From positions 121,599 through 185,598 of the forward strand of contig NZ_JAERQF010000007.1 in NCBI RefSeq assembly GCF_016734815.1: 64,000 nucleotides of DNA, in the 5' to 3' direction. Positions 1-64,000 of this stretch are shown in pieces. The position numbers and the translations under genes were made by a program. Positions within the stretch are counted from its first letter, which is position 1, and the number at the start of each line of letters is the position of its first letter. Source of the stretch: Hymenobacter rubidus (GTDB lineage: Bacteria > Bacteroidota > Bacteroidia > Cytophagales > Hymenobacteraceae). Below the pieces are notes generated by a model. That model worked only from the letters and a program-made list of their open reading frames with translations. It searched no databases and was not told the DNA's origin.

Positions 1-1763
1 ATGCGATAGGAGGCAAACTGGCGAATAGGAGCCGTAATCTGGCCCTGCTCGTCCCACTTGCCGCCCACGTAGGCCCGGCCGCCCTTCAGCGTGGCCGCGT
101 AGATGGCGGTGCGCGCCGGGTCGGCGGGCGGGGTGGCGGGCTTGAGAGTGAGCGTCGCGGTTTTGTAAAGCGGCAGTAGCGGCGAGCCCACCGTCCAGAA
201 GCCGCTACCGGTGGGCTCGGGCTTGTAGGCGGTGCTCAGGTAGAGGTTGTTGAACAGCGTTTCCTTGCCAAATACCAGGTTGAGGTGGGCCGTGGCGTAG
301 CTGAATTCTTTGCCCACCGGAATCATTACCTGGCGGTCAAATTTCTTGGTGATGTCGCCGAACCGGATGGAATCGGGTAGGCCGGCGCGCAGGTCGTAGA
401 GGTACACGTTTTCGCTGTTCTGGGTGTAGCTGGGCCGGATTTCGAGGCGACGGTTGCCGCGCAGCAGCACCAGATTGGCCCCTACGGAATCGGTGCTCGG
501 GTCGGCCGCTACGGCTTTCAGCAGGTTGCGCGTGACTTCAAAGCGCAGACCGGGCCGCTTCACCACCGCCGAGCGGGTTTTGAAGTAGGCCGGCTTTTCG
601 CCGCGCAGCACCAGGTGCACCGGCGTCTGGTTGTTGTAGGAGTCAGCCAGGGTGATGTCGATGCTGTAGACCTTGCCGGCCTCCACGGTCAGGCGGCCCT
701 TGGTGGGGCCGGTAGTATACATCTGCAGGTCGTTGCCGTCGTCTACCCACAGCTTTTGCAGGGTGCGCCCTTGGGTTTGCTGGTAGAGGAAATCGACAAA
801 GTTGCCCACCTGCCGGGTGCCCGTCGGAAACGGCACGGCGTCGATGGTGTGCTGGTAAAACGGCTGCCCATTCACCTTCACCGTCACCCGCTGAATGCCG
901 TTTTTGTTCCAGGCATTGTCAAACCTATCGAAGCCCTGCACCAGCAGGCCTACCGTACCAAAGCAGCTGATGGTATCGGCCCAGGTGGTGGCCACGCCCG
1001 GCCCCGGCAGCACCTTGGGCACAAACAGGGCCTTGGCAAATACCTGCTTCACCCGCGCCTCAATGCCCAGCGGCTCCAGCGCGAAGGCCTGCAAGGTGGG
1101 CGCCACGTGGTCCTGAATTTCCGGAAAGCCTCCCCATTGCAGGGGGTTGTACTGCCGGTCCTGGGCGTCGCGCACTTCCCAGTGCATGTGCGGGCCGGCC
1201 GAGCCGCCGGTGTTGCCGCTCAGCGCCACCAGTTCGCCCCGCTTCACCGGAAACCGGTCCTTCTCGAAAAAGGCTTCCAGCTCGTAGCTCTGCTTGTCAT
1301 ACTGCCGGCGCAGCAGCTCGTCGGCCACGGCGCCTTTGAAGGCGTTGAGGTGGCCGTACACGGTGGTCAGCCCGTTTGGGTGCGTGATGTAGAGCACGTT
1401 GCCGTAGCCAAACGACGACTGCTTGAGGCGCGAAATGTAGCCATCGGCGGCGGCAAACACGGGCTGGTTCACCCCGCCGCCGGTCTTGATGTCGAGCCCG
1501 CCGTGGAAGTGGTTGGGTCGCAGCTCGCCCATGCTGCCCGCCAGAAAGCCCGGCTGGCCCGGCGCAATGGGAAACATGAAATAGCCCGGCGCCACCGTGG
1601 GCCGCCCAGCGTTCAGCAGTTCACTCAGGCTGTGTTCGTGGTCACTCGAATCGGCCTCCTGGCCGCCTACCGCACCCGGCCGCCCCGCCAGTAAGGTCAG
1701 GGCCAGACCGAAAATCAACTTCGCTTTATTCTTCAAAATCTCAATAGTCAAAAAGCACGTCAT
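1..1763 (-). CDS. M23 (LytM-type) metallopeptidase, C-terminus cut by window edge
   Basis: The minus-strand frame stays open from the start region to base 1, so the C-terminus lies outside the window. A hydrophobic signal sequence (AKLIFGLALTLLAG) is followed by the peptidase domain. Visible motifs are NHFHGGLDI (the HxxxD metal-binding pair), a TTVYGHL segment, and GPHMHWEVRD (the HxH motif typical of M23). About 390 further residues after the domain look like beta-rich accessory domains. M23 enzymes cut peptide cross-links in peptidoglycan, so a periplasmic or surface role is expected. The start is uncertain: the ATG at 1763 lies inside the palindromic repeat that follows, while a TTG at 1736 gives MKNKAKLIF and a cleaner signal peptide. 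Confidence 0.85.
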   Translation of the reverse strand, partial: MTCFLTIEILKNKAKLIFGLALTLLAGRPGAVGGQEADSSDHEHSLSELLNAGRPTVAPGYFMFPIAPGQPGFLAGSMGELRPNHFHGGLDIKTGGGVNQPVFAAADGYISRLKQSSFGYGNVLYITHPNGLTTVYGHLNAFKGAVADELLRRQYDKQSYELEAFFEKDRFPVKRGELVALSGNTGGSAGPHMHWEVRDAQDRQYNPLQWGGFPEIQDHVAPTLQAFALEPLGIEARVKQVFAKALFVPKVLPGPGVATTWADTISCFGTVGLLVQGFDRFDNAWNKNGIQRVTVKVNGQPFYQHTIDAVPFPTGTRQVGNFVDFLYQQTQGRTLQKLWVDDGNDLQMYTTGPTKGRLTVEAGKVYSIDITLADSYNNQTPVHLVLRGEKPAYFKTRSAVVKRPGLRFEVTRNLLKAVAADPSTDSVGANLVLLRGNRRLEIRPSYTQNSENVYLYDLRAGLPDSIRFGDITKKFDRQVMIPVGKEFSYATAHLNLVFGKETLFNNLYLSTAYKPEPTGSGFWTVGSPLLPLYKTATLTLKPATPPADPARTAIYAATLKGGRAYVGGKWDEQGQITAPIRQFASYR

Positions 1764-1868
1764 GCAGAGCGCAGCGAAGCATCTCGCTTGCTTTACCTAA
1801 CTCAATCGTCGCGGGGCATTATATACTGCCACAAGCAAGATGCTTCGCTGCGCTCTGCATGACGTGCT
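1755..1868. repeat. Palindromic repeat, family A copy 1
   Basis: The arms of about 36 bp carry the core CATGCAGAGCGCAGCGAAG and its reverse complement, separated by about 40 bp. It lies between the start of the M23 gene and the end of the fumarylacetoacetase-family gene. It could act as a terminator for the latter, which ends at 1883. Confidence 0.85.
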
Positions 1869-1882
1869 ATTATAAAATCAAT

Positions 1883-2497
1883 CTACCGCACGCCCAATTC
1901 CAGCAGCTTCTCCCCTTCCAGATACCCGGTCAGCTGGTCGCCGATTTTTACGGCGCCCACGCCGGCCGGTGTGCCGGTAAAAATCAAATCTCCCATTTTC
2001 AGCGAGATATATTTCGACACGAAGCTGATGATTTTGGCAAACGGGTGCAGCATCAGGCTGGAGTTGCCGGTTTGGCGGGTCTCCCCGTTTACGTCGAGGT
2101 GGAAATTGATGTTGGCCAGGTCGGCAAATTCGGCCACGGGTTTGAAGGTGGGCGAAATCGGGGCCGAGCCGTCGAAGGCTTTGGCCAGCTCCCAGGGCAG
2201 GCCCTTCTTCTTCAGCTCACTTTGCAGGTCGCGGGCCGTGAAGTCGATGCCCAACCCAATGGCGTCGAAATACGTGTGGGCAAACTGCTCGTCGATGTGG
2301 CGGCCATTCTTGCTCACGCGCAGCACCAGCTCCAGCTCGTGGTGGATGTCCTGCGAAAATTCGGGGATGAAAAACGGCTGGCCGCGTTGGAGCAGCGCCG
2401 TTTCGGGCTTCATAAAGATGACGGGTGCGGCCGGCACTTCGTTGTGCAGCTCGGCAATGTGGTCGGCATAGTTGCGGCCGATGCAAATGATTTTCAT
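1883..2497 (-). CDS. Fumarylacetoacetate hydrolase family protein
   Basis: A compact protein of 204 residues starting MKIICIGRNYADH, the usual N-terminus of short FAH-fold enzymes. It carries the metal-binding carboxylates expected for the fold (HHELELVL near residue 70, then the GLGIDFTARDLQ segment), and ends with the conserved GDLIFTGTPAGVG motif. Members hydrolyse or decarboxylate beta-diketo acids such as acylpyruvates and oxaloacetate; the substrate here cannot be told from sequence. An upstream extension to 2596 is possible in frame, but the ATG at 2497 matches the family start. It stands alone on the minus strand. Confidence 0.85.
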   Translation of the reverse strand: MKIICIGRNYADHIAELHNEVPAAPVIFMKPETALLQRGQPFFIPEFSQDIHHELELVLRVSKNGRHIDEQFAHTYFDAIGLGIDFTARDLQSELKKKGLPWELAKAFDGSAPISPTFKPVAEFADLANINFHLDVNGETRQTGNSSLMLHPFAKIISFVSKYISLKMGDLIFTGTPAGVGAVKIGDQLTGYLEGEKLLELGVR

Positions 2498-2708
2498 AGG
2501 GGACGGAAGGCAAGGCGGAAGGAAGTCAAAACTACGCCTTAGCGGCCGCTTGCGGCAACTGAAAGGCCGGTTTTCGCGCCCGCCGGACTGCCTCAACTAA
2601 ACATTTACCCGGCCTCCCGCCGTATAGGCGGCAACCACGGGCCATCAACCTGGGCCCGTAGTTACCCGCCGCACCGCCGGTTATTCCCCTACTTCTTTCC
2701 CTTGTGCC

Positions 2709-3503
2709 ATGTTCAAAAAACTCACCCTTGTAGCCAGTCTGGCTTTTGTGGCGGCCTGCTCCACGGTGCCCATCACGGGCCGCCGCCAGCTCAGCCTCGT
2801 CAGCGATTCCGAAATCAATACCCTGGCGGCCACGCAGTACCGCGAAGTCATTGCCAAAGGCCCGCTCTCGAACAATTCGCAGCAGGTGGCCATGGTTCGC
2901 ACGGTGGGCCAGCGCATTCAGGCGGCGGTCGAGTCGTACTTCCGGCAGCAGAACCAGTCCGACCAGCTGGCCGGCTACCAGTGGGAGTTCAACGTGATTG
3001 AGGACAAGCAGGAAAATGCCTGGTGCATGCCCGGCGGCAAAGTGGCCGTGTACACGGGCATCCTGCCCATTACGCAGGACGAAAACGGTCTAGCCGTGGT
3101 GATGTCGCACGAAATTGCGCACGCTGTGGCCAAGCACGGCTCCGAGCGCATGAGCCAGGGGCTGGTGCAGCAACTGGGCGGGCAGGCGCTGTCGGCCGCT
3201 TTGTCGACCAACGCGCCGGCCACGCAGCAGCTGGCGCTCCAAGCCTTCGGGGTGGGCTCGCAGCTGGGTCTGCTCCGCTACGGCCGCAACCAGGAATCGG
3301 AAGCCGACCACCTGGGCCTGATTTTCATGGCCATGGCCGGCTACAATCCCGATGGCGCCATTACGTTCTGGCAGCGCATGGATGCCCGCGAGAACCAGGC
3401 ATCCCCGCCCGAATTCCTTTCTACCCACCCCTCCAACGGCACCCGCATCGCCGATATTCAGCGCGAGCTGCCGGAGGCCCGCAAATACTACAAAGCGCGA
3501 TAA
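2709..3503 (+). CDS. M48 family metallopeptidase, lipoprotein
   Basis: A 264-residue protein with a lipoprotein signal (hydrophobic stretch then VAACS, lipid-attached Cys at about residue 17). The zinc motif HEIAH lies in VMSHEIAHAVAKHG, and the third-ligand region QESEADHLGL follows about 60 residues later, with the NPDGAITFW segment typical of the family. It resembles LoiP/YggG-like M48 peptidases, which take part in envelope protein quality control. It is expected to be anchored to a membrane and face the periplasm. No operon partner is evident; the next gene starts 148 bp downstream after a repeat-rich spacer. Confidence 0.9.
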   Translation: MFKKLTLVASLAFVAACSTVPITGRRQLSLVSDSEINTLAATQYREVIAKGPLSNNSQQVAMVRTVGQRIQAAVESYFRQQNQSDQLAGYQWEFNVIEDKQENAWCMPGGKVAVYTGILPITQDENGLAVVMSHEIAHAVAKHGSERMSQGLVQQLGGQALSAALSTNAPATQQLALQAFGVGSQLGLLRYGRNQESEADHLGLIFMAMAGYNPDGAITFWQRMDARENQASPPEFLSTHPSNGTRIADIQRELPEARKYYKAR

Positions 3504-3504
3504 G

Positions 3505-3650
3505 TTGATGAATGGGTGAATGGCTGGATGGTTGAAGGGTTGATTGGGCTAGCACTGCCGCCATGCGTATTCTAGTCCACCCATCTAACCATTCAGCCCT
3601 TCAACCGTCCAGCCATTCAACCATCCAGCAATTCACCCATTTAGCCATTC
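3505..3650. repeat. Short tandem and inverted repeats (GAATGGNTGGATGG-like)
   Basis: The left half (about 3505-3553) repeats GGTGAATGG and GGATGGTTGAAGGG variants. The right half (about 3577-3650) holds the complementary CCATTCAACCATCCAGC-type units. The whole spacer could fold into an imperfect long hairpin between the M48 gene and the next lipoprotein gene. Confidence 0.7.
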
Positions 3651-3651
3651 C

Positions 3652-4197
3652 ATGAGATACCTGCCCCGTGTACTAGGTTTAGGCCTGCTAAGCCTGCTTA
3701 TAGCCATGCTCATGTCGTGTGAAAGCACCAAGCCCGGCAAAAGCGAGTTTGGCAGCCCTACCCGCATCAAAGGCGAGGCCATTGCCAAGCCCGAAAGCCG
3801 CCAGATAGTGCACTTCACCGATACCACCACGGAGTACAAAACGCCCCGCAATGAGTTGGCGCAGGCATTTATCCGGCAGTTTGGCGATGGTACGGTGGTC
3901 GATAAAATTCAAGTTCGGAAAGCACCGGGCGCGTCCGGCAGCTACTACCTTATCGGCCTGGGCCTGCGCAATGGCATGTTCCGGGCTATGGCCCTGCCGC
4001 TGAATGGCGGGGGCGACAATACCTACTACCTGCGGCCCTCGGCCGAGCGCTATATTCTCACGAGCGTAGGCTGCCCGGCCTGCTTCTTCAATTTTGAGAA
4101 TGGCCGCATTGTGGGTACTTCCTGCTCCGAAAATTCCGGCGGCAGCCACTGCGACCTGAAAATAGAGGCTGCCAACGAATTATTTGCCGCCCAATGA
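3652..4197 (+). CDS. Hypothetical lipoprotein
   Basis: A 181-residue protein with an N-terminal hydrophobic segment and the lipobox LMSC (Cys at about residue 23), so probably lipid-anchored. The mature part has no domain I recognise. It holds a CPACF segment and a later C-S-E-N-S-G-G-S-H-C segment, which might form disulfides in the periplasm. A short reading frame overlaps its stop codon by four bases (ATGA), and a strong hairpin follows. Confidence 0.65.
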   Translation: MRYLPRVLGLGLLSLLIAMLMSCESTKPGKSEFGSPTRIKGEAIAKPESRQIVHFTDTTTEYKTPRNELAQAFIRQFGDGTVVDKIQVRKAPGASGSYYLIGLGLRNGMFRAMALPLNGGGDNTYYLRPSAERYILTSVGCPACFFNFENGRIVGTSCSENSGGSHCDLKIEAANELFAAQ

Positions 4198-4322
4198 CTA
4201 CGCGCAATAAATGGCTGCTGCGTCTCGGCCTCACGGCCCTGGCCTTGCTCATCACCACCGACCGTAAACGGCCAGTGGCGCCCCCAACCCTAAAAAGCCC
4301 GCCGAATAGCGGGCTTTTTTAA
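4194..4322 (+). CDS. Possible 42-residue membrane peptide overlapping a terminator
   Basis: The ATG overlaps the TGA of the preceding lipoprotein gene (ATGA), a normal sign of translational coupling. The peptide begins MTTRNKWLLRLGLTALALLI, one possible membrane segment with a basic N-terminus. Its last codons and TAA lie within the intrinsic terminator at 4292-4320, so the end may be fortuitous. No homology is recognised. Confidence 0.3.
   Translation: MTTRNKWLLRLGLTALALLITTDRKRPVAPPTLKSPPNSGLF
4292..4320 (+). terminator. Intrinsic terminator, usable on both strands
   Basis: An 11-bp perfect stem (AAAAAGCCCGC / GCGGGCTTTTT) with a 6-nt loop and T runs on both strands. It lies between the convergent lipoprotein and hydrolase genes. 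Confidence 0.85.
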
Positions 4323-4345
4323 TGCCACTCAATCGCCTGAATGTT

Positions 4346-5050
4346 TTATACCGGGTGCGCCATGGCGAAGCTCCGTATGCGGTCAGCCAGTCCGACGGCA
4401 TCCACTCGTTCGAGCGGGTGAGGCGTGTTGGGCAGTAATTCGTGCCGCGCCTGGGGCAGCAGTGCCGCCAGCTCGCGGCCGGCCGGGCTCCCGGCCGTGT
4501 GGTCGGCATCGCCGAGCAGCACCTGAACGGGCACCTGCAAACCAGCCAGGGAGGCCGCCGAAAGCGGCGGGTCGTCCGCGGCCGTCAGCATCAGGGCGGC
4601 GGTGGCGCGCACCACGGCAGCCCAGTCGGAAGGCGCGTGGCGCTGGCGCAGCACCTCGGCAAAAGCAGGCACCTTGGCCTGCATCTTGTCGGGGTCCAGC
4701 AGGCGGGTTTCGGCTGTTGCGCTTTCCAGCGTCCAGTCCAGCTTGGTGCCCAGCGTGGTGATGGAGGCAAACAGCGCAGGCGCCTGGCTGGCCGCCAGCA
4801 GCGCCGCGTAGCCGCCCATGCTGTAGCCAAACACATGCGCCGGCAGCACCTCGTGGGCGTCCAGAAAGCTCACCACTTCTTCGGAAAAATGCGGCAGTGT
4901 GAACGTTTCGGGCCACACCTCGCGGCCACCATGACCGGCAAAGGCGAAGCTTTTCACCTCAAAATCTGTCCGCAGCAATTCCGCCAGGGGTTCCAGGGTG
5001 GCCGGGCTGCCTAGGGCCCCGTGCAACAGCAGCAGCGTGGCCCTGGTCAT
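4346..5050 (-). CDS. Alpha/beta hydrolase
   Basis: A 234-residue hydrolase. The oxyanion segment is LLLHGALGSP at the N-terminus and the nucleophile elbow is GYSMGG, near residue 95. The acid is probably in the LLGDADHTAG segment, and the catalytic His may be in NTPHPLERV near the C-terminus. The size and motifs resemble BioH/MenH-type esterases, but the substrate is unknown. Its ATG overlaps the TGA of the Mpl-like ligase gene by four bases, so the two are co-transcribed and translationally coupled. The partner does not clearly suggest a substrate. Confidence 0.85.
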   Translation of the reverse strand: MTRATLLLLHGALGSPATLEPLAELLRTDFEVKSFAFAGHGGREVWPETFTLPHFSEEVVSFLDAHEVLPAHVFGYSMGGYAALLAASQAPALFASITTLGTKLDWTLESATAETRLLDPDKMQAKVPAFAEVLRQRHAPSDWAAVVRATAALMLTAADDPPLSAASLAGLQVPVQVLLGDADHTAGSPAGRELAALLPQARHELLPNTPHPLERVDAVGLADRIRSFAMAHPV

Positions 5051-6462
5051 GAGGCGGTTATTTCAGTGGCCAGCGCCGTGAGGTCGAGCCCATCGAACGT
5101 GCCCGACGACATAAGCAGCAGGTTGGCATCGGTCCAGTTCTGGGCCCGCAGGAAAGCGGCCAGCTCCGCGCTGTTGGTAATCACCTTCAGGTCGGGCCGC
5201 TGGAAAGCTTCGGCCACGGTAGCGGCGGCCAGCGACGGCAGGCGCTTGTGCTCCAGCACGTGCGGGTTGAAGTACACCACGGCCACGTCGGGCGCATCGA
5301 AGCAGTGCGCGTACTGCGGCAGGAAGGCTGGGTTGAGGCTGCTAAACGTGTGCAGCTCCAGGCAGGCCACCAGGCGGCGCTGCGGAAACTGCTTTTTCAG
5401 GGCCGTGGCCGTGGCTTTGAGCTTGCTGGGCGCGTGGGCAAAATCCTTGTACACCACCGAGGTAGCGCCCTGCCGCACCAGCTCCAGCCGCCGTGCCGCG
5501 CCGGGAAACGAGGCCACCGCCCGAAAAAAGTCCTTGCCCTTAATTCCCAGCTGCTTACACACTTCCTTAGCCGCCGAAATGTTGCGCAGGTTGTGCTCGC
5601 CAAATACCTGAATGGGCACTTCTTCGTCCTTCTTGTTAATCAAAAACGTGCGGCCGTCCCGAATCACGTTTTCGTGCGGCCCGTAGCCGATATAGGTCAC
5701 GTCGGGGTTGGTGGGCACGGCAATGAGCTGGGTCTGCTCGTCGTCGCGGTCGTAGATGAGCACGCCAGCCTTGGGCGTCATGTCGGCGAAGATGCGGAAC
5801 TGCTCGCGGTAGATTTCCTCGGTCGGAAACACGTTGATGTGGTCCCAGCTGATGCCCGAAATCACCCCGATGTGGTGCTGGTAGAGGTGAAATTTCGGCC
5901 GGCGGTCCACCGGCGACGACAGGTATTCGTCGCCTTCGATGATGATGATGGGCGCATCATCCGTCAGCTGCACCATCAAATCGAAACCCGTCAGCTGGGC
6001 TCCCACCGCGTAGTCGAACTTGCGGTTGTGAAACCGCAACACGTGCAGAATCAGGGCCGTGATGCTGGTTTTGCCGTGCGAGCCGCCGATGACGATGCGC
6101 TGCTTGTCGCGGCTGGCTTCGTAAATGTATTCGGGAAAGGAGTAGATTTTCAGTCCCAGTTCCTGGGCGCGGAGCAACTCGGGGTTGTCGGGGCGGGCGT
6201 GCATGCCCACTATCACGGCATCGAGGCCGGGGGTGATGCGGGCGGCGTCCCAGCCCTCCTGCGCGGGCAGCAGGCCGGCCGCGGCGAGCCGTCCCTTGGC
6301 GGGCTCGAATATTTCGTCGTCGGAGCCGGTGACGTGGGCCCCGCGCCGGTGCAGCGCCAGGGCCAGGTTGTGCATGATGCTGCCGCCCACGGCAATGAGG
6401 TGAATGGCCTGGCGTGCGCCGGCGTGCTGTTCGGGATGGACGGGACTGGTGGCAGATTCCAA
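5047..6462 (-). CDS. mpl: Mur ligase family protein, Mpl-type (peptidoglycan recycling)
   Basis: A 471-residue protein with the three-domain Mur ligase layout. There is an N-terminal Rossmann-like segment (HLIAVGGSIMHNLALAL), the ATP-binding P-loop GGSHGKTS at about residues 126-133, the central EGDEY and HHIGVISGISWDHINVF motifs, and a C-terminal ligase domain with ELHTFSSLN. The order and sequence fit UDP-N-acetylmuramate:L-alanyl-gamma-D-glutamyl-meso-diaminopimelate ligase, which recycles cell-wall tripeptide, better than MurC. Bacteroidota usually carry both. It is the first gene of a two-gene unit with the hydrolase. The exact start could be internal, because the first 18 residues are poorly conserved in character. 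Confidence 0.85.
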   Translation of the reverse strand: MESATSPVHPEQHAGARQAIHLIAVGGSIMHNLALALHRRGAHVTGSDDEIFEPAKGRLAAAGLLPAQEGWDAARITPGLDAVIVGMHARPDNPELLRAQELGLKIYSFPEYIYEASRDKQRIVIGGSHGKTSITALILHVLRFHNRKFDYAVGAQLTGFDLMVQLTDDAPIIIIEGDEYLSSPVDRRPKFHLYQHHIGVISGISWDHINVFPTEEIYREQFRIFADMTPKAGVLIYDRDDEQTQLIAVPTNPDVTYIGYGPHENVIRDGRTFLINKKDEEVPIQVFGEHNLRNISAAKEVCKQLGIKGKDFFRAVASFPGAARRLELVRQGATSVVYKDFAHAPSKLKATATALKKQFPQRRLVACLELHTFSSLNPAFLPQYAHCFDAPDVAVVYFNPHVLEHKRLPSLAAATVAEAFQRPDLKVITNSAELAAFLRAQNWTDANLLLMSSGTFDGLDLTALATEITAS

Positions 6463-6680
6463 ATCGGGGGAGTGGTTAATGGGTCGTTGTCAATTATCGG
6501 CGAAACGTGTCAGCAAGGTATCCTCGAAATTGACCGCAGGCACCCTATTCCCGACAATTGACAACGAGTAACTGACAATCAGAAAGCAAGGGCGCGAAAG
6601 TACAAAATCCCGGCCGCCGCCGCCATTCCATAGCCAAAAGAATCTGTTTTTCCACCCAATCTTTTCCCCTTCGTCGGGGT

Positions 6681-6688
6681 TAACTTTG
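6681..6688 (+). promoter_or_regulatory. Candidate Bacteroidota -7 box upstream of dnaB
   Basis: TAACTTTG matches the TAnnTTTG consensus exactly and lies 114 bp before the dnaB ATG. A convincing -33 TTG is not obvious. Confidence 0.45.
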
Positions 6689-6802
6689 TAAGTACTGCCT
6701 ACCGTACTCGCAGCACTCACCACTATTGCCAGATTTTTAAGCGGTTCTTTAGAAACGGCTTATTTACTCTGTTTCAATCCATAGAATTCCCTGACCCACA
6801 CT

Positions 6803-9442
6803 ATGCAAGACCGGATGGACGACCGCCTGAAACAATCCGCCGCCCGAGCCAAAGCGGCTTTGGCGAACCGCGGGGCGTCCGGGCTCGTGCCCTTCAATGC
6901 CAACGCGGCCGGCAAGCTGCCGCCCCAGGCCCCCGAGCTGGAAATGGCCGTGCTCGGGGCCCTGATGCTGGAAAAAGACGCCCTTACCTCGGTCATCGAC
7001 CTGCTTAAGCCCGAAAGCTTTTACAAGGATGCGCACCAGCGGATTTACCGCGCCGTCATTCGGCTGTTCGACAAGTCGGAGCCCATCGACCAGCTCACCG
7101 TGGTGCACGAGCTGCGCGAAATGGGCGAGCTTGAAGCCTGCGGCGGCCCCTTCTACGTGGCCAACCTCACGCTGAAAGTGAACTCGGCAGCCAACGTGGA
7201 ATACCACGCCCGCATCATCACCGAAACCGCCATTAAGCGCGAGTTGATTCGAATTTCGAGTGAGATTCAGCGCGATGCTTTCGAGGACACAACGGACGTT
7301 TTTAAGCTGCTTGATGACACGGAATCGGCCCTGTTCGAGGTATCGGAGTCGAACATTCGTAAGAACTTCGATGACATGCGCAGCCTGATGGGCAAGGCCA
7401 TCAAGGAACTGGAGGAGAAGAAGAATCAGAGCGACGGCCTGACGGGCGTTCCCACCGGCTTCACCGCCCTGGACCGCGTCACGAGCGGCTGGCAACCCTC
7501 TGACCTGGTGATTATTGCGGCCCGGCCAGGGATGGGCAAGTGCCTCGGCAAAGGCACCAAGGTGTTGATGTTCGACGGCGACCTGCGCAACGTGGAAGAC
7601 GTGTTGCCCGGCGACCTGCTGATGGGCGACGACTCCACTCCGCGCCGGGTGCTGAGCATTGCGCGGGGCCGCGAAAACATGTACTGGGTACGCCAGAACA
7701 AGGGCGACGACTACCGCGTGAACGAGAGCCATATTCTCTCGCTGAAACGCTCGCGCAATGAAGGCCCGCACCGCCACGGCGACGTGCTCAACATCACGGT
7801 GAAGGACTATTTGGCCAAGGGGCCGAAATTCCGTTCCAACTACAAGGGCTACAAAGTGCCCGTAGAATTCGAGGCGCAGGAGCTGCCCGTCGACCCCTAC
7901 TTCCTGGGCGTGTGGCTGGGCGACGGCTCTTCCAAGGACTGCCGCATTACCGGCCAGGACCCGGAAATTATTGACTACCTGCACGAGTACGCCGCCGTGC
8001 TCAACATGCAGGTAACGGTGGGCGTGGTGGAAAACCGCTGCAACAGCTACGGCATCACCAAGGGCCGGCAGGGTGGCAATATCGCCGAATACTCCTTGCA
8101 GGACGAGCTGCGCCAGCTGGGCGTGCTGGGCAACAAGCACATTCCGCGCGCCTACGCCATCAATTCGACCGAAAACCGGCTGCGCCTGCTGGCGGGCCTG
8201 ATTGACAGCGACGGCCACCTCGACCCGGTTTCCAACGGCTACGAAATCACGCAGAAAAACCAGCGCCTGGCCCGGCAAATCAAGTTTCTGGGCGACTCGC
8301 TGGGCTTCCGCACCTCGCTCACGAAGAAGCGGGCCACTATTTCCAGCATCGGCTACGAGAGCGAAGTGTGGCGCGTGCGCCTCTACGGCGACATTGAGCG
8401 GGTGCCGGTGCGCGTGGGGCGCAAAAAAGCGCAGCCCTGGGCGTCGCCCGTCGATTGGCGGCAGACGGGCATCACCGTGGAGTTCGACAAAGTCGATGAT
8501 TACTACGGTTTTGAGATTGACGGCAACCGCCTGTTTCTGCTTCAGGACATGACCGTGACGCACAACACGGCCTTCGTGGTTTCGGCTATGCGCAATGCGG
8601 CGGTGGATTTCAAGAAAGCCGTGGCTATTTTTTCGCTGGAAATGTCTTCGCTGCAGCTAGTCAATCGTTTGATTTCGGCCGAGGCGGAATTAGATTCCGA
8701 AAAAATCAAGAAAGGCAGCCTTGCCGACCATGAGTGGCAGCAGCTCAACCACAAAATCACCGCCCTCTCGGCCGCGCCGATTTACATTGACGACACGCCG
8801 GGCCTGAGCATCCGCGAGCTGCGCACCAAGTGCCGCCGCCTGCGCTCACAAAAGGACGTGCAGATGATTATCGTCGACTACCTGCAGCTGATGAGTGGCA
8901 ACACCGACGGCCGGGGCGGCAACCGCGAGCAGGAAATTGCCAGCATCTCACGGGCCCTCAAGGGCATTGCCAAGGAACTGAACGTGCCCGTGCTGGCCCT
9001 GTCGCAGCTGTCGCGCTCGGTGGAAACCCGTGGCGGCGAGAAGCGCCCGCAACTGAGTGACCTGCGCGAATCGGGCTCCATCGAGCAGGACGCCGACATG
9101 GTAATCTTCCTCTATCGCCCCGAGTACTACGGCCTCGACCAGGACGCCGAAGGCAACTCGACCCAGGGCGTGGGCGAAGTCATCATTGCCAAGCACCGAA
9201 ACGGCTCGCTCGAAACCGTGCAGCTCAAGTTCATCGGCCGCTTTACCAAATTTGCCGACCTCGACGGTGTCGGCGCGTTCGATACCGGCGGCTACCAGCC
9301 CATGGGCCTGCCCGCCAGCACCTTCGACAGCGAGCCGAGCAGCTTCGCGCCGAACACCATTCGGCTGGGCTCGAAAATTAACGAGTCGCCGGTACCGTTT
9401 CCGAAAGGCAACCTGAACAAGCACGAGGACCCGCCATTTTAA
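6803..9442 (+). CDS. dnaB: Replicative DNA helicase DnaB, interrupted by an intein
   Basis: The precursor is 879 residues; after removal of a 342-residue intein the helicase is 537 residues, normal for the family. Residues 1-200 hold the N-terminal DnaB domain (PPQAPELEMAVLGALMLE onward). The RecA-like domain starts before the Walker A motif PGMGK, whose lysine is residue 246. The intein follows at once, and the second extein resumes with TAFVVSAMRNAA. Further helicase motifs are MIIVDYLQLM (Walker B), LSQLSR and the SIEQDADMV arginine-finger region. The enzyme unwinds DNA at the replication fork. Because the intein splits the nucleotide-binding loop, helicase activity must depend on splicing. 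Confidence 0.97.
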   Translation: MQDRMDDRLKQSAARAKAALANRGASGLVPFNANAAGKLPPQAPELEMAVLGALMLEKDALTSVIDLLKPESFYKDAHQRIYRAVIRLFDKSEPIDQLTVVHELREMGELEACGGPFYVANLTLKVNSAANVEYHARIITETAIKRELIRISSEIQRDAFEDTTDVFKLLDDTESALFEVSESNIRKNFDDMRSLMGKAIKELEEKKNQSDGLTGVPTGFTALDRVTSGWQPSDLVIIAARPGMGKCLGKGTKVLMFDGDLRNVEDVLPGDLLMGDDSTPRRVLSIARGRENMYWVRQNKGDDYRVNESHILSLKRSRNEGPHRHGDVLNITVKDYLAKGPKFRSNYKGYKVPVEFEAQELPVDPYFLGVWLGDGSSKDCRITGQDPEIIDYLHEYAAVLNMQVTVGVVENRCNSYGITKGRQGGNIAEYSLQDELRQLGVLGNKHIPRAYAINSTENRLRLLAGLIDSDGHLDPVSNGYEITQKNQRLARQIKFLGDSLGFRTSLTKKRATISSIGYESEVWRVRLYGDIERVPVRVGRKKAQPWASPVDWRQTGITVEFDKVDDYYGFEIDGNRLFLLQDMTVTHNTAFVVSAMRNAAVDFKKAVAIFSLEMSSLQLVNRLISAEAELDSEKIKKGSLADHEWQQLNHKITALSAAPIYIDDTPGLSIRELRTKCRRLRSQKDVQMIIVDYLQLMSGNTDGRGGNREQEIASISRALKGIAKELNVPVLALSQLSRSVETRGGEKRPQLSDLRESGSIEQDADMVIFLYRPEYYGLDQDAEGNSTQGVGEVIIAKHRNGSLETVQLKFIGRFTKFADLDGVGAFDTGGYQPMGLPASTFDSEPSSFAPNTIRLGSKINESPVPFPKGNLNKHEDPPF
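7541..8566 (+). other. Intein with LAGLIDADG homing endonuclease in DnaB
   Basis: The first residue is Cys247, directly after the Walker A lysine, and the last two are His587-Asn588. The +1 extein residue is Thr. Block A is CLGKGTKVLMFDG, block B contains NESHILSL, and the C-terminal blocks are YYGFEIDGNRLFLL and TVTHN. Two dodecapeptide motifs, LGVWLGDGS (residues 368-376) and LAGLIDSDG (463-471), indicate a potentially active homing endonuclease with both aspartates kept. All splicing residues are present, so self-excision is expected. Confidence 0.95.
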
Positions 9443-9451
9443 CGCTTCGCT

Positions 9452-9535
9452 TAATGAGGAATGAAGAATGAGGAATGATGCAACCGACCATAAGGCCGAT
9501 TCTTCATTCCTCATTCTTCATTCCTCATTCTTCCC
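9452..9535. repeat. Inverted and tandem GAATGAGGAATGAAG repeats
   Basis: Units of AATGAGGAATGAAG on the left face CTTCATTCCTCATT units on the right across a short GC-rich spacer, forming a potential long hairpin. It sits between dnaB and the TauE-type gene. Confidence 0.75.
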
Positions 9536-9537
9536 CT

Positions 9538-10302
9538 ATGACGTTAGCGCTACTTTGTTTTTTCGCTTTTCTGGCCGGTCTGATTGATGGCATGGTGGGC
9601 GGTGGGGGCCTTATTCAGCTGCCGGCGCTGCTGCTGTTGCTGCCCGAGGTGCCGGTGCCCACGGTGTTGGGCACTGGCAAAGTGGCCAGTCTGGCGGGTA
9701 CATCGGCTTCTGCGTTCCGGTATTTGCGGGGGCTGAAGGGGGTGCCCATTCGCTGGCGCACGGTGGCGGTGGCGGCTGTAGTGGCGGGCTGTTTTGCGCT
9801 GTTGGGTGCGCGGGCCGTGAGCGGCCTCAACAAGGAGCTGGTGAAGCCGCTGGTGCTGGCCCTGCTGGTACTCATGGCCGCTTACACCTTCTGGCGCAAG
9901 GATTTTGGCAGCCTGCACGCGCCGCGCCTGCACGGCAGGGCGGAGCTGTGGACCGGCGTGGCGCTGGGGGCCAGCATTGGGTTCTATGACGGATTTTTCG
10001 GGCCGGGCACGGGCAGCCTGCTGCTGTTTGCCTTCGTGGGGTTGTTTGGCTACGATTTTCTGGCGGCCTCGGCTTCGGCCAAAGTGGTGAACGTAGCCAC
10101 CAACATTGCCGGGTTGGCTTATTTCATCTCGACTGGGCAAGTGCTTTACCAAGTAGCCCTGCCCATGGCGGTGTGCAACGTGCTGGGCTCATTGGTGGGG
10201 GCACGGCTGGCGTTGCGGCAGGGCACAGGCTTCGTGCGGGTGCTGTTTCTGGTAGTCGTCACCGGCTTTATTCTGAAGCTGGGCTGGGAGACGTTTTTCT
10301 AA
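9538..10302 (+). CDS. Sulfite exporter TauE/SafE family permease
   Basis: A 254-residue integral membrane protein with about seven to eight hydrophobic segments. The N-terminus MTLALLCFFAFLAGLIDG, followed by GGGGLIQLPALLLL, matches the first conserved half of TauE/SafE proteins. The second repeat half shows GFYDGFFGPGTGSLLLFA and the ASAKVVNVATNIAGL segment. Family members move sulfite, sulfoacetate, taurine products or other anions; the substrate is unknown. The reading frame extends upstream to 9475, but that part is repeat sequence, so the ATG at 9538 is preferred. The stop codon lies inside the perfect hairpin shared with the converging PepSY gene. Confidence 0.9.
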   Translation: MTLALLCFFAFLAGLIDGMVGGGGLIQLPALLLLLPEVPVPTVLGTGKVASLAGTSASAFRYLRGLKGVPIRWRTVAVAAVVAGCFALLGARAVSGLNKELVKPLVLALLVLMAAYTFWRKDFGSLHAPRLHGRAELWTGVALGASIGFYDGFFGPGTGSLLLFAFVGLFGYDFLAASASAKVVNVATNIAGLAYFISTGQVLYQVALPMAVCNVLGSLVGARLALRQGTGFVRVLFLVVVTGFILKLGWETFF

Positions 10303-10361
10303 CGCTGAAGAAAAGGAGAACCCCGAGATAAAACTTCGGTGCTCTCCTTTTCTTCAGCGTT
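10301..10361. terminator. Bidirectional terminator overlapping two stop codons
   Basis: A perfect 19-bp stem (10301-10319 with 10343-10361) encloses a 23-nt loop. The left arm begins at the TauE-type TAA and the right arm ends at the stop of the converging PepSY gene. T-rich tracts are short. Confidence 0.75.
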
Positions 10362-11616
10362 ATGCCACTTGCAGTTGGTGCTTCCGGCGCTGCTTGCGGG
10401 TGCGGTTCAGCCACATGATGGTGCCGGTGATGGGGAAGGTGGCGCCGAGCAGGCTGATAACCAAGGCCAGTATTTTGGTGGGCCAGCCGAAGATGGCACC
10501 CGTGTGAACCGGCTTAAACAGCCCCCGAATCCGCTGGCCTGCCGGCCGCTGGGCATAGAGCTGGCTGCTCAGCAGCTTGCCGGAATACTGGTCGAGATAC
10601 ACCTCATCGGCTGCATTCTCGGTGATGGCGCCGGGGCGCAGCACGGCCACCCGGATGCTGCCGGTGGGCTCTTTGGGCAGCTGTAGGGCATACGATTCGG
10701 CATCGGGAGCCTGCTGGCGCGCCAGGGCCAGCACAGCATCGGCCGCGAACGGAGCCGTTCCGGCTGCAGCTGGCGCGGCCGATGCCGGCGGTTCGGGCCT
10801 TTTCAGCGGCGAGTGGGTGAGCTTGTTGATGCCCTGCCCCACCCAGTCGAACGACATGCCCACGCCCGTCAGGGCCATGATGAACAGGAAGACGGAAGCA
10901 TAGAAGCCCAGCGAAATGTGAAAGTCGTGGTTGAGCCGCTTCCAGCTGCTGCCCCATTTGATGGTGAGGCGCGACGTGAAGGCTTTGCGCGCAGTAGGCC
11001 ACCACAGCACCAGCCCCGTGCCCAGAATAAAGAGGAATAGCGAGGCGTTAATTCCCATCACCAGCTTGCCGATTTTGCCGGCTACCAGCCCCCGGTGCAG
11101 CTGTTCTACGGTGTGGAAGAACGAGTCGCGCGGGTTCATTTCGCCCACGACTGCGGCCGTGTAAGGATTCACAAAAACGCGGGGACCACCGCCGTCGCCT
11201 TTGCCCTTGCCGCCCTGGCCGGGCCCCGCGCCGGCTGGCCGACCGCCTTGGCTACCGCTAGCCGCAGGGCCATTCCCCATACGCTCTTCCCCCATCCGGC
11301 CACCGCCGGGCTTTTCGCCAGGTTTAGCAGCGCCAGCCAGGCTCACTTCCACGGTGCGGGCCGGGTCGGCGTAGAGTTTGAAGCCGCTGATTTTAGCCTT
11401 GGGCTTGTAGGCACGGACGGCGGCGGCAAGTTGGGCCAGCGTGAGGCGGGGCGTGGTGGCGGGCGCCACAAAATAGCGCTCCGAATGCCAGGCCTGCTCG
11501 ATTTCCTTCTCGAAAACCAGGATGGAGCCCGTCAGGCATACAAAGACTACGAACAGTCCCGACACCAGGCCCAGATAGAGGTGAATGCGGCGAAAGAAGG
11601 TTTTGGTCGGGCTCAT
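10360..11616 (-). CDS. PepSY-associated transmembrane protein (iron uptake)
   Basis: A 418-residue membrane protein of the PepSY_TM type. The first helix is IHLYLGLVSGLFVVFVCLTG, followed by a PepSY-like periplasmic part with a glycine- and proline-rich low-complexity insertion near residues 125-155. Then come VEQLHRGLVAGKIGKLVMGI, further helices with HDFHISLGFYASVFLFI, and a C-terminal helix pair ending in a basic tail. Conserved histidines in the helices could bind haem, as in PepSY-type ferric-siderophore reductases. It starts 4 bp after the siderophore-receptor gene ends, so the two form one operon. That supports a role in reducing or releasing iron after receptor-mediated uptake. Confidence 0.88.
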   Translation of the reverse strand: MSPTKTFFRRIHLYLGLVSGLFVVFVCLTGSILVFEKEIEQAWHSERYFVAPATTPRLTLAQLAAAVRAYKPKAKISGFKLYADPARTVEVSLAGAAKPGEKPGGGRMGEERMGNGPAASGSQGGRPAGAGPGQGGKGKGDGGGPRVFVNPYTAAVVGEMNPRDSFFHTVEQLHRGLVAGKIGKLVMGINASLFLFILGTGLVLWWPTARKAFTSRLTIKWGSSWKRLNHDFHISLGFYASVFLFIMALTGVGMSFDWVGQGINKLTHSPLKRPEPPASAAPAAAGTAPFAADAVLALARQQAPDAESYALQLPKEPTGSIRVAVLRPGAITENAADEVYLDQYSGKLLSSQLYAQRPAGQRIRGLFKPVHTGAIFGWPTKILALVISLLGATFPITGTIMWLNRTRKQRRKHQLQVA

Positions 11617-11620
11617 CAGA

Positions 11621-14173
11621 TTACAGCTTATAGGTCAGCGTGGCCGAGAAGTTGCGGGGGGCAATGGGGTTGATGCTGTTGTCGTCGTGCGCGTTGTAGC
11701 TCAACTCATCGAGCAGGTTGGCCAGCTTGAGGCGCACCGAAAACCGCTCGTAGGAGTAGCCCAGCGAGGCATCGAAAAGGAAGTAGTTGGGCAGGGAAAT
11801 GAGCTTGAAGGCGTCGGCAATGGGCTGGCCATTGGCATCTACCCAGGGCTTGCCGGTGGCGGGGTTGAGAGAGCGGCTGTTGCGGCCGGCGAGGCGGTCG
11901 CCCACGTAGTAGGCCGTCACACCGGCATTCAGGCCGCGCAGGAAACCGTTGTTGGCGAACAGGTTGCCGAAGCTGTAGTACAAGCTGCCGTTGGCCGTAT
12001 GGGCCGGGTTGTAGCGCAGGCGGCTGCCGTCTTCGTAAATGTTGCTTTTGGTGTAAGCCGTGTAGTTGTAGCTATAGCCGGCAATGAACGAGATGCCGCT
12101 CACGGGGCGGCTCTGCACGTCTACCTCCACGCCTTTGCTGGTGACCTGTCCGGCCAGTTCCATGGGGCTGGTGGTGGATGCGGTGGTGAAGCGCGGGTCG
12201 GTGGGCAACACGCTCTGCGCCTGGTTGCTGTTCACGATGCGGTAGGCCGTGACGTTGGCCGACAGCGCCCCGTTGAATAACTCGTTTTTAATGCCCACCT
12301 CGTACTGGTCGATGAGCGACGGAGCCAGGGAATTGCCCTGCAAATCGAGCCCGGTGTTCGGCGTGAAGGAGTTGGCGTACGAGGCAAACAGCGAGGTCGT
12401 CTTGATGGGTTGGTACACCAGCCCCAGGCGCGGCGAAAACGCCTGGTCGTAGCGCCGGGCTTCCACGTAGGTGTTGGCCGTTTTGGCGGTCACGTTGGCA
12501 ATGGTGTTGTAGTTGAACACGTCGCTGGGCGTTTCCTGGTAGCTCCAGCGCAGGCCGGCCAGCACCTTCACCTTATCGGACAGGCTGAGCAAATCCTGGG
12601 CGTAGAAGCCGGCGCGGCGGGTGTTGCCCTTGGTCAGCGAGTTGCGCACCAAGCTGTTGAAGCCCGCCAGCCGCTCCGTGGGCTGGGCAATTACTTTGCT
12701 GGGGTCCAGCACGTTGATGATGTCGTAGGCAGTAACGGCCGTGGTGGGCTTGGTGGGCGAGGCCGGGTTAGTATAGGCCACCACGTTGCTATCGTACTGG
12801 TCGGCGTCGGCGCCCAGCAGCAGCGTGTGGCCTACAAAACCCGTGCGGAAGGTGCCCGTCAGGTCCAATTGGCCCAGGAAGTAGTTTTCGGCCGTTTCGG
12901 TGCGGAGCAGGCCGCGCGTCCAGTTGCCATACGTAGCGCCGGGCGTGCTGATGATGGTGCTGGGACGGGCGGCACTGCGCAGGTCGTTGTCGTAGCGCTG
13001 AAACGAGCCCACCGCCCGCACCTGCCAAGTCGAGTTGAGGTGCGAAGTGAGCGTGGCCGTGGCGCTGCTCTGGTTGGTGGCGTTGCGGGCATCGGCCACG
13101 TTCAGAAAGCGGCTGCGCGAATCCTGAATCTGGTAGTCGATGGCGCCGATGCCGTAGTCGGGCGTGCGGTTGTCGCGCAGGTAGTCGCCTTCAAGCAGCA
13201 GCTCTGTCCTGGGCGTGAGGCGAAACAGCACCGACGGGTTGACATACACGCGGTTGCTGGTTACGCCGTCGCGGTAGCTGTCGCCGCGCTCGTAGGTGCC
13301 ATTCAGGCGGAAAGCAACGTTGTTGCTCTGCCCCACGGCGCCGTACACGTCAAACTGCGGCTTCACGAAGCCAAAGCTGCCCACCCGCAGGCCTACCGAG
13401 CCGCCCCGCTCAAACTGCGGCTTTTTGGTCACCAGGTTCAGCACGCCGCCGGCGGCCACGTTGCCGTACAGAATGGCGGCGCTGCCCTTCAGTACTTCCA
13501 TGCGCTCCAACGAGCTTACTTCCGGAATGATGCCGTTGTTGAAACGCACCCCATTTTTGAAGGTGTTGGCACTGGTGTAGGCAAAGCCGCGGCTGGCAAT
13601 TTCCTCCTGCGTGCCGCCGGTGGTGCCCATCACGTACACGCCGGCCACGTTGGCCAGCACGTCGCTCAGGCGCAGGGCCTGCTGCTGCTCCAGCACCGCC
13701 CGCTCGATGGTGACGGTGCTTTGCGGGTTGTCGAGTGGCGCGATGGGCATTTTGCCGATGCTGGTGGTGCGCTGGTTCAGGCTTTTGGCGCCGGTCACAG
13801 TCACTTCGCGCAGCTGCTGCTCGCCCGCGGCCAGCCGCACGGGCTGCGCTTCCACCCGTTGGCCGGGCTTCACTTCCACGGTCACTTCCTGCGGCGTGCA
13901 GCCCAGGCAGCTCACCGTGAGCACCTGCCAACCAGCCGGCGCTTGGATGCGGAAAGTGCCATCGGCGGCCGAATTCACGCCCAGCGACGTGCCCTTTACC
14001 CGAATAGAAACCTGCTCAGCCGCCTGCCCATCAGCCAGTTCGATGCGGCCCACTACTTCGCCCATCAGGTTGTGGCGCTTTTCGTGGTGGCGGTGCGGGT
14101 CGTTGGATTGAGCGGCACTAACCAAGGGCAGTAAGCTGCCAACAACAAAGAAAGAAAGAAGAGCTGAGCGCAT
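11621..14173 (-). CDS. TonB-dependent siderophore receptor
   Basis: An 850-residue outer-membrane receptor. A signal peptide ends near SAAQS. Next comes a carboxypeptidase-regulatory-like beta domain (about 38-115) ending in LREVTVTG, then a plug domain with PQSTVTIERAVLEQQ and SLERMEVLKGSAAILYG, and a 22-strand barrel ending in FSATLTYKL with a terminal aromatic-type strand. The plug motifs place it with ferrichrome- and hydroxamate-type receptors. It imports ferric siderophores using TonB energy. The PepSY-type gene follows it directly. A histidine-rich segment (PHRHHEKRH) lies just after the signal peptide. Confidence 0.93.
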   Translation of the reverse strand: MRSALLSFFVVGSLLPLVSAAQSNDPHRHHEKRHNLMGEVVGRIELADGQAAEQVSIRVKGTSLGVNSAADGTFRIQAPAGWQVLTVSCLGCTPQEVTVEVKPGQRVEAQPVRLAAGEQQLREVTVTGAKSLNQRTTSIGKMPIAPLDNPQSTVTIERAVLEQQQALRLSDVLANVAGVYVMGTTGGTQEEIASRGFAYTSANTFKNGVRFNNGIIPEVSSLERMEVLKGSAAILYGNVAAGGVLNLVTKKPQFERGGSVGLRVGSFGFVKPQFDVYGAVGQSNNVAFRLNGTYERGDSYRDGVTSNRVYVNPSVLFRLTPRTELLLEGDYLRDNRTPDYGIGAIDYQIQDSRSRFLNVADARNATNQSSATATLTSHLNSTWQVRAVGSFQRYDNDLRSAARPSTIISTPGATYGNWTRGLLRTETAENYFLGQLDLTGTFRTGFVGHTLLLGADADQYDSNVVAYTNPASPTKPTTAVTAYDIINVLDPSKVIAQPTERLAGFNSLVRNSLTKGNTRRAGFYAQDLLSLSDKVKVLAGLRWSYQETPSDVFNYNTIANVTAKTANTYVEARRYDQAFSPRLGLVYQPIKTTSLFASYANSFTPNTGLDLQGNSLAPSLIDQYEVGIKNELFNGALSANVTAYRIVNSNQAQSVLPTDPRFTTASTTSPMELAGQVTSKGVEVDVQSRPVSGISFIAGYSYNYTAYTKSNIYEDGSRLRYNPAHTANGSLYYSFGNLFANNGFLRGLNAGVTAYYVGDRLAGRNSRSLNPATGKPWVDANGQPIADAFKLISLPNYFLFDASLGYSYERFSVRLKLANLLDELSYNAHDDNSINPIAPRNFSATLTYKL

Positions 14174-14319
14174 AGCTTATTTAGACAGATTCAAAATATG
14201 ACACAAAGGTGCGGTCTATTTAGAATCATTCCAAACAATTCAAGAATCAAAAGCAGCTTTCCTTCAGAATTACCATTGTGGTTTTTCCCACTTGGTGCTT
14301 AACTGATTGATTAGAAAAG

Positions 14320-14351
14320 AAAAAAGCCTAGCACAAAGGCCAGGCTTTTTT
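14320..14351 (-). terminator. Hairpin with A/T flanks upstream of the siderophore receptor
   Basis: A 10-bp stem AAAAAAGCCT / AGGCTTTTTT with a 12-nt loop. It lies between the receptor start (14173) and the end of the flavin monooxygenase gene (14502). On the minus strand it would terminate the monooxygenase transcript before the receptor operon. Confidence 0.75.
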
Positions 14352-14390
14352 GCAGCAAATAGCGACGCTATTTAGGCAGTGTGTCGCTTG

Positions 14391-14488
14391 CCGGTCCGAC
14401 GCCCTAGGCGTCCGACCGGTCGTCGAAAGCACGACTCCCAATTGACTGTCAACAAACAACCGGTCGGACGCCTAGGGCGTCGGACCGG
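14391..14488. repeat. Palindrome-of-palindromes repeat (CCGGTCCGACGCC...)
   Basis: Two 29-bp arms (14391-14419 and 14460-14488) are exact reverse complements. Each arm is itself a near-perfect palindrome centred on a CCTAGG-like hexamer. The 40-bp centre is unique. It lies just past the stop of the flavin monooxygenase gene. Confidence 0.85.
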
Positions 14489-14501
14489 GGGAACCGACTT
14501 T

Positions 14502-15554
14502 CTAGGCCAGTACGGCCTCTTTCTGCAAGGTCGGCGCGGGCGTCAGGGCGAAGACTTCGGCCAGCAGCTCGTAAGAACGGAGGCGGTCCTGAAAATCGGC
14601 GGTAATGGTGACGGCGGTCACCTCGTCAACTCCGTAATCGGCGGCCATTTTGGTGAGTTGGGCGTGTACCTGCTCGGGCGTGCCGCTCACAATGCGGTTG
14701 CGGTGGTGCAGCAGCTGAACCTGGTCTTCGGCCGTAAACTGGTGGCTGTGCACTTCCTCGGCCGTGGGGAAGGTGCGGAACTCGCCCTTGTTGAACCGGA
14801 TTAACTGCCAATCCATGGCTTTGCGCAGCTCCTGGGCTTTCTCCTCGGTATCGGCGCACAGCGTGAACACGGCCACGTTGGCCATCGGCGCGCGCAGCTC
14901 CTGGCTGGGCCGAAACCGCTCGCGGTAGGTGCGCACGGCCGCCGGGCCGCCGTTGCCGTTGATGAATTGGGCAAAGGAAAACGCCATGCCCAGGTGCGCG
15001 GCAAACAGCCCGCTCTGGCCGCTGGAGCTCAGTATCCAGAGTTCCGGCGCGGCGGGCGCCTGCGGAATGGCCATCACTCGCTCGTGGATGGTATCGGGCA
15101 CCTTTTCATCGCGCAAGTAGGCTTGCAGGTCCATGAGCTGCTCCACAAAATCCTGCTCGCTGAAGGTGTTGTGCGGATTGAGGGCGTGGGCGGTGAGGCG
15201 GTCGGCCCCGGGGGCGCGGCCCATGCCCAGGTCGATGCGGCCGGGAAACAGGCTTTCGAGCATCCGAAAGTTTTCGGCCACTTTCAGGGCCGAATAGTGG
15301 GGCAGCATGATGCCGCCGGAGCCCAGGCGAATGTGCTGCGTGTGGTTGCCGAGGTGGGCAATGAGCACCTCCGGCGTCGAGCCGGCCAGGGTGTTGGTGT
15401 TGTGGTGCTCGCTCACCCAGAAGCGGGTGTAGCCCAGGCGGTCGGCCAGGCGGGCCAGCTCCACGGTTTCGAGCAGGGCCTGGCGGGCGGTAGCGCCCGG
15501 CCGGATGGGCGACTGGTCGAGCACGTTGAGGCGGATATCAGAAGGAGTTTTCAT
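14502..15554 (-). CDS. LLM class flavin-dependent oxidoreductase
   Basis: A 350-residue luciferase-like monooxygenase. Key segments are LNVLDQSPI at the N-terminus, the conserved WVSEHHN motif (about residue 48), RLGSGGIMLPHYSALKVAE, and FPGRIDLGMGRAPG, which together mark the bacterial-luciferase-like family with an F420/FMN-binding TIM barrel. The closest named group is the MsnO8-type subfamily. It probably uses reduced FMN with O2 on an unknown substrate. The ATG at 15554 is preferred to a TTG two codons upstream. It is monocistronic. Confidence 0.9.
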   Translation of the reverse strand: MKTPSDIRLNVLDQSPIRPGATARQALLETVELARLADRLGYTRFWVSEHHNTNTLAGSTPEVLIAHLGNHTQHIRLGSGGIMLPHYSALKVAENFRMLESLFPGRIDLGMGRAPGADRLTAHALNPHNTFSEQDFVEQLMDLQAYLRDEKVPDTIHERVMAIPQAPAAPELWILSSSGQSGLFAAHLGMAFSFAQFINGNGGPAAVRTYRERFRPSQELRAPMANVAVFTLCADTEEKAQELRKAMDWQLIRFNKGEFRTFPTAEEVHSHQFTAEDQVQLLHHRNRIVSGTPEQVHAQLTKMAADYGVDEVTAVTITADFQDRLRSYELLAEVFALTPAPTLQKEAVLA

Positions 15555-15714
15555 AAGCAATAGCTAGGGATAGAACTGCCAAACCACCGGCAAGGCCATC
15601 CGGTTCGAGAAGGCTTTTTTCGGATGAGCTGGCCGTTAGTATACGGGGGGCAGCAATGAACAATTTGCGGCTGGGCTGTTACGCACCGAACCTTCCCAAC
15701 TTCTCACCGAATCA

Positions 15715-16425
15715 ATGAGTGACCAGAATAGCACCGTCCTGCCCGTGGCCGACGGCACCGAAATGCACGCCTACACCGCCTTCCCCGACAGTACTGGTCC
15801 GGTGCCGGGCATCATTCTGCTACAGGAAGCCTTTGGCGTAAACCCGCACATCCGCAGCGTGGCCGACCGGCTGGCGGCGGCCGGCTACGCCGTGGTGGCG
15901 CCCGAGCTTTTCCACCGCACTGCCGTACCGGGGCAGGAATTTGCGTATTCCGACTTCGCCAGCGCCGCGCCGCACCTCTACGGCGTTACCGTGGAGGGCC
16001 TCTCCGCCGACCTGCAGGCCGCGCATGCGTGGCTGACAGCCCAGCCGCTGGTGATGACCGATAAAATTGGCAGCATCGGGTTCTGCCTGGGCGGCCGGGT
16101 ATCGTTTTTAGCCAACGCGGTGTTGCCGCTGGCGGCGGCCGTTTCCTACTACGGCGGCGGCACCCACCTGCTGAAGGACCGCGCCAAGGACCTGCACGCG
16201 CCGCACCTGTTCTTCTGGGGCGGCCTGGACACCCACATCAGCAAAGCGCAAATCGGCGAAGTAATTGATGCCGTGGAAGCTGCCCAAAAGCCCTACATCA
16301 ACACCGTTATTTCCTACGCCGACCACGGCTTCCACTGCGACGCCCGCCCCAGCTACCACCCCGAAGCCGCCAAAGAAGCCTGGGCCCTGACGCTGGCGTT
16401 TTTCAAGGAGAAGCTGGGGGCGTAG
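15715..16425 (+). CDS. Dienelactone hydrolase family protein
   Basis: A 236-residue alpha/beta hydrolase with the cysteine nucleophile motif GFCLGG (about residue 123) that typifies dienelactone hydrolases. The Asp lies in the GGLDTHI segment and the His in DHGFHCD. Dienelactone hydrolases open the lactone ring in chlorocatechol or protoanemonin degradation. In genomes without such a pathway nearby, as here, the true substrate is open. It is divergent from the flavin monooxygenase gene, with a 160-bp spacer. Confidence 0.9.
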   Translation: MSDQNSTVLPVADGTEMHAYTAFPDSTGPVPGIILLQEAFGVNPHIRSVADRLAAAGYAVVAPELFHRTAVPGQEFAYSDFASAAPHLYGVTVEGLSADLQAAHAWLTAQPLVMTDKIGSIGFCLGGRVSFLANAVLPLAAAVSYYGGGTHLLKDRAKDLHAPHLFFWGGLDTHISKAQIGEVIDAVEAAQKPYINTVISYADHGFHCDARPSYHPEAAKEAWALTLAFFKEKLGA

Positions 16426-16463
16426 GGTGGGCTTGGCGTACCTAGAAAAAGAAACGTAGCATT

Positions 16464-16571
16464 AAGAACGTCATGCAGAGCGCAGCGAAGCATCTTGCGT
16501 GTGATAGTAATTCAATCGATTATATTACTTCGGCACGCGAGATGCTTCGCTGCGCTCTGCATGACGTTCTT
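16464..16571. repeat. Palindromic repeat, family A copy 2
   Basis: The arms start AAGAACGTCATGCAGAGCG and are reverse complements over about 36 bp. The centre is AT-rich. It separates the convergent dienelactone hydrolase and symporter genes, about 40-50 bp from each stop. Confidence 0.88.
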
Positions 16572-16620
16572 CTTTGACGTTCTGCCGTGGCGTTCTGCGG
16601 ACATAATGGCTCGGCTCCCG

Positions 16621-17661
16621 CTAAACAGCTACTGCCGGCTCTTGCTCCGTCTGCCGGCCTATGTACTGCGCCATGCTGCTGGCCAGGATAATCTGCAGCG
16701 CGTGGTAGAGCATGAGGGGCAGCAATAAAAGCCCGGTAGCGGCGCTGGCCGGAAACAGCAAACTGGCCATGACGCTGCCGTGTACCAACGACTTCTTCGA
16801 GCCGCAGAACACGGCCACAATCTGGTCGGCCCGCGAAAACCGCAATGCCCGGCTCAGGCCCCACACCAAGGCAAACACCAATAGGTAGAGCGCCACCATG
16901 CCCGCGCCCAGCTTCGCGATATCAGCTGGTAGAAAGCGACTGAAAATGCCTTCGGCGAAGGAGTCGCAAAAAGCCGTAAATACGATGAGCAGAATGGTTA
17001 TCTGGTCGAAATAACGCAGCCCGGCTTTATGGCGCTCGGCAAAAGCGTTGAAGCGGGAATTGAGCAGTATCCCCGCTCCCACCGGCAGCACCACCTGCCA
17101 CAGCAGTTGCACGGCCAGGTTCCACAGCTGGCCGCCGCCGGTGCCCGTGTGCAGCACCAGGCTGGTGAGCAAAGGCGTGAGGGCAATGCCCAGCAGGCTG
17201 GAAATGCTGGCGTTGAAAATGGCAGCCGGCAGGTTGCCGCCAGCAATGCTCACCATCACCACCGAGGTGGAAACCGTGCTGGGCAGCGCGCACAGAAAAA
17301 AGATGCTCTGCCAAAGCAACACGCCACCCTCGCCCTCAAAAAACGGCCTCACCAACAGCGCCAGGGCCGGAAATAGCGCAAACGTAGCCAGCTGCACCAA
17401 CAGGTGCAGCCGCCAGTTGCGCAGGCCCGCGTGTAGTTGGGTAAAGCTCAGTTTCAGGCCATAAAAAAAGAAGACCAACGCGACCCCAACGGTCGTTATG
17501 GTCTTCCAGGGCACAGGGCTGGCCTTGCTGCCCAGGCCCGGCTGCCAATAGGCCAGCGCCACCACGCCCATGAGCGCCAGCAGAAACCAATCGAGCCCGG
17601 CACGGGCCAAGAGCGCAACGAAGCGGTTGGGAACAGGTGCGGACGGAGCGGGTTTCGGCAT
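16621..17661 (-). CDS. Bile acid:sodium symporter family transporter (YfeH-like)
   Basis: A membrane protein of about 346 residues with nine to ten hydrophobic segments. The motifs LFFLCALPSTVSTSVVMVSIAGG-like (central crossover with PSTVSTS) and NASISSLLGIALTPLL resemble the SBF-like branch of the BASS superfamily, close to YfeH. These transport organic anions with sodium. The start is unclear: the frame extends to a TTG at 17709 and a GTG at 17706, while ATG 17661 gives MPKPAPSAP. No linked gene indicates the substrate. Confidence 0.85.
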   Translation of the reverse strand: MPKPAPSAPVPNRFVALLARAGLDWFLLALMGVVALAYWQPGLGSKASPVPWKTITTVGVALVFFFYGLKLSFTQLHAGLRNWRLHLLVQLATFALFPALALLVRPFFEGEGGVLLWQSIFFLCALPSTVSTSVVMVSIAGGNLPAAIFNASISSLLGIALTPLLTSLVLHTGTGGGQLWNLAVQLLWQVVLPVGAGILLNSRFNAFAERHKAGLRYFDQITILLIVFTAFCDSFAEGIFSRFLPADIAKLGAGMVALYLLVFALVWGLSRALRFSRADQIVAVFCGSKKSLVHGSVMASLLFPASAATGLLLLPLMLYHALQIILASSMAQYIGRQTEQEPAVAV

Positions 17662-17787
17662 GGCCGCAATACGCGGCAACAGCCCTTTCCGATACAGCCA
17701 GCGCACCAAAACGCCTCCCCAACGTAGCCGGGCGCCGGGCTTCAGCCCCCTGCTAGGCCTATGCCCAGCTGAACATGGGGTCTCCGC

Positions 17788-18306
17788 TTATTGGTCGCCA
17801 GCACCGCCGCCACCCAGGCCGGGGGCCGCATTGCCCTGGATGCCTTGCGCGTTGGGCACGCCCATTTTTTCCTCGCGTTTGCGCTGGTATTTGTCAAACT
17901 GCGCGGGGTTGAGCACTTCCTTCAGGGCTTCGAGGCGCGAGCGGCCGGCATTCTCAATAATGCCCGCCAGCTTGCGCGGGTCTGCCTTGTAGCGCAGCCG
18001 GCCAGATTCCACCATTTCCACGCCCCGGCGGTTGATGACTCGTACTTTTTCGGTTTGCTGCGGGGTCAGGCCCAGGTTTTTTTGCATGTTGGCCGTGAGG
18101 GCATTGGTTTTGGCATCCACCATCGCGGCATTGGGCAGCGGCGCAGGCTCCTCGGCAAAGGGCGCGGGCTGGGTGGTTTTGGTTTTGACGCTGGGCTGGC
18201 CCGCCGCCTTTACTTTGGTTTTGACAGTGGCCTTGGCGGGAGCCTGCGCCAGCAGAACGGGCGTGGCAGTCAGCGCCAGCAGCGCCGAGAGCAGCAACGG
18301 TTTCAT
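17788..18306 (-). CDS. Secreted LTxxQ-like hypothetical protein
   Basis: A 172-residue protein with a signal peptide (MKPLLLSALLALTATPVLLA), then a low-complexity Lys/Thr/Pro segment, and a helical part with NLGLTPQQTEKVRVINRR. The LTPQQ motif recalls the LTxxQ repeats of Spy/CpxP-like periplasmic proteins, although the rest is not diagnostic. It ends in a glycine-rich tail (GLGGGGAG). The ATG at 18306 is chosen because the upstream in-frame extension to 18411 would bury the signal peptide. Confidence 0.65.
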   Translation of the reverse strand: MKPLLLSALLALTATPVLLAQAPAKATVKTKVKAAGQPSVKTKTTQPAPFAEEPAPLPNAAMVDAKTNALTANMQKNLGLTPQQTEKVRVINRRGVEMVESGRLRYKADPRKLAGIIENAGRSRLEALKEVLNPAQFDKYQRKREEKMGVPNAQGIQGNAAPGLGGGGAGDQ

Positions 18307-18498
18307 CGGAAGGGGGTGGAGAGGCATTGCGAACACAGAAAAGAGGTGGCTTAACGGAAGAGTAAATATCGGAGAAAAACCCTTCCCGCTTCGTCCTATC
18401 CCTCGTCTCATTCACGTTCCGTGCCAAGGCCATTCGAAAATTCAGGCAGCCTCCCGCATCCGTGCAACCTTTCGGCCGGTTTTGGCATACAATCCCTC

Positions 18499-19542
18499 AT
18501 GAAGCACGACAAACGCACCAACAAAAACTGGCTACTGGCCGCCGGCCTCGGCGCCGCAGCCCTGGCCGCTACCCTCTGGGGCAACCGTCGCGGCTCCTAC
18601 GACCTCAACCAGCGCGTGGTGCTCATCACCGGCGGCTCGCGCGGGCTTGGGCTGGTGCTGGCCCGCCAGGCCGTGGCCGAGGGCGCCCGCGTCGCCATTT
18701 GTGCCCGCGATGAAGCCGAGTTGGCCCGTGCCCGTCAGGATTTGCTGATGGCCGGGGCCGCCGAGTCCGACGTGCTTACTCTGGCGCGCGACATCACCAA
18801 CGAAACGGAAGTGCGCACCATGGTGGCCGAAGTGGAGAACCGGCTGGGGCCCGTCGATGTGCTTATCAACAACGCCGGCATCATCACCGCCGGTCCGCTC
18901 GACAACATGGACGCCCGCGATTTTGAAGATTCCATGGCCGTGCATTTCTGGGCGCCGCTGCACGCCATGCAGGCCGTGCTGCCCAGCATGCGCCGACGGG
19001 GCGTGGGCCGCATTGTCAACATTTCTTCGCTGGGTGGCAAAGTGGCGCTGCCGCACATGGCCCCCTACAGCGCCAGCAAATTTGCCCTGGTAGGTTTGTC
19101 CGAAGGCTTCCGGGCCGAGCTGCGGCAGCACGGCGTATCGGTGACCACGGTGTGCCCCGGCCTGCTACGCACCGGCAGCGCCGACCACGCCATGGTGAAG
19201 GGCCAGCACGAAAAGGAATTTGCCTGGTTCAGCATCGCCGACTCGCTGCCCGGCTTCACGCTCAGTGCCGAGCAGGCGGCCCGCCAAATCTGGAACGCCT
19301 GCCGCCGCGGCGATGGCGAAATCATTCTTTCCCTCCCGGCCAAGTTCCTAGCCGCTTTCCACGGCCTGCTGCCCGGCACTACCACCGACATTTTGAGCTG
19401 GATGAACCGGGCCTTGCCCGCCACCGGCGAAAGCCCCGCCGCCAACGTGCGGCGCACCGGCTTCGAAAGCGAATCGGACCTGACCCGCTCGCCGCTCACC
19501 GTGCTCAACCGGAAGGCCGCCGTGAAAAACAACGAAGTATAA
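18499..19542 (+). CDS. SDR family NAD(P)-dependent oxidoreductase, membrane-anchored
   Basis: A 347-residue protein. A short hydrophobic N-terminal segment (WLLAAGLGAAALAATLWG) probably anchors it to the membrane. The Rossmann fold begins VVLITGGSRGLG (cofactor motif TGxxxGxG), followed by NNAG (in VLINNAGIIT), a catalytic Ser in NISSLGG, and YSASK (Tyr-x-x-x-Lys). About 70 C-terminal residues exceed the core fold. The domain order resembles membrane-bound SDRs acting on lipids or steroids, but the substrate is unknown. The ATG at 18499 is preferred to the 18421 extension. Confidence 0.9.
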   Translation: MKHDKRTNKNWLLAAGLGAAALAATLWGNRRGSYDLNQRVVLITGGSRGLGLVLARQAVAEGARVAICARDEAELARARQDLLMAGAAESDVLTLARDITNETEVRTMVAEVENRLGPVDVLINNAGIITAGPLDNMDARDFEDSMAVHFWAPLHAMQAVLPSMRRRGVGRIVNISSLGGKVALPHMAPYSASKFALVGLSEGFRAELRQHGVSVTTVCPGLLRTGSADHAMVKGQHEKEFAWFSIADSLPGFTLSAEQAARQIWNACRRGDGEIILSLPAKFLAAFHGLLPGTTTDILSWMNRALPATGESPAANVRRTGFESESDLTRSPLTVLNRKAAVKNNEV

Positions 19543-19625
19543 GCGAAGCCGCGCCTGAACGGTAAGCGGTGGACGCAGCGCTGCGCACCGCCTACCCTCA
19601 GGCGCGGCCAGGCCGGCGCCCGGAC

Positions 19626-19871
19626 CTACAGGGTGCCCCGGTGCTTCTTGCCAACCGAACTGCCCGACACCTTGGTCTGGCGGCTGTTGTGAATGCCTAA
19701 AAAGCCGTTGTGAAAGATGCCGTGATGCCCATAACGCCGATAAATCGGGTGATGGTGCCCCGGCAATATTTTGCGGTTGGGGTCGCGGAAAGAGTCAAAC
19801 GGCGAAGCAAATGCGCTGGCGGTGGTCAATAAACTCAGCAGGCCAACTAACGCTAAAAAATTGCGGAGCAT
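19626..19871 (-). CDS. Small secreted basic, His-rich peptide
   Basis: 81 residues with a clear signal peptide (LALVGLLSLLTTASAFA). The mature part of about 60 residues is rich in His, Arg, Gly and Tyr (LPGHHHPIYRRYGHHG). No family is recognised. A metal-binding or surface role is possible but not shown. Confidence 0.55.
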   Translation of the reverse strand: MLRNFLALVGLLSLLTTASAFASPFDSFRDPNRKILPGHHHPIYRRYGHHGIFHNGFLGIHNSRQTKVSGSSVGKKHRGTL

Positions 19872-20096
19872 AACAGGTACAGTTAGTGTGAAAAGTAATT
19901 TCTCCAGCTAGCAGCGCCCCTCTGCAGCAAGGCGCCTTCGGGGCAATAACCCCGACAACACGGGAAATATTGCTTCACAGGCCCTTTTTTCGACGGTTTG
20001 CCTCTTTTATCCGACTAAATCCGGGTTTCAAACCCGCTTATCCTGCTGGTTTCAGCCCCGCCCCTGTCCCGGATTCCCAGCATGCGCTCCAGCAAC

Positions 20097-20936
20097 CTAA
20101 CTGGCTGCTGAAACGGGTGTTGGCTGGCATTTCGGACAGATATAAGTAGCCCGGCCGCCAACGTAATACTTCTCAATTTTCACCTTGGCGTGGCGCGGAC
20201 AAAAAGTATGCGCATCGGTGCTGCCGGGCATAGCCGGCGTGTCCCATTCGCGGGCATGGATGAGAAAGGAGGCCGGAAAATGCCGGTAGTTAGCCTCTTG
20301 GCTAATGGCAGTGTTGAGCACCGTTTGCACGGCGCTGTGCAGGGCACCGCTTTCCTGCTCGGTGAGCGAAGAGCCCAGCCGCTCGGGATGAATTTTGGCC
20401 TGAAACAGCACCTCGTCCACAATCCAGTTGCCCAGGCCGGCGGTGATGCCCTGGTCGAGCAACAGCGGTTTCAGCAAAGTCTTGCGGCGGCTGAGTTTCT
20501 GGTGCAGCTCGGCGGCGGTTATTTGCAGGGCATCGGGGCCAATTTTCTTGGCTTGCTTATGGGCGGCAGCGCTTTCGGCCAAACGAATGCGGCCAAACTT
20601 GCGGGGGTCGATGAACGCCAGACGCAGACCGGAACCCTGTAGGTGCAAGGCCACGCGGGTGAAGCGGGGCGCGTCGGGCGCGTCGCGGTAGGCGCCTACA
20701 TCGCCGGTCATGCCGAAATGCAGCACCAGCACCCGGCCGTTGTCCAGCTCCAGAAAGCAGTTTTTGCCCAGGCGGCTGGTGCCCGTGATGGTGCGGCCCA
20801 GCAGGCCGGCGCGCAACTGGTCTTCGGGCGTGGCCAGCACATGGGCATCGTTTACCTGCACGGCAGCAATGGTTTGGCCCACGGCCAACTCGTCAATAAA
20901 ACGGCGGTAGGTTTCGACTTCGGGTAATTCGGGCAC
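20097..20936 (-). CDS. mutM: Formamidopyrimidine-DNA glycosylase (Fpg/MutM), variant zinc finger
   Basis: A 279-residue base-excision repair glycosylase. The N-terminus MPELPEVETYRR supplies the catalytic Pro2 and Glu3. A conserved lysine lies in SRLGKNC, and the helix-two-turn-helix has GLGNWIVDEVLFQAKIHPE. The C-terminal zinc finger reads TFCPRHAK ... YICPKCQ, so the second ligand of the first pair is His instead of the usual Cys. Fpg removes oxidised purines such as 8-oxoguanine. It stands alone on the minus strand. Confidence 0.93.
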   Translation of the reverse strand: MPELPEVETYRRFIDELAVGQTIAAVQVNDAHVLATPEDQLRAGLLGRTITGTSRLGKNCFLELDNGRVLVLHFGMTGDVGAYRDAPDAPRFTRVALHLQGSGLRLAFIDPRKFGRIRLAESAAAHKQAKKIGPDALQITAAELHQKLSRRKTLLKPLLLDQGITAGLGNWIVDEVLFQAKIHPERLGSSLTEQESGALHSAVQTVLNTAISQEANYRHFPASFLIHAREWDTPAMPGSTDAHTFCPRHAKVKIEKYYVGGRATYICPKCQPTPVSAAS

Positions 20937-21227
20937 TGGAGCAGGAAGAGGTGAAAGGAATGCAGCCGGGAAGTTGGCTGGCCGTACAGGAGGTCTTTTC
21001 TAACAGCACGCGCTTGAGCAGAGTTGCATCGTTCAGCTTCCGGCCAAAAGGCCAAAGCGACGGCAGATGGCAGATGGCAGAAAACTTACGTGAGGAAGCC
21101 AGGAACCCCCTTCTTGAAAGGCAACTGGACACTACATATTATTTTAACTATATTACCAGCGCCTTACCATAAATATTCTGCCCCTCAGAAGCTTTTGCTT
21201 TTGCGGCTGCGTCTTGTACTATCGAGG

Positions 21228-21818
21228 ATGCCCAAGTCCCGGGCGCTGTTCCTTTCTATGCCAGCCACCACCGACCTCGACGCCCTGCTTGCCCGTTGTC
21301 TGCGCCGCGAACCAGCGGCCCAGCGGGCGCTGTACCTGCGCTACGCGGGGCGCATGCTCGGCATTGCCCGGCGCTACGCCTACACGGTGCCGGAGGCAGA
21401 AGACATTTTGCAGGATGCTTTTGTGAAGGTATTTGCCCATTTGGGCGACTACCGGGCCGGGGGCACCTTGGAGGGATGGATTCGGCGCATCGTCGTCACC
21501 ACGGCCATCAGCCACTGGCGTAGCGGGCAGCTGCGCCACGCCAGCGAAGCCCCTCCCCTCGACGAGCCTCCGGCGTCGATGGCTGTTGATGGCACCGCAC
21601 TCGAAGGCCTGAAAGTGACGGAAGTGCTCAAACTGATTGAACAGCTGCCGCACGGCTGCCGCGTGGTGCTTCTGCTTTATGCCGTGGACGGCTACTCGCA
21701 CAGTGAAATTGCCGAGTTGCTGGGCATTCAGGAAAGCACTTCCAAAGCCCAGCTCAGCAAAGCCCGCAAACAGCTTACCTATCTCTACAAACGCCAAAAC
21801 GACTTTATCCGACTATGA
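21228..21818 (+). CDS. ECF-type RNA polymerase sigma factor
   Basis: About 196 residues with sigma region 2 (ALYLRYAGRMLGIARRYAY, then EAEDILQDAFVKVF, the core-binding and -10 recognition part) and region 4 (LPHGCRVVLLLYAVDGYSHSEIAELLGI, a helix-turn-helix). Size and layout fit an ECF sigma factor. ATG 21228 is used; ATG 21258 is an alternative, and the frame runs further upstream without support. The next gene overlaps its stop by four bases and encodes a single-span membrane protein, the usual arrangement for a sigma/anti-sigma pair. Confidence 0.9.
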   Translation: MPKSRALFLSMPATTDLDALLARCLRREPAAQRALYLRYAGRMLGIARRYAYTVPEAEDILQDAFVKVFAHLGDYRAGGTLEGWIRRIVVTTAISHWRSGQLRHASEAPPLDEPPASMAVDGTALEGLKVTEVLKLIEQLPHGCRVVLLLYAVDGYSHSEIAELLGIQESTSKAQLSKARKQLTYLYKRQNDFIRL

Positions 21819-22627
21819 GCACCGACCCCGAAGAACATTTGCTGGACCAGTCGCTGCGCGATGCTTTCCGCGACTACCACCTGCCGCCCGCCGGGCACAT
21901 GCACGTGTGGGACCAGGTAGAAGAGCGCATCGCAGCCCTGCCGGCGCCCCGAACGGGACTTTCCTACCGGCTGGTGTTGCCACTCACGGCGGCGCTGGGC
22001 GTGGGAGTCGCCGTGGGGTGGCTGTTGCCGCGTCCGGCCGCGCCACCCGTCGCTCCGGCGGCGGCTCCGGCTGTGCACGCCACCACTTGGGTGGCTCCCC
22101 AGCACGCCGCGCCTAGCTGGGCCGCGCATGTTGGTGCGGCCTCTACCGTGGCCTGCGCGCCTGTTCACCGATTAGCTTCGAAAACGGCCGGCCGGAACGC
22201 CGCCAGCCATTTATCTGTGCAGCTCCCCAAGCAGGCCGCCTCTAACCCGGTGAAGCCGGCTCGGCCTTCGAAGCCTATACAAGCTGAACAAGTAGCTAGG
22301 GTATTGCCAGACTCAGCCACCCAGCCAACGGCCCGGTTGACAGCTCTTGCTCCCGCGCCGCTTGCAGCTGATAGCAACCGTGAAAATAATAACCTTCCCG
22401 CGCCAGAACTGAGCACCGCAGCTTCTGCGCTTCCGAAAGAAGCGCCTGCTAAAGCCGCTTCTGTGGCTCCAGAGCACGCAACGGCTCACCCGGCCAAAAC
22501 GGCGAAGCAAGAGGAAGTCAATGAGAAAATGCTGTATCGGAAGCCAACCCACCGCCAGCCGGAGCGAGGGCTCGGGTGGCGGCGTTGGGTGACACACTTG
22601 AGCCAAGTCGTGCACCGCATTCTGTAA
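21815..22627 (+). CDS. Probable membrane partner of the sigma factor (anti-sigma candidate)
   Basis: 270 residues. The first about 45 residues are acidic and helical (LLDQSLRDAFRDYHLPPAGHMHVWDQVEERI). They are followed by one membrane span (LVLPLTAALGVGVAVGWLL) and a long Ala/Pro-rich periplasmic tail ending in a basic segment. No zinc anti-sigma HxxxCxxC motif is present. The ATGA overlap with the sigma gene and the one-span topology suggest it sequesters or senses for the sigma factor; this is inference from context. Confidence 0.6.
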   Translation: MSTDPEEHLLDQSLRDAFRDYHLPPAGHMHVWDQVEERIAALPAPRTGLSYRLVLPLTAALGVGVAVGWLLPRPAAPPVAPAAAPAVHATTWVAPQHAAPSWAAHVGAASTVACAPVHRLASKTAGRNAASHLSVQLPKQAASNPVKPARPSKPIQAEQVARVLPDSATQPTARLTALAPAPLAADSNRENNNLPAPELSTAASALPKEAPAKAASVAPEHATAHPAKTAKQEEVNEKMLYRKPTHRQPERGLGWRRWVTHLSQVVHRIL

Positions 22628-22714
22628 GCGAGGCCAGCCTACGGGCTTAACAATTATTTATTTGGCGCCCACCCGCCACCAACGAACATATTTTCTAACG
22701 AAACAACCTATACA

Positions 22715-22945
22715 ATGGATTTACCTGAAAATCAGTCGGCTGGACCACCCATGCCTGACTCCAACACGGCCAGCTATTGGCTGTGGCTGGGAGTCTTGCT
22801 TGTGCTTTTGGTACTGGGCCGTACGGCAACCCATCCGTCGGTAGCCCGCCCTATACGGCACACGCCGGCTACCAGTATCAGTCCTGCTCCCAACGAATTG
22901 GTTGGCCAGAAATCGGCCTTCATGCCCAGCTTGGTAGGCCAGTGA
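22715..22945 (+). CDS. Small single-span membrane protein
   Basis: 76 residues with one strong membrane segment (SYWLWLGVLLVLLVLG) after a short Pro/Asn-rich N-terminus. It follows the sigma/partner pair by 87 bp in the same direction and may be part of that unit. No family is recognised. Confidence 0.5.
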   Translation: MDLPENQSAGPPMPDSNTASYWLWLGVLLVLLVLGRTATHPSVARPIRHTPATSISPAPNELVGQKSAFMPSLVGQ

Positions 22946-22983
22946 TTGAAGGTCACGCATAAGCAACCGTACCGTAAAAGGCG

Positions 22984-23010
22984 GTCCTGCTGAGCGGAGT
23001 CGAAGCACCT
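22984..23010 (+). repeat. Solo half of a family A-like repeat
   Basis: CCTGCTGAGCGGAGTCGAAG resembles one arm of the family A palindromes (GAGCG...CGAAGCA). No matching arm is nearby. Confidence 0.5.
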
Positions 23011-23087
23011 CTACTGCGCGGATAAACCGCGGCATGCATGCGGCTTGCCTTTCAAGCCAACTACTCCTTTTACCTAACTTTAAATCC

Positions 23088-24044
23088 CTACGAAGGGTCA
23101 TGCAATTTGGCTACGCGCTGGCCGGTTTTGTCGTACACATCGCCGCGCGGGGTAATGAACAACTGCCGCTGCTGCCCATCGGTAAGAATGTACGGGAATT
23201 TTTCGCTGGTAGTGCGCGTGACCCGGCCCACTACTTCGGCGGTGTCGTCGGCATCGACCCGCACCACTTTCAGGGCGTTGGTGAGGTAATAGCGTTGATT
23301 GGGGTCGTTGCGAAACGTGAACTGGCCCACCAGCCGCACAGCATCACCGGTGTTCTGACTGATGGCCACCAGCTCGCCGGAGGTATCGGTATCGACGGGT
23401 GGAACAACGGGGGCGCGACGCACAGCGGCCACGCCCGTAGGCCGCACCGGGGCAGCAGCCACAACAGCCGGAGCATTGGAGGGCGCAGCCGCGTGAATGC
23501 TGGCCACAATCTGGTCGTTGGCCCGCTGCCACCCTTGGCTGATGGCGGCAAGGCGGGGCGTACGCCCTGGGTGTGTGGCCGACCCCTGGTCATCGGACAC
23601 GGAAGCCATGGCTGCCTGGGCCTGGGCCAGGCTGGCCCCCAGCTTGCGCAGCACGAACCCCGAAAACTCGTCGGCCTCCAGCTCGTCGGCGGGCTGCGAG
23701 CCGCCGCCACGCAGCGTGTGCCCGTTGAGGTGGTGGCCCATTTCGTGGGCCAGAATGCTGATACCGGCCCAGTCGGTGTGGCCGGCGCGGTTCACGGCAT
23801 TCAGAAAGTCGGGGTTGTAGAGCAGGAAGCGCTTGCCGTCGTACACCACGGCCGCCGCGTTATCGACCTCGCGGGTGGCCCGAAGCTCGAAGCGGGCTTT
23901 GAGGCCCACGGCATCGGTAATCTCGTGGATAACGTCGGTAGGAGCCGGCGCCGTTTGGGCCGAAACCGGCGCGGCAATAAGCAGGGGCAGCGCCAGCAGG
24001 AGCGGCGCGGCCAGGCGGCTAACAAAACGAGGGAGGAAACTCAT
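23088..24044 (-). CDS. Secreted zincin-type metallopeptidase (M48-like)
   Basis: 318 residues with a signal peptide ending near APVSAQ. The zinc motif HEMGHH lies in ISILAHEMGHHLNGHT, and the third-ligand region is ELEADEFSGFVLRKLG. After a Pro/Ala linker the C-terminal about 100 residues form a beta-rich module (VRLVGQFTFRNDPNQRYYLTN...). The pattern fits Bacteroidota M48-like membrane or secreted peptidases, with an added domain of unknown function. ATG 24044 is chosen because it starts the signal peptide; the frame extends upstream to 24128. Confidence 0.8.
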   Translation of the reverse strand: MSFLPRFVSRLAAPLLLALPLLIAAPVSAQTAPAPTDVIHEITDAVGLKARFELRATREVDNAAAVVYDGKRFLLYNPDFLNAVNRAGHTDWAGISILAHEMGHHLNGHTLRGGGSQPADELEADEFSGFVLRKLGASLAQAQAAMASVSDDQGSATHPGRTPRLAAISQGWQRANDQIVASIHAAAPSNAPAVVAAAPVRPTGVAAVRRAPVVPPVDTDTSGELVAISQNTGDAVRLVGQFTFRNDPNQRYYLTNALKVVRVDADDTAEVVGRVTRTTSEKFPYILTDGQQRQLFITPRGDVYDKTGQRVAKLHDPS

Positions 24045-24355
24045 AGCAGAAGGACAAAGGATGGATACTGCTTCCCTGAAAGCAAGGCAAGCACGATGCC
24101 AGATATGGGGCAACTCAACCAAACACACTACTTAAAAAAACCGCGCCTGCCCGCCTTCCTTCTCCGTTTCTAACCCGGCCAATGGGGTGGCTTTGGCAAA
24201 CAACGAAACGCTCCTTTCTACATTGCGGCACCGCCGGATAAAAGCAGCCTGCTCAGCGTGACAAGGACACCGAAACAACGATTTTAGCGCAATGGCAGTT
24301 CATTTACTTCACCGCTTGAGGCCTTGCTTTTTACTTCCTGCCCGCCGGGGCAGTG

Positions 24356-24363
24356 TAGCTTTG
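24356..24363 (+). promoter_or_regulatory. Candidate -7 box upstream of the 24407 membrane gene
   Basis: TAGCTTTG matches TAnnTTTG and lies 43 bp before the ATG. The 362-bp divergent spacer (24045-24406) otherwise shows no clear feature. Confidence 0.4.
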
Positions 24364-24406
24364 CAGCCTGTTCTGTACCGGGACTTGTCCTGCCACTGTT
24401 TTCACA

Positions 24407-24940
24407 ATGAACCAAGCTCATATTCACCTCATTGTGAACCACGCGCCCATCCTGGGCAGCTTGTTTGCACTCGTACTGCTGGGCATTGGGCTGTTGCAAA
24501 AAAACGACGTGCTTACCCGAGCGGGACTGGGTGCCGTTCTGGTGGCGGGCCTGCTGGGCTTGCCCGCCCAGCTTACAGGAGAAGGAGCCGCCAAAATCGC
24601 GCAGGACCTGCCCCGCGTGGGCCGGGCCCTGATAGCCGACCACTCAACGGCCGCCGAACAAGGATTGTGGGCTTTGGAGGGCGCGGCCGTCCTGGCCCTG
24701 CTGGCCCTGATGCTGCTGAAGCATGCTTCTCCCCGCGCCCGGCTGCTTGCGATACTGGCGCTAGGCACTGCCCTGCTCAGCTTTGGGTTGTGGCCCGCGC
24801 CGGCTACCTCGGAGGCCAGATTCGGCACCCCGAGATTCGGCCCGGATTTGGCACCCTGGACGAACTGTAGGGCGCAGAGGTGCAAAACCCAGCCTGCCCC
24901 GGCCATCGGCCACGTCACCTGGGAACTGCCCTATTCCTGA
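24407..24940 (+). CDS. DUF2231-like four-helix membrane protein, probably frameshifted near its end
   Basis: 177 residues as read. It begins MNQAHIHLIVNHAPILG, followed by about four hydrophobic segments, like DUF2231-type membrane proteins. After ALLSFGLW the frame becomes low-quality (PAPATSEARFGTPRF). The next frame over reads RAGYLGGQIRHPEIR and stops at 24868-24870. That LGGQIRHPEIR ending is what I expect for this family, so one base seems to be missing around 24790-24798 (TGGCCC where TGGGCCC would restore the frame). Either the gene is a recent pseudogene or the base was lost in sequencing. Confidence 0.6.
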   Translation: MNQAHIHLIVNHAPILGSLFALVLLGIGLLQKNDVLTRAGLGAVLVAGLLGLPAQLTGEGAAKIAQDLPRVGRALIADHSTAAEQGLWALEGAAVLALLALMLLKHASPRARLLAILALGTALLSFGLWPAPATSEARFGTPRFGPDLAPWTNCRAQRCKTQPAPAIGHVTWELPYS

Positions 24941-24982
24941 AAAAACCCTTTGCTTGCCCACCCACGCTACCAGTTAAAAATT

Positions 24983-25498
24983 ATGGCTTTCCCTTTCTTT
25001 GGCGATGATAAATCGACGGTGGCCCGGTTGCTTGCCACCCTGCCCCAGCGCGGCCGTTTGGAATGGATTGGGCAGCGGCCCGTGCGCCGCGCGCCGCTAC
25101 TGGCCGTGCCGGAAGCCGAATTGAAAACGGATTCGCACCTGCTCGGCGACCACGCCCGCCCCAAAGCCGGCGGCAAGCGGCAAATCACGCTCGTTCAGCA
25201 CGAGCACCTGGCGGCGGTGGCCGGCTTTCTGGGGCTGGAAGGCCCCGTGGCGCCCGGCCGCCTGCGCCGCAACCTGGTGGTGAGCGGCCTGAACCTGCTG
25301 GCCCTGAAAAACCGTCAGATTCAGATTGGCGAGGAGGTGGTGCTCGACATTACCGGCGAATGCCACCCCTGCTCGCGCATGGAGGAGGAGCTGGGGCCCG
25401 GCGGCTACAACGCCATGCGCGGCCACGGCGGCCTCACGGCGCATATCGCGCAGGGCGGCATCATCCGGCTGGGCGATGTGGTGCGGGTGGTAGCTTGA
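24983..25498 (+). CDS. MOSC domain-containing protein (YiiM-like)
   Basis: 171 residues. The MOSC beta-barrel is seen in LEWIGQRPVRRAPLL, the DHARPKAGGKRQITLVQHEHL segment and the conserved GECHPCSRMEEELGPGGYNAMRGHGGL motif, whose Cys residues are the predicted molybdenum-cofactor or sulfur ligands. MOSC proteins carry or transfer sulfur to metal cofactors, and YiiM relatives act in detoxifying N-hydroxylated bases. The ATG at 24983 fits the domain start. It follows the membrane protein gene by 42 bp. Confidence 0.85.
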   Translation: MAFPFFGDDKSTVARLLATLPQRGRLEWIGQRPVRRAPLLAVPEAELKTDSHLLGDHARPKAGGKRQITLVQHEHLAAVAGFLGLEGPVAPGRLRRNLVVSGLNLLALKNRQIQIGEEVVLDITGECHPCSRMEEELGPGGYNAMRGHGGLTAHIAQGGIIRLGDVVRVVA

Positions 25499-25712
25499 GT
25501 AAAAGGCTTACGTTCAGCAGCAAATGCTATTTCACAATTAAGCTTTTTGGCTGCACCAATGCATACTTGCCTTAGTTTATCGGCATTAGTGACCCTATTT
25601 TTCATCCGAAATCGATTGGATTATCGTATCTGCTACATTCCAACTCCGGGCACTTTCTTCTTCCTGCTTTAGTTCAGGGACTTATTTAATAAACCTCATT
25701 TTTTTAGATGGT

Positions 25713-28700
25713 ATGTCTACACCCCTACAGCCCCCGTTAGCACCAGGTCGCCTGCTTCGGCCATTGCTCTTGGCCGCCCTCCTGCTTGGCAACATAGTTG
25801 GAGTACGGGCCCAACAGTTTCTTTACGGCATAGGTACGTTGAGCCGTACCATTGATGCGTCGGAAGGCAACCCGTTCCTCCCAACCGGTGTCACCTATGA
25901 AGCCGGCACGCAAGGCATTTTTAGAATTAGCACTGTTCCGAGCACTTTTGGTAGCCCGGCAACGCTGGCCACCCCGATAACTGGGTACACCACTCCTACT
26001 ACGGCGACTCCGCGCCAAAGCATTATCGGGTCCGATTACCGGACCAGCAATGGCCTGCTGTATGCCCTGGGCTATACTCCACCTAGCAATGCCACGCTGC
26101 CGGGCTCGGCGCAGCTCTACACACTGGCACCAACCACCGGGGTCCTGACCCCGGTAGGAACAGCCCAATCTTTGATACTAGGCACAAACATTACGCATAT
26201 CGGATTTGACTTTAACCCGGTTGAGGATTTGATTCGGGTAGTGGGCTTATCAGGCAAGAATTACCGTTTAAATCCAGCGACCGGAGCCATCGCAAGCATC
26301 GATACAGACGTGGCGTATGCAGCTACCGATACCCGCGCGGGCATAACGCCAGGCATTGGCACCGTGGCCTACACCAATGCCTACATTGGCGCTACCACCA
26401 CGCAACTGTACGACATTGACGAAGTCAATGGCGCCATACTGGTGGGGCAGAATCCGCCCAATGCCGGCACCCTCAACAGCATTGCCCCCATTACCAACCC
26501 GCCTAGCTTCGTCAATTTTTCTGTAGCACAGGGCCTGGATATAGATATTTCCCATATTTCCGGTGCGGATGTAGCGTATTTGATAGAAGTGTCGGACCCG
26601 GACTTGCGGCCGACAGTGACTGTTTTTGGCACCACTATACCGAACCCCAATTATGGTGCAGCGGCCAGCAACCTGCAAATTCTGAACCTGACCGATGGCA
26701 CCGTGACTAACCGGACGAACGTAATTCCGGCGCGGAACCTCACTCCCTTCAACATCTACGACATTGCGGTGCCCATGCCCAATCCGCTTATTTCGGTGCG
26801 GCAAGGCATTCTTACCTTAGCCAACGGGGCTACCTATTCCGGCTTCCCCAATACCCAGGTGGGCAGCACGTCGGCCCCGGTTACGTTCACCATTTCCAAT
26901 GCCAGCACAACCGACCCGCTGACGATTTCAGGCATCAGCACCACGGGCGAATTTGCTCTGAGCGGCACGGCACCCACCACGGTGGCTCCCGGTGGCTCGG
27001 CTACGTTCGACCTCACGTTTACGCCCACGGTGGCTGGCACCCGCACCGGTACGGTGAGCATCGCCAACAACAGCCCTGGCAACACGCCGTACGTCATCAA
27101 CCTCAGCGGTGTGGGAGTTGCCCCCAATCCGCTCATCAGCGTAAGCCAGGGCGCTACTACCTATGCCAATGGCAGCACGTATAGCGGCTTTCCCACCACG
27201 GCCCAGGGCAGTACTTCTTCGCCGGTGACGTTTACCATCACCAACAGCAGCACCACGGATGCGCTGACCATTGGCGGCATTACCACCACGGGCGACTTTG
27301 CCTTGAGCGGCGCGGCCCCTACCACGGTGGCTCCGGGCGCCAGCGCTACGTTCAACCTCACGTTTACGCCCACGGCGGGCGGCACGCGGACGGGCACGGT
27401 GAGCATTGCCAACAACAGCCAGACCAACAACCCCTACGTCATTAACCTCAGCGGTCAGAGTCCCGTCAATCCTTTGATTGCGGTGAGCCAGGCCGGTACG
27501 CCGGTTGCAAACGGCAGCACCTTCTCGGGCTTTGCCACTACCACCCAAGGCAGCAGCTCCACGCTCACCTTCACCATCACCAACGCCAGCGCCACGGATG
27601 CCCTGACACTGGGTGCCTTCACCGTAACCGGGCCGTTTGCCGTGAGTGGCACCGCGCCTACCAACGTGCCAGCCAACAGCACCGCCACCTTTGACCTCAC
27701 CTTTACGCCTACTGCAATTGGGCTCAATACGGGCTCGGTAAGCATTGCCAACAACAGCCAGGCCAACAACCCCTACGTTATTACCTTAAACGGCCAGGGC
27801 ACGGCAGCCGCGCCCGTGGACTTGGTGGTAAGCACCACGCAGAACGTGACCGGGACATACCGCAACGTCACCATCTTGGGGCCCAATACCGTGGGCGGCA
27901 CCTCCAGCAGTGGCATTGCCAACCTGACGGGCTCCCTTTCCTACTCGGGCGCGCTGGTGGTACAGCCCGGCGGCGTGCTGCTGCAAAACTGTCAGTCTAT
28001 CACCGGCAGCGGCAGCTTTGAGTTGCAGGCCGGCGCTGCCATCGCCATCTGCGACCCGGCCGGCATTGTAGCGGGCACGGCCTTGAGCGGCGCCGTGCAG
28101 GTAACGGGAGGCCGCAGCTTCAGCCCCGATGCCAGCTATTTGTACAATAACAACACCAATACGCCGCAAGTAACGGGCTCGGGCCTGCCCAGCCAGGTCC
28201 TGAACCTGGGTGTCCTCAACACGGGCAACGTGACCCTTAGCCAGGCTGTGGGCGTGAAGCAGGTACTGCGCCTGCAGGCGGGCAACCTGAACACCGGCGG
28301 TCAGACGCTCACGTTGCTTTCTTCTTCTGCAGGCACGGCGTTGGTTGATAATACCGGCACAATCGGCATTGGCGGCGTGGTGAATGGCACTGCCACAGTG
28401 CAGCGCTACATCACGCCCAATCTGAACGGCGGCCTGGGCTACCGGCACTACAGCTCGCCGGTGCAAAGCACCACCGTGGCCGACCTGACGACGACCGGCT
28501 TCACGCCCGTAGTAAATCCGCTGTATAACACGCAGGGCAACAGCGTGACGCTCTTCCCCACTGTGTATAGCTACGACCAATCCTTCGTCAACGTCAGTAC
28601 CGGCGCTGCCAACGCCGACTTTGACAAGGGCTGGCGCTCCCCCAACACCACGGGCGATGTACTGGTGCCTACCCTGGGCTATACCGTGAACATCACCGCC

Positions 28701-29792
28701 TCGGCCAACGTGGACTTTGTGGGCACCCTCAACAACCTGACCCTTCCGACGGGCAGCCTGCTGCGCGGCAGCCAAACCATGAGCGGCTACCATCTGCGGG
28801 GCAACCCCTACCCGTCGCCGCTCAACTGGTCGTCGATTCTCAGCAACAACCGCGCCCCCGGCATCGAGAATGCCCTGTATGTGTTCAAAAGCAGCGGCCA
28901 GTACTCGGGCACCTACACCAGCTTCGTGAACGGCCAAAGCACCAATACGGGCACCAATATTTTGCCGCTGGGGCAGGGCTTCCTGGTGCGCACGGCGCCT
29001 GGCCAGACCGGCAGCATTACCTTCGATAACGTAGACCGCATCACGACCTTCGACCCCACGCCCTTCCAGCGCGGCGCCCGCGATACCCGCACTCAGCTCA
29101 CCATTGCCCTGGGCAATGCCAGTGTTCGCACCCAAGCCGTAGTCTATTTTGAAGCCGGGGCCACTGCAGCCTTCGATGCAGCCTTCGATGCCCACACCCT
29201 GCCGGCCCCCAATGGCCTGCTGCTGGCCACCGAAACACCGGCCGCCGAGCCGTTGTCCATCAATGGCCTGCCGCTTCTGACCGCGACCGATGTATTGGTG
29301 CCGTTGGAAGTAGCCACTGCCGCTGCCGGAACCTACACCCTGAGCGTGGACAACCTCACGAACCTCCCCGCCAACTACCACGCCTACCTGCGCGACGCCC
29401 TCACCGGCACCTACACCGACCTGGCCACCACGCCCTCGCTGAGCCTGACGATGGCGGCTTCTGGCCCGCCCAGCGGCCGCTACGCCCTGCTCTTCACCAC
29501 CCAGGCCCGCGTGCTGGCTACTGCCCCGGCCGCTTTGGCTAAGCTGGCCAGCGTGTACCCCAACCCGGCCCATGGCACCGCTACGCTGCTGCTGCCCGTG
29601 GCACTACGCGGCACGCAAGCCACCACCGTGGCAATCGTCGACAACGTGGGACGCACGGTGCTCACCCGCACGCTGGCTGCCGGTGCAGTAGAAACGCTGG
29701 ACCTGCCCTTGGCTGGTTTGGCTCCCGGCATCTACTCGGTGCAAGCCCAGACTGCAACTGGTCTGGTAGCCAAGCGCCTTGTGGTGCAATAA
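25713..29792 (+). CDS. Large secreted protein: DUF4394, three Ig-like repeats, T9SS signal
   Basis: 1359 residues. A signal peptide (LLLAALLLGNIVGVRAQ) precedes a DUF4394 domain (about 36-350, with HIGFDFNPVEDLIRVVG). Three tandem repeats of about 114 residues begin at about 357, 472 and 586. Each starts NPLI, contains TFTITN or similar and FDLTFTPT, and ends NPYVI.L.G, like choice-of-anchor D/ASH-type beta domains. A beta-rich region follows. The last about 80 residues start SVYPNPAHGTATL and end KRLVVQ, a type A sorting domain of the type IX secretion system. It is expected to be exported and attached to the cell surface or released. Confidence 0.93.
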   Translation: MSTPLQPPLAPGRLLRPLLLAALLLGNIVGVRAQQFLYGIGTLSRTIDASEGNPFLPTGVTYEAGTQGIFRISTVPSTFGSPATLATPITGYTTPTTATPRQSIIGSDYRTSNGLLYALGYTPPSNATLPGSAQLYTLAPTTGVLTPVGTAQSLILGTNITHIGFDFNPVEDLIRVVGLSGKNYRLNPATGAIASIDTDVAYAATDTRAGITPGIGTVAYTNAYIGATTTQLYDIDEVNGAILVGQNPPNAGTLNSIAPITNPPSFVNFSVAQGLDIDISHISGADVAYLIEVSDPDLRPTVTVFGTTIPNPNYGAAASNLQILNLTDGTVTNRTNVIPARNLTPFNIYDIAVPMPNPLISVRQGILTLANGATYSGFPNTQVGSTSAPVTFTISNASTTDPLTISGISTTGEFALSGTAPTTVAPGGSATFDLTFTPTVAGTRTGTVSIANNSPGNTPYVINLSGVGVAPNPLISVSQGATTYANGSTYSGFPTTAQGSTSSPVTFTITNSSTTDALTIGGITTTGDFALSGAAPTTVAPGASATFNLTFTPTAGGTRTGTVSIANNSQTNNPYVINLSGQSPVNPLIAVSQAGTPVANGSTFSGFATTTQGSSSTLTFTITNASATDALTLGAFTVTGPFAVSGTAPTNVPANSTATFDLTFTPTAIGLNTGSVSIANNSQANNPYVITLNGQGTAAAPVDLVVSTTQNVTGTYRNVTILGPNTVGGTSSSGIANLTGSLSYSGALVVQPGGVLLQNCQSITGSGSFELQAGAAIAICDPAGIVAGTALSGAVQVTGGRSFSPDASYLYNNNTNTPQVTGSGLPSQVLNLGVLNTGNVTLSQAVGVKQVLRLQAGNLNTGGQTLTLLSSSAGTALVDNTGTIGIGGVVNGTATVQRYITPNLNGGLGYRHYSSPVQSTTVADLTTTGFTPVVNPLYNTQGNSVTLFPTVYSYDQSFVNVSTGAANADFDKGWRSPNTTGDVLVPTLGYTVNITASANVDFVGTLNNLTLPTGSLLRGSQTMSGYHLRGNPYPSPLNWSSILSNNRAPGIENALYVFKSSGQYSGTYTSFVNGQSTNTGTNILPLGQGFLVRTAPGQTGSITFDNVDRITTFDPTPFQRGARDTRTQLTIALGNASVRTQAVVYFEAGATAAFDAAFDAHTLPAPNGLLLATETPAAEPLSINGLPLLTATDVLVPLEVATAAAGTYTLSVDNLTNLPANYHAYLRDALTGTYTDLATTPSLSLTMAASGPPSGRYALLFTTQARVLATAPAALAKLASVYPNPAHGTATLLLPVALRGTQATTVAIVDNVGRTVLTRTLAAGAVETLDLPLAGLAPGIYSVQAQTATGLVAKRLVVQ

Positions 29793-29820
29793 GTGCGTCT
29801 CTGCCGCTACCGGCAACTAA

Positions 29821-29856
29821 CAAAAAGGCCCCAATTAGACAATTGGGGCCTTTTTG
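29821..29856 (+). terminator. Intrinsic terminator after the T9SS protein gene
   Basis: A 16-bp perfect stem, CAAAAAGGCCCCAATT with its complement, around an AGAC loop and followed by T-rich sequence. It lies 28 bp past the stop codon. Confidence 0.92.
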
Positions 29857-29882
29857 TTTTTCCTTCAGAATACCTTTTTACT

Positions 29883-29915
29883 TAAAAAAACCTCCCGCCA
29901 GAAGCGAGAGGCTTT
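29883..29915 (-). terminator. Terminator for rtcB
   Basis: Read on the minus strand, CCTCTCGC TTCTG GCGGGAGG forms an 8-position stem with one mismatch and is followed by seven T. It is placed about 90 bp past the rtcB stop. Confidence 0.75.
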
Positions 29916-30000
29916 CCGAGCTATGAAAACAACTGTCCCCTGTGGAGACACGCTGTAAATACGCTGAATGCCGGGTGGTTGGATTGTAAAGCCCATAATT

Positions 30001-31401
30001 TTATGCCCCGTCCATCCGCACAATTTTCGGGGTGAACGAGCCTAGCACATCCACCAACTCGCGCTGGCTGGCCATTACGGCACGAATGTCCTTATAGGCC
30101 TGGGGTGCTTCGTCCAATCCGCCGCCGATGAGTTCGATGCCGTGCTCGGCAAGGTACTTGCGCACCTGGCCTTCGCCCAACTCGGCCTTGGCGCGGGTGC
30201 GCGACATCAGCCGCCCCGCCCCGTGCGAGGCCGATGCCAACGACTCGGCCACGCCCCGGCCGCGCACAATGAAGCCAGGGGCCGTCATCGAGCCGGGGAT
30301 GATGCCGAGCACACCCGCGCCGGCCGGCGTGGCGCCCTTGCGGTGGGTGATGACCTCGCGGCCGTCGGCCAGCCGTTCTTTCCAGGCGAAGTTGTGGTGG
30401 TTTTCCACTTTCGCCAGGGGCTTTTCGCCGAGGGCGCGGGCCAGGCGGCGGTGAATCTGCTCGTGGCAGGCCGAGGCGTAGTCGCCGGCCAGCGTCATGG
30501 CGGCCCAGTATTCCTGGCCGGCTTCGGTGTCGAGGCCGAGCCAGGCGAGGTGCTGGGCTTCGCCGGGAAGCTGGCACACGTCCTTGGCGAGCTTGGTGTA
30601 GCGCTCGGCAATGCCGGCGCCCAGGCCCCGCGAGCCAGAGTGCGAGAGCACGCCCAGGTACTGGCCCACGGGCACGCCCAGCTCGTTTTCCGCCTCCGTG
30701 ATTTCGACGATGCCGAACTCCACAAAGTGGTTGCCGGAGCCGGAAGTCCCGACTTGCTCAGCAGCTTTATCGAGCTTATTTTTCAGGAAGGGAATTTCCC
30801 GGAACTCGGGCCGGTCAAGCACGGCGTGGTCGAGGCGCTGGCCCCGCTCCCAGCCCCGGCCGCTGCCGAAGCGGGTGTTTTCGAGCAGCAGGCTGCGCAG
30901 CTCCTGAGTGCGCTGGGCGAGGTATTTGGGCGGCAGGTCGAACACCGACAGGGCCATGCGGCAGCCGATGTCGACGCCCACGGCGTAGGGAATCACCGCG
31001 TTATCCGTGGCGAGCACGCCGCCGATGGGCAGGCCGTAGCCATGGTGGGCGTCGGGCATGAGCGCGCCGGCCACGGTCACGGGCAGTTTCATGGCCGTTT
31101 CCATCTGGTGGATGGCGCTGGGGTCGATGTGCTCGGCCCCGAACACGGCGTAGTCCTTGCGCTCCACCAGGGCAATGTGGCGGTTGGGCGGGGGCAGCAA
31201 GGCGGCGGCCGTGTGGCTCCAGTCGAGGTGGGTGAGGTAGTTGTTGGGATTATTCAGAAGTTGACCTAGCAAAGCCAGCTGGTCGGTTTGGGAGAGTTTT
31301 TTGAGATGCTTGCGCTGCAATTGCGCCAGCGCGAGCCCAATGGCACGGCCTTCGGGGAAACCAAGGTTTCGGAGGTCGTTGCCGCGTAGTGAATTGGCCA
31401 T
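30001..31401 (-). CDS. rtcB: RNA-splicing ligase RtcB
   Basis: 466 residues. RtcB joins RNA ends carrying 2',3'-cyclic phosphate or 3'-phosphate to a 5'-OH, using GTP and Mn2+. All signature parts are visible: PDAHHGYGLPIGGV (about 116-129), VGVDIGCRM with Asp144 and Cys147, GSGNHFVEFG with His225, SHSGSRGLG with His254, ENHHNFAW (His335/336) and the guanylylated histidine His393 in ASHGAGRLMSR. The gene lies downstream of an array of tRNA-like RNAs and a Ro60 gene on the same strand, which points to RNA repair rather than tRNA splicing. The start is 64 bp past the last RNA unit. Confidence 0.97.
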   Translation of the reverse strand: MANSLRGNDLRNLGFPEGRAIGLALAQLQRKHLKKLSQTDQLALLGQLLNNPNNYLTHLDWSHTAAALLPPPNRHIALVERKDYAVFGAEHIDPSAIHQMETAMKLPVTVAGALMPDAHHGYGLPIGGVLATDNAVIPYAVGVDIGCRMALSVFDLPPKYLAQRTQELRSLLLENTRFGSGRGWERGQRLDHAVLDRPEFREIPFLKNKLDKAAEQVGTSGSGNHFVEFGIVEITEAENELGVPVGQYLGVLSHSGSRGLGAGIAERYTKLAKDVCQLPGEAQHLAWLGLDTEAGQEYWAAMTLAGDYASACHEQIHRRLARALGEKPLAKVENHHNFAWKERLADGREVITHRKGATPAGAGVLGIIPGSMTAPGFIVRGRGVAESLASASHGAGRLMSRTRAKAELGEGQVRKYLAEHGIELIGGGLDEAPQAYKDIRAVMASQRELVDVLGSFTPKIVRMDGA

Positions 31402-31465
31402 GGGAATGGTCGTTGCACGAGGGTGAGGCGCTTAGTTGGGCCTCATTCGTTGATGATGAAAAAGA

Positions 31466-31617
31466 AATAAAACGGGCCGGGCAACAGACGCAACGCCCAA
31501 TGATGTGCTCTAACCGACTGAGCGACCGCGAGCCAAAGCCCACGGGCCGGCCTCGAACCGGCGACCCCATCGCCCCTAGCGAAGTAGGGCGGTGCTACGG
31601 CACCGGCGCGTTTTATT
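31466..31617 (-). ncRNA. Y RNA-like unit Y7 (last of array), class I permuted tRNA module
   Basis: The ends form a 15-bp outer helix with one mismatch (AATAAAACG.GCCGG with CCGGC.CGTTTTATT). The internal loop is TGCCGTA / GTCTGTTGC. The inner helix is GCACCGCCC with GGGCGTTGC (one mismatch), then CTTCG. The core is a permuted tRNA: T arm GCCGG-TTCGAGG-CCGGC (31546-31562), acceptor strands CCGTGGG and CTCGCGG fully paired (two G.U) and capped by CTTTGG, then D arm GCTC-AGTCGGTTA-GAGC, then CATC pairing with GATG as an anticodon-type stem. The variable region is GGGTC, so class I. Nearest to rtcB. Confidence 0.8.
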
Positions 31618-31625
31618 CAGAAAAA

Positions 31626-31702
31626 GCCGGAGCAACAGGCGGCTTGCATTGGGCCAAAAGGCGACTTAACAGGTCGAAGAACGCAAGCCTACGGCATCCG
31701 GC
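31626..31702 (-). ncRNA. Y RNA-like unit Y6, minimal core without T arm
   Basis: Outer helix GCCGGA / TCCGGC, loop strands TGCCGTA and GCCTGTTGC, inner 8-bp helix GGCTTGCG / TGCAAGCC (one G.U), then CTTCG. The core is only about 33 nt and holds a hairpin CGAC-CTGTTAA-GTCG, shaped like an anticodon arm with a 7-nt loop reading GUU at positions 34-36. No T arm, acceptor or D arm is present, so it is either a degraded unit or a minimal form. Confidence 0.6.
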
Positions 31703-31713
31703 CGTGTGGCGTA

Positions 31714-31796
31714 TAGAGACGCAATATTTTGCGTCTCATCGTTGAACGAATCGCCGGACGATTTCCAGACGATGAGACGCAAGTGTCGCGTCTCTA
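31714..31796. repeat. Inverted repeat (TAGAGACGCAA...) inserted between array units
   Basis: Arms of about 29 bp (TAGAGACGC and GCGTCTCATCGT parts) are imperfect reverse complements around a CGCCGGACGA-containing centre. It sits exactly between units Y5 and Y6, which are otherwise closely spaced. It looks like a mobile intergenic palindrome with no gene of its own. Confidence 0.8.
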
Positions 31797-31801
31797 CCGC
31801 A

Positions 31802-31967
31802 ATTTCAAATTCCGCCGGGGCAACAAGCGCCCGGCCTGCTAGTCCTGCTCTACCACTGAGCTACGAAAACGGCCTCATGGCTATTTCCGGCGGGGTTCAA
31901 ACCCGCGACCTGGGCGTTAAAAGCGCGAAGCATGGCCGGACTACGGCGCCCGGACAGGAATTGAAAT
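31802..31967 (-). ncRNA. Y RNA-like unit Y5, class I permuted tRNA module
   Basis: The outer helix joins ATTTCAATTCC and CCGGG to CCCGG and GGAATTTGAAAT, with a small internal bulge. The loop strands are CGCCGTA and GCTTGTTGC. The inner 8-bp helix is GTCCGGCC / GGCCGGGC (one G.U), followed by CTTCG. T arm GCGGG-TTTGAAC-CCCGC, variable AGGTC, acceptor strands CGGAAAT and GTTTTCG paired over 7 bp (two G.U), extended by GCC/GGC and capped by ATGA. The D arm is GCTC-AGTGGTA-GAGC. The segment GCG-CTTTTAA-CGC before the T arm could form a short anticodon-like hairpin. Confidence 0.82.
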
Positions 31968-31970
31968 CAA

Positions 31971-32125
31971 TGCATTGGGGCAAAAAGCGGCGAGTGACTA
32001 GAACGGTATTGCGCTTTCGACCACTCAGCCACTTCAGCCGTTGCCAGCTGAAGGAGGGATTCGAACCCCCGATTCCAATCGGAACAACATAAACGAAGGA
32101 ACACTCGCCTACGGCACCCAATGCA
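31971..32125 (-). ncRNA. Y RNA-like unit Y4, class II (tRNA-Ser-like) permuted module
   Basis: 9-bp outer helix TGCATTGGG / CCCAATGCA, loop strands TGCCGTA and GCTTTTTGC, inner 8-bp perfect helix GGCGAGTG / CACTCGCC, then CTTCG. The core has anticodon-type stem TGTTG with CAATA, a long variable arm TTCC-GATT-GGAA, T arm GGGGG-TTCGAAT-CCCTC, then a 9-bp acceptor stem CTTCAGCTG / CGGCTGAAG closed by a GCAA tetraloop, then a D arm with GAGTGGTCGAA. The D arm and long variable arm are those of tRNA-Ser. The clearest unit of the array. Confidence 0.85.
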
Positions 32126-32132
32126 AGCTTTT

Positions 32133-32284
32133 GTTTCCGGCTGGGGCAACAGGCGCCGGGCCAGTTGGGGCGGCCCTACCGATGCGCATTCGCGCCGCCT
32201 CGCGGCGGCACTTCGGGAGTCGAACCCGCGACCACCCCTCATTTGGAGCGAAGAACGGCCCGGCTACGGCACCCATCTGGAAAC
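32133..32284 (-). ncRNA. Y RNA-like unit Y3, permuted tRNA module with worn D arm
   Basis: The outer helix is GTTTCC / GGAAAC plus TGGG / CCCA across a 3-nt internal loop. Loop strands TGCCGTA and GCCTGTTGC. Inner 8-bp perfect helix GCCGGGCC / GGCCCGGC, then CTTCG. T arm CGGG-TTCGACT-CCCG (4 bp plus a mismatch), acceptor GTGCCGCC / GGCGGCGC (8 bp, one G.U) closed by a GCGA tetraloop. The D arm is degenerate but keeps ATCGGTA. GCCCC pairs with GGGGT as the anticodon-type stem. Confidence 0.8.
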
Positions 32285-32308
32285 GGATTGTTTAACATAC
32301 CTCCCGAA

Positions 32309-32440
32309 AAATTCAGGGCAACAAGCGGCGGGCGTGTCAACCGCAACCGAAGCTGCGGAGGGGGAATCAAACCCGAGAAAGGTCCCGAAGGGCCATTCTT
32401 TCACCAAGCGAAGTAGCGCCCGCCTAAGGCACCCGAACCA
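32309..32440 (-). ncRNA. Y RNA-like unit Y2, class II module lacking a D arm
   Basis: Outer helix GGTTCGGG with CCCTGAATT (one bulge, two G.U), loop strands TGCCTTA and GCTTGTTGC, inner 8-bp perfect helix GGCGGGCG / CGCCCGCC, then CTTCG. The core has a variable-arm hairpin GGCCC-TTCG-GGACC-like, a weak T arm GGG-TTTGATT-CCC and an acceptor stem CCGCAGC / GTTGCGG (7 bp, one G.U) closed by a TTCG tetraloop. No D arm follows; TTGACA leads straight into the inner helix. Confidence 0.75.
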
Positions 32441-32441
32441 G

Positions 32442-32573
32442 GCGGAGCTGGCCGAGGTGGGACGTGCCACCCAGTTGGGGGCCCCGTCCCGGTCGGCGAC
32501 TGCCCCGAGTGGGCAGCCGTCTTCCTCATGTCAGCAATTTTTAAACGTAAGTCATGTCTGTTTTATTTTGAAA
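32442..32573 (-). other. Spacer between Y1 and Y2, possible decayed unit
   Basis: 132 bp with GC hairpins (CTGCCC-ACTC-GGGGCAG, and GGGACG...CGTCCC). It shares the 10-mer CCCCAACTGG with the D-arm side of unit Y3 but lacks the conserved TGCCGTA and TGTTGC strands. No reading frame convinces. Confidence 0.35.
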
Positions 32574-32695
32574 GCGCGGTAAGCAAGGGGAATGAGCGGC
32601 AGGCCACGTTTGATGAAGGGAGTCGAACCCTTGCCGCTGAAGCGGCCACCAAGCACCCGCGAAGTAGGCCATGCCTACGCCACCTTGCACCGCGC
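32574..32695 (-). ncRNA. Y RNA-like unit Y1 (first of array), T arm only
   Basis: Long outer helix GCGCGGT-GCAAGG with CCTTGC-TT-ACCGCGC (13 bp, two-base bulge). The loop strands are diverged (TGGCGTA and GCTCATTC). Inner helix GGCATGGC / GGCCTGCC with two mismatches, then CTTCG. The core keeps a variable-arm hairpin GCCGC-TTCA-GCGGC and a T arm AAGGG-TTCGACT-CCCTT, enclosed by GGTG / CATC. Acceptor and D arms are missing. A GC-rich inverted repeat GGCCGGG / CCCGGCC lies just upstream (32696-32724). Confidence 0.65.
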
Positions 32696-32753
32696 GGCCG
32701 GGGGTTCCGCTTTATTGCCCGGCCGGGTTTTCTAATTTATTCCATTTGTCATC

Positions 32754-32864
32754 GTAACCGTCTGCCATCCTGAGCGCAGCGAAGGACCTTATCACCGAAG
32801 AACGGTTTGCAGTAGTCCAATCGTGACAAGGTCCTTCGCTGCGCTCAGGATGACAGACGGTTAC
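32754..32864. repeat. Palindromic repeat, family B copy 1
   Basis: Arms from GTAACCGTCTG through CATCCTGAGCGCAGCGAAGG to the AAGGTCC... complement, nearly perfect over about 40 bp. It lies 18 bp past the rsr stop, between rsr and the RNA array, and could terminate or attenuate rsr read-through. Confidence 0.88.
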
Positions 32865-32882
32865 AATTATGACAGACGCTGA

Positions 32883-34406
32883 TTACAGCTCTATTTTCTC
32901 GATTTCCGTCAGGGCCGAGCCGCCGTTATCGAGCGCGCTCAGCACGTCGAACACCTTGTCGGACCAGCCGGCGATGAGGGCCACGCCCGTTTCGGGGCGC
33001 AACTCCAGCGGGGCGGTGCCGTGCCCGGCCAGGTCGAAGAGGTAGAGGCGGGCGTTAGGGGCCACGGTGCGGCGGTAATCGGCCCAGATTTGGCTGAATA
33101 CGCCTCCGCCGTTGGCGCTGTTCCAGAGCTGGCAGTCGGTGAATAGCAGCACCTTGTCTACCACCTCACGGCGCAGCAACAGCTCCTGCACTACCAGGTG
33201 GCCGTTGGTGGAATAGCCTACCTCGCCTTCGCGCTGGTAGAGCTCGTCCACATTGCGCAGCACTGGGCCGCGGGGCAGGCTGATGCGCTTCCAGATGTTG
33301 CCGAACATGCCGGTAACTACGTTCTGGCAGCGGCTCTGGAGCAACATGCTCAGCACCAGGCCCACGTCGTAGAGCAGCACTTTGCTACGGGCCGAAATGG
33401 GTTGCTGCATCGAGCCCGACACGTCGCAGGCCAGCACCACGCGGGTGTCGTGCCCGAAACCGCGCAGGTTCACGGCGCTGTGCGCAATGGCCGTTTCCAG
33501 GGCCGCCAGCACGCCGGCCACGTGGCCGCTCTGCAAGGCTTTCACCTCGCGGTAGGCGGCCAGGAAGCGGAACGGCAGCTGCTTGCTGCGCGCCACCGCA
33601 AACCGGTCGGCCAGGGTGTCGCACACCCGCTCCATCGTCGCGGCCGAAACGTTGGCTTCAAGGATGTTGCGCAGGTTGCGGAGCAAGGCCATGTAGCCCA
33701 GCTTGCCGCTGCCAATGAGCGTTTCCCAGGTGGCGCGGACGGCCGTTTGCCGGTCCGCCTCGGTGGCGTAGGTGCCCTGCCCTACCGCCGATAGCTCGGT
33801 TTCCCAGGTGTAGGGCGTGGGCAATTCGCCGCGCACCAGCTGGTTGAAGAGGGCTTGCTGGGCCTCGTCTTTCGCATTGGGGTGCACCAGGAAGAGGGCA
33901 TCGCGCAGGCGCACAGCGCCGTCGCGGTCGTACTTGGCCAGCTGGTAGCCGTCGAACCGGTTGAAGCTGAGGGCCAGGCCTTTTTGCAGCTGCTTGGAGA
34001 GGCGGTTGAGGATTTTGGTCCCGCTCCGGGCGTTGGCCTGGGCGTAGAAGGCCAGCAACTCCGTGATTTCATCGGGACGTTGCACCACGCGGGCCACCAG
34101 GCGGCTCACGAGGTTGTCGCCGCGGTGCAGGCGGGCCAGCTCCACGCACAGCACCAGCGGCACCGAGCGCAAATTCAGGCTTTCGCGGGCATACACCGCC
34201 AGTTGCGCCACAAACCGCGGCTCGTTCTTCGCCACCAAGTCCCGCAAACGCTGCAAGCGCGTGTCGGCTTTTTCGTAGAACTGGTCGCTGAGCGCGGCGG
34301 TGGCCACGGCGGCGTACAGCTCCACCTGGGGCGTGAGCGTGAAGGCGGGTGCGCCTTCGTGGTTTACCGTGGGAGCGGTGTTTCGGGAGAAGAAATTGAA
34401 GCGCAT
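32883..34406 (-). CDS. rsr: Ro60/TROVE domain protein with vWA (bacterial Rsr)
   Basis: 507 residues. The N-terminal about 320 residues form the HEAT-like TROVE ring (for example LRDLVAKNEPRFVAQLAVYA, RSVPLVLCVELARLH, ITELLAFYAQAN). The C-terminal part is a von Willebrand A domain with the metal site DVSGS at residues 328-332. Ro60 rings bind Y RNAs on the outside and misfolded RNA ends in the central hole. The gene lies upstream of the Y RNA-like array and rtcB on the same strand, matching the known pairing of Rsr with Y RNA and RtcB in RNA repair operons. It is very likely the protein partner of the array RNAs. Confidence 0.95.
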   Translation of the reverse strand: MRFNFFSRNTAPTVNHEGAPAFTLTPQVELYAAVATAALSDQFYEKADTRLQRLRDLVAKNEPRFVAQLAVYARESLNLRSVPLVLCVELARLHRGDNLVSRLVARVVQRPDEITELLAFYAQANARSGTKILNRLSKQLQKGLALSFNRFDGYQLAKYDRDGAVRLRDALFLVHPNAKDEAQQALFNQLVRGELPTPYTWETELSAVGQGTYATEADRQTAVRATWETLIGSGKLGYMALLRNLRNILEANVSAATMERVCDTLADRFAVARSKQLPFRFLAAYREVKALQSGHVAGVLAALETAIAHSAVNLRGFGHDTRVVLACDVSGSMQQPISARSKVLLYDVGLVLSMLLQSRCQNVVTGMFGNIWKRISLPRGPVLRNVDELYQREGEVGYSTNGHLVVQELLLRREVVDKVLLFTDCQLWNSANGGGVFSQIWADYRRTVAPNARLYLFDLAGHGTAPLELRPETGVALIAGWSDKVFDVLSALDNGGSALTEIEKIEL

Positions 34407-34450
34407 AGTGCTGGTTATTAATGATTTTACTGGTTTATTGGCGCGACTGG

Positions 34451-34573
34451 CGGAACCTCACCCCCGGCCCCCTCTCCCGCGGAGAGGGGAGCCACGGCGG
34501 CGCAATCGCATACAGTCTTATGCAAACGTCAGGCTCCCCTCTCCGCGGGAGAGAGGCCGGGGGTGAGGTTCCG
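34451..34573. repeat. Inverted repeat (CCTCACCCCCGGCC...)
   Basis: Arms of about 42 bp, CGGAACCTCACCCCCGGCC through GAGAGGGGAGCC and the complement, around a 37-bp centre. It separates the 133-residue gene from rsr. Confidence 0.88.
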
Positions 34574-34584
34574 GCGTCAGGCGA

Positions 34585-34986
34585 CTACTCCCACTCAACC
34601 CCGACGTGCTTCGACAGCACCAGGCGGGACTGGCTGAGCCACTGAATTATCCAGGCGTGCTCCTGCGGCGTCATCCAGCGGTTGTAGCGGCCGCGGACCT
34701 GCACCACGGTGCGGTGGGCGTTGACTTCGATGGTCAGGCCACGGGTGCCGTCTACGGTCAGCGAAAAGATGCCGCAGCGGCCCGCCAGGCACGCCGCATA
34801 GAGCTGCGCCAGAGGCGAATCGACGCCCAATGCCTCGTAAAGCGCATGGGGCGAGCCGAAGGAAAACAGGTATTCTACTTGCTTAGACTGGGGCCAATTG
34901 CGCCAGTCGATGTGCCGCGCGAGGGCGGCACCGGCCTGCTGGCAGCAGTAAGCTTCTGCCGAAAGGGGTTTGTTACGATTTGCCAT
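34585..34986 (-). CDS. Hypothetical protein upstream of rsr
   Basis: 133 residues, no signal peptide or membrane span. It begins MANRNKPLSAEAYCCQQAG. It has helical parts at both ends (GAALARHIDWRNWPQSKQVEYL and MTPQEHAWIIQWLSQSRLVL) around a predicted beta section (GIFSLTVDGTRGLTIEVNAHRTVVQVRG). I do not recognise a family. It reads in the same direction as rsr, the RNA array and rtcB, 178 bp upstream of rsr across a palindromic repeat. It may belong to the same RNA-related locus, but nothing in its sequence shows that. Confidence 0.6.
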   Translation of the reverse strand: MANRNKPLSAEAYCCQQAGAALARHIDWRNWPQSKQVEYLFSFGSPHALYEALGVDSPLAQLYAACLAGRCGIFSLTVDGTRGLTIEVNAHRTVVQVRGRYNRWMTPQEHAWIIQWLSQSRLVLSKHVGVEWE

Positions 34987-35330
34987 AAAGCGAGGGCCTG
35001 CCCGCAGACAGTGCCTAGCTAGGTTTTCGATAAGGAGAAGTGGGTGCCCGCAACGGGCGGCCCGATTTCAGCCGTTTCAGGGTGCGCGCCGGGCGCAACC
35101 AATGGGCCGCTGGCTGGAGCGGCTGGCCCGCAGCAAGGGGCCGATAAATGGGCGGAGGAGCTAAGAAGCGCATGGCTAAAAAAGGGGAATTAGAAGGGTG
35201 AAAAATTGAAATTAATTAGCAAATTGGTGCGCAATAATTATTCGAACCAGTAGTCATTTTTAATTCAATTTGAATTAGACATACTTTTCCCGTTCAAATA
35301 AAAATGCGTTTTTATTTGACAATTAATAAC
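34987..35330. other. Gene-free stretch
   Basis: The first about 180 bp are GC-rich and may be the leader of the 133-residue gene. From about 35165 the sequence turns AT-rich. I see no convincing frame or RNA in it. Confidence 0.4.
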
Positions 35331-35333
35331 ACG

Positions 35334-35364
35334 AAAAAGCCCGGCTTTTGCGGGCCGGGCTTTT
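35334..35364 (-). terminator. Minus-strand terminator after a short ORF
   Basis: An 11-bp stem AAAAGCCCGGC / GCCGGGCTTTT with an 8-nt loop. On the minus strand it ends in a T run. It lies 27 bp past the stop of the 36-codon frame at 35391-35501. Confidence 0.8.
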
Positions 35365-35390
35365 CTATTTCGCGGAAGCTTACGCCGAGG

Positions 35391-35501
35391 TTATCGACGA
35401 CTCCAACCAGGAAGAAAAGCGCGACCGTGCCAATCCAGCAAGCCACCATCGGGCCGGAACTGGTACTGTTTGGGCAGGTAACTGGGGCGGATGTTGTGCA
35501 T
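35391..35501 (-). CDS. Possible 36-residue peptide before a terminator
   Basis: It starts ATG and reads MHNIRPSYLPKQYQFRPDGG, continuing with LLDWHGRAFLPGWSRR. It is hydrophilic and aromatic-rich, with no known family. It lies in AT-rich surroundings and ends just before a strong terminator, so it may be a real small gene. Confidence 0.35.
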   Translation of the reverse strand: MHNIRPSYLPKQYQFRPDGGLLDWHGRAFLPGWSRR

Positions 35502-35546
35502 GGATTGAATGAGGTAAGCGGTTGATAACCGGCTAAAAACAAAAAA

Positions 35547-35566
35547 CCCGAGCTGATGGGCCCGGG
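35547..35566 (-). terminator. Weak hairpin with T run (minus strand)
   Basis: CCCG / CGGG plus GC / GC stem, followed on the minus strand by TTTTTTGTTTTT. It follows the 26-codon frame at 35595-35675. Confidence 0.5.
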
Positions 35567-35594
35567 CGGTGTCAAACTTCAGCGGGGGCTGAAA

Positions 35595-35675
35595 TCAGGC
35601 AAACGTACCGAGCAGGAACAGCCGTTCTGGCTGCTTCTTATCCGAATTACTGATGAGGGTTATGTGGCGGTACAT
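35595..35675 (-). CDS. Possible 26-residue peptide before a terminator
   Basis: Starts ATG and reads MYRHITLISNSDKKQPERLF then LLGTFA. It lies upstream of the second short frame, on the same strand, with a hairpin and T run between them. No family is recognised. Confidence 0.3.
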   Translation of the reverse strand: MYRHITLISNSDKKQPERLFLLGTFA

Positions 35676-35805
35676 GGTTGTTTGCTTTTAGTAAGACAAA
35701 GGTTGAGGATTAATTTTAATTGCGCAAATTATTTTTAAAACAATGGATAAATATTTTTTTGAACACGAATTAAATCATGAAAAGGACTTCGTTTAAATCA
35801 ATTGA

Positions 35806-35907
35806 AACGTCATGCAGAGCGTAGCGAAGCATCTTTACTGCTGCAGTAATCCAATCAACAAATTTAGTATTGCGGTAAAGATGCTTCGCTGCGCTCTGCA
35901 TGACGTT
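35806..35907. repeat. Palindromic repeat, family A copy 3
   Basis: Arms start AACGTCATGCAGAGCG. The left arm has GTAGCGAAG where the right arm implies GCAGCGAAG. It lies upstream of the HDAC-family gene. Confidence 0.88.
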
Positions 35908-35979
35908 CTAGTGCTGCCATATTGCGCTACTTACAACCGCGCAAAAACCCCACCCACTCATTCGCAGTACCTGCGGCGT

Positions 35980-36882
35980 ATGCCTTGCCTCGCCACTTCC
36001 GACCATTACACCCTCGACCTGCCCGCCGGCCACCGCTTCCCCATCGCCAAGTATGCCCTGATTCGGGAGCAGCTGCTGTGGCAGGGCATTGCGGCGCCGG
36101 AGGATTTTTACGAGCCCGGGCTCTGCGCCGAGGAAGACGTGTTGCGCGTACACACGGCCGGCTACTGGCACAAGGTGCGCGACTTGCAGCTTTCGGCCCG
36201 CGAGGTGCGCAACCTGGGCCTGCCGCAAAGCCCGCAGCTGGTGCGCCGCTCGCTGAGCAGCAGCGCCGGCACCCTGCAATCGGCTTTGCGGGCCCTGCGC
36301 GACGGCATCGGGCTGAACCTGGCCGGCGGCACCCACCACGCTTTTGCCGACCGGGGCGAGGGCTTTTGCGTGCTCAACGACCAGGCCATTGCCGCCGCGC
36401 ACCTGCTGGCGCACAGGCTGGCCCGGCAGGTTCTGATTGTGGATTTGGACGTGCACCAAGGCGACGGCACGGCCAGCATTTTCCGGAACGAGCCGCGCGT
36501 GTTCACGTTTTCGATGCACGCCGGGGCCAATTATCCGCTGCGCAAAGAGCAATCGGACCTGGATATGCCGCTGGCGCTGGGTACCGGCGATGCCGACTAT
36601 CTGGCGCAGCTGGCGGCCACGCTGGAGCCGCTGATGGCGCAGGTGCGGCCCGATTTCATCTTTTACCAGGCGGGAGTGGATGTACTGGCAACCGACAAGC
36701 TGGGCAAGCTGGCCCTTACGCCCACCGGCTGCCGGCAGCGCGATGAGCTGGTGCTGGGAATGTGCCGAACGCGGGGACTGCCGGTAGCCGTGAGCATGGG
36801 CGGCGGCTACTCCGAGCGGCTGGCCGACATTGTGGATGCGCACTGCAACACGTTTCGGGTGGCGTTTGAATTGTGGCCGTAG
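35980..36882 (+). CDS. Histone deacetylase family protein (acetoin utilization type)
   Basis: 300 residues of the arginase/deacetylase fold. Active-site parts are GGTHHAF (tandem histidines), DLDVHQGDG (zinc Asp and His), FSMHAGANYP, and GVDVLATDKLGKL, then MGGGYS at the C-terminus. These enzymes remove acetyl or acyl groups from lysines or polyamines. The substrate cannot be told from sequence. ATG 35980 (MPCLATSDHYTLD) is chosen; the frame runs back into the family A repeat. The stop codon overlaps the first base of another palindromic repeat. Confidence 0.92.
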   Translation: MPCLATSDHYTLDLPAGHRFPIAKYALIREQLLWQGIAAPEDFYEPGLCAEEDVLRVHTAGYWHKVRDLQLSAREVRNLGLPQSPQLVRRSLSSSAGTLQSALRALRDGIGLNLAGGTHHAFADRGEGFCVLNDQAIAAAHLLAHRLARQVLIVDLDVHQGDGTASIFRNEPRVFTFSMHAGANYPLRKEQSDLDMPLALGTGDADYLAQLAATLEPLMAQVRPDFIFYQAGVDVLATDKLGKLALTPTGCRQRDELVLGMCRTRGLPVAVSMGGGYSERLADIVDAHCNTFRVAFELWP

Positions 36883-36986
36883 GAACGCGCCATGGCGCGT
36901 TCAATCGTTGCCGACTTGCGGTAGCATAACCCGTTTCCAACGCCAGACGAATACGCTGCAATCGAATGCGCCATGGCGCGTTCCTA
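36880..36986. repeat. Inverted repeat with GCGCCATGGCGC arms
   Basis: Left arm TAGGAACGCGCCATGGCGCG and its near-perfect complement at 36963-36986. Each arm is itself palindromic. The left arm contains the HDAC stop codon, and the right arm abuts the start region of the next gene. Confidence 0.85.
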
Positions 36987-36992
36987 CCTTTG
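36985..36992 (+). promoter_or_regulatory. Candidate -7 box for the 37000 gene
   Basis: TACCTTTG matches TAnnTTTG and ends 7 bp before the ATG. If used, the mRNA would be almost leaderless. Its first two bases belong to the palindromic repeat. Confidence 0.4.
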
Positions 36993-36999
36993 CCATTAA

Positions 37000-38025
37000 A
37001 TGAAAAAAGCCGATTCTGCGCACCTCGACCGCATTACCGTTCCGGTTCGCACCAACGAGCTGCCCACAGGCACGCCCGCGCAGCAGGCCTTCCGGCAGGC
37101 CATTCTGGACGTAGAAAATCTGCGGGAGCGGCTGCGCGACTTGCGCACCGAGCAGGCCGAAGCGCGGCGGCGCTACTGGCAGCAGGTAGGACCGGCCGCC
37201 GGAGCCGTGGTGGGGGCCCGCCACGCCCTGTACCCCGCGTTGGAAGAAGCCCTGTTGCTGAGCTACTTCAGCCGCTTGGAGGAACAGCAGATTTTGGGCC
37301 TGATTCTGGGAAATGCCCGCTCGCTGGAGAAACGTTTTGGGGAAGATGAGGGCGAAATCATTCGCAAGTACGCACCGCCCAGAAACCGGAACGAAGCCGC
37401 TTCCGAAACCACATCAACCGAGAAGCCCACCCCAAAAGCCGAGGCCGAGTTCATCCCCGACCCTACTCTGCCGCCGCACGCGCAGGCTGCCCAAGCGGCC
37501 AAGGCGCGCCGCAAAACCAAAGCCCAGCGCCAGCAGGAAGCCGCCGAGCAAGCCGCGCAGGCCGACCAGAAGCAGCTCGAATCCAACACCAAAACCATCT
37601 ACCGCCAGCTGGCCCGCACGCACCACCCCGACCTGGAACGCGACCCCGCAAAGCAAGCCGCCCGCACGGCCCAGATGCAGCGCATCACCGAAGCCTACGA
37701 GGCCGACGACCTGTATACCCTGCTGCAGCTGCTGGCCGAATCCGGCCCGGCCGACTCGGAAACCGACGACGTGCTGGCCCGCTACACCCGCGCCCTGCTC
37801 CAGCAACAAACGCAGCTGAAGCAGGAAATGAACGAGCTGAAATACGGCCCCGACGGCTTTATTACGGGCTCCGGCAAAAAGCAGGAGCTGGAACTCCGCC
37901 AACTCAAGCGCGACCTGCGGGCTGAGGCGGAATACGTGCAACACATCGGCCGGCTAATCAGTGAGCCCGATGGCATGCGCGAGGTATTGCGCCAACTGGC
38001 CGCTGAAGGGCTGGAAACAATATAA
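37000..38025 (+). CDS. J domain-like hypothetical protein
   Basis: 341 residues. The N-terminal half is helical and charged (VENLRERLRDLRTEQAEARRR). The middle is a Lys/Ala/Glu-rich linker (TPKAEAEFIP to RRKTKAQRQQEAAEQ). Residues about 200-245 read IYRQLARTHHPDLERDP and MQRITEAYEADDLYTLLQLL, a J-domain pattern with the HPD motif, where DnaJ-like proteins stimulate Hsp70. A helical tail follows. No zinc or substrate domain of classical DnaJ is present. It may be a specialised co-chaperone; the partner is unknown. Confidence 0.7.
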   Translation: MKKADSAHLDRITVPVRTNELPTGTPAQQAFRQAILDVENLRERLRDLRTEQAEARRRYWQQVGPAAGAVVGARHALYPALEEALLLSYFSRLEEQQILGLILGNARSLEKRFGEDEGEIIRKYAPPRNRNEAASETTSTEKPTPKAEAEFIPDPTLPPHAQAAQAAKARRKTKAQRQQEAAEQAAQADQKQLESNTKTIYRQLARTHHPDLERDPAKQAARTAQMQRITEAYEADDLYTLLQLLAESGPADSETDDVLARYTRALLQQQTQLKQEMNELKYGPDGFITGSGKKQELELRQLKRDLRAEAEYVQHIGRLISEPDGMREVLRQLAAEGLETI

Positions 38026-38038
38026 ATCCAGGCCGCCA

Positions 38039-38968
38039 CTATTCGCTGATAAACGTTACAGCGGATTGCACCACAGCAGCATCGCGCAGAATTCGGTTGT
38101 GGCCGAGGCCGCGCGTGGCTTGTAGCACGGCCCCAGGCCAGTCGGCCACAATCTGCACTCCTTCGGCAAAAGGAATGATTTCGTCGCTTTCGTCGTGCAA
38201 CACCAGCACTTTTTCGGCCCCGGTAGCGGGTCCGGCGGCCGCCACGGCGAAGGAATCGGCGGGCCGGCCGGTTTCCCGCAGAATGTGGTCAGCAAAGCGT
38301 GTCACCAGGTTATTGGGCAAACCCAGGAAATCGGCGAAGCGGCCGGCTACCACGCGGGGGTTCAGCGGCGCGCTTATCAGCACGAGGCGCGGCAGCGGGG
38401 CAGCATCTGGCAGCTGCACCGGCAGCCCGGCCACCGAGGCCGCCCCAAACGAATGGGCCACGACGGCGCGCACCTCCTCCACCGTATCCACCACGGCCTG
38501 CACGGCGCTGCCAAAATCGATAAGCGTGGTTTGCCGGCCACTGGAGGCGCCGTGCGCCGGACCGTCCAACGCCACCACGCGGTAGCCGGCCGCCAGCAAG
38601 GGCTGCACCCAGGCCCGCCAGAAACTGGCCCGGTGCTCCCAACCGTGCACCAGCACCACGGCCGGGGCGGTTGGTTCACCCCATTCATACACGGCAAGCT
38701 GGCCGGTGCTATGCGCCACGGCTCGGCGGCGAGCATCGGCCAGCGCGGGCGCTTCCCAATCCTTGACAGGCAAGCGGCGCGGCGTAGTAAAAAGCCGCCA
38801 CGCCTGCCGGAAAGCCAACGCTGGTGTCACGGCCCACAGCGCTTGCAGCTGCCAGCGCAGCCACCGCAGGCCCGGCGGCGGTGAGGGATAACGCACCGAA
38901 GGCGCCACGGGCGTGGGCGGCGTTTCGGTCGTGAATAGTTCGTGGGCGGGCGAATAGGTATTGGTCAT
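38039..38968 (-). CDS. Alpha/beta hydrolase, TetR-linked
   Basis: 309 residues. After a Pro-rich N-terminus and an amphipathic stretch (LRWLRWQLQALWAVTP), the hydrolase core shows VVLVHGWEHRASFW, the nucleophile region VAHSFGAASVAG (AHSFG in place of the usual GxSxG), an acid in LVLHDESDEIIPF and His in RGLGHNRIL. It lies 95 bp downstream of a TetR gene on the same strand, so it is probably the regulated gene of that unit. The substrate is unknown. Confidence 0.82.
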   Translation of the reverse strand: MTNTYSPAHELFTTETPPTPVAPSVRYPSPPPGLRWLRWQLQALWAVTPALAFRQAWRLFTTPRRLPVKDWEAPALADARRRAVAHSTGQLAVYEWGEPTAPAVVLVHGWEHRASFWRAWVQPLLAAGYRVVALDGPAHGASSGRQTTLIDFGSAVQAVVDTVEEVRAVVAHSFGAASVAGLPVQLPDAAPLPRLVLISAPLNPRVVAGRFADFLGLPNNLVTRFADHILRETGRPADSFAVAAAGPATGAEKVLVLHDESDEIIPFAEGVQIVADWPGAVLQATRGLGHNRILRDAAVVQSAVTFISE

Positions 38969-39063
38969 GCGGTCGCAGGGTTGTAGCACATGCTGCAGCT
39001 TGTGCCGGGGTGTGCTAAAATCAACCATTCAAATGCACAGGCCAAAGCATGTGCTCCAAGCAT

Positions 39064-39657
39064 TTACGAAGCAAAAAGCTCCAGCCGCAGTTGGCCCACT
39101 ATCACCTGGAACGGCGTTTCATCGTGCACCCGCGCTACCTGCAAGGCCCCCGCCAACGTGGTAAGCACTTGCGCCGCCTTGGCCGCCGGGCTGCCCACAA
39201 AGCGCAGCGTGCCGGTGGCCCGGCCCACGGCCAGCACCTGGGCCAGCCACTCGGTCAGCTCACGGTTGAAGGTGCGCAGCTCGGCCTGCATGGGGGCGGG
39301 CAAGGTGCGGAAGTCGGCCGCCAGCGAGCCAAACAGGCACACACGGCGGTCGTGGCCGAGGTGGTTTTCATACACGGCCAGCAGGGCTTCGAGCTGTTGC
39401 TGAGGCGGCAGGTCGGCCACGCGGGGCAGGTCGCGCCACTTGCGCAGGCGGCGCAGCTGGCGCGCTACCAGGGCCGTGCCCAGGTCGTCTTTGCTGGGGA
39501 AATGGTAGTGAATAGCGGCCGGCTTCACGCCCAGCTCTTTGGCCAGGTGCTGGTAGCTGAAGGCGTTGAAGCCGCGCTCCAGAAGAAAATCTTCCGCAAG
39601 GTCGAGAATGCGCGTGCGGGTATCGGGAACAAGCGAAGGAGTAGCAGGAGTCAGCAT
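39064..39657 (-). CDS. TetR/AcrR family transcriptional regulator
   Basis: 197 residues. The N-terminal DNA-binding domain reads RTRILDLAEDFLLERGFNAF then SYQHLAKELGVKPAAIHYHF, the helix-turn-helix with the YHF signature. The C-terminal part is the usual helical ligand-binding and dimer domain. A perfect 21-bp palindrome lies 9 bp upstream of the start and overlaps a -7-like element, so it probably represses itself and the hydrolase downstream until a ligand binds. Confidence 0.92.
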   Translation of the reverse strand: MLTPATPSLVPDTRTRILDLAEDFLLERGFNAFSYQHLAKELGVKPAAIHYHFPSKDDLGTALVARQLRRLRKWRDLPRVADLPPQQQLEALLAVYENHLGHDRRVCLFGSLAADFRTLPAPMQAELRTFNRELTEWLAQVLAVGRATGTLRFVGSPAAKAAQVLTTLAGALQVARVHDETPFQVIVGQLRLELFAS

Positions 39658-39664
39658 ATCGGTA

Positions 39665-39709
39665 CAAATATACCACTTACTTACTAGTTAGTAAGTAAGT
39701 GGTATATTT
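39665..39709. promoter_or_regulatory. Operator palindrome with overlapping -7 box
   Basis: The arms 39666-39686 and 39689-39709 are exact reverse complements with a 2-nt centre; each contains ACCACTTACTTACTA. On the minus strand TATATTTG (39665-39672) matches TAnnTTTG and overlaps the outer arm, so a bound repressor would cover the promoter. Confidence 0.85.
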
Positions 39710-39736
39710 TTTAAAACAAGGCTCAACTAGAGCAGA

Positions 39737-39872
39737 TTCGGAGTTAGTGTATATGCGACACCATGTAGGGGCGGGGCCTGTCCCCGCCCGTCGTTGCACG
39801 GAATCGTTGAGACGGCGCCACTAGCCGGGCGGGGGCAGGCCCTACATGGTGTCGCATACACACTAACTCCGA
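39737..39872. repeat. Long inverted repeat (GCGACACCATGTAGGG...)
   Basis: Arms of about 35-40 bp, TTCGGAGTTAGTGT then GCGACACCATGTAGGG and complements, with GC-rich inner parts that also pair. It lies between the TetR operator and a secreted-protein gene. Confidence 0.85.
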
Positions 39873-39920
39873 AAGCGCGGTAGACTCATTGTTATGGCCA
39901 TTCCTTACTTTGAACCAATG

Positions 39921-40676
39921 ATGAAACGGTACTGTCTGCTCGGGCTACTTGCCTCGCCTCTTGGGCTTTGCGCCCAGCCTCGTACTGTTCCAAAGCCCCA
40001 GACGTCGGCATGGCGCTTTGCTTTGCCGGTGGCGACCTCGGGCCGGGTGACGTACCGCGACACGGCTTATGCGCCGGGCGTTTCGGCCAAACAGCTGCTC
40101 GATGCCGCCTACGACACCTTTGCCCGGAACCTGCTTTACTTCGATTACCCGCTCACGCCAGCGGATACGCTGGGCATGCCGCGCCCGCACGAACCAGCTG
40201 CGCCCGGCGAAACCATCTTTACCGGCTCCGTGCTGGTGTTTGACCCGCAGTCGCCCCCGCCGGTGTACGTGGCGGGGGTGAGTCCTCCGCTCGACCCCAA
40301 GGGCGTCTACCCGATGCTCCGGTACGCCGTTTTCACGCTCCGGCTCAGGGCCGAGGAAGGCATTTGCATCATCTCCATCACCGACCTGCGGCTGCGCAGC
40401 ATCCCTTTCGACCACCAAATGAAGCGGATGCTGGCTCAATACCCACAGAAATCTGGCGCGGCTCCGCCCCTCACCCACCGGCTACCGGGCCAGGCAGTTG
40501 AGGCGTTGTATGCCCGTTGGCTGTCCAATGCAATACCCCGCAAATCGGCGCCTGCCAAATCCGCTCATTCTGCCGCACCCACCGAAGCCGAGGTCCGCCG
40601 CCTCGATGAGACCATGCGGAGCACCGCTTACCTGCTGCGAAAACAGATGCAGGCCCAAGCTCCCAAGCCGCATTAA
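39921..40676 (+). CDS. Secreted hypothetical protein, DUF4468-like
   Basis: About 251 residues with a signal peptide (MKRYCLLGLLASPLGLCAQ). The segment RVTYRDTAYAPGVSAKQLLDAAYDTFARNLL, read in parts, resembles the start of DUF4468 domains (a TBP-like fold in secreted Bacteroidota proteins); the beta section YAVFTLRLRAEEG and FDHQMKRML fit loosely. The C-terminal third is helical and basic. The start could be 39894 or 39918; 39921 gives the cleanest signal. The function is unknown. Confidence 0.6.
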   Translation: MKRYCLLGLLASPLGLCAQPRTVPKPQTSAWRFALPVATSGRVTYRDTAYAPGVSAKQLLDAAYDTFARNLLYFDYPLTPADTLGMPRPHEPAAPGETIFTGSVLVFDPQSPPPVYVAGVSPPLDPKGVYPMLRYAVFTLRLRAEEGICIISITDLRLRSIPFDHQMKRMLAQYPQKSGAAPPLTHRLPGQAVEALYARWLSNAIPRKSAPAKSAHSAAPTEAEVRRLDETMRSTAYLLRKQMQAQAPKPH

Positions 40677-40705
40677 ATGCGGGGTGACGTTTTTGCAGCT
40701 GCAAC

Positions 40706-41416
40706 TTATTCGCCCTGGCCCAGCGCATTTATGGCCGCTTGCACCGCCTCGGCACGGTAGGCGGGCGCGGTACCAGGTGCTTTCAGCAAGCGCAGCAGGT
40801 GCTGGTACTTTCGGCGTCCTTCGGCCAGCATTTGCTCGCTCACTTCAATGGTAAACACTCCGAAGGGCTCGTTTTTCTGGACGCCTACCAGTAAAAATCG
40901 GTCGGCACTCAAGGCGTCGGTGTAGAAGGCAGCCTGGCGGTCGTAGTCGTAGGCCGAGCACTGCCAGAGGAAGTGGTCGGCATCGCGGGCGTTGGTGGTT
41001 TTGAAGTCGATGATGGTAAAGGGCTGGTCGGGCTGGTTCACCACCAGGTCGGCGCGCAGCTTGCAGAAGGTTTCGGTCTGGGGTTCCGTGAACAGGACGC
41101 TCATTTCGGGCTGGCCCTGCTCTAGCAGCTCGGCCAGGCGGGCGTTGAGCTTCACGCCTTCCACCAGCCACCAGACCAAGGTATCGTTCAGGCCGGGCTG
41201 GCCGGCTACGTAGTCGGCCGGCTCGAGCAGGGCCGTGTGGAAAGCGGTGCCAAAGCTGAGCGCGCCCTCGTTCGATGTCGATTGGGTTCGTGGGGGCCGG
41301 CCGTCCAGGGCATCGCGCAGGCGCGAGAGGTCCGAATTGGCCACGGCGGGCAGCGCACGGTAGGTGTCGTAGTCGAGGCGAAGCAGGTCGGGGCGGCGGG
41401 TGGGCGTGGTGGACAT
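40706..41416 (-). CDS. PD-(D/E)XK nuclease-like domain protein (RecE/exonuclease VIII type)
   Basis: 236 residues. The motifs SNEGALSFGTAFHTALLEP (the conserved FG.AFH.LLEP), FCKLRADLVV (catalytic Asp) and FTIIDFKTT (D-x-K) are those of the PDDEXK_12 exonuclease VIII-like family, and QAAFYTDAL follows. RecE-type nucleases resect DNA ends for single-strand annealing and are often in prophages. Here no annealing protein or phage gene is next to it, so a cellular repair or orphan role is possible. Confidence 0.8.
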   Translation of the reverse strand: MSTTPTRRPDLLRLDYDTYRALPAVANSDLSRLRDALDGRPPRTQSTSNEGALSFGTAFHTALLEPADYVAGQPGLNDTLVWWLVEGVKLNARLAELLEQGQPEMSVLFTEPQTETFCKLRADLVVNQPDQPFTIIDFKTTNARDADHFLWQCSAYDYDRQAAFYTDALSADRFLLVGVQKNEPFGVFTIEVSEQMLAEGRRKYQHLLRLLKAPGTAPAYRAEAVQAAINALGQGE

Positions 41417-41582
41417 ATGCCTTTAACAGCAAAACCCCGCATTTGGTGGCGGCGCCCGCCCACCAGCGCCGGGCTGCCCGCTGAATGACAGCAGACAGCC
41501 CGGCGCTTCGTTTTCCAATAACTCGTTGTTTTTCGTGAAATTATCCCTTGCCAGCACCGCCGCAGCAGCCAGCAGCTGGGGG

Positions 41583-42914
41583 CTAATGATTCAGAAAATA
41601 CAAGGCCAGCTTCAGGCGGTTTTCGTTGCGCTTGGGGCCCCCGAGCACCACCCGCTCCGGGCTGGAAGCGGCCGAAGAAACCAGCAGCACCCCGTTGTTA
41701 TCGAGCGTGTGGTTGACCACGGCCTGGCAATAATCGGTGATGGCAAATTCGTAGGAACCGGTATCGAGGCCCGTGAGCTTCGACACGCCGTACTGGTAGG
41801 GAATGCTGACGGTGAGGCCGCTGCTGTTGGCAATGGGCAGGCCCTGCTGGTTGCCCCGTCCGCTCAGGTAGGGCGTGAGGGCGGTGGGCGGGGCCAGGTA
41901 GCGCGTGCTGGAGCCCGGCACCACTTCCAGCGTCAGGCTAGCCTGCACAATGCTCACCAGCGAGCCAAAGCTGCGCAGGTCGTTCAGGTATGGAATTTCG
42001 ACTTTGGTTTGCAGGCCCAACACGCCGTCAATGTAGCTTTCCTGCGCGGTGCGGGCCACGTCGAGGGCTTGCAGCGACGCAGTGAGCGGGGCCAGCAACG
42101 TGCCCGTGCGGTCCACCGTGACTTGGTAGAAATGCTTGGCCCCGGTAGACAGGTCAAAACCGCGGGAAATAACCGTCAACGGGTCGTAGGGCAGGTGCGT
42201 GTAAATAACCAGGCCCCCGCCCTCGGTACTGACCTGACTCCGAATCAGGGAGGCATTGTCGGTGGCGGCGGGCGTTAGCACGAGGCCTGCCAGCCGGTCG
42301 TACAGCTCGGCTTCGGTGGTGAGGCGGCCGGCCTTGCCGGTGGTCAGCAGCTCCTGGCCCAGGGCATCGGCCAGGCGCAGGCGCAGGGTGCGCCGGCTGG
42401 GCTGGGCCTTGAACGGGCGGGCGCTCGGGCCTTGGTTGAGAACAGTTGCATCGTAGCCGAGCTGGCTGAAGGTGTAGTAGGTTTTCGCATCCACCAAGGG
42501 GTCGCGCAGGCGGTGCACTTCCAGGCTTTGCAGCTGCGTGGTGTCGCCGTAGCGGTAGGCATCGGGCTTCAGCACCAGCACCAGCGAATCGAATACTTCG
42601 TCGGCATCGGGCGCGTAGGCCGTGCCCAGTCCCACGCGCACGTAGCTGCGGGCCATGATGGTGCCCAGGCGCGGGTCGTGGTAGCGGCCCACCAGCAGGT
42701 TGTCGCCCGAGGAGGTAGCCACCGAGTCGTGCCACACCGTGGCCAGCCGCACCGTGAACGTGTCCACGTAGTAGGCATTGCTGCCCGTGCTGGTAGCGGG
42801 CACGCCCACCGTGATGTTGCCCACGGGGTCGCAGGCGGTGGCGGCCAGGGCCAGCAGCAGGCCCACCGCCCAGCGCCATCCGGTCCCCAGGTAGGCCGGG
42901 CAAGCGGGCCGCAT
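41583..42914 (-). CDS. DUF4270 family lipoprotein
   Basis: 443 residues. The lipoprotein signal (WAVGLLLALAATAC, Cys near residue 28) is followed by DPVGNITVGVP and YYVDTFTVRLATVWHDSV, the typical opening of DUF4270 domains, with GRYHDPRLGTIMARSYV next. DUF4270 proteins are surface lipoproteins of Bacteroidota with unknown roles. The frame continues upstream over the end of the Kelch gene; ATG 42914 is chosen because it starts the lipoprotein signal. The 31-bp gap and order show co-transcription with the Kelch lipoprotein. Confidence 0.82.
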   Translation of the reverse strand: MRPACPAYLGTGWRWAVGLLLALAATACDPVGNITVGVPATSTGSNAYYVDTFTVRLATVWHDSVATSSGDNLLVGRYHDPRLGTIMARSYVRVGLGTAYAPDADEVFDSLVLVLKPDAYRYGDTTQLQSLEVHRLRDPLVDAKTYYTFSQLGYDATVLNQGPSARPFKAQPSRRTLRLRLADALGQELLTTGKAGRLTTEAELYDRLAGLVLTPAATDNASLIRSQVSTEGGGLVIYTHLPYDPLTVISRGFDLSTGAKHFYQVTVDRTGTLLAPLTASLQALDVARTAQESYIDGVLGLQTKVEIPYLNDLRSFGSLVSIVQASLTLEVVPGSSTRYLAPPTALTPYLSGRGNQQGLPIANSSGLTVSIPYQYGVSKLTGLDTGSYEFAITDYCQAVVNHTLDNNGVLLVSSAASSPERVVLGGPKRNENRLKLALYFLNH

Positions 42915-42945
42915 CTCGTCGGAAGCGGCCCCTCGAAGCGGGCGC

Positions 42946-43944
42946 TTAGTCCACATCGGCATCGGGCTCAAGCTCCCAGAGGTCGTCGTAGCGGGTGCTG
43001 CCGCTGGCGCCCAAGGCGATGTAGCCGTAGGTGCCTAGGCCAAACGCGACGGCCGCCGTCCGCGACGAGCCCCCGAAATCCGTTTTCTGGTACCAGTTGT
43101 CGTCCGACGGGCTGTAGGCCCAGCAGTTGCCCAGCTGCGTGTCTTTGGTGCCCAGGGCCACGTAGCCCATGTTGCCGATGTTGAACGCCACGCCATTGGT
43201 GCGCGGCACGGCGCTGAAGTCGAAGCCATCGCCGTTGGTGGCGGTGCCTTCCAGCTTGCGGTGCTCGGTCCAGGTTTCGGTGCCGGGGTTGTAGCTCCAG
43301 TTGTCGGTTTCGTAGGTGCCGTTGTCGAGGCCGGTGCAGATATACCCCTCGTTATTCACCACAAAAGCCACGGCGCCCATGCGCTTATTGCCCCCGAAGC
43401 TGGGTTTTTGCGTCCAGGTATTGGCGAGCGGGTCGAACTGCCAGAAGTCCTTTTTGTAGTTGCCGTCGTAGCCCGTGCCCACGTAGCCTTTGTCGTTGAG
43501 GCCAAAGGCCACGGCACTGTAGCGGGCGGTGCCGCCAAAGTCGGCCTTCTGAGTCCAGACATTGGTGGCGGGGTCGTACTCCCAGAAGTCCTTCAGGCGG
43601 TTCAGGCCGTCGTAGCCGGTGCCCACGTAGCCTTTGCCGTTGGCCGCAAAGGCCACCGCGTTGTAGCGGCCCACGCCCGGAAACGAAGCCCGCTGCTTCC
43701 ATGTATTGGTGCCGGGCGTGTATTCCCAGAAATCCGTGTACTTGTCGGTGCCATCGGTGCCGAGGCCCACGTAGGCTTTGCCGTTCAGCACGAAGCTCAC
43801 GGCGCCACTCCGGGCCAGGCCTTCAAACTGCGAGCGACTGTACCAGGCCCCCACCACGTAGTCAATGGTCGTAGAATCTTTGGTGCAGCTGTTCAAACTG
43901 GCCAAAATCAGCAGCAATACTGCCAGTAAGCGTGTTTTTTTCAT
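42946..43944 (-). CDS. Kelch-repeat beta-propeller lipoprotein
   Basis: 332 residues. Lipoprotein signal LLAVLLLILASLNSC. About six repeats of about 45-50 residues with the Kelch pattern, each with a GKGYVGTGYDG-like strand and a DFWEYDPATNVWTQKADFGG-like strand, make one beta-propeller. It probably sits on the outer membrane and binds a protein or glycan. Co-transcribed with the downstream DUF4270 lipoprotein, with which it may form a surface complex (inference). Confidence 0.85.
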   Translation of the reverse strand: MKKTRLLAVLLLILASLNSCTKDSTTIDYVVGAWYSRSQFEGLARSGAVSFVLNGKAYVGLGTDGTDKYTDFWEYTPGTNTWKQRASFPGVGRYNAVAFAANGKGYVGTGYDGLNRLKDFWEYDPATNVWTQKADFGGTARYSAVAFGLNDKGYVGTGYDGNYKKDFWQFDPLANTWTQKPSFGGNKRMGAVAFVVNNEGYICTGLDNGTYETDNWSYNPGTETWTEHRKLEGTATNGDGFDFSAVPRTNGVAFNIGNMGYVALGTKDTQLGNCWAYSPSDDNWYQKTDFGGSSRTAAVAFGLGTYGYIALGASGSTRYDDLWELEPDADVD

Positions 43945-44162
43945 AGGAAGATGAATGGTGTTGTATGCCTGAAAGAGGCCTTTCCCGCGAAGTCTGGTTG
44001 CAAACCCGTCCTGCCGACCGCCTCTATTTCATCCCAAACCACGTTTCCAGCCCCCTCAACCGGCAACTAACATCGACCAATCTCCCATCTTCCTAGCCGA
44101 CTTCCGGTTCCTGGCGTACTGCCTTCCCAAGCAACTGTACCACTTCATTATTCCCTCATTCC

Positions 44163-44579
44163 ATGTGGATTCCCTACGCCCTGCTCTCGGCCTTCTTCGC
44201 CGCTCTGACCGCCATTTTTGCCAAAATCGGCATCAAAGGCGTTGATTCCGATTTGGCTACGGCCATTCGCACGGTCGTGATTCTGCTGCTGGCCTGGGGC
44301 ATTGCCATTGCCCGCGGCGCCACGGCGGGGCTGCCGGCGCTCACGCAACGCACCTGGCTTTTTCTGGTGTTGTCGGGCCTGGCCACGGGCGCCTCATGGC
44401 TGTGCTACTTCCGCGCCCTCAAGCTGGGGCCGGTCAGTAAAGTGGCTCCCGTCGATAAGCTGAGCGTCGCGCTGTCGCTGTTGCTGGCCGTGGTGTTTCT
44501 GGGCGAAACCCTTTCGGTGCGCGGCGCGCTGGGCGCGGGCCTTATTCTGGCCGGCACGGTGGTGTTGGTGTGGGCCTAA
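44163..44579 (+). CDS. EamA family transporter, single domain
   Basis: 138 residues with about five hydrophobic segments. The start MWIPYALLSAFFAALTAIF and the KLGPVSKVAPVDKLSVALS stretch are characteristic of half-length EamA/DMT proteins (YcxC-type), which probably dimerise. The substrate is unknown. It is divergent from the Kelch gene and ends 60 bp before argH, which converges on it. Confidence 0.85.
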   Translation: MWIPYALLSAFFAALTAIFAKIGIKGVDSDLATAIRTVVILLLAWGIAIARGATAGLPALTQRTWLFLVLSGLATGASWLCYFRALKLGPVSKVAPVDKLSVALSLLLAVVFLGETLSVRGALGAGLILAGTVVLVWA

Positions 44580-44587
44580 ACCTAAAA

Positions 44588-44619
44588 AGCGGGCGACTTG
44601 GAATGCCAAGCCGCCCGCT
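44588..44619 (-). terminator. Terminator downstream of argH
   Basis: A stem of AGCGGGCG-CTTGG with its complement, one bulged base on each side, AATG loop. On the minus strand it is followed by TTTTTAGG. It separates convergent argH and the EamA gene. Confidence 0.75.
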
Positions 44620-44638
44620 GCCTGGTGCCCACCGTTGG

Positions 44639-45952
44639 TTATGCTTCCGATGGTTTAAACAGCGGGCTCTGGTCTTTCCAACGTGCTGCCTTGGCCGCAA
44701 TTTCGACCAGCCCCAGATTGTGCACGCTGCCTAAGTGCGTGGTTCGAAATTCGCGGTGCGGCACGTAGCTGCCGTCTTCCACGGCGCGGCCTACCTGCTG
44801 GTAAGCATCACGAAACGGAACCCCGGCAATGATGAGCTGATTGATATTCTCGACGGAGAAAATCGGGTCGTATTTCGCCTGCTCAATCACGCCGGGTTTA
44901 ATCTTGATTTCGGGCAGCGCAAACAGCAGCATATCCAGCAGGTCGGCAAACTGCACCATGGGCCCAAACAGCAGCTCCTTCAGCAGCTGAAAGTCGCGGT
45001 GGTAGCCGCTAGGCAGGTTGCTGGTAGCCAACATGATGTCATTGGGCAGCGCCTGCAGGCGGTTGGCGTGGCCGCGCACCAGCTCAAACACATCGGGGTT
45101 TTTCTTGTGCGGCATAATGCTGGAGCCCGTGGTGAACTCCTTCGGCAGCGTCACAAAACCCAAATCCTGGCTGTTGTACATCACCAAATCATACGCCAGC
45201 TTGCCCAGCGTGCCCGCGGCGCCCGCAATGGCGAAGGCCAGGGTTTTCTCGGTTTTGCCGCGCAGCATTTGGGCACCCACGCTGCTCACGGCCACACTGC
45301 CAAAACCCATCTCGCGGGTGGTCATCTCGCGGTCGATGGGGAAGCTGCTGCCAAAGCCCGCGCCCGAACCCAGCGGGTTTTGGTCGGCTACCTTGTGCGC
45401 CGCCTCAAACAACGCCAGGTCCAGCAGCAAATGCTCGGCATAAGCCGAAAACCACAGCCCAAAACTGCTCGGCATGGCCGCCTGAAAGTGCGTATAGCCC
45501 GGCAGCAGGTCGTTTTTGTGCGTTTCGGCCTTTTGCAGCATCACCTCGGCCAGCGCCAGCATCTGGGCTGCTGTGCGCTCGGCATAGTCCTTTATAAACA
45601 GCTGAATAGCCGTCAGTACCTGGTCGTTGCGCGAGCGGGCCGTGTGGATTTTCTTGCCTGCGTCGCCAAATTTTTCGGTGAGGTAATACTCAATCTTGGA
45701 GTGCACGTCCTCAAACTCCTCGCCGATGGTGAATGTACCGGCCTCAATCTCAGCGGCCAGTTCATCCAGCCCCCGCTGCAGCTGCTGGTTTTCGGCTTCG
45801 CTCAGCAGTCCAACCTTCGCCAGCATGTTGGCTTGCGCCTTGGAAGCCTGCACGTCGAACTTGGCCAGATAAAGGTCCAGTTCCCGGTCGTGCCCCACGG
45901 TGAACTGCTCGATTTTCTTATCAACGGCAATGCCTTTCTCCCAGATTTTCAT
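44639..45952 (-). CDS. argH: Argininosuccinate lyase
   Basis: 437 residues. It splits argininosuccinate into arginine and fumarate, the last step of the pathway. The fumarase-superfamily signature GSSIMPHKKNPDVFE is complete, with the catalytic Ser in the GSS loop. HTARSRNDQ and GYTHFQAAMP are also present. ATG 45952 (MKIWEKGIAVDKKIEQF) matches the family; a long in-frame extension to 46144 overlaps the divergent gene and is rejected. It stands apart from the other arg genes, with its own possible promoter. Confidence 0.95.
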   Translation of the reverse strand: MKIWEKGIAVDKKIEQFTVGHDRELDLYLAKFDVQASKAQANMLAKVGLLSEAENQQLQRGLDELAAEIEAGTFTIGEEFEDVHSKIEYYLTEKFGDAGKKIHTARSRNDQVLTAIQLFIKDYAERTAAQMLALAEVMLQKAETHKNDLLPGYTHFQAAMPSSFGLWFSAYAEHLLLDLALFEAAHKVADQNPLGSGAGFGSSFPIDREMTTREMGFGSVAVSSVGAQMLRGKTEKTLAFAIAGAAGTLGKLAYDLVMYNSQDLGFVTLPKEFTTGSSIMPHKKNPDVFELVRGHANRLQALPNDIMLATSNLPSGYHRDFQLLKELLFGPMVQFADLLDMLLFALPEIKIKPGVIEQAKYDPIFSVENINQLIIAGVPFRDAYQQVGRAVEDGSYVPHREFRTTHLGSVHNLGLVEIAAKAARWKDQSPLFKPSEA

Positions 45953-45957
45953 GCCGG

Positions 45958-45965
45958 CAAAGGTA
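45958..45965 (-). promoter_or_regulatory. Candidate -7 box for argH
   Basis: The minus strand reads TACCTTTG, an exact TAnnTTTG, ending 5 bp before the ATG. The mRNA would be nearly leaderless. Confidence 0.4.
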
Positions 45966-46086
45966 GCGCCGCCTCTTTCAGTTGCCCATAAGCACGCCGC
46001 CCAGCACCTGTGTGAGCCTGCAAAACTTGGCGCAAATGCCCCGCAACTTGCCGCGTTTATCCAGCCCATCGGCCCTGGCCAAGCAC

Positions 46087-46094
46087 TACATTTG
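46087..46094 (+). promoter_or_regulatory. Candidate -7 box for the VOC gene
   Basis: TACATTTG matches TAnnTTTG and lies 24 bp before the ATG at 46119. No -33 TTG at the expected distance. Confidence 0.35.
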
Positions 46095-46118
46095 GCCAAA
46101 CTTGCCCCAAAGAAAGCC

Positions 46119-46583
46119 ATGCAGAAAATCACCACCTTCCTCACCTACGTCGACCAGGCCGATGCCGCCACCAAGCTCTACACCAGCCTTTTTAAGGATT
46201 CCGCCATCCTCAACACCACTTATTACGCGGAAGGCGCTCACCTGCCCGTCGGCAGCGTGATGACCGTTGAGTTCGAGCTGGCCGGCCAGCGCTACGTGGC
46301 CATGAACGGTGGCCCACACTTCACTTTCACCGATGGCATTTCGCTGGCGGTGAGTTGCAACAGCCAGGCAGAAATTGACGAATTGTGGAATAAGCTCACC
46401 GCCAACGGCGGGCAGCCGGGCCAATGCGGCTGGCTCAAAGACCCGTTTGGCGTGTCGTGGCAAATCACCCCAGCCAACCTTGGCCAGTTGCTGCGCAGCG
46501 ACGACCCCGCGCGCGCTAAAAGCAAAATCGCGGCCCTAATGAAAATGCGCAAAATCGAAATCAGCGCGCTGGAACAGGCCTGA
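46119..46583 (+). CDS. VOC family protein (PhnB/3-demethylubiquinone-type)
   Basis: 154 residues, a single vicinal-oxygen-chelate unit: QKITTFLTYVDQADAATKLYTSLF opens the fold (in parts), then RYVAMNGGPHFTFTDGISLAVSC and DPFGVSWQITP. This is the PhnB-like 3-dmu-9_3-mt family, often of unknown function and not true methyltransferases. ATG 46119 (MQKITTFLTY) is the family start. It converges with the deacylase gene with only 2 bp between stops. Confidence 0.88.
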   Translation: MQKITTFLTYVDQADAATKLYTSLFKDSAILNTTYYAEGAHLPVGSVMTVEFELAGQRYVAMNGGPHFTFTDGISLAVSCNSQAEIDELWNKLTANGGQPGQCGWLKDPFGVSWQITPANLGQLLRSDDPARAKSKIAALMKMRKIEISALEQA

Positions 46584-46585
46584 GC

Positions 46586-47653
46586 CTACGGCGCCAGCCC
46601 GCTTAATAGTTCGATATAATCCCGAATGCCCGCTCGAATTTCACTCACCAGAATAAATTCATCTGGCGTATGTGAGCGGGCACTTTCGCCCGGCCCCATT
46701 TTCAGGGTTTCAAACGGCATCATCGACTGGTCCGACAGCGTCGGCGAGCCGTAAGTTGCCTTTCCCATGGCCAATCCTTTGCGTATCAGCGGATGGTTTT
46801 CGCTGATGCGCGAGGAGTTTAAATGCGTTGAGCGCGGCACAATTTCCGACTGCAATTTGCTGCGCAGAAAATCGACAATTTCCTGGTTCTGATACAGCTC
46901 ATTCGTCCGCACGTCAATCACAAACTGACAGCGGTCGGGCACCACGTTGTGTTGCGTGCCGGCGCTTATCTGCGTCACCGTCGTTTTCACGGGCCCCAGC
47001 AGTGGCGACACCGCCGGAAACTGAAATTGCCGCAGCCATTGAATATCATCCAATGCCTTATACAAGGCATTTTCACCTTCATCGCGGGCAGCGTGCCCCG
47101 TTTTGCCGTGCGCAATAGCGTCCAGCACAATCAGGCCTTTTTCGGCAATGGCGAGGTTCATGCCCGTGGGCTCGCCCACAATACCAAGGTCAATTTTCCC
47201 TAATTCCGGCAATACGCTGCGAATACCGTTTGGGCCAGAAATTTCCTCCTCAGCGGTGATTGCGCAAATTAAATTAAACGCGTTAGGCTTATCCTGCAAA
47301 TACAGAAATGTTGCCAGTAAGCTTACTGCCGAAGCACCTGCGTCGTTGCTTCCCAATCCGGTCAATCTATCGCCTTCCAGCACCGCTCCAAAAGGGTCGT
47401 ATTTCCAACCCGCGCCGGCTTTCACGGTGTCGTGATGCGAGTTGAGCAGGATAGTGGGCTTGTTGGCATCAAATTGCGAGGAAACCGCCCACACATTGTT
47501 CTGCTGGCGCTTTGCCGCCACGCCGTGCGCGACGAGAAACTCCTGAATCAGGGTAGCAGTGGCCGCTTCTTCGCGAGAGAATGAAGGGGTTTGAATAAGC
47601 CGAATTAATAAATCAACGGCTTCGTCGCACAATTGATTTATCAGGTCAGGCAT
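46586..47653 (-). CDS. M20 family deacylase, probable N-acyl-citrulline/ornithine deacetylase
   Basis: 355 residues of the M20 zinc peptidase family. The metal ligands are in LLNSHHDTVKAG, GLGSNDAGASAVS, TAEEEISGPNG (catalytic Glu), GEPTGMNLAIAEKG and the C-terminal SHTPDEFI. It overlaps argB by 13 bp. In Bacteroidota and Xanthomonas-type pathways that carbamoylate acyl-ornithine, the deacylase acts on N-acetyl- or N-succinyl-citrulline. Because argF' of that type is present here, I infer that substrate rather than acetylornithine. Confidence 0.88.
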   Translation of the reverse strand: MPDLINQLCDEAVDLLIRLIQTPSFSREEAATATLIQEFLVAHGVAAKRQQNNVWAVSSQFDANKPTILLNSHHDTVKAGAGWKYDPFGAVLEGDRLTGLGSNDAGASAVSLLATFLYLQDKPNAFNLICAITAEEEISGPNGIRSVLPELGKIDLGIVGEPTGMNLAIAEKGLIVLDAIAHGKTGHAARDEGENALYKALDDIQWLRQFQFPAVSPLLGPVKTTVTQISAGTQHNVVPDRCQFVIDVRTNELYQNQEIVDFLRSKLQSEIVPRSTHLNSSRISENHPLIRKGLAMGKATYGSPTLSDQSMMPFETLKMGPGESARSHTPDEFILVSEIRAGIRDYIELLSGLAP

Positions 47654-48423
47654 AGCGTTGTTTTCAGGTTATCGTTGATGTGCAGCGCGTGCTCAATAAT
47701 TACTTTATCGACGCCAAACTGCAACGCATCAAATGCATTTTCCAATTTCGGCAGCATGCCGTCGGCAATAATTCCGCTTTCTTTTAATTCGGCATAATTC
47801 GCAAGATTGATTGTTGGAATCACCGAATTTTCGTCATGCATATCTATTAACACGCCACGCTTCTCGAAGCAGAAATGCAGCGCTACAGCGTATTGCTTGC
47901 TCAGAGCCTTTGCCACGGAAGCAGCAATGGTATCGGCGTTGGTATTTAATAATTGGCCGTGTCCGTCGTGATTTATCGGGCAGAATACCGGCGTCAGCCC
48001 CAGCGCCAGAAACTGATGAATCAGGTTCGTATTCACGCTGGCTTCGCTCAAATCGCCTACAAAACCATAATCAATTTCGCGCACCGGACGCTTCACGGCC
48101 TGAATAACATTGCCATCGGCACCGCTGAGGCCCAGCGCGTTGACCCCGTGTCGTTGCAGCGCCACCACAATTTGCTTATTGGTTTTGCCGGCGTAGAACA
48201 TGGTTACCAAATCCAGTGTGGCGGCGTCCGTAATGCGGCGGCCATTCACCATGCGCGGGGCAATGCCCAGGCTTTTCATCATTTCGCTGGCGCCTTTGCC
48301 ACCGCCGTGCACGAGAATTTTGGGTCCACTTATTTCGGAAAATAACCGCACGAATTCCAGCAAATCGGATTCGTTGTCAATTATGCCGCCGCCAATTTTA
48401 AATATCTTCAACTCGGGCTTCAT
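47641..48423 (-). CDS. argB: Acetylglutamate kinase (or acylglutamate kinase)
   Basis: 260 residues, amino-acid kinase fold. IFKIGGGIID opens with the phosphate-binding loop, HGGGKGASEMMKSLGI binds the acyl-glutamate, and ALGLSGADGN and the NINADT-like segment NTNADTIAASVAKAL follow. It phosphorylates N-acylglutamate, the second step of arginine synthesis. It is first in a two-gene unit with the deacylase, divergent from the GNAT-argG-argC genes. ATG 48423 is chosen; a few upstream codons also remain open. Confidence 0.92.
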   Translation of the reverse strand: MKPELKIFKIGGGIIDNESDLLEFVRLFSEISGPKILVHGGGKGASEMMKSLGIAPRMVNGRRITDAATLDLVTMFYAGKTNKQIVVALQRHGVNALGLSGADGNVIQAVKRPVREIDYGFVGDLSEASVNTNLIHQFLALGLTPVFCPINHDGHGQLLNTNADTIAASVAKALSKQYAVALHFCFEKRGVLIDMHDENSVIPTINLANYAELKESGIIADGMLPKLENAFDALQFGVDKVIIEHALHINDNLKTTLCLT

Positions 48424-48489
48424 CTCAGCTTCACTAGCGCGCAACCCTCAAGGCCGACAGCGGTTAATTCAAAAATAATGCGGGAAATG

Positions 48490-48520
48490 TTGTGGGCAAA
48501 AGTAGGGCCTTTTACCTTTG
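48490..48520. promoter_or_regulatory. Overlapping divergent promoters of the arginine genes
   Basis: Plus strand: TTG at 48490-48492, a 20-bp spacer, then TACCTTTG at 48513-48520, a good Bacteroidota match. Minus strand: TACTTTTG on bases 48504-48497, reading toward argB. The two overlap, so divergent expression is probably coordinated. The rest of the 425-bp spacer (48424-48848) shows no clear gene. Confidence 0.6.
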
Positions 48521-48848
48521 CGGCAGAATTGAACCACTTGGTTCGCGGCTTCGTTACAGCGCCGAATCGACTTAGTTTCCGCCATGCCCCTCCCCGTTTC
48601 CACGTCTTCGATGCTCCCCACCGCCGCTCGGCTGGGTGTAGCCGGCGTGTGCCAAACGACTTGCGCTCTGGTGCGACGACCCTAGCGGCTTCAGCAGCCG
48701 CATGTTGGCCCCTTGGCCAGCCCTTTTGAGCCGGGCTAGTATCCGCTCTACTTACAGACAGGTTTGGGCTTTAGCAGGAGATTCCCGTATAAACGACGAA
48801 CGGGTTTTCCGGACAGCCACGTATCTATCCCTAAGTTTTTAATAATCA

Positions 48849-49481
48849 ATGACAATTCGGGTTGCAACGGAGGCGGACGCGCAGTACGCTGACTTATTAT
48901 GCCAATGGTACGTTGAGTCGGCCAAAACGCGGGGCACCGGCATCGCCAAGCGCGAGCCGGCTTACGTGGCCCAGAAAATGGCCAGCGGCGACGGAATTAT
49001 TGCATTCGTCGACGACCAGCTCGCGGGCTTTTGCTACATCGAAACCTTTGACGACAAGACCTTTGTCGTCAACTCGGGTCTGATTGTGAACGCCGAAATC
49101 CGCAAGGGCGGCGTGGGCAGGGCCATCAAACAGGCCGTGTTCGAACTGTCGCGCACCAAGTACCCGCAGGCCAAGATTTTCGGTATCACGACCAGCCTGG
49201 CCGTGATGAAAATCAACACCGACCTGGGCTACGAGCCTGTGACTTTCTCGGAGCTGACCAACAGCGAAGACTTCTGGAAAGGCTGCAAAAGCTGCAAAAA
49301 CTACGGCATCCTGATGGAGAACGAGCGCAAGATGTGCCTTTGCACCGGCATGCTCTACGACGCCGCCGACAAGCTTGTGCAAGTTCAAGTGCCGGATTTT
49401 GCCGCTCACCTCACCCCACCGCTGCCCATTGGCACCGACCCTGCTCCTACTCCATCCTCTGCAACCGACTCTGCATCCTAA
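48849..49481 (+). CDS. GNAT acetyltransferase, probable N-acetylglutamate synthase
   Basis: 210 residues. The GNAT fold has the acetyl-CoA loop in EIRKGGVGRAIKQAV and a C-terminal cysteine-rich part (WKGCKSCKNYG and MCLCTGMLYD), which could bind metal. It is the first gene of the plus-strand arginine set, and its stop overlaps the argG start (TAATG). Position and fold suggest it supplies the N-acyl group on glutamate, replacing the missing argA or argJ. That is inference from context. Confidence 0.8.
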   Translation: MTIRVATEADAQYADLLCQWYVESAKTRGTGIAKREPAYVAQKMASGDGIIAFVDDQLAGFCYIETFDDKTFVVNSGLIVNAEIRKGGVGRAIKQAVFELSRTKYPQAKIFGITTSLAVMKINTDLGYEPVTFSELTNSEDFWKGCKSCKNYGILMENERKMCLCTGMLYDAADKLVQVQVPDFAAHLTPPLPIGTDPAPTPSSATDSAS

Positions 49482-50671
49482 TGAAGAAAAAAGCCATTCT
49501 CGCCTATAGCGGCGGCCTCGACACCTCGTTTTGCGCCGTGTATTTGTCGCGCGACCTCAACCTGGAAGTGCACACGGTAATTGTCAATTCCGGCGGTTTC
49601 ACGGCCGATGAATTAGCCGCCATCGAGAAGCGTGCCTACGAATTGGGTTCGGTAAAGCACGAGGTAATTGACGTGACCACGCGCTTTTACCACGATTGCC
49701 TGCGCTACCTGCTGTTTGGCAACGTGCTGAAAAACGACACTTACCCGCTAAGTGTGAGCGCTGAGCGCATGTTTCAGTCGCTGGCTATTGCCGAGTATGC
49801 CCGCGCCAACGAGGCCGACTACATCGTGCACGGCAGCACCGGCGCCGGCAACGACCAGGTGCGTTTCGATGTGGCTTTCTCGGTTATCGCGCCCAAAACG
49901 GAAATCCTCACGCCCATCCGGGACCTGAAACTGTCGCGTCAGGCTGAAATCGAATACCTGCAAAAAGCCGGCTTCGAAATGAGCTGGGAAAAGGCGAAAT
50001 ATTCCATCAACAAAGGCATCTGGGGTACCAGCGTAGGCGGCGTCGAAACGCTGACTTCGCACGAGGCCCTTCCGGAAAGCGCCTACCCGTCGCAATTGCA
50101 GCGGCAGGATTCGGAGCGGGTGGAAATCACCTTCGAAAAAGGCGAGCCGGTGGCGCTGAATGGCGAAAAACTAGAGCCGGTGGCCCTGATTCAGAAGCTG
50201 AACGAGTTAGGCTCGGCCTTCGCCATCGGCCGCGACACGCACGTGGGCGATACCATCCTAGGCATCAAGGGCCGCGTGGGTTTCGAGGCCCCCGCGCCGC
50301 TTATCCTTATTAAGGCCCACCACTTGCTGGAGAAGCACACCAGCACCCGCTGGCAGTTGCTGCACAAGGACTACATCGCCAACTGGTACGGCACGCTGTT
50401 GCACGAGGCCCAGTACCTCGACCCGGTGATGCGCGACATGGAAGCCTTCCTTGAATCGTCGCAAAACCACGTTTCGGGCAAGGTATTCGTGCAGCTCAAG
50501 CCTTATCAATTCGATTTGCTTGGCATCGAGTCGAAATACGATATGATGCAGTCGAAAGTGGCTACCTACGGCGAGGAAAACAACGCCTGGGATGCCCGCG
50601 ACGCCCGTGGTTTCATCAAGATTTTCGGCAACCAGCTGAAAATTAGCGCCAGCCTGCACGATGAAAATTAA
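49481..50671 (+). CDS. argG: Argininosuccinate synthase
   Basis: 396 residues. The P-loop-like ATP site AYSGGLDTSFC is intact, as are HGSTGAGNDQVRFD and the KYSINKGIWGTSVGG segment. It joins citrulline and aspartate using ATP. The start ATG at 49481 overlaps the preceding stop; the longer in-frame extension reads through the GNAT gene. It overlaps argC by 11 bp, so the three genes are one operon. Confidence 0.95.
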   Translation: MKKKAILAYSGGLDTSFCAVYLSRDLNLEVHTVIVNSGGFTADELAAIEKRAYELGSVKHEVIDVTTRFYHDCLRYLLFGNVLKNDTYPLSVSAERMFQSLAIAEYARANEADYIVHGSTGAGNDQVRFDVAFSVIAPKTEILTPIRDLKLSRQAEIEYLQKAGFEMSWEKAKYSINKGIWGTSVGGVETLTSHEALPESAYPSQLQRQDSERVEITFEKGEPVALNGEKLEPVALIQKLNELGSAFAIGRDTHVGDTILGIKGRVGFEAPAPLILIKAHHLLEKHTSTRWQLLHKDYIANWYGTLLHEAQYLDPVMRDMEAFLESSQNHVSGKVFVQLKPYQFDLLGIESKYDMMQSKVATYGEENNAWDARDARGFIKIFGNQLKISASLHDEN

Positions 50672-51641
50672 GGCCGGCATCGTGGGCGGGGCCGGCTACA
50701 CCGCCGGCGAGCTCATTCGCATTCTGCTGCACCACGAATTTGTGGAACTGGGCGGCATCGTGAGTTCTTCAAACGCCGGCAACCCGGTTTCGCAAGTACA
50801 CGACGACCTGGTGGGGGAAACCGATTTGGCTTTCACCTCCGAGTTGGCCGGCGATGAGGACGTGGTATTTCTATGCCTCGGCCACGGCAATTCCAAAGCT
50901 TGGCTCCAGAAAAACACCCTGCCCGAAACCACGCATGTCATCGACCTGAGCAACGATTTCCGCCTGAATGCGGATGCCGAGTTTGAAGGCCGCGAGTTCG
51001 TGTACGGTCTGCCGGAGCTGAACAAAAGCCGCATCCAGCAGGCCCAGAGCATTGCCAATCCCGGCTGCTTCGCCACGGCCATCCAGCTGGCGCTGCTCCC
51101 GCTGGCGAAGGCCGGTAAGCTCACCGATGACATCCACGTCTCGGCCATCACCGGCTCGACCGGCGCGGGCCAGAGCCTGTCGGAAACGGTGCATTTCTCG
51201 TGGCGCTCGAACAACGTGTCCATCTACAAGCCCTTTACGCACCAGCACCTCGGCGAAATCGGCGAGAGTCTGGCACAACTACAGCCGCAGTCAGAAGCTG
51301 AAATTCACTTCATCCCCTACCGCGGCAATTTCTCGCGGGGCATTTTCGCCAGCGTCTACACGCCCTCGGATTTGACGCAGGACGAGGCCAGGGAGCTGTA
51401 TAAGCAGTTTTATGCTGACGCGCCGTTCACCACGGTGTCGGACAAGGAAATTCACCTCAAGCAGGTGGTGAACACCAATAAATGCCTGCTGCATGTGCAG
51501 AAGCAGGGCAAGCAATTACTAATTACCTCGGTGATTGATAACTTGGTGAAAGGCGCGTCGGGCCAGGCAGTGCAGAATATGAACCTGATTTTTGGCCTGC
51601 CGGAGACGACGGGCCTTAATCTCAAGGCCGGGCTTTTGTAA
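50661..51641 (+). CDS. argC: N-acetyl-gamma-glutamyl-phosphate reductase
   Basis: 326 residues. NADP-binding GIVGGAGYTAGELIRIL, catalytic Cys in NPGCFATAIQLAL, STGAGQ and the HQHLGEIGESL segment are as expected. It reduces N-acylglutamyl phosphate to the semialdehyde. Third gene of the argG operon. A family A palindrome lies right after its stop. Confidence 0.94.
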   Translation: MKIKAGIVGGAGYTAGELIRILLHHEFVELGGIVSSSNAGNPVSQVHDDLVGETDLAFTSELAGDEDVVFLCLGHGNSKAWLQKNTLPETTHVIDLSNDFRLNADAEFEGREFVYGLPELNKSRIQQAQSIANPGCFATAIQLALLPLAKAGKLTDDIHVSAITGSTGAGQSLSETVHFSWRSNNVSIYKPFTHQHLGEIGESLAQLQPQSEAEIHFIPYRGNFSRGIFASVYTPSDLTQDEARELYKQFYADAPFTTVSDKEIHLKQVVNTNKCLLHVQKQGKQLLITSVIDNLVKGASGQAVQNMNLIFGLPETTGLNLKAGLL

Positions 51642-51652
51642 TACACTCTCTG

Positions 51653-51765
51653 AACGTCATGCCGAGCGCAGCCGAGGCATCTCGCTTGTGGAAGTAATCA
51701 AAATCGTTGCAACAATTGAATTAGTAATGCACGCGAGATGCCTCGGCTACGCTCGGCATGACGTT
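51653..51765. repeat. Palindromic repeat, family A copy 4
   Basis: Arms AACGTCATGCCGAGCGCAG through CATCTCGC, with small differences between arms. It lies between argC and argD, within what would otherwise be one operon. Confidence 0.88.
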
Positions 51766-51793
51766 CTTATTTCAGCTTAAACAGCTAATAAAA

Positions 51794-52957
51794 ATGGAGC
51801 TTTTCAACGTTTATCCCCTCGTCAACATCACGCCTGTAAAGGCGCTCGGCGCCAAGCTGTGGGACGACCAGGGCCAGGAATACCTGGATTTCTACGGCGG
51901 CCACGCCGTTATTTCCATCGGCCACAGCCACCCGCACTACGTGCAGCGCCTTACCGAGCAGCTGCAAAACATCGGCTTCTACTCCAACTCGGTGCAGATT
52001 CCGATTCAGACGCAGCTGGCGCACAAGCTGGGGCAGGTATCGGGCTACGAAGACTACGCGCTGTTTCTGTGCAACTCGGGGGCCGAGGCCAACGAGAACG
52101 CGCTGAAGCTGGCCTCCTTCCACACCGGCAAAACCCGCGTGGTGGCGTTCAAAGGCGCGTTTCACGGCCGCACCTCGGGCGCGGTGGCGGCTACGGATAA
52201 CCCGAAAATCGTCGCGCCCTTCAACGCCGGCCACGCCATCAGCTTCCTGGAATACGACCTGGCGGCGGTAGAAACCACGCTGCAAGGCGGCGACGTGTGC
52301 GCCGTCATCATCGAGCCGATTCAGGGCGTGGGCGGCATCATTATGCCGTCTGATGAGTTCCTACAAGGCCTGGCGGCGCTGTGCCAGCAGTACGGCGTCA
52401 TCCTGATTGCCGACGAAGTGCAGAGCGGTTACGGCCGCAGCGGCAAGTTTTTCGCGCACCAGCACGCCGGCATCCGGCCCGATATCATTTCCGTGGCCAA
52501 GGGCATGGGCAACGGCTTCCCCATCGGCGGCATCCTCATTGCGCCGGAGCTGAAAGCCTCCTACGGCCTGCTGGGCACCACTTTCGGCGGCAACCACCTG
52601 GCCTGCGCCGCCGCCCTGGCCGTGCTCGAAGTCATTGAGCAGGAAAACCTGCTGGCCCACGCCGCCGAAATGGGCGACTACCTCCGCACCGAGCTGCTGG
52701 CCCACGCCGGCGCCGAAGAAATCCGCGGCCGGGGCCTGATGGTGGGCATCAAGTACGACTTCCCCATCAAGGACGTGCGCGACAAGCTGCTCTCGGAACA
52801 CCACATTTTCGTGGGCAACGCCTCCGACCCCACGGTACTCCGGCTGCTACCGCCGCTGAATATCAGCAAGGTAGAGATTGACCGGTTCCTGCAGGCGCTG
52901 TATGTGCTGACGGAAAAATCGGTAGAAATTATTCAACAAGCCTCGGCACTTGACTAA
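51794..52957 (+). CDS. argD: Acetylornithine/succinyl-ornithine aminotransferase
   Basis: 387 residues, class III PLP aminotransferase. The substrate and cofactor parts are NSGAEANENALKLA, FHGRTSGAVAATDN, ADEVQSGYGRSG and the PLP lysine in ISVAKGMGNGFPIGG. It converts the N-acylglutamate semialdehyde to N-acylornithine. ATG 51794 (MELFNVYPLVN) fits; upstream codons belong to the repeat. Confidence 0.95.
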   Translation: MELFNVYPLVNITPVKALGAKLWDDQGQEYLDFYGGHAVISIGHSHPHYVQRLTEQLQNIGFYSNSVQIPIQTQLAHKLGQVSGYEDYALFLCNSGAEANENALKLASFHTGKTRVVAFKGAFHGRTSGAVAATDNPKIVAPFNAGHAISFLEYDLAAVETTLQGGDVCAVIIEPIQGVGGIIMPSDEFLQGLAALCQQYGVILIADEVQSGYGRSGKFFAHQHAGIRPDIISVAKGMGNGFPIGGILIAPELKASYGLLGTTFGGNHLACAAALAVLEVIEQENLLAHAAEMGDYLRTELLAHAGAEEIRGRGLMVGIKYDFPIKDVRDKLLSEHHIFVGNASDPTVLRLLPPLNISKVEIDRFLQALYVLTEKSVEIIQQASALD

Positions 52958-53021
52958 TTTTTTTGCTGCGCCGCCGCATCTTTGTGGTGCGAAGTCGAAT
53001 CTGACTTAGCCACCTGCCCCA

Positions 53022-53327
53022 ATGAAACCTTCAACTATGGTCATCATTATCTGCTGCTGCTTGTCGGTCGGATACGGGCTTTATTTGAAATACTTCGTTG
53101 GGGCTTACAACACGTTCAATCGCATAAGCCGGGTGAGCCAGGCCCAAAAAGGCATGACGCGGCAGCAGGTTTTGCAGACGCTATCGACGCCTGATTCTAC
53201 CTATTGGGAAAAATCAAAGGCCGATTCCTTGCTGGTAATGGCCTATCAGCTGCCTGATACCGATGGCAGTATGATACTAGTAAAGCTGCTTAACGACAGC
53301 GTACGGTCAGTAAAATATCAACAATAG
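53022..53327 (+). CDS. Small membrane-anchored protein, possibly BamE-like fold
   Basis: 101 residues with an N-terminal membrane or lipoprotein-type segment (MVIIICCCLSVGYGLYLKYF). The soluble part has KGMTRQQVLQTLSTPDS, like the turn motif of BamE/SmpA-type small beta proteins. No close named family. It ends 2 bp before a terminator hairpin. Confidence 0.55.
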   Translation: MKPSTMVIIICCCLSVGYGLYLKYFVGAYNTFNRISRVSQAQKGMTRQQVLQTLSTPDSTYWEKSKADSLLVMAYQLPDTDGSMILVKLLNDSVRSVKYQQ

Positions 53328-53328
53328 G

Positions 53329-53365
53329 AAAAAGGCTGAAGCGCTTCGCATTCAGCCTTTTTTTT
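53329..53365 (+). terminator. Intrinsic terminator before carA
   Basis: AAAAAGGCTGAA / TTCAGCCTTTTT, a 12-bp stem with a 10-nt loop, and a run of eight T. It lies 16 bp before the carA start. Confidence 0.9.
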
Positions 53366-53380
53366 AATCTTAATACTACC

Positions 53381-54472
53381 TTGGAAAATACGAAACAGGT
53401 CAAACTCATCCTCGAAGACGGCACTGAAATCGAGGGCACTTCCTTCGGCGCCTTCACCTCCGCCGCGGGCGAAGTGGTATTCAGCACGGCCATGACCGGC
53501 TACCCCGAAAACCTCACCGACCCATCCTTCGCCGGCCAGATTCTGGTGCTCACCTACCCCATGGTGGGCAACTACGGCGTGCCCGGCGAGGAGCTGTACG
53601 AGTCGATTTCGAAGATTTTCGAGTCCGACAAAATTCACATTGCCGGGCTGGTAGTGAACTACTACTCCGAGGAGCACAGCCACTGGAACGCCGCCAAAAG
53701 CCTCGGCGACTGGCTCAAGGAGTACAACATCCCCGGCATTTTCGGCGTCGATACCCGCATGCTTACCAAGAAGCTGCGCGAGAAAGGCGCCATGCTGGGC
53801 AAAATCGTGGCCGAAACCGATGTGCCTCTGCACGACCCCAACCTCGACAACCTGGTGGCCCAGGTGAGCCCCCCCGGCGTGCAGCACTACGGCCACGGCC
53901 AGCACAAAATCGTGCTCGTGGACTGCGGCACCAAAACCAATATCATCCGCTGCTTCCTGGAGCGCGACGTGGAGCTGATTCGGGTGCCCTGGGACTACGA
54001 TTTCACGACCCTCGATTACGACGGCCTGTTCCTGAGCAACGGCCCTGGCGACCCTAAAATGTGCGAAGCCACCATCGCTCATCTTAAAAAAGCCCTGCAA
54101 CAGGACAAGCCGATTTTCGGCATCTGCCTGGGCAGCCAGCTCATGGGCCTGGCGGCGGGCGGCGACACCTTCAAGCTGAAATACGGCCACCGCAGCCACA
54201 ACCAGCCCGTGAAGCTCACCGGCACCCAGCACTGCTACATCACCAGCCAAAACCACGGCTTCGCGGTAGATACCGAAACGCTGCCGGCCGAGTGGGACAT
54301 GCTGTTCGAGAACCTGAACGACGGCACTTGCGAAGGCATCAAGCACAAAACCAAGCCATTCTTCTCCACCCAGTTCCACCCCGAAGCCGCTGGCGGCCCG
54401 CAGGATACGGAGTTTCTGTTTGATGACTTTTTGAAAGCGGTGGTGGAGTATAAGGAGACGCAGGCCAAATAA
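53381..54472 (+). CDS. carA: Carbamoyl-phosphate synthase small subunit
   Basis: 363 residues. The class I glutaminase domain shows PIFGICLGSQLMGLA (nucleophile Cys) and FSTQFHPEAAGG (His, Glu). The N-terminal part EDGTEIEGTSFGA and STAMTGYPENLTDPSFAGQ is that of CarA. It supplies ammonia for carbamoyl phosphate. No ATG, GTG or other start fits well: the frame begins at TTG 53381 (reading MENTKQVKLIL), directly after the terminator, so TTG is the probable start. Confidence 0.94.
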   Translation: MENTKQVKLILEDGTEIEGTSFGAFTSAAGEVVFSTAMTGYPENLTDPSFAGQILVLTYPMVGNYGVPGEELYESISKIFESDKIHIAGLVVNYYSEEHSHWNAAKSLGDWLKEYNIPGIFGVDTRMLTKKLREKGAMLGKIVAETDVPLHDPNLDNLVAQVSPPGVQHYGHGQHKIVLVDCGTKTNIIRCFLERDVELIRVPWDYDFTTLDYDGLFLSNGPGDPKMCEATIAHLKKALQQDKPIFGICLGSQLMGLAAGGDTFKLKYGHRSHNQPVKLTGTQHCYITSQNHGFAVDTETLPAEWDMLFENLNDGTCEGIKHKTKPFFSTQFHPEAAGGPQDTEFLFDDFLKAVVEYKETQAK

Positions 54473-54491
54473 GAACGACAAAACCAGAGCG

Positions 54492-54520
54492 TCATGCAGA
54501 GCGCAGCGAAGCATCTTGCC
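54492..54520 (+). repeat. Solo family A half-site
   Basis: CGTCATGCAGAGCGCAGCG through AAGCATCTTGC, without a partner arm nearby. It lies just downstream of carA. Confidence 0.7.
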
Positions 54521-54539
54521 CGCTTCGCCTGCATCAATT

Positions 54540-55082
54540 CTACCGAAACCCAGGATTTGCTTGGTAACCTGATTCATTGAAATACATTGGTACAGTGAGT
54601 TTCTCGCCTTTGTAATCAGCGGCAAACTCCACCATGTATTCCACTTTCATTGTTTTCATTTTCTTCCTCCTGCGATTCGCTCTGATTTGCTTAGGAAACC
54701 AAGTAATCTCCTTATACGCTCTTCCTACACCTTGCGCATTCACGCCGTTTTGCGCAATTATATTTTGAGTTGGTTTTGGCAATTCTTCAATTGGGATTTC
54801 CAATTTTAATTCAACAGGCTTACCATCTCTATCATAGGACGCATTTACCACCCGGTTATTCTGCATTGAATAGAACATGAATTCGCCTTCTGGGTTTGCA
54901 TCACCGCCATACACATAGCACGAATCAATCTGAGCTTTCGGATAATTCTTTTTAAATTTTCTAACTGCAGCATCTGGGACTGGAATCACGCGAGTACGCA
55001 TTGAATTCTTTGCCTGATAAGCCTGCGCTAGCAATTGATTTGTGATTGTGCAGAAGAAAATAAGACCTAAAAGCTTTTTCAT
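54540..55082 (-). CDS. Secreted hypothetical protein between carA and carB
   Basis: 180 residues with a signal peptide (LLGLIFFCTITNQLLAQ). The mature part has VRKFKKNYPKAQIDSCYVYG and EFMFYSMQNNRVVNASYDRDG, which suggests a PepSY-like/BLIP-type beta fold, and a basic segment NRRRKKMK. The sequence is markedly more AT-rich than its neighbours, and the gene is on the opposite strand between carA and carB, so it looks like a later insertion. Confidence 0.65.
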   Translation of the reverse strand: MKKLLGLIFFCTITNQLLAQAYQAKNSMRTRVIPVPDAAVRKFKKNYPKAQIDSCYVYGGDANPEGEFMFYSMQNNRVVNASYDRDGKPVELKLEIPIEELPKPTQNIIAQNGVNAQGVGRAYKEITWFPKQIRANRRRKKMKTMKVEYMVEFAADYKGEKLTVPMYFNESGYQANPGFR

Positions 55083-55175
55083 TTAGCAACTTTTTCTCGG
55101 TTCAACAGAAACTCTAAAGTAGTTCGCCTTTTCTGCTTACTATCCCCGACGTTCCTTTTGAACAACTTCCTTAGA

Positions 55176-58100
55176 ATGAACAAACCCAACAAAGTTCTCA
55201 TCCTTGGTTCCGGCGCGCTGAAAATTGGCGAGGCCGGGGAGTTCGACTATTCCGGCTCGCAGGCCCTCAAGGCGCTGAAGGAGGAAGGCATCCGCACCAT
55301 CCTCATCAACCCCAACATTGCCACCGTGCAGACGTCGGACAACATTGCCGACGACGTGTACTTCCTGCCCGTGACGCCCTACTTCGTGGAGGAAGTCATC
55401 AAAAAGGAGCAGCCCGATGGCATTCTGGTGGCCTTTGGCGGCCAAACGGCGCTGAACTGCGCCGTGGCCCTGTACCGCGCCGGCGTGTTCGAGAAGTATA
55501 ACGTGCAGGTGCTGGGCACGCCCGTGCAGAGCATCATCGACACCGAGGACCGGGATATTTTCAAGGAGAAGCTGGAGCAGATTGGCGTGCTCTCGGCCCG
55601 CAGCGTGGCCGTGACGACGATGGACGACGCGCTGGCGGCGGCCGAGAAAATCGGGTTCCCCATCATCGTGCGGGCGGCGTTTGCGCTGGGCGGCCTGGGC
55701 AGCGGCTTCGCCAACAACATGGACGAGCTGCGGGCGCTGGCCCAAAAATCCTTCACCACTTCCGACCAGATTCTGGTGGAAGAATCGCTGAAGGGCTGGA
55801 AGGAAGTGGAGTACGAAGTGGTGCGCGATGCCTATGATAACTGCATCACCGTCTGCAACATGGAGAACTTCGACCCCATCGGCATCCACACCGGTGAGAG
55901 CATCGTGGTGGCCCCGTCGCAGACGCTAAGCAACCGAGAGTACCACAAGCTGCGCAGCATCGGCATCAAGACCATCCGCCACCTGGGCATCGTGGGCGAG
56001 TGCAACATTCAGTACGCCCTCGACCCCGTTTCAGAGGATTACCGCGTGATTGAGGTGAACGCGCGCCTGTCGCGCTCCTCGGCGCTGGCCTCCAAGGCCA
56101 CGGGCTACCCGCTGGCCTTCGTGGCCGCCAAGTTGAGCTTGGGCTACTCGCTGGCCGAGCTAAAAAACAGCGTGACGCAGACGACTTCGGCCTTCTTCGA
56201 GCCGGCGCTCGACTACGTGGTGGTGAAGCTGCCGCGCTGGGACTTGGGCAAATTTGCGGGCGTTAACCGCCAGATTGGCAGCGCTATGAAGAGCGTGGGC
56301 GAGGTCATGGCCATCGGCAAATCTTTCGAGGAAGCCATCCAGAAAGGCCTGCGGATGCTGGACACCGGCAAGCGCGGCTTCGTAGCCAACCGGCCCGAGG
56401 AGGACCTGGATAACGCCGCCATCGACCAGCTCCTGAGCGAGCCGAACGAGGAGCGCATCTTCGCCATCAACAGCGCCTTCGAGGCCGGCTACACGCTGGA
56501 GCAGGTGCACGAGCTGACCAAGATTGACCACTGGTTTTTGCAGCGCTTGTCCACCATTTTCGAGCTGGGCAAGCAGCTGGCCGCCGGCCGTAGCGCAGGC
56601 GTGGATGGGCTGGAAACCAAGCTGCTGCGTGATGTGAAAAAGGCCGGTTTCTCGGACCAGCAGATTGCCGTGAAGCTGCTGGGCGAAGGCGACGTAAAGG
56701 CCGACGAGCTGCGGGTGCGCGCCCGCCGCAAGGCGCTGGGCGTGCTGCCCGTGGTGAAGCAGATTGACACACTGGCAGCCGAATTTCCGGCCAAAACCAA
56801 CTACCTATATACCACTTACCACGGCACCGAAAACGACCTGACGCGCGAAACCGCGCAGTCGGTGGTGGTGCTGGGCTCGGGCGTGTACCGCATCGGCTCG
56901 TCGGTGGAGTTTGACTGGTGCGGCGTGCAGGCCGTGCAAACGGCGGCAGCCGAGGGCTACAAAACCATCATTATCAACTACAACCCCGAAACCGTTTCGA
57001 CCGACTACGATGTGTCGGACCGGTTGTATTTCGAGGAGCTGAGCTTCGAGCGGGTGATGGACATCCTGGACTTTGAGCAGCCGGAGGGCGTGATTCTCTC
57101 CACCGGCGGCCAGATTCCCAACAACCTCGCCACCCGCCTGGCCGACGCCAACGCGCCCATCCTGGGCACCGCGCCGGCCCGCATCGACGAGGCCGAGAAC
57201 CGCCACAAGTTCAGCAGCATCATGGACGAGCTGGGCATTGCCCAGCCGCGCTGGAAGGAGCTAACCTCGCTGGATGCCATGTACGAGTTCGTGCGCGAAG
57301 TCGGCTTCCCGGTGCTCATCCGGCCGAGCTACGTGCTGTCGGGCGCGGCCATGAACGTGGTTTCTAACAACTTCGAGTTGGAGGCCTTCCTGCAAACCGC
57401 TGTGGAAGTAAGCTCCGAATACCCGGTGGTGGTGTCGGAATTTATTCAGGAAGCCAAGGAAATTGAGCTCGACGCGGTGGCCGACCACGGCGACATTGTG
57501 AGCTATGCCATCTCGGAACACGTGGAGTTTGCCGGCGTGCACTCCGGCGACGCTACCATGTACTACCCGCCCCAGCGGGTGTACGTGGGCACCATCCGCA
57601 AGCTGAAAATCATCGCCGAAAAGATTGCCAAGCGCTACGAAATCAGCGGCCCGTTCAACATCCAGTTTCTGGAGAAAAACGGCGAAATCCGCGTGATTGA
57701 GTGCAACATCCGGGCCTCGCGCAGCTACCCGTTCGTGTCGAAAGTATCGGGCAACAACCTCATCAAAAAGGCCACCCAGGTGCTGCTGGGCAAACACGTG
57801 GAGCGCGACGAAAGCGAGCGGGTCTACGACCTGCCCTTCGTGGGCGTGAAGGCCCCGCAGTTCTCGTTCACCCGCCTGCCCGGCGCCGACCCGGTGCTGC
57901 GCGTCGACATGGTGAGCACCGGCGAAGTGGGCTGCCTGGGCGACACCGCCGAGGAAGCCCTGCTGAAATCGATGCTGAGCGTGGGCTACAAAATCCCGCA
58001 GAAATCGGTGCTGATTTCTGGCGGCCCCATCATCTCCAAAGTGGCCCTGCTCGCGCCCGCCGCGCTGCTCATCAAGAAAGGCTACACCGTGTACGCCACC

Positions 58101-58409
58101 CAGGGCACGCACCGCTTCTTCGCCGAAAACGGCATCCCCAGCAGCCTCCTCTTCTGGCCCGACGAGCTGCAGGAGCCCAACGTGCTGACGTACCTGAAGG
58201 AAAAGAAAATTGACCTGGTCATCAATATTCCCAAAAACCTGTCGAAAGGCGAGCTGGATAATGACTACAAAATCCGCCGCACGGCCGTGGATTTCGGCGT
58301 CGGTTTGCTGACGAATGCACGGCTGGCGAAGGCGTTTATTCAAGCCTTCTGCTCGCTGGAAATGAAGGATTTGAAGATTAAAAGCTGGAACGAGTATAAG
58401 GCGATGTAG
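55176..58409 (+). CDS. carB: Carbamoyl-phosphate synthase large subunit
   Basis: 1077 residues with the duplicated ATP-grasp layout: first half SGALKIGEAGEFDYSGSQA, KEVEYEVVRDAYDN and EVNARLSRSSALASK; second half SGVYRIGSSVEFDWCGVQA and ECNIRASRSYPFVSK; and a C-terminal MGS-like allosteric domain (ALLIKKGYTVYATQGTHRFF). It makes carbamoyl phosphate for arginine and pyrimidines. ATG 55176 (MNKPNKVLILGSG) is used. A TTG six codons upstream is open but unneeded. Confidence 0.96.
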   Translation: MNKPNKVLILGSGALKIGEAGEFDYSGSQALKALKEEGIRTILINPNIATVQTSDNIADDVYFLPVTPYFVEEVIKKEQPDGILVAFGGQTALNCAVALYRAGVFEKYNVQVLGTPVQSIIDTEDRDIFKEKLEQIGVLSARSVAVTTMDDALAAAEKIGFPIIVRAAFALGGLGSGFANNMDELRALAQKSFTTSDQILVEESLKGWKEVEYEVVRDAYDNCITVCNMENFDPIGIHTGESIVVAPSQTLSNREYHKLRSIGIKTIRHLGIVGECNIQYALDPVSEDYRVIEVNARLSRSSALASKATGYPLAFVAAKLSLGYSLAELKNSVTQTTSAFFEPALDYVVVKLPRWDLGKFAGVNRQIGSAMKSVGEVMAIGKSFEEAIQKGLRMLDTGKRGFVANRPEEDLDNAAIDQLLSEPNEERIFAINSAFEAGYTLEQVHELTKIDHWFLQRLSTIFELGKQLAAGRSAGVDGLETKLLRDVKKAGFSDQQIAVKLLGEGDVKADELRVRARRKALGVLPVVKQIDTLAAEFPAKTNYLYTTYHGTENDLTRETAQSVVVLGSGVYRIGSSVEFDWCGVQAVQTAAAEGYKTIIINYNPETVSTDYDVSDRLYFEELSFERVMDILDFEQPEGVILSTGGQIPNNLATRLADANAPILGTAPARIDEAENRHKFSSIMDELGIAQPRWKELTSLDAMYEFVREVGFPVLIRPSYVLSGAAMNVVSNNFELEAFLQTAVEVSSEYPVVVSEFIQEAKEIELDAVADHGDIVSYAISEHVEFAGVHSGDATMYYPPQRVYVGTIRKLKIIAEKIAKRYEISGPFNIQFLEKNGEIRVIECNIRASRSYPFVSKVSGNNLIKKATQVLLGKHVERDESERVYDLPFVGVKAPQFSFTRLPGADPVLRVDMVSTGEVGCLGDTAEEALLKSMLSVGYKIPQKSVLISGGPIISKVALLAPAALLIKKGYTVYATQGTHRFFAENGIPSSLLFWPDELQEPNVLTYLKEKKIDLVINIPKNLSKGELDNDYKIRRTAVDFGVGLLTNARLAKAFIQAFCSLEMKDLKIKSWNEYKAM

Positions 58410-58436
58410 TCTTAGGCCAACTTGCCTGTAAACAGC

Positions 58437-58537
58437 AGAACGTCATGCTGAGCTTGTCGAAGCATCTCTACCGCAGGAGTAATCCGCCGATTCAACGAAG
58501 CGGTAGAGATGCTTCGACAAGCTCAGCATGACGTTCT
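58437..58537. repeat. Palindromic repeat, family A variant copy 5
   Basis: Arms AGAACGTCATGCTGAGCTTG through TCGAAGCATCTCTACCGC, with the inner TTGTCGAAG variant of the core. Between carB and argF'. Confidence 0.88.
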
Positions 58538-58555
58538 ATTTTCCTAATAACCCGA

Positions 58556-59500
58556 ATGAAAAACTTCACCTCCTTCGCCGATGCCGGCGACTACAAAGCC
58601 CTGTTGCAGCAAGCGCTAGAAATCAAGGCCAACCCCTATGGCTACCAGCACATCGGACGCAACAAAACCGTCGGCCTCATCTTCTTCAACCCTAGCCTGC
58701 GCACCCGCCTCAGCTCGGTGAAGGCGGCCTACAACATGGGCGCGCAAGCCTGGGTGCTCAACGCCGGCGCCGACTCCTGGACCCTGGAAATGGCCGACGG
58801 CGCGGTGATGAACGGCGGCACCCAGGAGCACATCAAGGACGCCATCGCGGTGATGAGCCAGTACTGCGACGTGCTGGGCGTGCGCACCTTCCCCACCCTT
58901 AAGGACAAGGCTGAGGACTACGGCGAGGTCGTGTTCAATAAGATTCTGCAGTACGCCACCGTGCCCGTCATCAGCCTAGAAAGCGCCACCCTGCACCCGT
59001 TGCAGTCGTTCGCCGACCTCATCACGGTGGCCGAAACCAAGCAGAAGGAGCGCGTGAAAGTAGTGCTTACCTGGGCCCCGCACGTGCGCGCCCTGCCCCA
59101 GTGCGTGCCCAATTCCTTCTGCGACTGGTTCTCGGAAATCGACTGGGTCGACTTCGTCATCACCCACCCCGAGGGCTACGAGCTGGACCCCAAATTCACC
59201 AAAGGCGCCCGCATCGAGTACGACCAAAAGAAAGCCCTCGAAGGCGCCGACTACGTGCAGGCCAAGAACTGGAGCAGCTACCTCGACTACGGCCAGGTGC
59301 TGGGCAACGACCCCGCTTGGATGCTCACCCCCGAGCACATGGCCCTGACCGACGGCGCCAAATTCCTGCACTGCCTGCCCGTGCGCCGCAACGTGGAAGT
59401 GTCCGACGCCGTGCTCGACGCGCCTGGCTCGCTCATCATCCAGGAAGCCGGCAACCGCACCATCTCCATGCAAACCGTGCTGCACGAACTGCTGAAGTAG
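58556..59500 (+). CDS. argF': N-acetylornithine (or N-succinylornithine) carbamoyltransferase
   Basis: 314 residues. The carbamoyl-phosphate motif is FFNPSLRTR (in place of the STRTR of ordinary OTCase), and TLHPLQSFADL and HCLPVRRNVEVSD follow, all typical of the acyl-ornithine group. It transfers a carbamoyl group to N-acylornithine, giving N-acylcitrulline. The loop NGGTQEHI has Gln at residue 90; from memory, the equivalent residue is Glu in the acetyl-specific Xanthomonas enzyme and Pro in the succinyl-specific Bacteroides one, so the acyl group used here is open. Located just after carB. Confidence 0.92.
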   Translation: MKNFTSFADAGDYKALLQQALEIKANPYGYQHIGRNKTVGLIFFNPSLRTRLSSVKAAYNMGAQAWVLNAGADSWTLEMADGAVMNGGTQEHIKDAIAVMSQYCDVLGVRTFPTLKDKAEDYGEVVFNKILQYATVPVISLESATLHPLQSFADLITVAETKQKERVKVVLTWAPHVRALPQCVPNSFCDWFSEIDWVDFVITHPEGYELDPKFTKGARIEYDQKKALEGADYVQAKNWSSYLDYGQVLGNDPAWMLTPEHMALTDGAKFLHCLPVRRNVEVSDAVLDAPGSLIIQEAGNRTISMQTVLHELLK

Positions 59501-59511
59501 CTGCTAGCCAT

Positions 59512-59600
59512 TGTCATCCTGAGCGCAGCGAAGGACCTTATTACGTTCGAAAAGCAGTTGTTCAGCTGTGATAAGGTCCTTCGCTGCGCTCAGGATGACA
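59512..59600. repeat. Palindromic repeat, family B copy 2
   Basis: Arms TGTCATCCTGAGCGCAGCG then AAGGACCTTAT, perfect over about 30 bp. Twelve bp after argF'. Confidence 0.88.
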
Positions 59601-59670
59601 GTCGGTTTTTGCTTTGCCAATTTCAGAAACAACTAATCAAAACCTGGCGGCAGCTGGACCCATCAAAACG

Positions 59671-59706
59671 AAAGCGCCCCATCCTGTTTTCAGAATGGGG
59701 CGCTTT
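59671..59706. terminator. Hairpin downstream of argF' and tRNA-Lys
   Basis: AAAGCGCCCCAT / ATGGGGCGCTTT with a mismatched inner part (CTG / AG). T run is short. It sits 5 bp past the tRNA-Lys 3' end on the minus strand and may end both transcripts. Confidence 0.65.
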
Positions 59707-59710
59707 GCTG

Positions 59711-59783
59711 TGATCCCGCTGGGATTCGAACCCAGGACCCGTACATTAAAAGTGTACTGCTCTACCAGCTGAGCTACAGAATC
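59711..59783 (-). tRNA. tRNA-Lys (anticodon TTT)
   Basis: 73 nt without encoded CCA. Acceptor GATTCTG / CGGGATC (two G.U), D arm GCTC-AGCTGGTA-GAGC, anticodon arm GTACA-CTTTTAA-TGTAC, variable GGGTC, T arm CTGGG-TTCGAAT-CCCAG, discriminator A. All standard positions are kept. It is a useful normal reference for the permuted modules in the Y RNA-like array. Confidence 0.98.
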
Positions 59784-59915
59784 GGTACCTTGTCACTTCA
59801 AAAGGCGATACCTTTTTTGTGGGCACAAAAGTACGACGACCTCCCGAATTACACAACCTTGATTCAAAAAAAAGTCTCTTTTCTTCCAGTGCGGCCTCTT
59901 TTGCTGGGATTAATC

Positions 59916-60626
59916 ATGCTGCCTATCTGGGCATTGGGTGCAAAAGGGCCTGAAAAAAAAACCTCAGTTGCGGCCAAGGTTGGTTCGCCCTTAAGCCTGC
60001 GTATGGCCGATTCACTCTTTGCCGCGGGCCAATACGCCGCGGCGGCTCCCGTGTATCACCAGCAGGTATGGGGGCAACAGCGGGTATCGGCCGCGCTGCT
60101 GCTCAAAATGGCGTACGCGCAGCAGCAGCTAGGGCATTACCCGGCCGCCCTGCTTTATTTGAGCTTTGCGCAGGCCAGGCAGCCGCGGGTGCATACCTGG
60201 CGGCAAATGGCGGCGCTGGCGGCCCAACACCGGCTGGTGGGCTACCCGGCTACCTGGCAGCAGGAATTGCGCGTACAGGCGCAGCGCTACTATTACCCCG
60301 GCTTGCAGGCGCTGCTGGCGGGCGCAGTGGTGGGCGCCATCTGGCTGCTGTGGCGCCGGGGGCCGCGCGGCGCCTGGCTGGGCTATGCGGCGTATGTGGC
60401 GCTGCTGGGGACTTACCTGCACGCCCTGCGGCCGGTGCCCGCGGGCCTGGTGGCGCGTTCGGGGGCGGCCCTGATGGCGGGACCGGGGGCCGGCGCGGCC
60501 TGGCTGAGCACGGCTGCCCTGGGCGACCGGCTGCCGGTGTTGGGACGCCAGGACATCTGGTACCGCGTGGAGTGGCAACGGCGAGTAGCCTTTGTGCGGG
60601 CCGCCGACCTGCTGGTGGTGGAATAA
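59916..60626 (+). CDS. TPR and SH3-type membrane protein, BatE-like
   Basis: About 236 residues. A signal or membrane segment (LPIWALGAKG region) is followed by a tetratricopeptide-like part (ADSLFAAGQYAAAAPVYHQQ and LLKMAYAQQQLGHYPAALLYL), two membrane spans (LQALLAGAVVGAIWLLW and LGYAAYVALLGTYL), and a C-terminal SH3-like part (DRLPVLGRQDIWYRVEW). The order recalls BatE-type aerotolerance proteins, without other Bat genes here. The start is uncertain; ATG 59916 is the first ATG in frame. Confidence 0.65.
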   Translation: MLPIWALGAKGPEKKTSVAAKVGSPLSLRMADSLFAAGQYAAAAPVYHQQVWGQQRVSAALLLKMAYAQQQLGHYPAALLYLSFAQARQPRVHTWRQMAALAAQHRLVGYPATWQQELRVQAQRYYYPGLQALLAGAVVGAIWLLWRRGPRGAWLGYAAYVALLGTYLHALRPVPAGLVARSGAALMAGPGAGAAWLSTAALGDRLPVLGRQDIWYRVEWQRRVAFVRAADLLVVE

Positions 60627-60706
60627 CAGCGGGCGGGGCGTTAATTTATTTAACGCTCAGTCCAAGCGCTGGATGAGCCCGAATTTTCCCTTTCGCTGGG
60701 CCGTCA

Positions 60707-60738
60707 TTGCACCACTTGGCCCGATACCGGTACTTTTG
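60707..60738 (+). promoter_or_regulatory. Promoter of the MOSC gene
   Basis: TTG at 60707-60709, a 21-bp spacer and TACTTTTG at 60731-60738 match the -33/-7 consensus. The ATG follows 5 bp later, so the mRNA would be nearly leaderless. Confidence 0.6.
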
Positions 60739-60743
60739 CGGGC

Positions 60744-61568
60744 ATGTCTGCTTCCCTCACGCTCACCGGCCTGTACCTCTACCCTGTTAAGTCCCTGGGG
60801 GGCTACGCCGTGTCCGAGGCCGAGGTAACGGCCCGCGGCCTGCGCCACGACCGCCGCTGGCTGCTAGTGGACGAGCGCAACCGCTTCCTGACGCAGCGGC
60901 AGCACCCGGAGCTGGCTTTGCTGGCGGTTACGCCGGCTTACAACGGCTTCCTGATTTCGCACCGGCAGCGGCCCGATTTGCTGCCGCTGTACATTCCTTT
61001 TGAAGCCACGCCCGACCGAACGCTGTTTGTGACGGTGTGGGACGATATTCTCTGGGCCTGGCGCGGCACCCCGGAGACCGATGCGTGGCTGGCCGAAGCC
61101 CTGGGCCGCCCTTGTCGGCTGGTTTATATGTCGGACATGGTGCGGCGCGATGTGGAGCCCGCGCTCAATCCCGAAGGCCAGCTGGTGAGCTTTGCCGATG
61201 GCTACCCGTTTCTGCTGGCGGGCGAGGCGGCGCTGGCCGATTTGAACACCCGCTTGGCCGAGCCCGTGCCCATGAACCGCTTTCGGCCCAACCTAGTGTT
61301 CGAAGGCGGGGCGGCGTATGAGGACGATGACTGGGAGCAGTTCCGCATTGGCGAGGTGCCGTTTCGGGCGGTGCGCGGCTGCGGGCGGTGCGTGCTCACC
61401 ACCATCGACCAGGCCACGGCCACCAAAAGCCCGGTGGGCGAGCCTTTGCGCACGCTGGCCACGTACCGGAAGGCTGAAAACAGTACGCTGTTTGGCCAGA
61501 ACGTGACCGGGCCCACTGCGGGACACCTGCGCATAGGCGATGCCCTAACGGTACTCAGCCGCAAGTAG
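60744..61568 (+). CDS. MOSC domain-containing protein, MTARC-like
   Basis: 274 residues. An N-terminal beta-barrel (LYLYPVKSLGGYAVSEAEV, GLRHDRRWLLVDE, FLTQRQHPELALL) precedes the MOSC domain with FADGYPFLLAGEAALADLN, RFRPNLVFEGG and the cofactor-binding VRGCGRCVLTTIDQ (Cys ligand). This is the layout of MTARC/YcbX-type molybdenum enzymes that reduce N-hydroxylated compounds. It probably works with a reductase encoded elsewhere. Confidence 0.9.
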   Translation: MSASLTLTGLYLYPVKSLGGYAVSEAEVTARGLRHDRRWLLVDERNRFLTQRQHPELALLAVTPAYNGFLISHRQRPDLLPLYIPFEATPDRTLFVTVWDDILWAWRGTPETDAWLAEALGRPCRLVYMSDMVRRDVEPALNPEGQLVSFADGYPFLLAGEAALADLNTRLAEPVPMNRFRPNLVFEGGAAYEDDDWEQFRIGEVPFRAVRGCGRCVLTTIDQATATKSPVGEPLRTLATYRKAENSTLFGQNVTGPTAGHLRIGDALTVLSRK

Positions 61569-61648
61569 AATGGCGCGGTTGCTATTGCGGCAACTCCGGG
61601 CGCCAGTGTCGCGTTTTGGCGGTTCCGGGCATTCACCGGAGCTTTTGC

Positions 61649-62326
61649 ATGGAACTTGACTTTCTGCTGGATTTTCTGGCCCGGCTCGCGGCCAATAACA
61701 ACACGGCCTGGATGGCCGCCAACCGCCCCGACTATCAGCGCGCCCGCGCCGCCTGCACCGAGCTGGTGCGCCAGCTACTGGCCCGCGTGGCAGCAACCGA
61801 CCCCGACCTGGCCAACCTAACCACCGCCGACGTGATGTTTCGGCTGCACAAAAACGACCGGGCCCACCGCGACCCCGAGCCCTACAAGCGCCGCATGGGT
61901 GCCGGCCTCAAGCTGGGCGGGCGGCACGCGCCACGGGCGGGGTATTTCCTAGCCATTCAGCCGGAGGGAAAGAGCTGGTTGGGCGCGGGCACCTTCCACC
62001 CCACGCCCGAGATGGTGACGGCCATCCGGCAGGAAATCCACTACAACGGCGAGGCGTTTCACCGGCTGCGGCAGGCGCCGGAGCTGCTGCGCTATTTTCC
62101 CGACGGGCTCGATACCACCGGCCCGCAGCTGACCCGGCCGCCGCGCGGCTACGCAACCGATGACCCCGATTTGGCTTGGCTCCGCCTGAAGACATTTGGA
62201 GCGGGTCGCTTTTATTCCGATGCCGAAGTGCTGGCGCCCGATTTTGTGGACCAATTGGTGGCGGCCATTGCGGCGGCACGCCCGCTGGTTGACTTTTTCA
62301 ATGAAGCGCTACCCAGCGCAGAGTAA
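61649..62326 (+). CDS. DUF2461 family protein
   Basis: 225 residues. The start MELDFLLDFLARLAANNNTA with AWMAANRPDYQRAR and FRLHKNDRAHRDPEPYKRRMG is diagnostic of DUF2461 (TIGR02453). YFLAIQPEGKSWLGAGTFHP and LKTFGAGRFYSDAEVL follow. The function of the family is unknown. ATG 61649 is chosen over the open upstream codons. Confidence 0.9.
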   Translation: MELDFLLDFLARLAANNNTAWMAANRPDYQRARAACTELVRQLLARVAATDPDLANLTTADVMFRLHKNDRAHRDPEPYKRRMGAGLKLGGRHAPRAGYFLAIQPEGKSWLGAGTFHPTPEMVTAIRQEIHYNGEAFHRLRQAPELLRYFPDGLDTTGPQLTRPPRGYATDDPDLAWLRLKTFGAGRFYSDAEVLAPDFVDQLVAAIAAARPLVDFFNEALPSAE

Positions 62327-62349
62327 CCGGCTGATTGGCCGTAAAAGGA

Positions 62350-62456
62350 GAACGTCATGCTGAGCGCAGCCGAAGCATCTCGCATGCATTAGTAAACCCA
62401 ATCAGATGGATTACTACCACACGCGAGATGCTTCGACTGCGCTCAGCATGACGTTC
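62350..62456. repeat. Palindromic repeat, family A copy 6
   Basis: Arms GAACGTCATGCTGAGCGCAG through CATCTCGC, around an AT-rich centre, between convergent DUF2461 and kinase genes. Confidence 0.88.
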
Positions 62457-62478
62457 TTTTTAGACTGGAGTCAGCCTG

Positions 62479-63102
62479 CTAAAACAGGCCGAACAGCGTG
62501 TTATTTATCTTGTCGATGATGGTGCCGAGGTCTTCGGGGTTGCGCACGTAGTCGAGTTCGCTCACGTCCACAATGAGGGAGCGGCCGGCGTTGTAGGTGC
62601 CAATCCACTTTTCGTAGTGCTCGTTGAGGTTCTTGAGGTATTCGATGCTGATGCTGTTCTCGTAGTCGCGGCCGCGCTTCTCAATCTGGCTGATGAGCTT
62701 GGGCAGGTCGGCGCGGAGGTAGAGCAGCAGGTCGGGCGGCGCCACCAGGTCCACCATCGACTCGAACAGGGCGTAGTAGTTGTTGTAGTCGCGGGTTTCG
62801 AGCAGGCCCGATTCGTGCAGATTGGCCGCGAAGATGTGGGCATCTTCGTAGATGGTGCGGTCCTGGATGATGCCCCGGCCGGCCTTTTGCAACTCCTTGA
62901 TGCGCTGGGTTTGGCGGAAGCGGCCGTTGAGGAAATACACCTGGAGGTGGAAGGCCCAACGGGGCATGTCGTGGTAAAAATCCTTCAGGTAGGGATTGTC
63001 ATCCACGTCTTCCAGAAAAACTTCCCAGCGAAAATGCTGAGCCAACTTATGGGCCAGCGTGGTTTTACCGGCCCCAATGTTGCCGACGATGGCAATGTGC
63101 AT
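62479..63102 (-). CDS. Deoxynucleoside kinase
   Basis: 207 residues. The P-loop GNIGAGKT (residues 7-14), the substrate motif FLEDVDDNPYL, IIQDRTIYEDAHIF (the DR[TS] catalytic pair) and the lid region KRGRDYENSI are all present. It phosphorylates deoxyadenosine/deoxyguanosine-type nucleosides; exact specificity is unclear. Monocistronic, with its own -7 box. Confidence 0.92.
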   Translation of the reverse strand: MHIAIVGNIGAGKTTLAHKLAQHFRWEVFLEDVDDNPYLKDFYHDMPRWAFHLQVYFLNGRFRQTQRIKELQKAGRGIIQDRTIYEDAHIFAANLHESGLLETRDYNNYYALFESMVDLVAPPDLLLYLRADLPKLISQIEKRGRDYENSISIEYLKNLNEHYEKWIGTYNAGRSLIVDVSELDYVRNPEDLGTIIDKINNTLFGLF

Positions 63103-63140
63103 GCGCTACGAACGAAAAAAGACGAGTGAAAGCAGAACCC

Positions 63141-63148
63141 CAAAGGTA
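63141..63148 (-). promoter_or_regulatory. Candidate -7 box for the deoxynucleoside kinase gene
   Basis: Minus strand TACCTTTG, an exact TAnnTTTG, 38 bp upstream of the ATG. Confidence 0.45.
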
Positions 63149-63227
63149 GTATCTGGGCTGAATAACAAAACGTTTATTAACCGCCTTATATATTTGACCC
63201 ATCCTATAGGTTTTGCTGCACCCTATT

Positions 63228-63701
63228 ATGGCTATGGCTTCTCCTCTGCCCACCAAGCTCCTGACCCTCGAAGACACCCACGGCGCAGCGCTGGCAGAAT
63301 ATTTTTATTACCCCAATGCCGAGCTACTGTACGTGCGCTGGCACGGGCAGCTAACGGGGGCCGAGGTAATTCGGGGCGTGCAAAACGGAGGGCGCTGGCG
63401 CAATCAGCTCACTTACTCGCTCATCCTGAACGACAAAAGCGACACTGGCGGCGACTGGAGCGACGCCCTGCCCTGGCTGCAATACGAGTGGCTGCCCCTG
63501 GCTCTGGCCGCTGGGGTGAAAGCCATGGCTTATCTGTTTTCGCCCGACCGCGAAAACCTGTTCGCCAGCCACCAATTTGTGGCCGCGCTGCGCCCGTACA
63601 TGGCCATTGAGCAGTTTGAGGATGTGCACGCCGCGCTGGCCTGGCTGCAAGCGCAGGGCGGTGGGACGCAGCCCAAAGGCCCGCTCCTGGTCCCGCAGTA
63701 A
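63228..63701 (+). CDS. Hypothetical protein, STAS/SpoIIAA-like
   Basis: 157 residues, no signal peptide. Predicted alternating strands and helices (YPNAELLYVRWHGQLTGAEVIRG-like and VKAMAYLFSPDRENLFASHQFV-like regions, given here in fragments) resemble SpoIIAA/STAS-like proteins of Bacteroidota. Function unknown. ATG 63228 or 63234 could both serve. Confidence 0.6.
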   Translation: MAMASPLPTKLLTLEDTHGAALAEYFYYPNAELLYVRWHGQLTGAEVIRGVQNGGRWRNQLTYSLILNDKSDTGGDWSDALPWLQYEWLPLALAAGVKAMAYLFSPDRENLFASHQFVAALRPYMAIEQFEDVHAALAWLQAQGGGTQPKGPLLVPQ

Positions 63702-63720
63702 GAGGCTGTCTTGTTAGGCG

Positions 63721-63925
63721 GTCATGCTGAGCGGAGCCGAAGCATCTCTACCGCAATACTACAGCCGTTTCGACGTCAGTGTACGTGCGGTCAGTAGCGC
63801 GAACTGTGTCGTTTGCGTGCCAGAACGAGCTAGCGGCGCGGGGACGCGAACTACACAGTTCGCGCTACGGTACACCAACCCCGACACCGCTCTAATTAAT
63901 TACTTGCGCGGTAGAGATGCTTCTG
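63721..63925. repeat. Composite: one palindromic repeat nested inside another
   Basis: The outer arms GAAGCATCTCTACCGC (63739-63754) and complement (63908-63923) are family A-like, and the left end adds GTCATGCTGAGCGGAGC. Inside lies an unrelated palindrome with arms TAGCGCGAACTGTGT (63795-63809) and complement (63853-63867). Confidence 0.8.
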
Positions 63926-64000
63926 TAGGCTTCCCCTCGAAGTAGGCCAGTGAAAAGTAGAGGAAAGGGGTATATTTTCTCACTCTTTCCCTACTGCCCC

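Follow-up and report, generated by a model that had tools for sequence, protein, structure and literature searches.

A tandem array of Y RNA-like units, some with circularly permuted tRNA cores, between rsr and rtcB in Hymenobacter rubidus

In Hymenobacter rubidus the genes for the Ro60-related protein Rsr and the RNA ligase RtcB are separated by a series of repeated units, which raises the question of what kind of RNA these units encode and what purpose their tRNA-like ends serve. The units lie within the window, meaning the whole stretch of 64,000 nucleotides analyzed here, with rsr directly upstream of them on the same strand, and several units abut one another. We numbered the units Y1 to Y7 in transcription order and chose fixed outer ends of 14 and 16 nt. 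R1 denotes a covariance model of circularly permuted tRNAs that was built only from 23 tRNAs of this genome. The features are as follows.

32883..34406, minus strand: rsr, encoding a Ro60-related TROVE protein of 507 aa (PF05731, E 2.9e-30)
31465..32696, minus strand: tandem array of seven Y RNA-like units in the rsr-rtcB interval, from helix pairing and the scanner
32573..32696, minus strand: Y1, divergent; both helices, a variable-arm-like hairpin and a T arm, D arm not seen; R1 match confined to the T arm (12 bits, E 0.08)
32302..32445, minus strand: Y2; Y stem, hairpins, T arm and acceptor-like hairpin by eye, D arm not seen by eye; no R1 match
32130..32285, minus strand: Y3; Y stem and partial permuted tRNA core (32190-32234), with a degenerate D arm that was not aligned; R1 18.1 bits, E 0.0015
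31964..32130, minus strand: Y4; Y stem and serine-type class II permuted core (32012-32075), variable arm immediately upstream; R1 30.2 bits
31804..31962, minus strand: Y5; Y stem and class I permuted core (31846-31911); R1 46.6 bits, Rfam YrlA 30 bits (below cut-off)
31705..31800, minus strand: palindromic repeat in the Y5/Y6 gap, excluded from the units; its arms recur elsewhere in the genome, and it shares a few bases with Y6 at the 5' end set for that unit
31616..31710, minus strand: Y6, short; Y stem without a tRNA core
31465..31616, minus strand: Y7; Y stem and class I permuted core (31506-31567); R1 55.4 bits, E 3.9e-14, Rfam YrlA 31.9 bits (below cut-off)
30001..31401, minus strand: rtcB, encoding an RNA ligase of 466 aa (PF01139, E 1.1e-80)

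A preliminary description of this DNA had proposed seven structured minus-strand units with conserved loop strands and with selection preserving the pairs of their inner and outer helices. Our data bear out both the units and the selection. Among 5,040 possible assignments of strands to one another, the cognate matching beat all 5,039 alternatives for the inner as well as the outer helix, with cognate sums of -108.9 and -108.4 kcal/mol against assignment means of -57.3 and -58.0 (sd about 10). The loop strands are recognizable across units, but each motif is exact in only four of the seven (TGCCGTA in Y3, Y4, Y6, and Y7; GCYTGTTGC in Y2, Y3, Y5, and Y6), the others being one to several letters off. 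Y1 has the most divergent motifs (TGGCGTA / GCTCATTCC), yet its helices pair. A custom scanner recovered six units, missing Y1, at 0.01 matches per shuffled copy of the region under its loose threshold; the same threshold gave 5 to 8 matches in the remaining window on both strands, while threshold 12 left one match there and threshold 13 none, with six units retained throughout. We found that pairing is also maintained in 49 related Rsr loci (48 Hymenobacter and 1 Solirubrum). When units were chosen by exact motif alone, the inner helix was paired in 95 of 125, compared to a shuffled mean of 19.4 and a maximum of 31 in 500 shuffles, which, like all Fisher and shuffle values reported here, ignore relatedness. 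With a tolerance of at most two mismatches in the 3' motif, the Hymenobacter set yielded 272 units, of which 34% had a paired inner helix versus 6% shuffled, and 31 other loci yielded 67 units, with 27% versus 3%; we prefer the exact-motif version since the looser test admits false 3' motifs. Helix complementarity no better than in shuffled sequence had been named beforehand as a result that would speak against the proposed structures, and the observed complementarity clearly exceeds the shuffles. On the combined evidence of the assignments, the scanner, and the related loci we reject chance folding. As judged from sequence, the array units are structured RNAs under strong pair-preserving selection.

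Most units had also been described as containing a tRNA-like core. That account was incomplete: the core is a circularly permuted tRNA running from variable region to T arm, closed acceptor hairpin, and D arm, with the Y stem, by eye, replacing the anticodon arm, and its isotype varies between units and between orthologous slots in relatives. Across the window array, R1 recovered this core in full in Y7, Y5, and Y4, and partially and weakly in Y3. It was absent from Y2, where a T arm and hairpins are discernible by eye, from Y6, and from Y1 apart from the T arm. In the 49 related loci all 161 R1 matches fall between rsr and rtcB on the sense strand, and none was found in 1.21 Mb outside. Within the H. 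rubidus genome itself, with 150 of 2,401 candidates scored, 5 of 48 matches were clear of tRNA genes, and four of these five were the array. The permuted core covaries, with 238 cells in which both sides changed versus 60 in shuffled data and 96.8% paired versus 72.6%. The palindromic repeats of the same region and the degenerate state of Y1 and Y2 might suggest tRNA pseudogenes in decay, together with repeats folding by chance. We give that explanation almost no credence, as compensatory change runs throughout the units, the 161 matches share one interval, and the covariation already contradicts it.

Ordinary tRNA genes were rejected since neither the Rfam tRNA model (RF00005) nor ARAGORN gave a match in the window array; of the 161 permuted matches in the 49 related loci, 13 overlap an ARAGORN call. 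Permuted pre-tRNA genes are a different proposition, in which RtcB would circularize ends released from the Y stem and opening at the acceptor would yield spare tRNAs. The permuted order, the adjacent RtcB, and the tRNA genes called in related rsr loci would all suit this idea. However, across 142 cores the acceptor identity to the tRNA acceptors of this genome averages 4.72 of 7 positions versus 4.70 shuffled, and is exact in 4 of 142 versus 1 shuffled. By loose patterns, CCA follows the acceptor strand in only 17 of 111 class I cores and a UNCG or GNRA motif occupies 50 of 111 class I acceptor loops, and a helix whose sequence is free takes the place of the anticodon arm. Given the lack of tRNA acceptor identity and the scarcity of CCA, we reject permuted pre-tRNA genes as a very improbable explanation. 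The tRNA body appears to have been kept and its acceptor identity lost.

The Y RNA architecture and the neighbors rsr and rtcB, both part of the preliminary description, hold up, the genes through their PF05731 and PF01139 matches. Bacterial Y RNAs of the YrlA kind are bound by Rsr, and their D and T loops are modified by DusA and TruB. The array resembles YrlA (RF02553; Salmonella yrlA and yrlB) in lying beside rsr and rtcB and in the order outer helix, asymmetric loop, inner helix, short stem, T arm, acceptor hairpin, and D arm of the Rfam consensus. We found the features of a bacterial Y RNA gene beside rsr, with a Y stem of paired ends, asymmetric loop, and inner helix; the T arm, acceptor hairpin, and D arm follow in order in Y7, Y5, and Y4, in part in Y3, and not in Y1, Y2, or Y6. 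The array differs from YrlA in its loop strands, GCCGTAG and GYNTGTTGC, since the Rfam consensus has other strands at this place; in the array, GCCGTAG and the TGTTG facing it are conserved and are candidate letters of a Ro60-binding loop. It differs further in its serine- and leucine-type class II bodies with isotype changes between orthologous slots, and in having seven units versus the two named in the available part of an account of the Salmonella operon (PMC7790460). The best two window units, Y7 and Y5, miss the RF02553 cut-off of 69 bits, and at this cut-off the model reported nothing in the window, nor in any of the 9 Bacteroidota and 2 phage loci tried. Full-length matches in phages (55.9 and 46.7 bits) and in Deinococcus (49.6 bits) likewise fall below it. 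Because the cut-off is missed, we assign the units by architecture rather than by RF02553. Our data suggest that the array likely consists of Y RNAs of the bacterial (YrlA) kind that would be held by Rsr.

The known neighborhood of Rsr, Y RNA, and RtcB is reproduced here with the three side by side, while RtcA (PF01137) and RtcR (PF06956) gave no match anywhere in the genome in searches that were both positive in E. coli. In the available portions of a mycobacterial survey (PMC9569102) and an Anabaena paper (PMC10272220), YrlA and RtcB are named and such an array is not mentioned. Arrays of spare tRNAs in phages and bacteria that counter tRNA-cutting defenses, so far as the accessible text of two reports describes them (PMC10264068, PMC11555353), share the clustering of tRNA-like genes; in contrast, the array described here has permuted units with a closed acceptor and no anticodon.

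The preliminary description knew of no earlier account of an array of seven diversified units, which is too strong insofar as arrays are not special to this genome. All 50 loci of the Hymenobacter set, the window included, contain 3 to 11 units by union count at variable spacing, and in each of the 49 related loci rtcB lies downstream of rsr with the units between the two genes. Among 31 other Bacteroidota rsr loci, 14 have at least three permuted matches clear of called tRNA genes and 12 have at least four called tRNA genes. Clusters of tRNA-like genes are linked to rsr in phages as well as in other Bacteroidota. In phages, related units adjoin rsr, and there is more than one permuted match at several of these loci. 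A crAss-like phage (L132) contains two weak permuted matches (20.4 and 17.6 bits), and 2 of 10 rsr-bearing phage stretches, L130 and L134, have no permuted match near rsr, their other matches lying about 20 kb or more away. We also considered Listeria phage P100, since the available part of a report on a P100-like phage (PMC12282133) describes three regions of high transcription close to an Rsr-like gene. P100 gave no TROVE match, four of its five permuted matches overlap ordinary tRNA genes, and the fifth is weak (19.9 bits); P100 therefore lends no support.

This distribution bears on a reading in which the units are punctuation or control elements of one rsr-rtcB transcript, where tRNA-processing enzymes would cut or would set rtcB expression. 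We consider this improbable. The units are intergenic, on the sense strand only, and in several cases abutting, which speaks for it, but 3 to 11 units at variable spacing exceed the needs of control, two phages carry units upstream of rsr, and changes of isotype are left unexplained.

Downstream of rsr we counted 18 D arms of serine type and 13 of leucine type, against none in 1.02 Mb elsewhere. In the window, both the D arm and the V+T half of Y4 are nearest to tRNA-Ser, the slot alignment also bears out its serine type, with a leucine-type core in the orthologue at one related locus (L034), and the D arm of Y5 is nearest to tRNA-Thr-ggt with a score of 16/19. When the V+T half was given the choice of serine or leucine, it agreed with the D arm in 14 of 17 serine-type and 10 of 11 leucine-type units; compared with all 42 tRNAs, serine alone was nearest in 8 of 18 and leucine alone in 5 of 11. 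A variable-arm stem of at least four pairs is present in 24 of 29 class II-type cores versus 17 of 108 class I-type cores. In one slot the Y stem is conserved, while the body it carries is of serine type in five aligned loci and of leucine type in seven, and the rsr tree requires at least eight changes between the two, which may reflect gene conversion or the gain and loss of units. We claim isotype only for serine and leucine because class I calls tie or scatter: by D arm they are unreliable, with many ties and most arms fitting no single isotype, and by V+T half they scatter, with Asp nearest in 43 of 108.

Ordinary scaffolding is a rival explanation. A Y RNA would tether Rsr to an exoribonuclease (e.g., PNPase) or gate its ring, the copies would provide dosage or redundancy, and the isotype would signify nothing more than that a convenient, stable fold had been captured from tRNA genes. 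Such a role with PNPase is the one studied for Deinococcus Y RNA and YrlA, according to the parts available of two reports (PMC7790460, PMC8394870), and about two thirds of the cores (111 of 165) are of a generic class I type. A plain tether, however, needs neither halves that tend to agree on serine or leucine, nor a retained variable arm, nor a slot that switched isotype repeatedly on a constant Y stem, and we consider scaffolding alone rather unlikely.

Since one slot resembles serine or leucine tRNA in different relatives, we hypothesized that the units stand in for particular tRNAs. Our tentative reading, which we hold at somewhat less than even confidence, is that the array supplies stand-ins for tRNAs, displayed as a panel by the Ro60-like Rsr. 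With several units directly adjoining one another and no prominent promoter, a single transcript would likely be cut into individual RNAs; Bacteroidota-type promoter patterns were found neither upstream of rsr, nor in rsr, nor in the array, and sigma-70 and terminator scans gave counts near those of shuffles (1 versus 0.5 and 3 versus 2.7). In other Y RNAs the conserved loop of the Y stem is bound by the Ro60-like protein. Rsr would bind the same loop here, leaving the free end to display the elbow of a given kind of tRNA, joined in class II units by the variable arm. Because a unit lacks both an anticodon loop and a free end at the acceptor, it would be bound like its matching tRNA, but it could not be charged or cleaved at the anticodon. 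It would then be a competitor for proteins attacking or handling this tRNA, and such proteins or their damaged targets would be delivered to Rsr and the RtcB ligase.

The repeated serine-leucine change would fit a shifting target such as tRNA-cutting toxins or phage defenses. A more specific proposal is that Rsr arrays are a fast-evolving decoy panel of uncuttable tRNA-body copies, one tRNA kind per Y RNA, exchanged among serine, leucine, and other types in an arms race with tRNA-cutting toxins and phage defenses, and that this is also why phages carry them; we think this possible, with doubt outweighing belief. Known anticodon nucleases read the anticodon arm. This arm is absent from the units, and an attacker would therefore need to read the elbow or the variable arm, which counts against stand-ins. 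Also counting against them, three of the seven units have no permuted core by R1 and Y3 has a partial one, most class I D arms fit no single isotype, a pattern search left 21 of 50 loci without a D arm of either serine or leucine type, and the same pattern found no such permuted arm in the 31 other Bacteroidota rsr loci.

Close relatives nevertheless offer a swap made by nature, in which the same Y stem bears a serine- or a leucine-type body, and the purpose of the tRNA-like end of bacterial Y RNAs therefore becomes directly testable. If binding partners or protection were to follow isotype, Y RNAs would be molecules that impersonate chosen tRNAs. Rsr, RtcB, spare tRNA genes, and tRNA mimics would then form one tRNA-damage island in bacteria and phages.

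The 1.48-kb gap between rsr, encoding a Ro60-related TROVE protein, and rtcB, encoding an RNA ligase, contains seven Y RNA-like units, all on the minus strand and numbered Y1 to Y7 in transcription order.

rsr: 32883-34406, minus strand, TROVE domain (PF05731, E 2.9e-30)
Y1 to Y7: 31465-32696, minus strand
rtcB: 30001-31401, minus strand, RNA ligase (PF01139, E 1.1e-80)

All seven units follow one plan. An outer helix leads to an internal loop whose two strands are conserved (about TGCCGTA and GCYTGTTGC); beyond it come an inner helix of approximately 8 pairs, with a sequence particular to each unit, and a core. We compared all 5,040 ways of assigning 3' strands to 5' strands, and for the inner and the outer helices alike the correct one had the lowest summed duplex energy; since the anchors were taken from the plan in the preliminary description, this test addresses complementarity alone. 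Our own Y-stem search (the scanner) found six matches in the array region at a loose threshold, versus 0.01 per shuffled copy. It missed Y1, which is too divergent for this search. The remainder of the window gave 5 to 8 matches at the loose threshold, and at threshold 13 the scanner found no match in the window outside the array.

With unit ends that we chose, and on which the spacings depend, the Y3/Y4, Y4/Y5 and Y6/Y7 spacings are 0 to 2 nt, Y2/Y3 is 17 nt, Y5/Y6 is 94 nt and Y1/Y2 is 128 nt. The Y5/Y6 spacing is occupied by a palindromic repeat (31705-31800) whose arms recur in the genome (21 match rows), while a GC-rich hairpin seen by eye lies in the Y1/Y2 gap, outside both units (32480-32535, minus strand). 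Another palindromic element, 85 nt long, lies in the space separating rsr from Y1 (32778-32862) and is dispersed across the genome; with 40 of 387 candidates scored, there were at least 79 match rows, many sites being matched on both strands. Upstream of rsr are a 133-aa ORF without a Pfam match (34585-34986) and a divergent gene for a histone-deacetylase-like protein (PF00850; 35812-36882). Neither RtcA nor RtcR had a match anywhere in the window's genome.

Related loci were the best 80 of 175 from a scan of named genomes with Rsr: a Hymenobacter set of 49 (L033-L081; 48 titled Hymenobacter and one Solirubrum) and 31 others (L082-L112), most labelled other Bacteroidota. TROVE is patchy in the genus, being present in 7 of 12 other genomes, and rtcB lies downstream of rsr on the same strand in all 49 Hymenobacter-set loci. 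Taking the union of scanner and tRNA-model matches, the 50 intervals including the window have a median of 6 units (range 3 to 11); the count for the window itself is 6 because Y1 is missed. Control sequence taken from these loci, 1.26 Mb in all, gave 12 scanner matches at threshold 13. We also chose units by letters only (GCCGTA plus the closest exact GYNTGTTGC no more than 135 nt away), without use of pairing, which yielded 128 units, 125 distinct, from 46 of the 49 loci. The inner 8-base strands paired at seven or more positions in 95 of the 125 units (shuffled partners: mean 19.4, maximum 31 in 500), and the outer strands at six or more of eight in 100 (mean 38.8, maximum 53). Non-cognate strands within one locus paired in 11% of 292 cases. 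The same rule found 13 units in 9 of the other 31 loci, with the inner helix paired in 9 of the 13.

The core of full units is a circularly permuted tRNA. Our covariance model of such a tRNA, R1, was built without any Y unit from the 42 tRNA genes of this genome, of which 31 class I genes were permuted and 23 kept, in the order variable region, T arm, acceptor 3' strand, N loop, acceptor 5' strand and D arm. R1 matched Y7 (55.4 bits, E 3.9e-14), Y5 (46.6 bits), Y4 (30.2 bits), Y3 in part (18.1 bits) and the T arm of Y1 (E 0.08); it also matched two joints at the real tRNA-Lys in the window and one chance-level site (57313-57387, E 0.5). Genome-wide, with 150 of 2,401 candidates scored, 48 matches reached E 1 or lower, and 4 of the 5 clear of tRNA genes were the Y array. 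The fifth (G000:C1:140180-140230) is weak, at 19.5 bits. A separate ARAGORN call, tRNA-Asp(atc) (G000:C40:37715-37790), has a leucine-like D arm and the lowest tRNA score among the genome's 42, and may be a tRNA that has decayed or been misread.

Every one of the 161 R1 matches at E 0.01 in the 49 related loci is a sense-strand match within the rsr-rtcB interval (161 in 97 kb versus 0 in 1.21 Mb of other strand-bases). Across 74 of these 161 cores, measured on an alignment fitted to the permuted-tRNA structure, standard pairs occupied 96.8% of pair cells versus 72.6% when shuffled, and 238 cells had changed on both sides versus 60. Sliding the partner by 1-3 columns destroyed pairing, and both-sided changes occurred at all seven acceptor pairs. 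Elbow letters persist in 111 class I cores (T loop, U8 and GG 18-19 in 107 each, A14 and R15 in 111, C48 in 98), although D-arm letters are retained partly by construction because these cores were selected with a D-arm pattern. Among the other 31 loci, 30 had at least one R1 match clear of called tRNA genes and 14 had at least three.

The D arms sort into kinds, and some cores are of serine or leucine type. In several loci the leucine-type arm (GGCGAAATTGGTAGACGCG) is identical to that of this genome's tRNA-Leu-cag over all 19 positions, and serine-type arms are closest to tRNA-Ser. Patterns combining a D arm of each kind with an upstream T arm found 18 Ser and 13 Leu units downstream of rsr in 50 loci versus none in 1.02 Mb elsewhere there. 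These patterns are strict, omitting near-serine arms of L057 and L063; they assign Ser alone to 16 loci, Leu alone to 11, both to 2 and neither to 21. Given a choice between Ser and Leu, the variable region and T arm agreed with the type of the D arm for 14 of 17 Ser-type and 10 of 11 Leu-type units (Fisher p 2.7e-4, one tie omitted, relatedness ignored). When all 42 tRNAs were allowed, Ser was the single nearest kind for 8 of 18 Ser-type units and Leu for 5 of 11 Leu-type units, so the T arm by itself is no proof of isotype. A variable-arm stem of at least 4 pairs was found in 24 of 29 Ser/Leu-type cores (shuffled 38%), 17 of 108 class I-type cores (35%) and 19 of 28 others (36%). For the acceptor stems of 142 cores, similarity to the 42 acceptors of this genome was at the shuffled level (4.72/7 versus 4.70/7; exact matches 4 versus 1). 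On these comparisons, the D, variable and partly the T arms track tRNA kind and the acceptor does not.

The same slot carries different isotypes in different loci. The Y4 slot is recognizable by its Y stem, about TTGCATTGGGTGCCGTAG ... CCCCAATGCAT. We aligned 15 rows, chosen mostly for having a Ser- or Leu-type match, and set aside L035 and L041 (units of the preceding slot) and L040 (another core). The slot is Ser-type in 5 of the 12 remaining (the window, L033, L043, L045, L074) and Leu-type in 7 (L034, L036, L037, L039, L042, L044, L079). An rsr DNA tree of the one-kind loci (16 Ser, 11 Leu) requires at least 8 Ser/Leu changes, counted per locus and not per slot; the tree was made by a quick method and 11 of its 47 inner branches are weak. 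Both kinds occur even among the window and its closest relatives. Clustering on the tree is almost absent for the Ser label (12 changes, a count equalled or undercut in 101 of 500 shuffles) and modest for the Leu label (8 changes; 28 of 500). Such changes may have arisen by conversion, recombination or gain and loss of units. L035 and L045, different assemblies both titled Hymenobacter negativus BT442, differ in their arrays, with a Ser-type unit in one only.

ARAGORN called at least one tRNA gene in 17 of the other 31 loci and at least four in 12, with up to 15 in 13.5 kb; Ser- or Leu-type permuted D arms were found in 0 of the 31 with the same pattern. In the Hymenobacter set, ARAGORN calls overlap 13 of 161 permuted matches, so a few calls may be misread Y units. 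Among the matches listed for two hand-placed loci, calls exceeding the Rfam tRNA cut-off numbered at least 6 in L089 and at least 5 in L090. Phages likewise mix permuted units and tRNA genes near rsr, though 2 of 10 had no permuted unit found there.

Rsr loci with permuted units
L085, L086, L087, L089, L090, L094, L095, L097, L098, L099, L101, L103 (other Bacteroidota): also 4 to 15 called tRNA genes
CcrColossus (L125): 5 units directly adjoining rsr
Xanthomonas phage 10KY502B (L126): 3 units directly adjoining rsr
Brevundimonas phage Bambus (L128): 3 units adjoining rsr
Rhizobium phage RHph_Y65 (L133): 5 units clear of tRNA genes, adjoining rsr
Arthrobacter, Streptomyces and Gordonia phages and a Deinococcus plasmid: one or two units each

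A Leu-type permuted D arm immediately precedes rsr in CcrColossus and Bambus. Permuted units lie immediately upstream of the phage TROVE gene at L125:3025-3917 and L126:3410-3926, where they overlap annotated 68-nt genes for tRNA-Gln (L125:3161-3228) and tRNA-Thr (L126:3831-3898), which may be Y RNAs called as tRNAs. In Arthrobacter phage Atuin (L129) and RHph_Y65, rsr is located within the phage tRNA array. A few kilobases from its rsr, Bambus also has a permuted tmRNA match (RF04321; L128:7744-8001), which scores 57.9 bits against a cut-off of 47.

By architecture and place, we file the units as putative bacterial Y RNAs. The Rfam consensus of YrlA (RF02553) shares their helix order, but they are not filed under that family because they miss its cut-off. 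Earlier work describes YrlA as having D, T and acceptor arms and as a substrate of DusA and TruB, and Rsr as linked to PNPase by Y RNA (PMC8394870). The operon in Salmonella responds to tRNA cleavage products, and its authors raise the possibility that the tRNA-like domain of YrlA inhibits the tRNA nuclease (PMC7790460; PMC9879122). RNA-repair platforms made of a TROVE protein and a tRNA-like partner are mentioned in a survey of jumbo phages (PMC7824862), and a Ro60-related protein is mentioned in a study of a Vibrio phage (PMC7765460). Our literature search found no isotype-diverse or class II Y RNAs, but weakly supports their novelty because it left out the main Y RNA papers.

The analysis establishes the structure of the units, their permuted order, the Ser or Leu type of some cores, the change of isotype in one slot and the location of the array. 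Beyond this, we propose that the array would be transcribed as one RNA and then processed, and that Rsr would bind the units. A strong rival is that they serve as tethers, as known Y RNAs do. We prefer to infer that the units act as uncuttable tRNA stand-ins because no other reading accounts for all features: the body is kept, the anticodon and acceptor end are removed, the isotype is varied and changing, a repair ligase adjoins, and spare tRNAs occupy the same place in relatives. Such stand-ins might be tied to RtcB repair, with conflict driving the isotype change, and the units may be both tethers and stand-ins.
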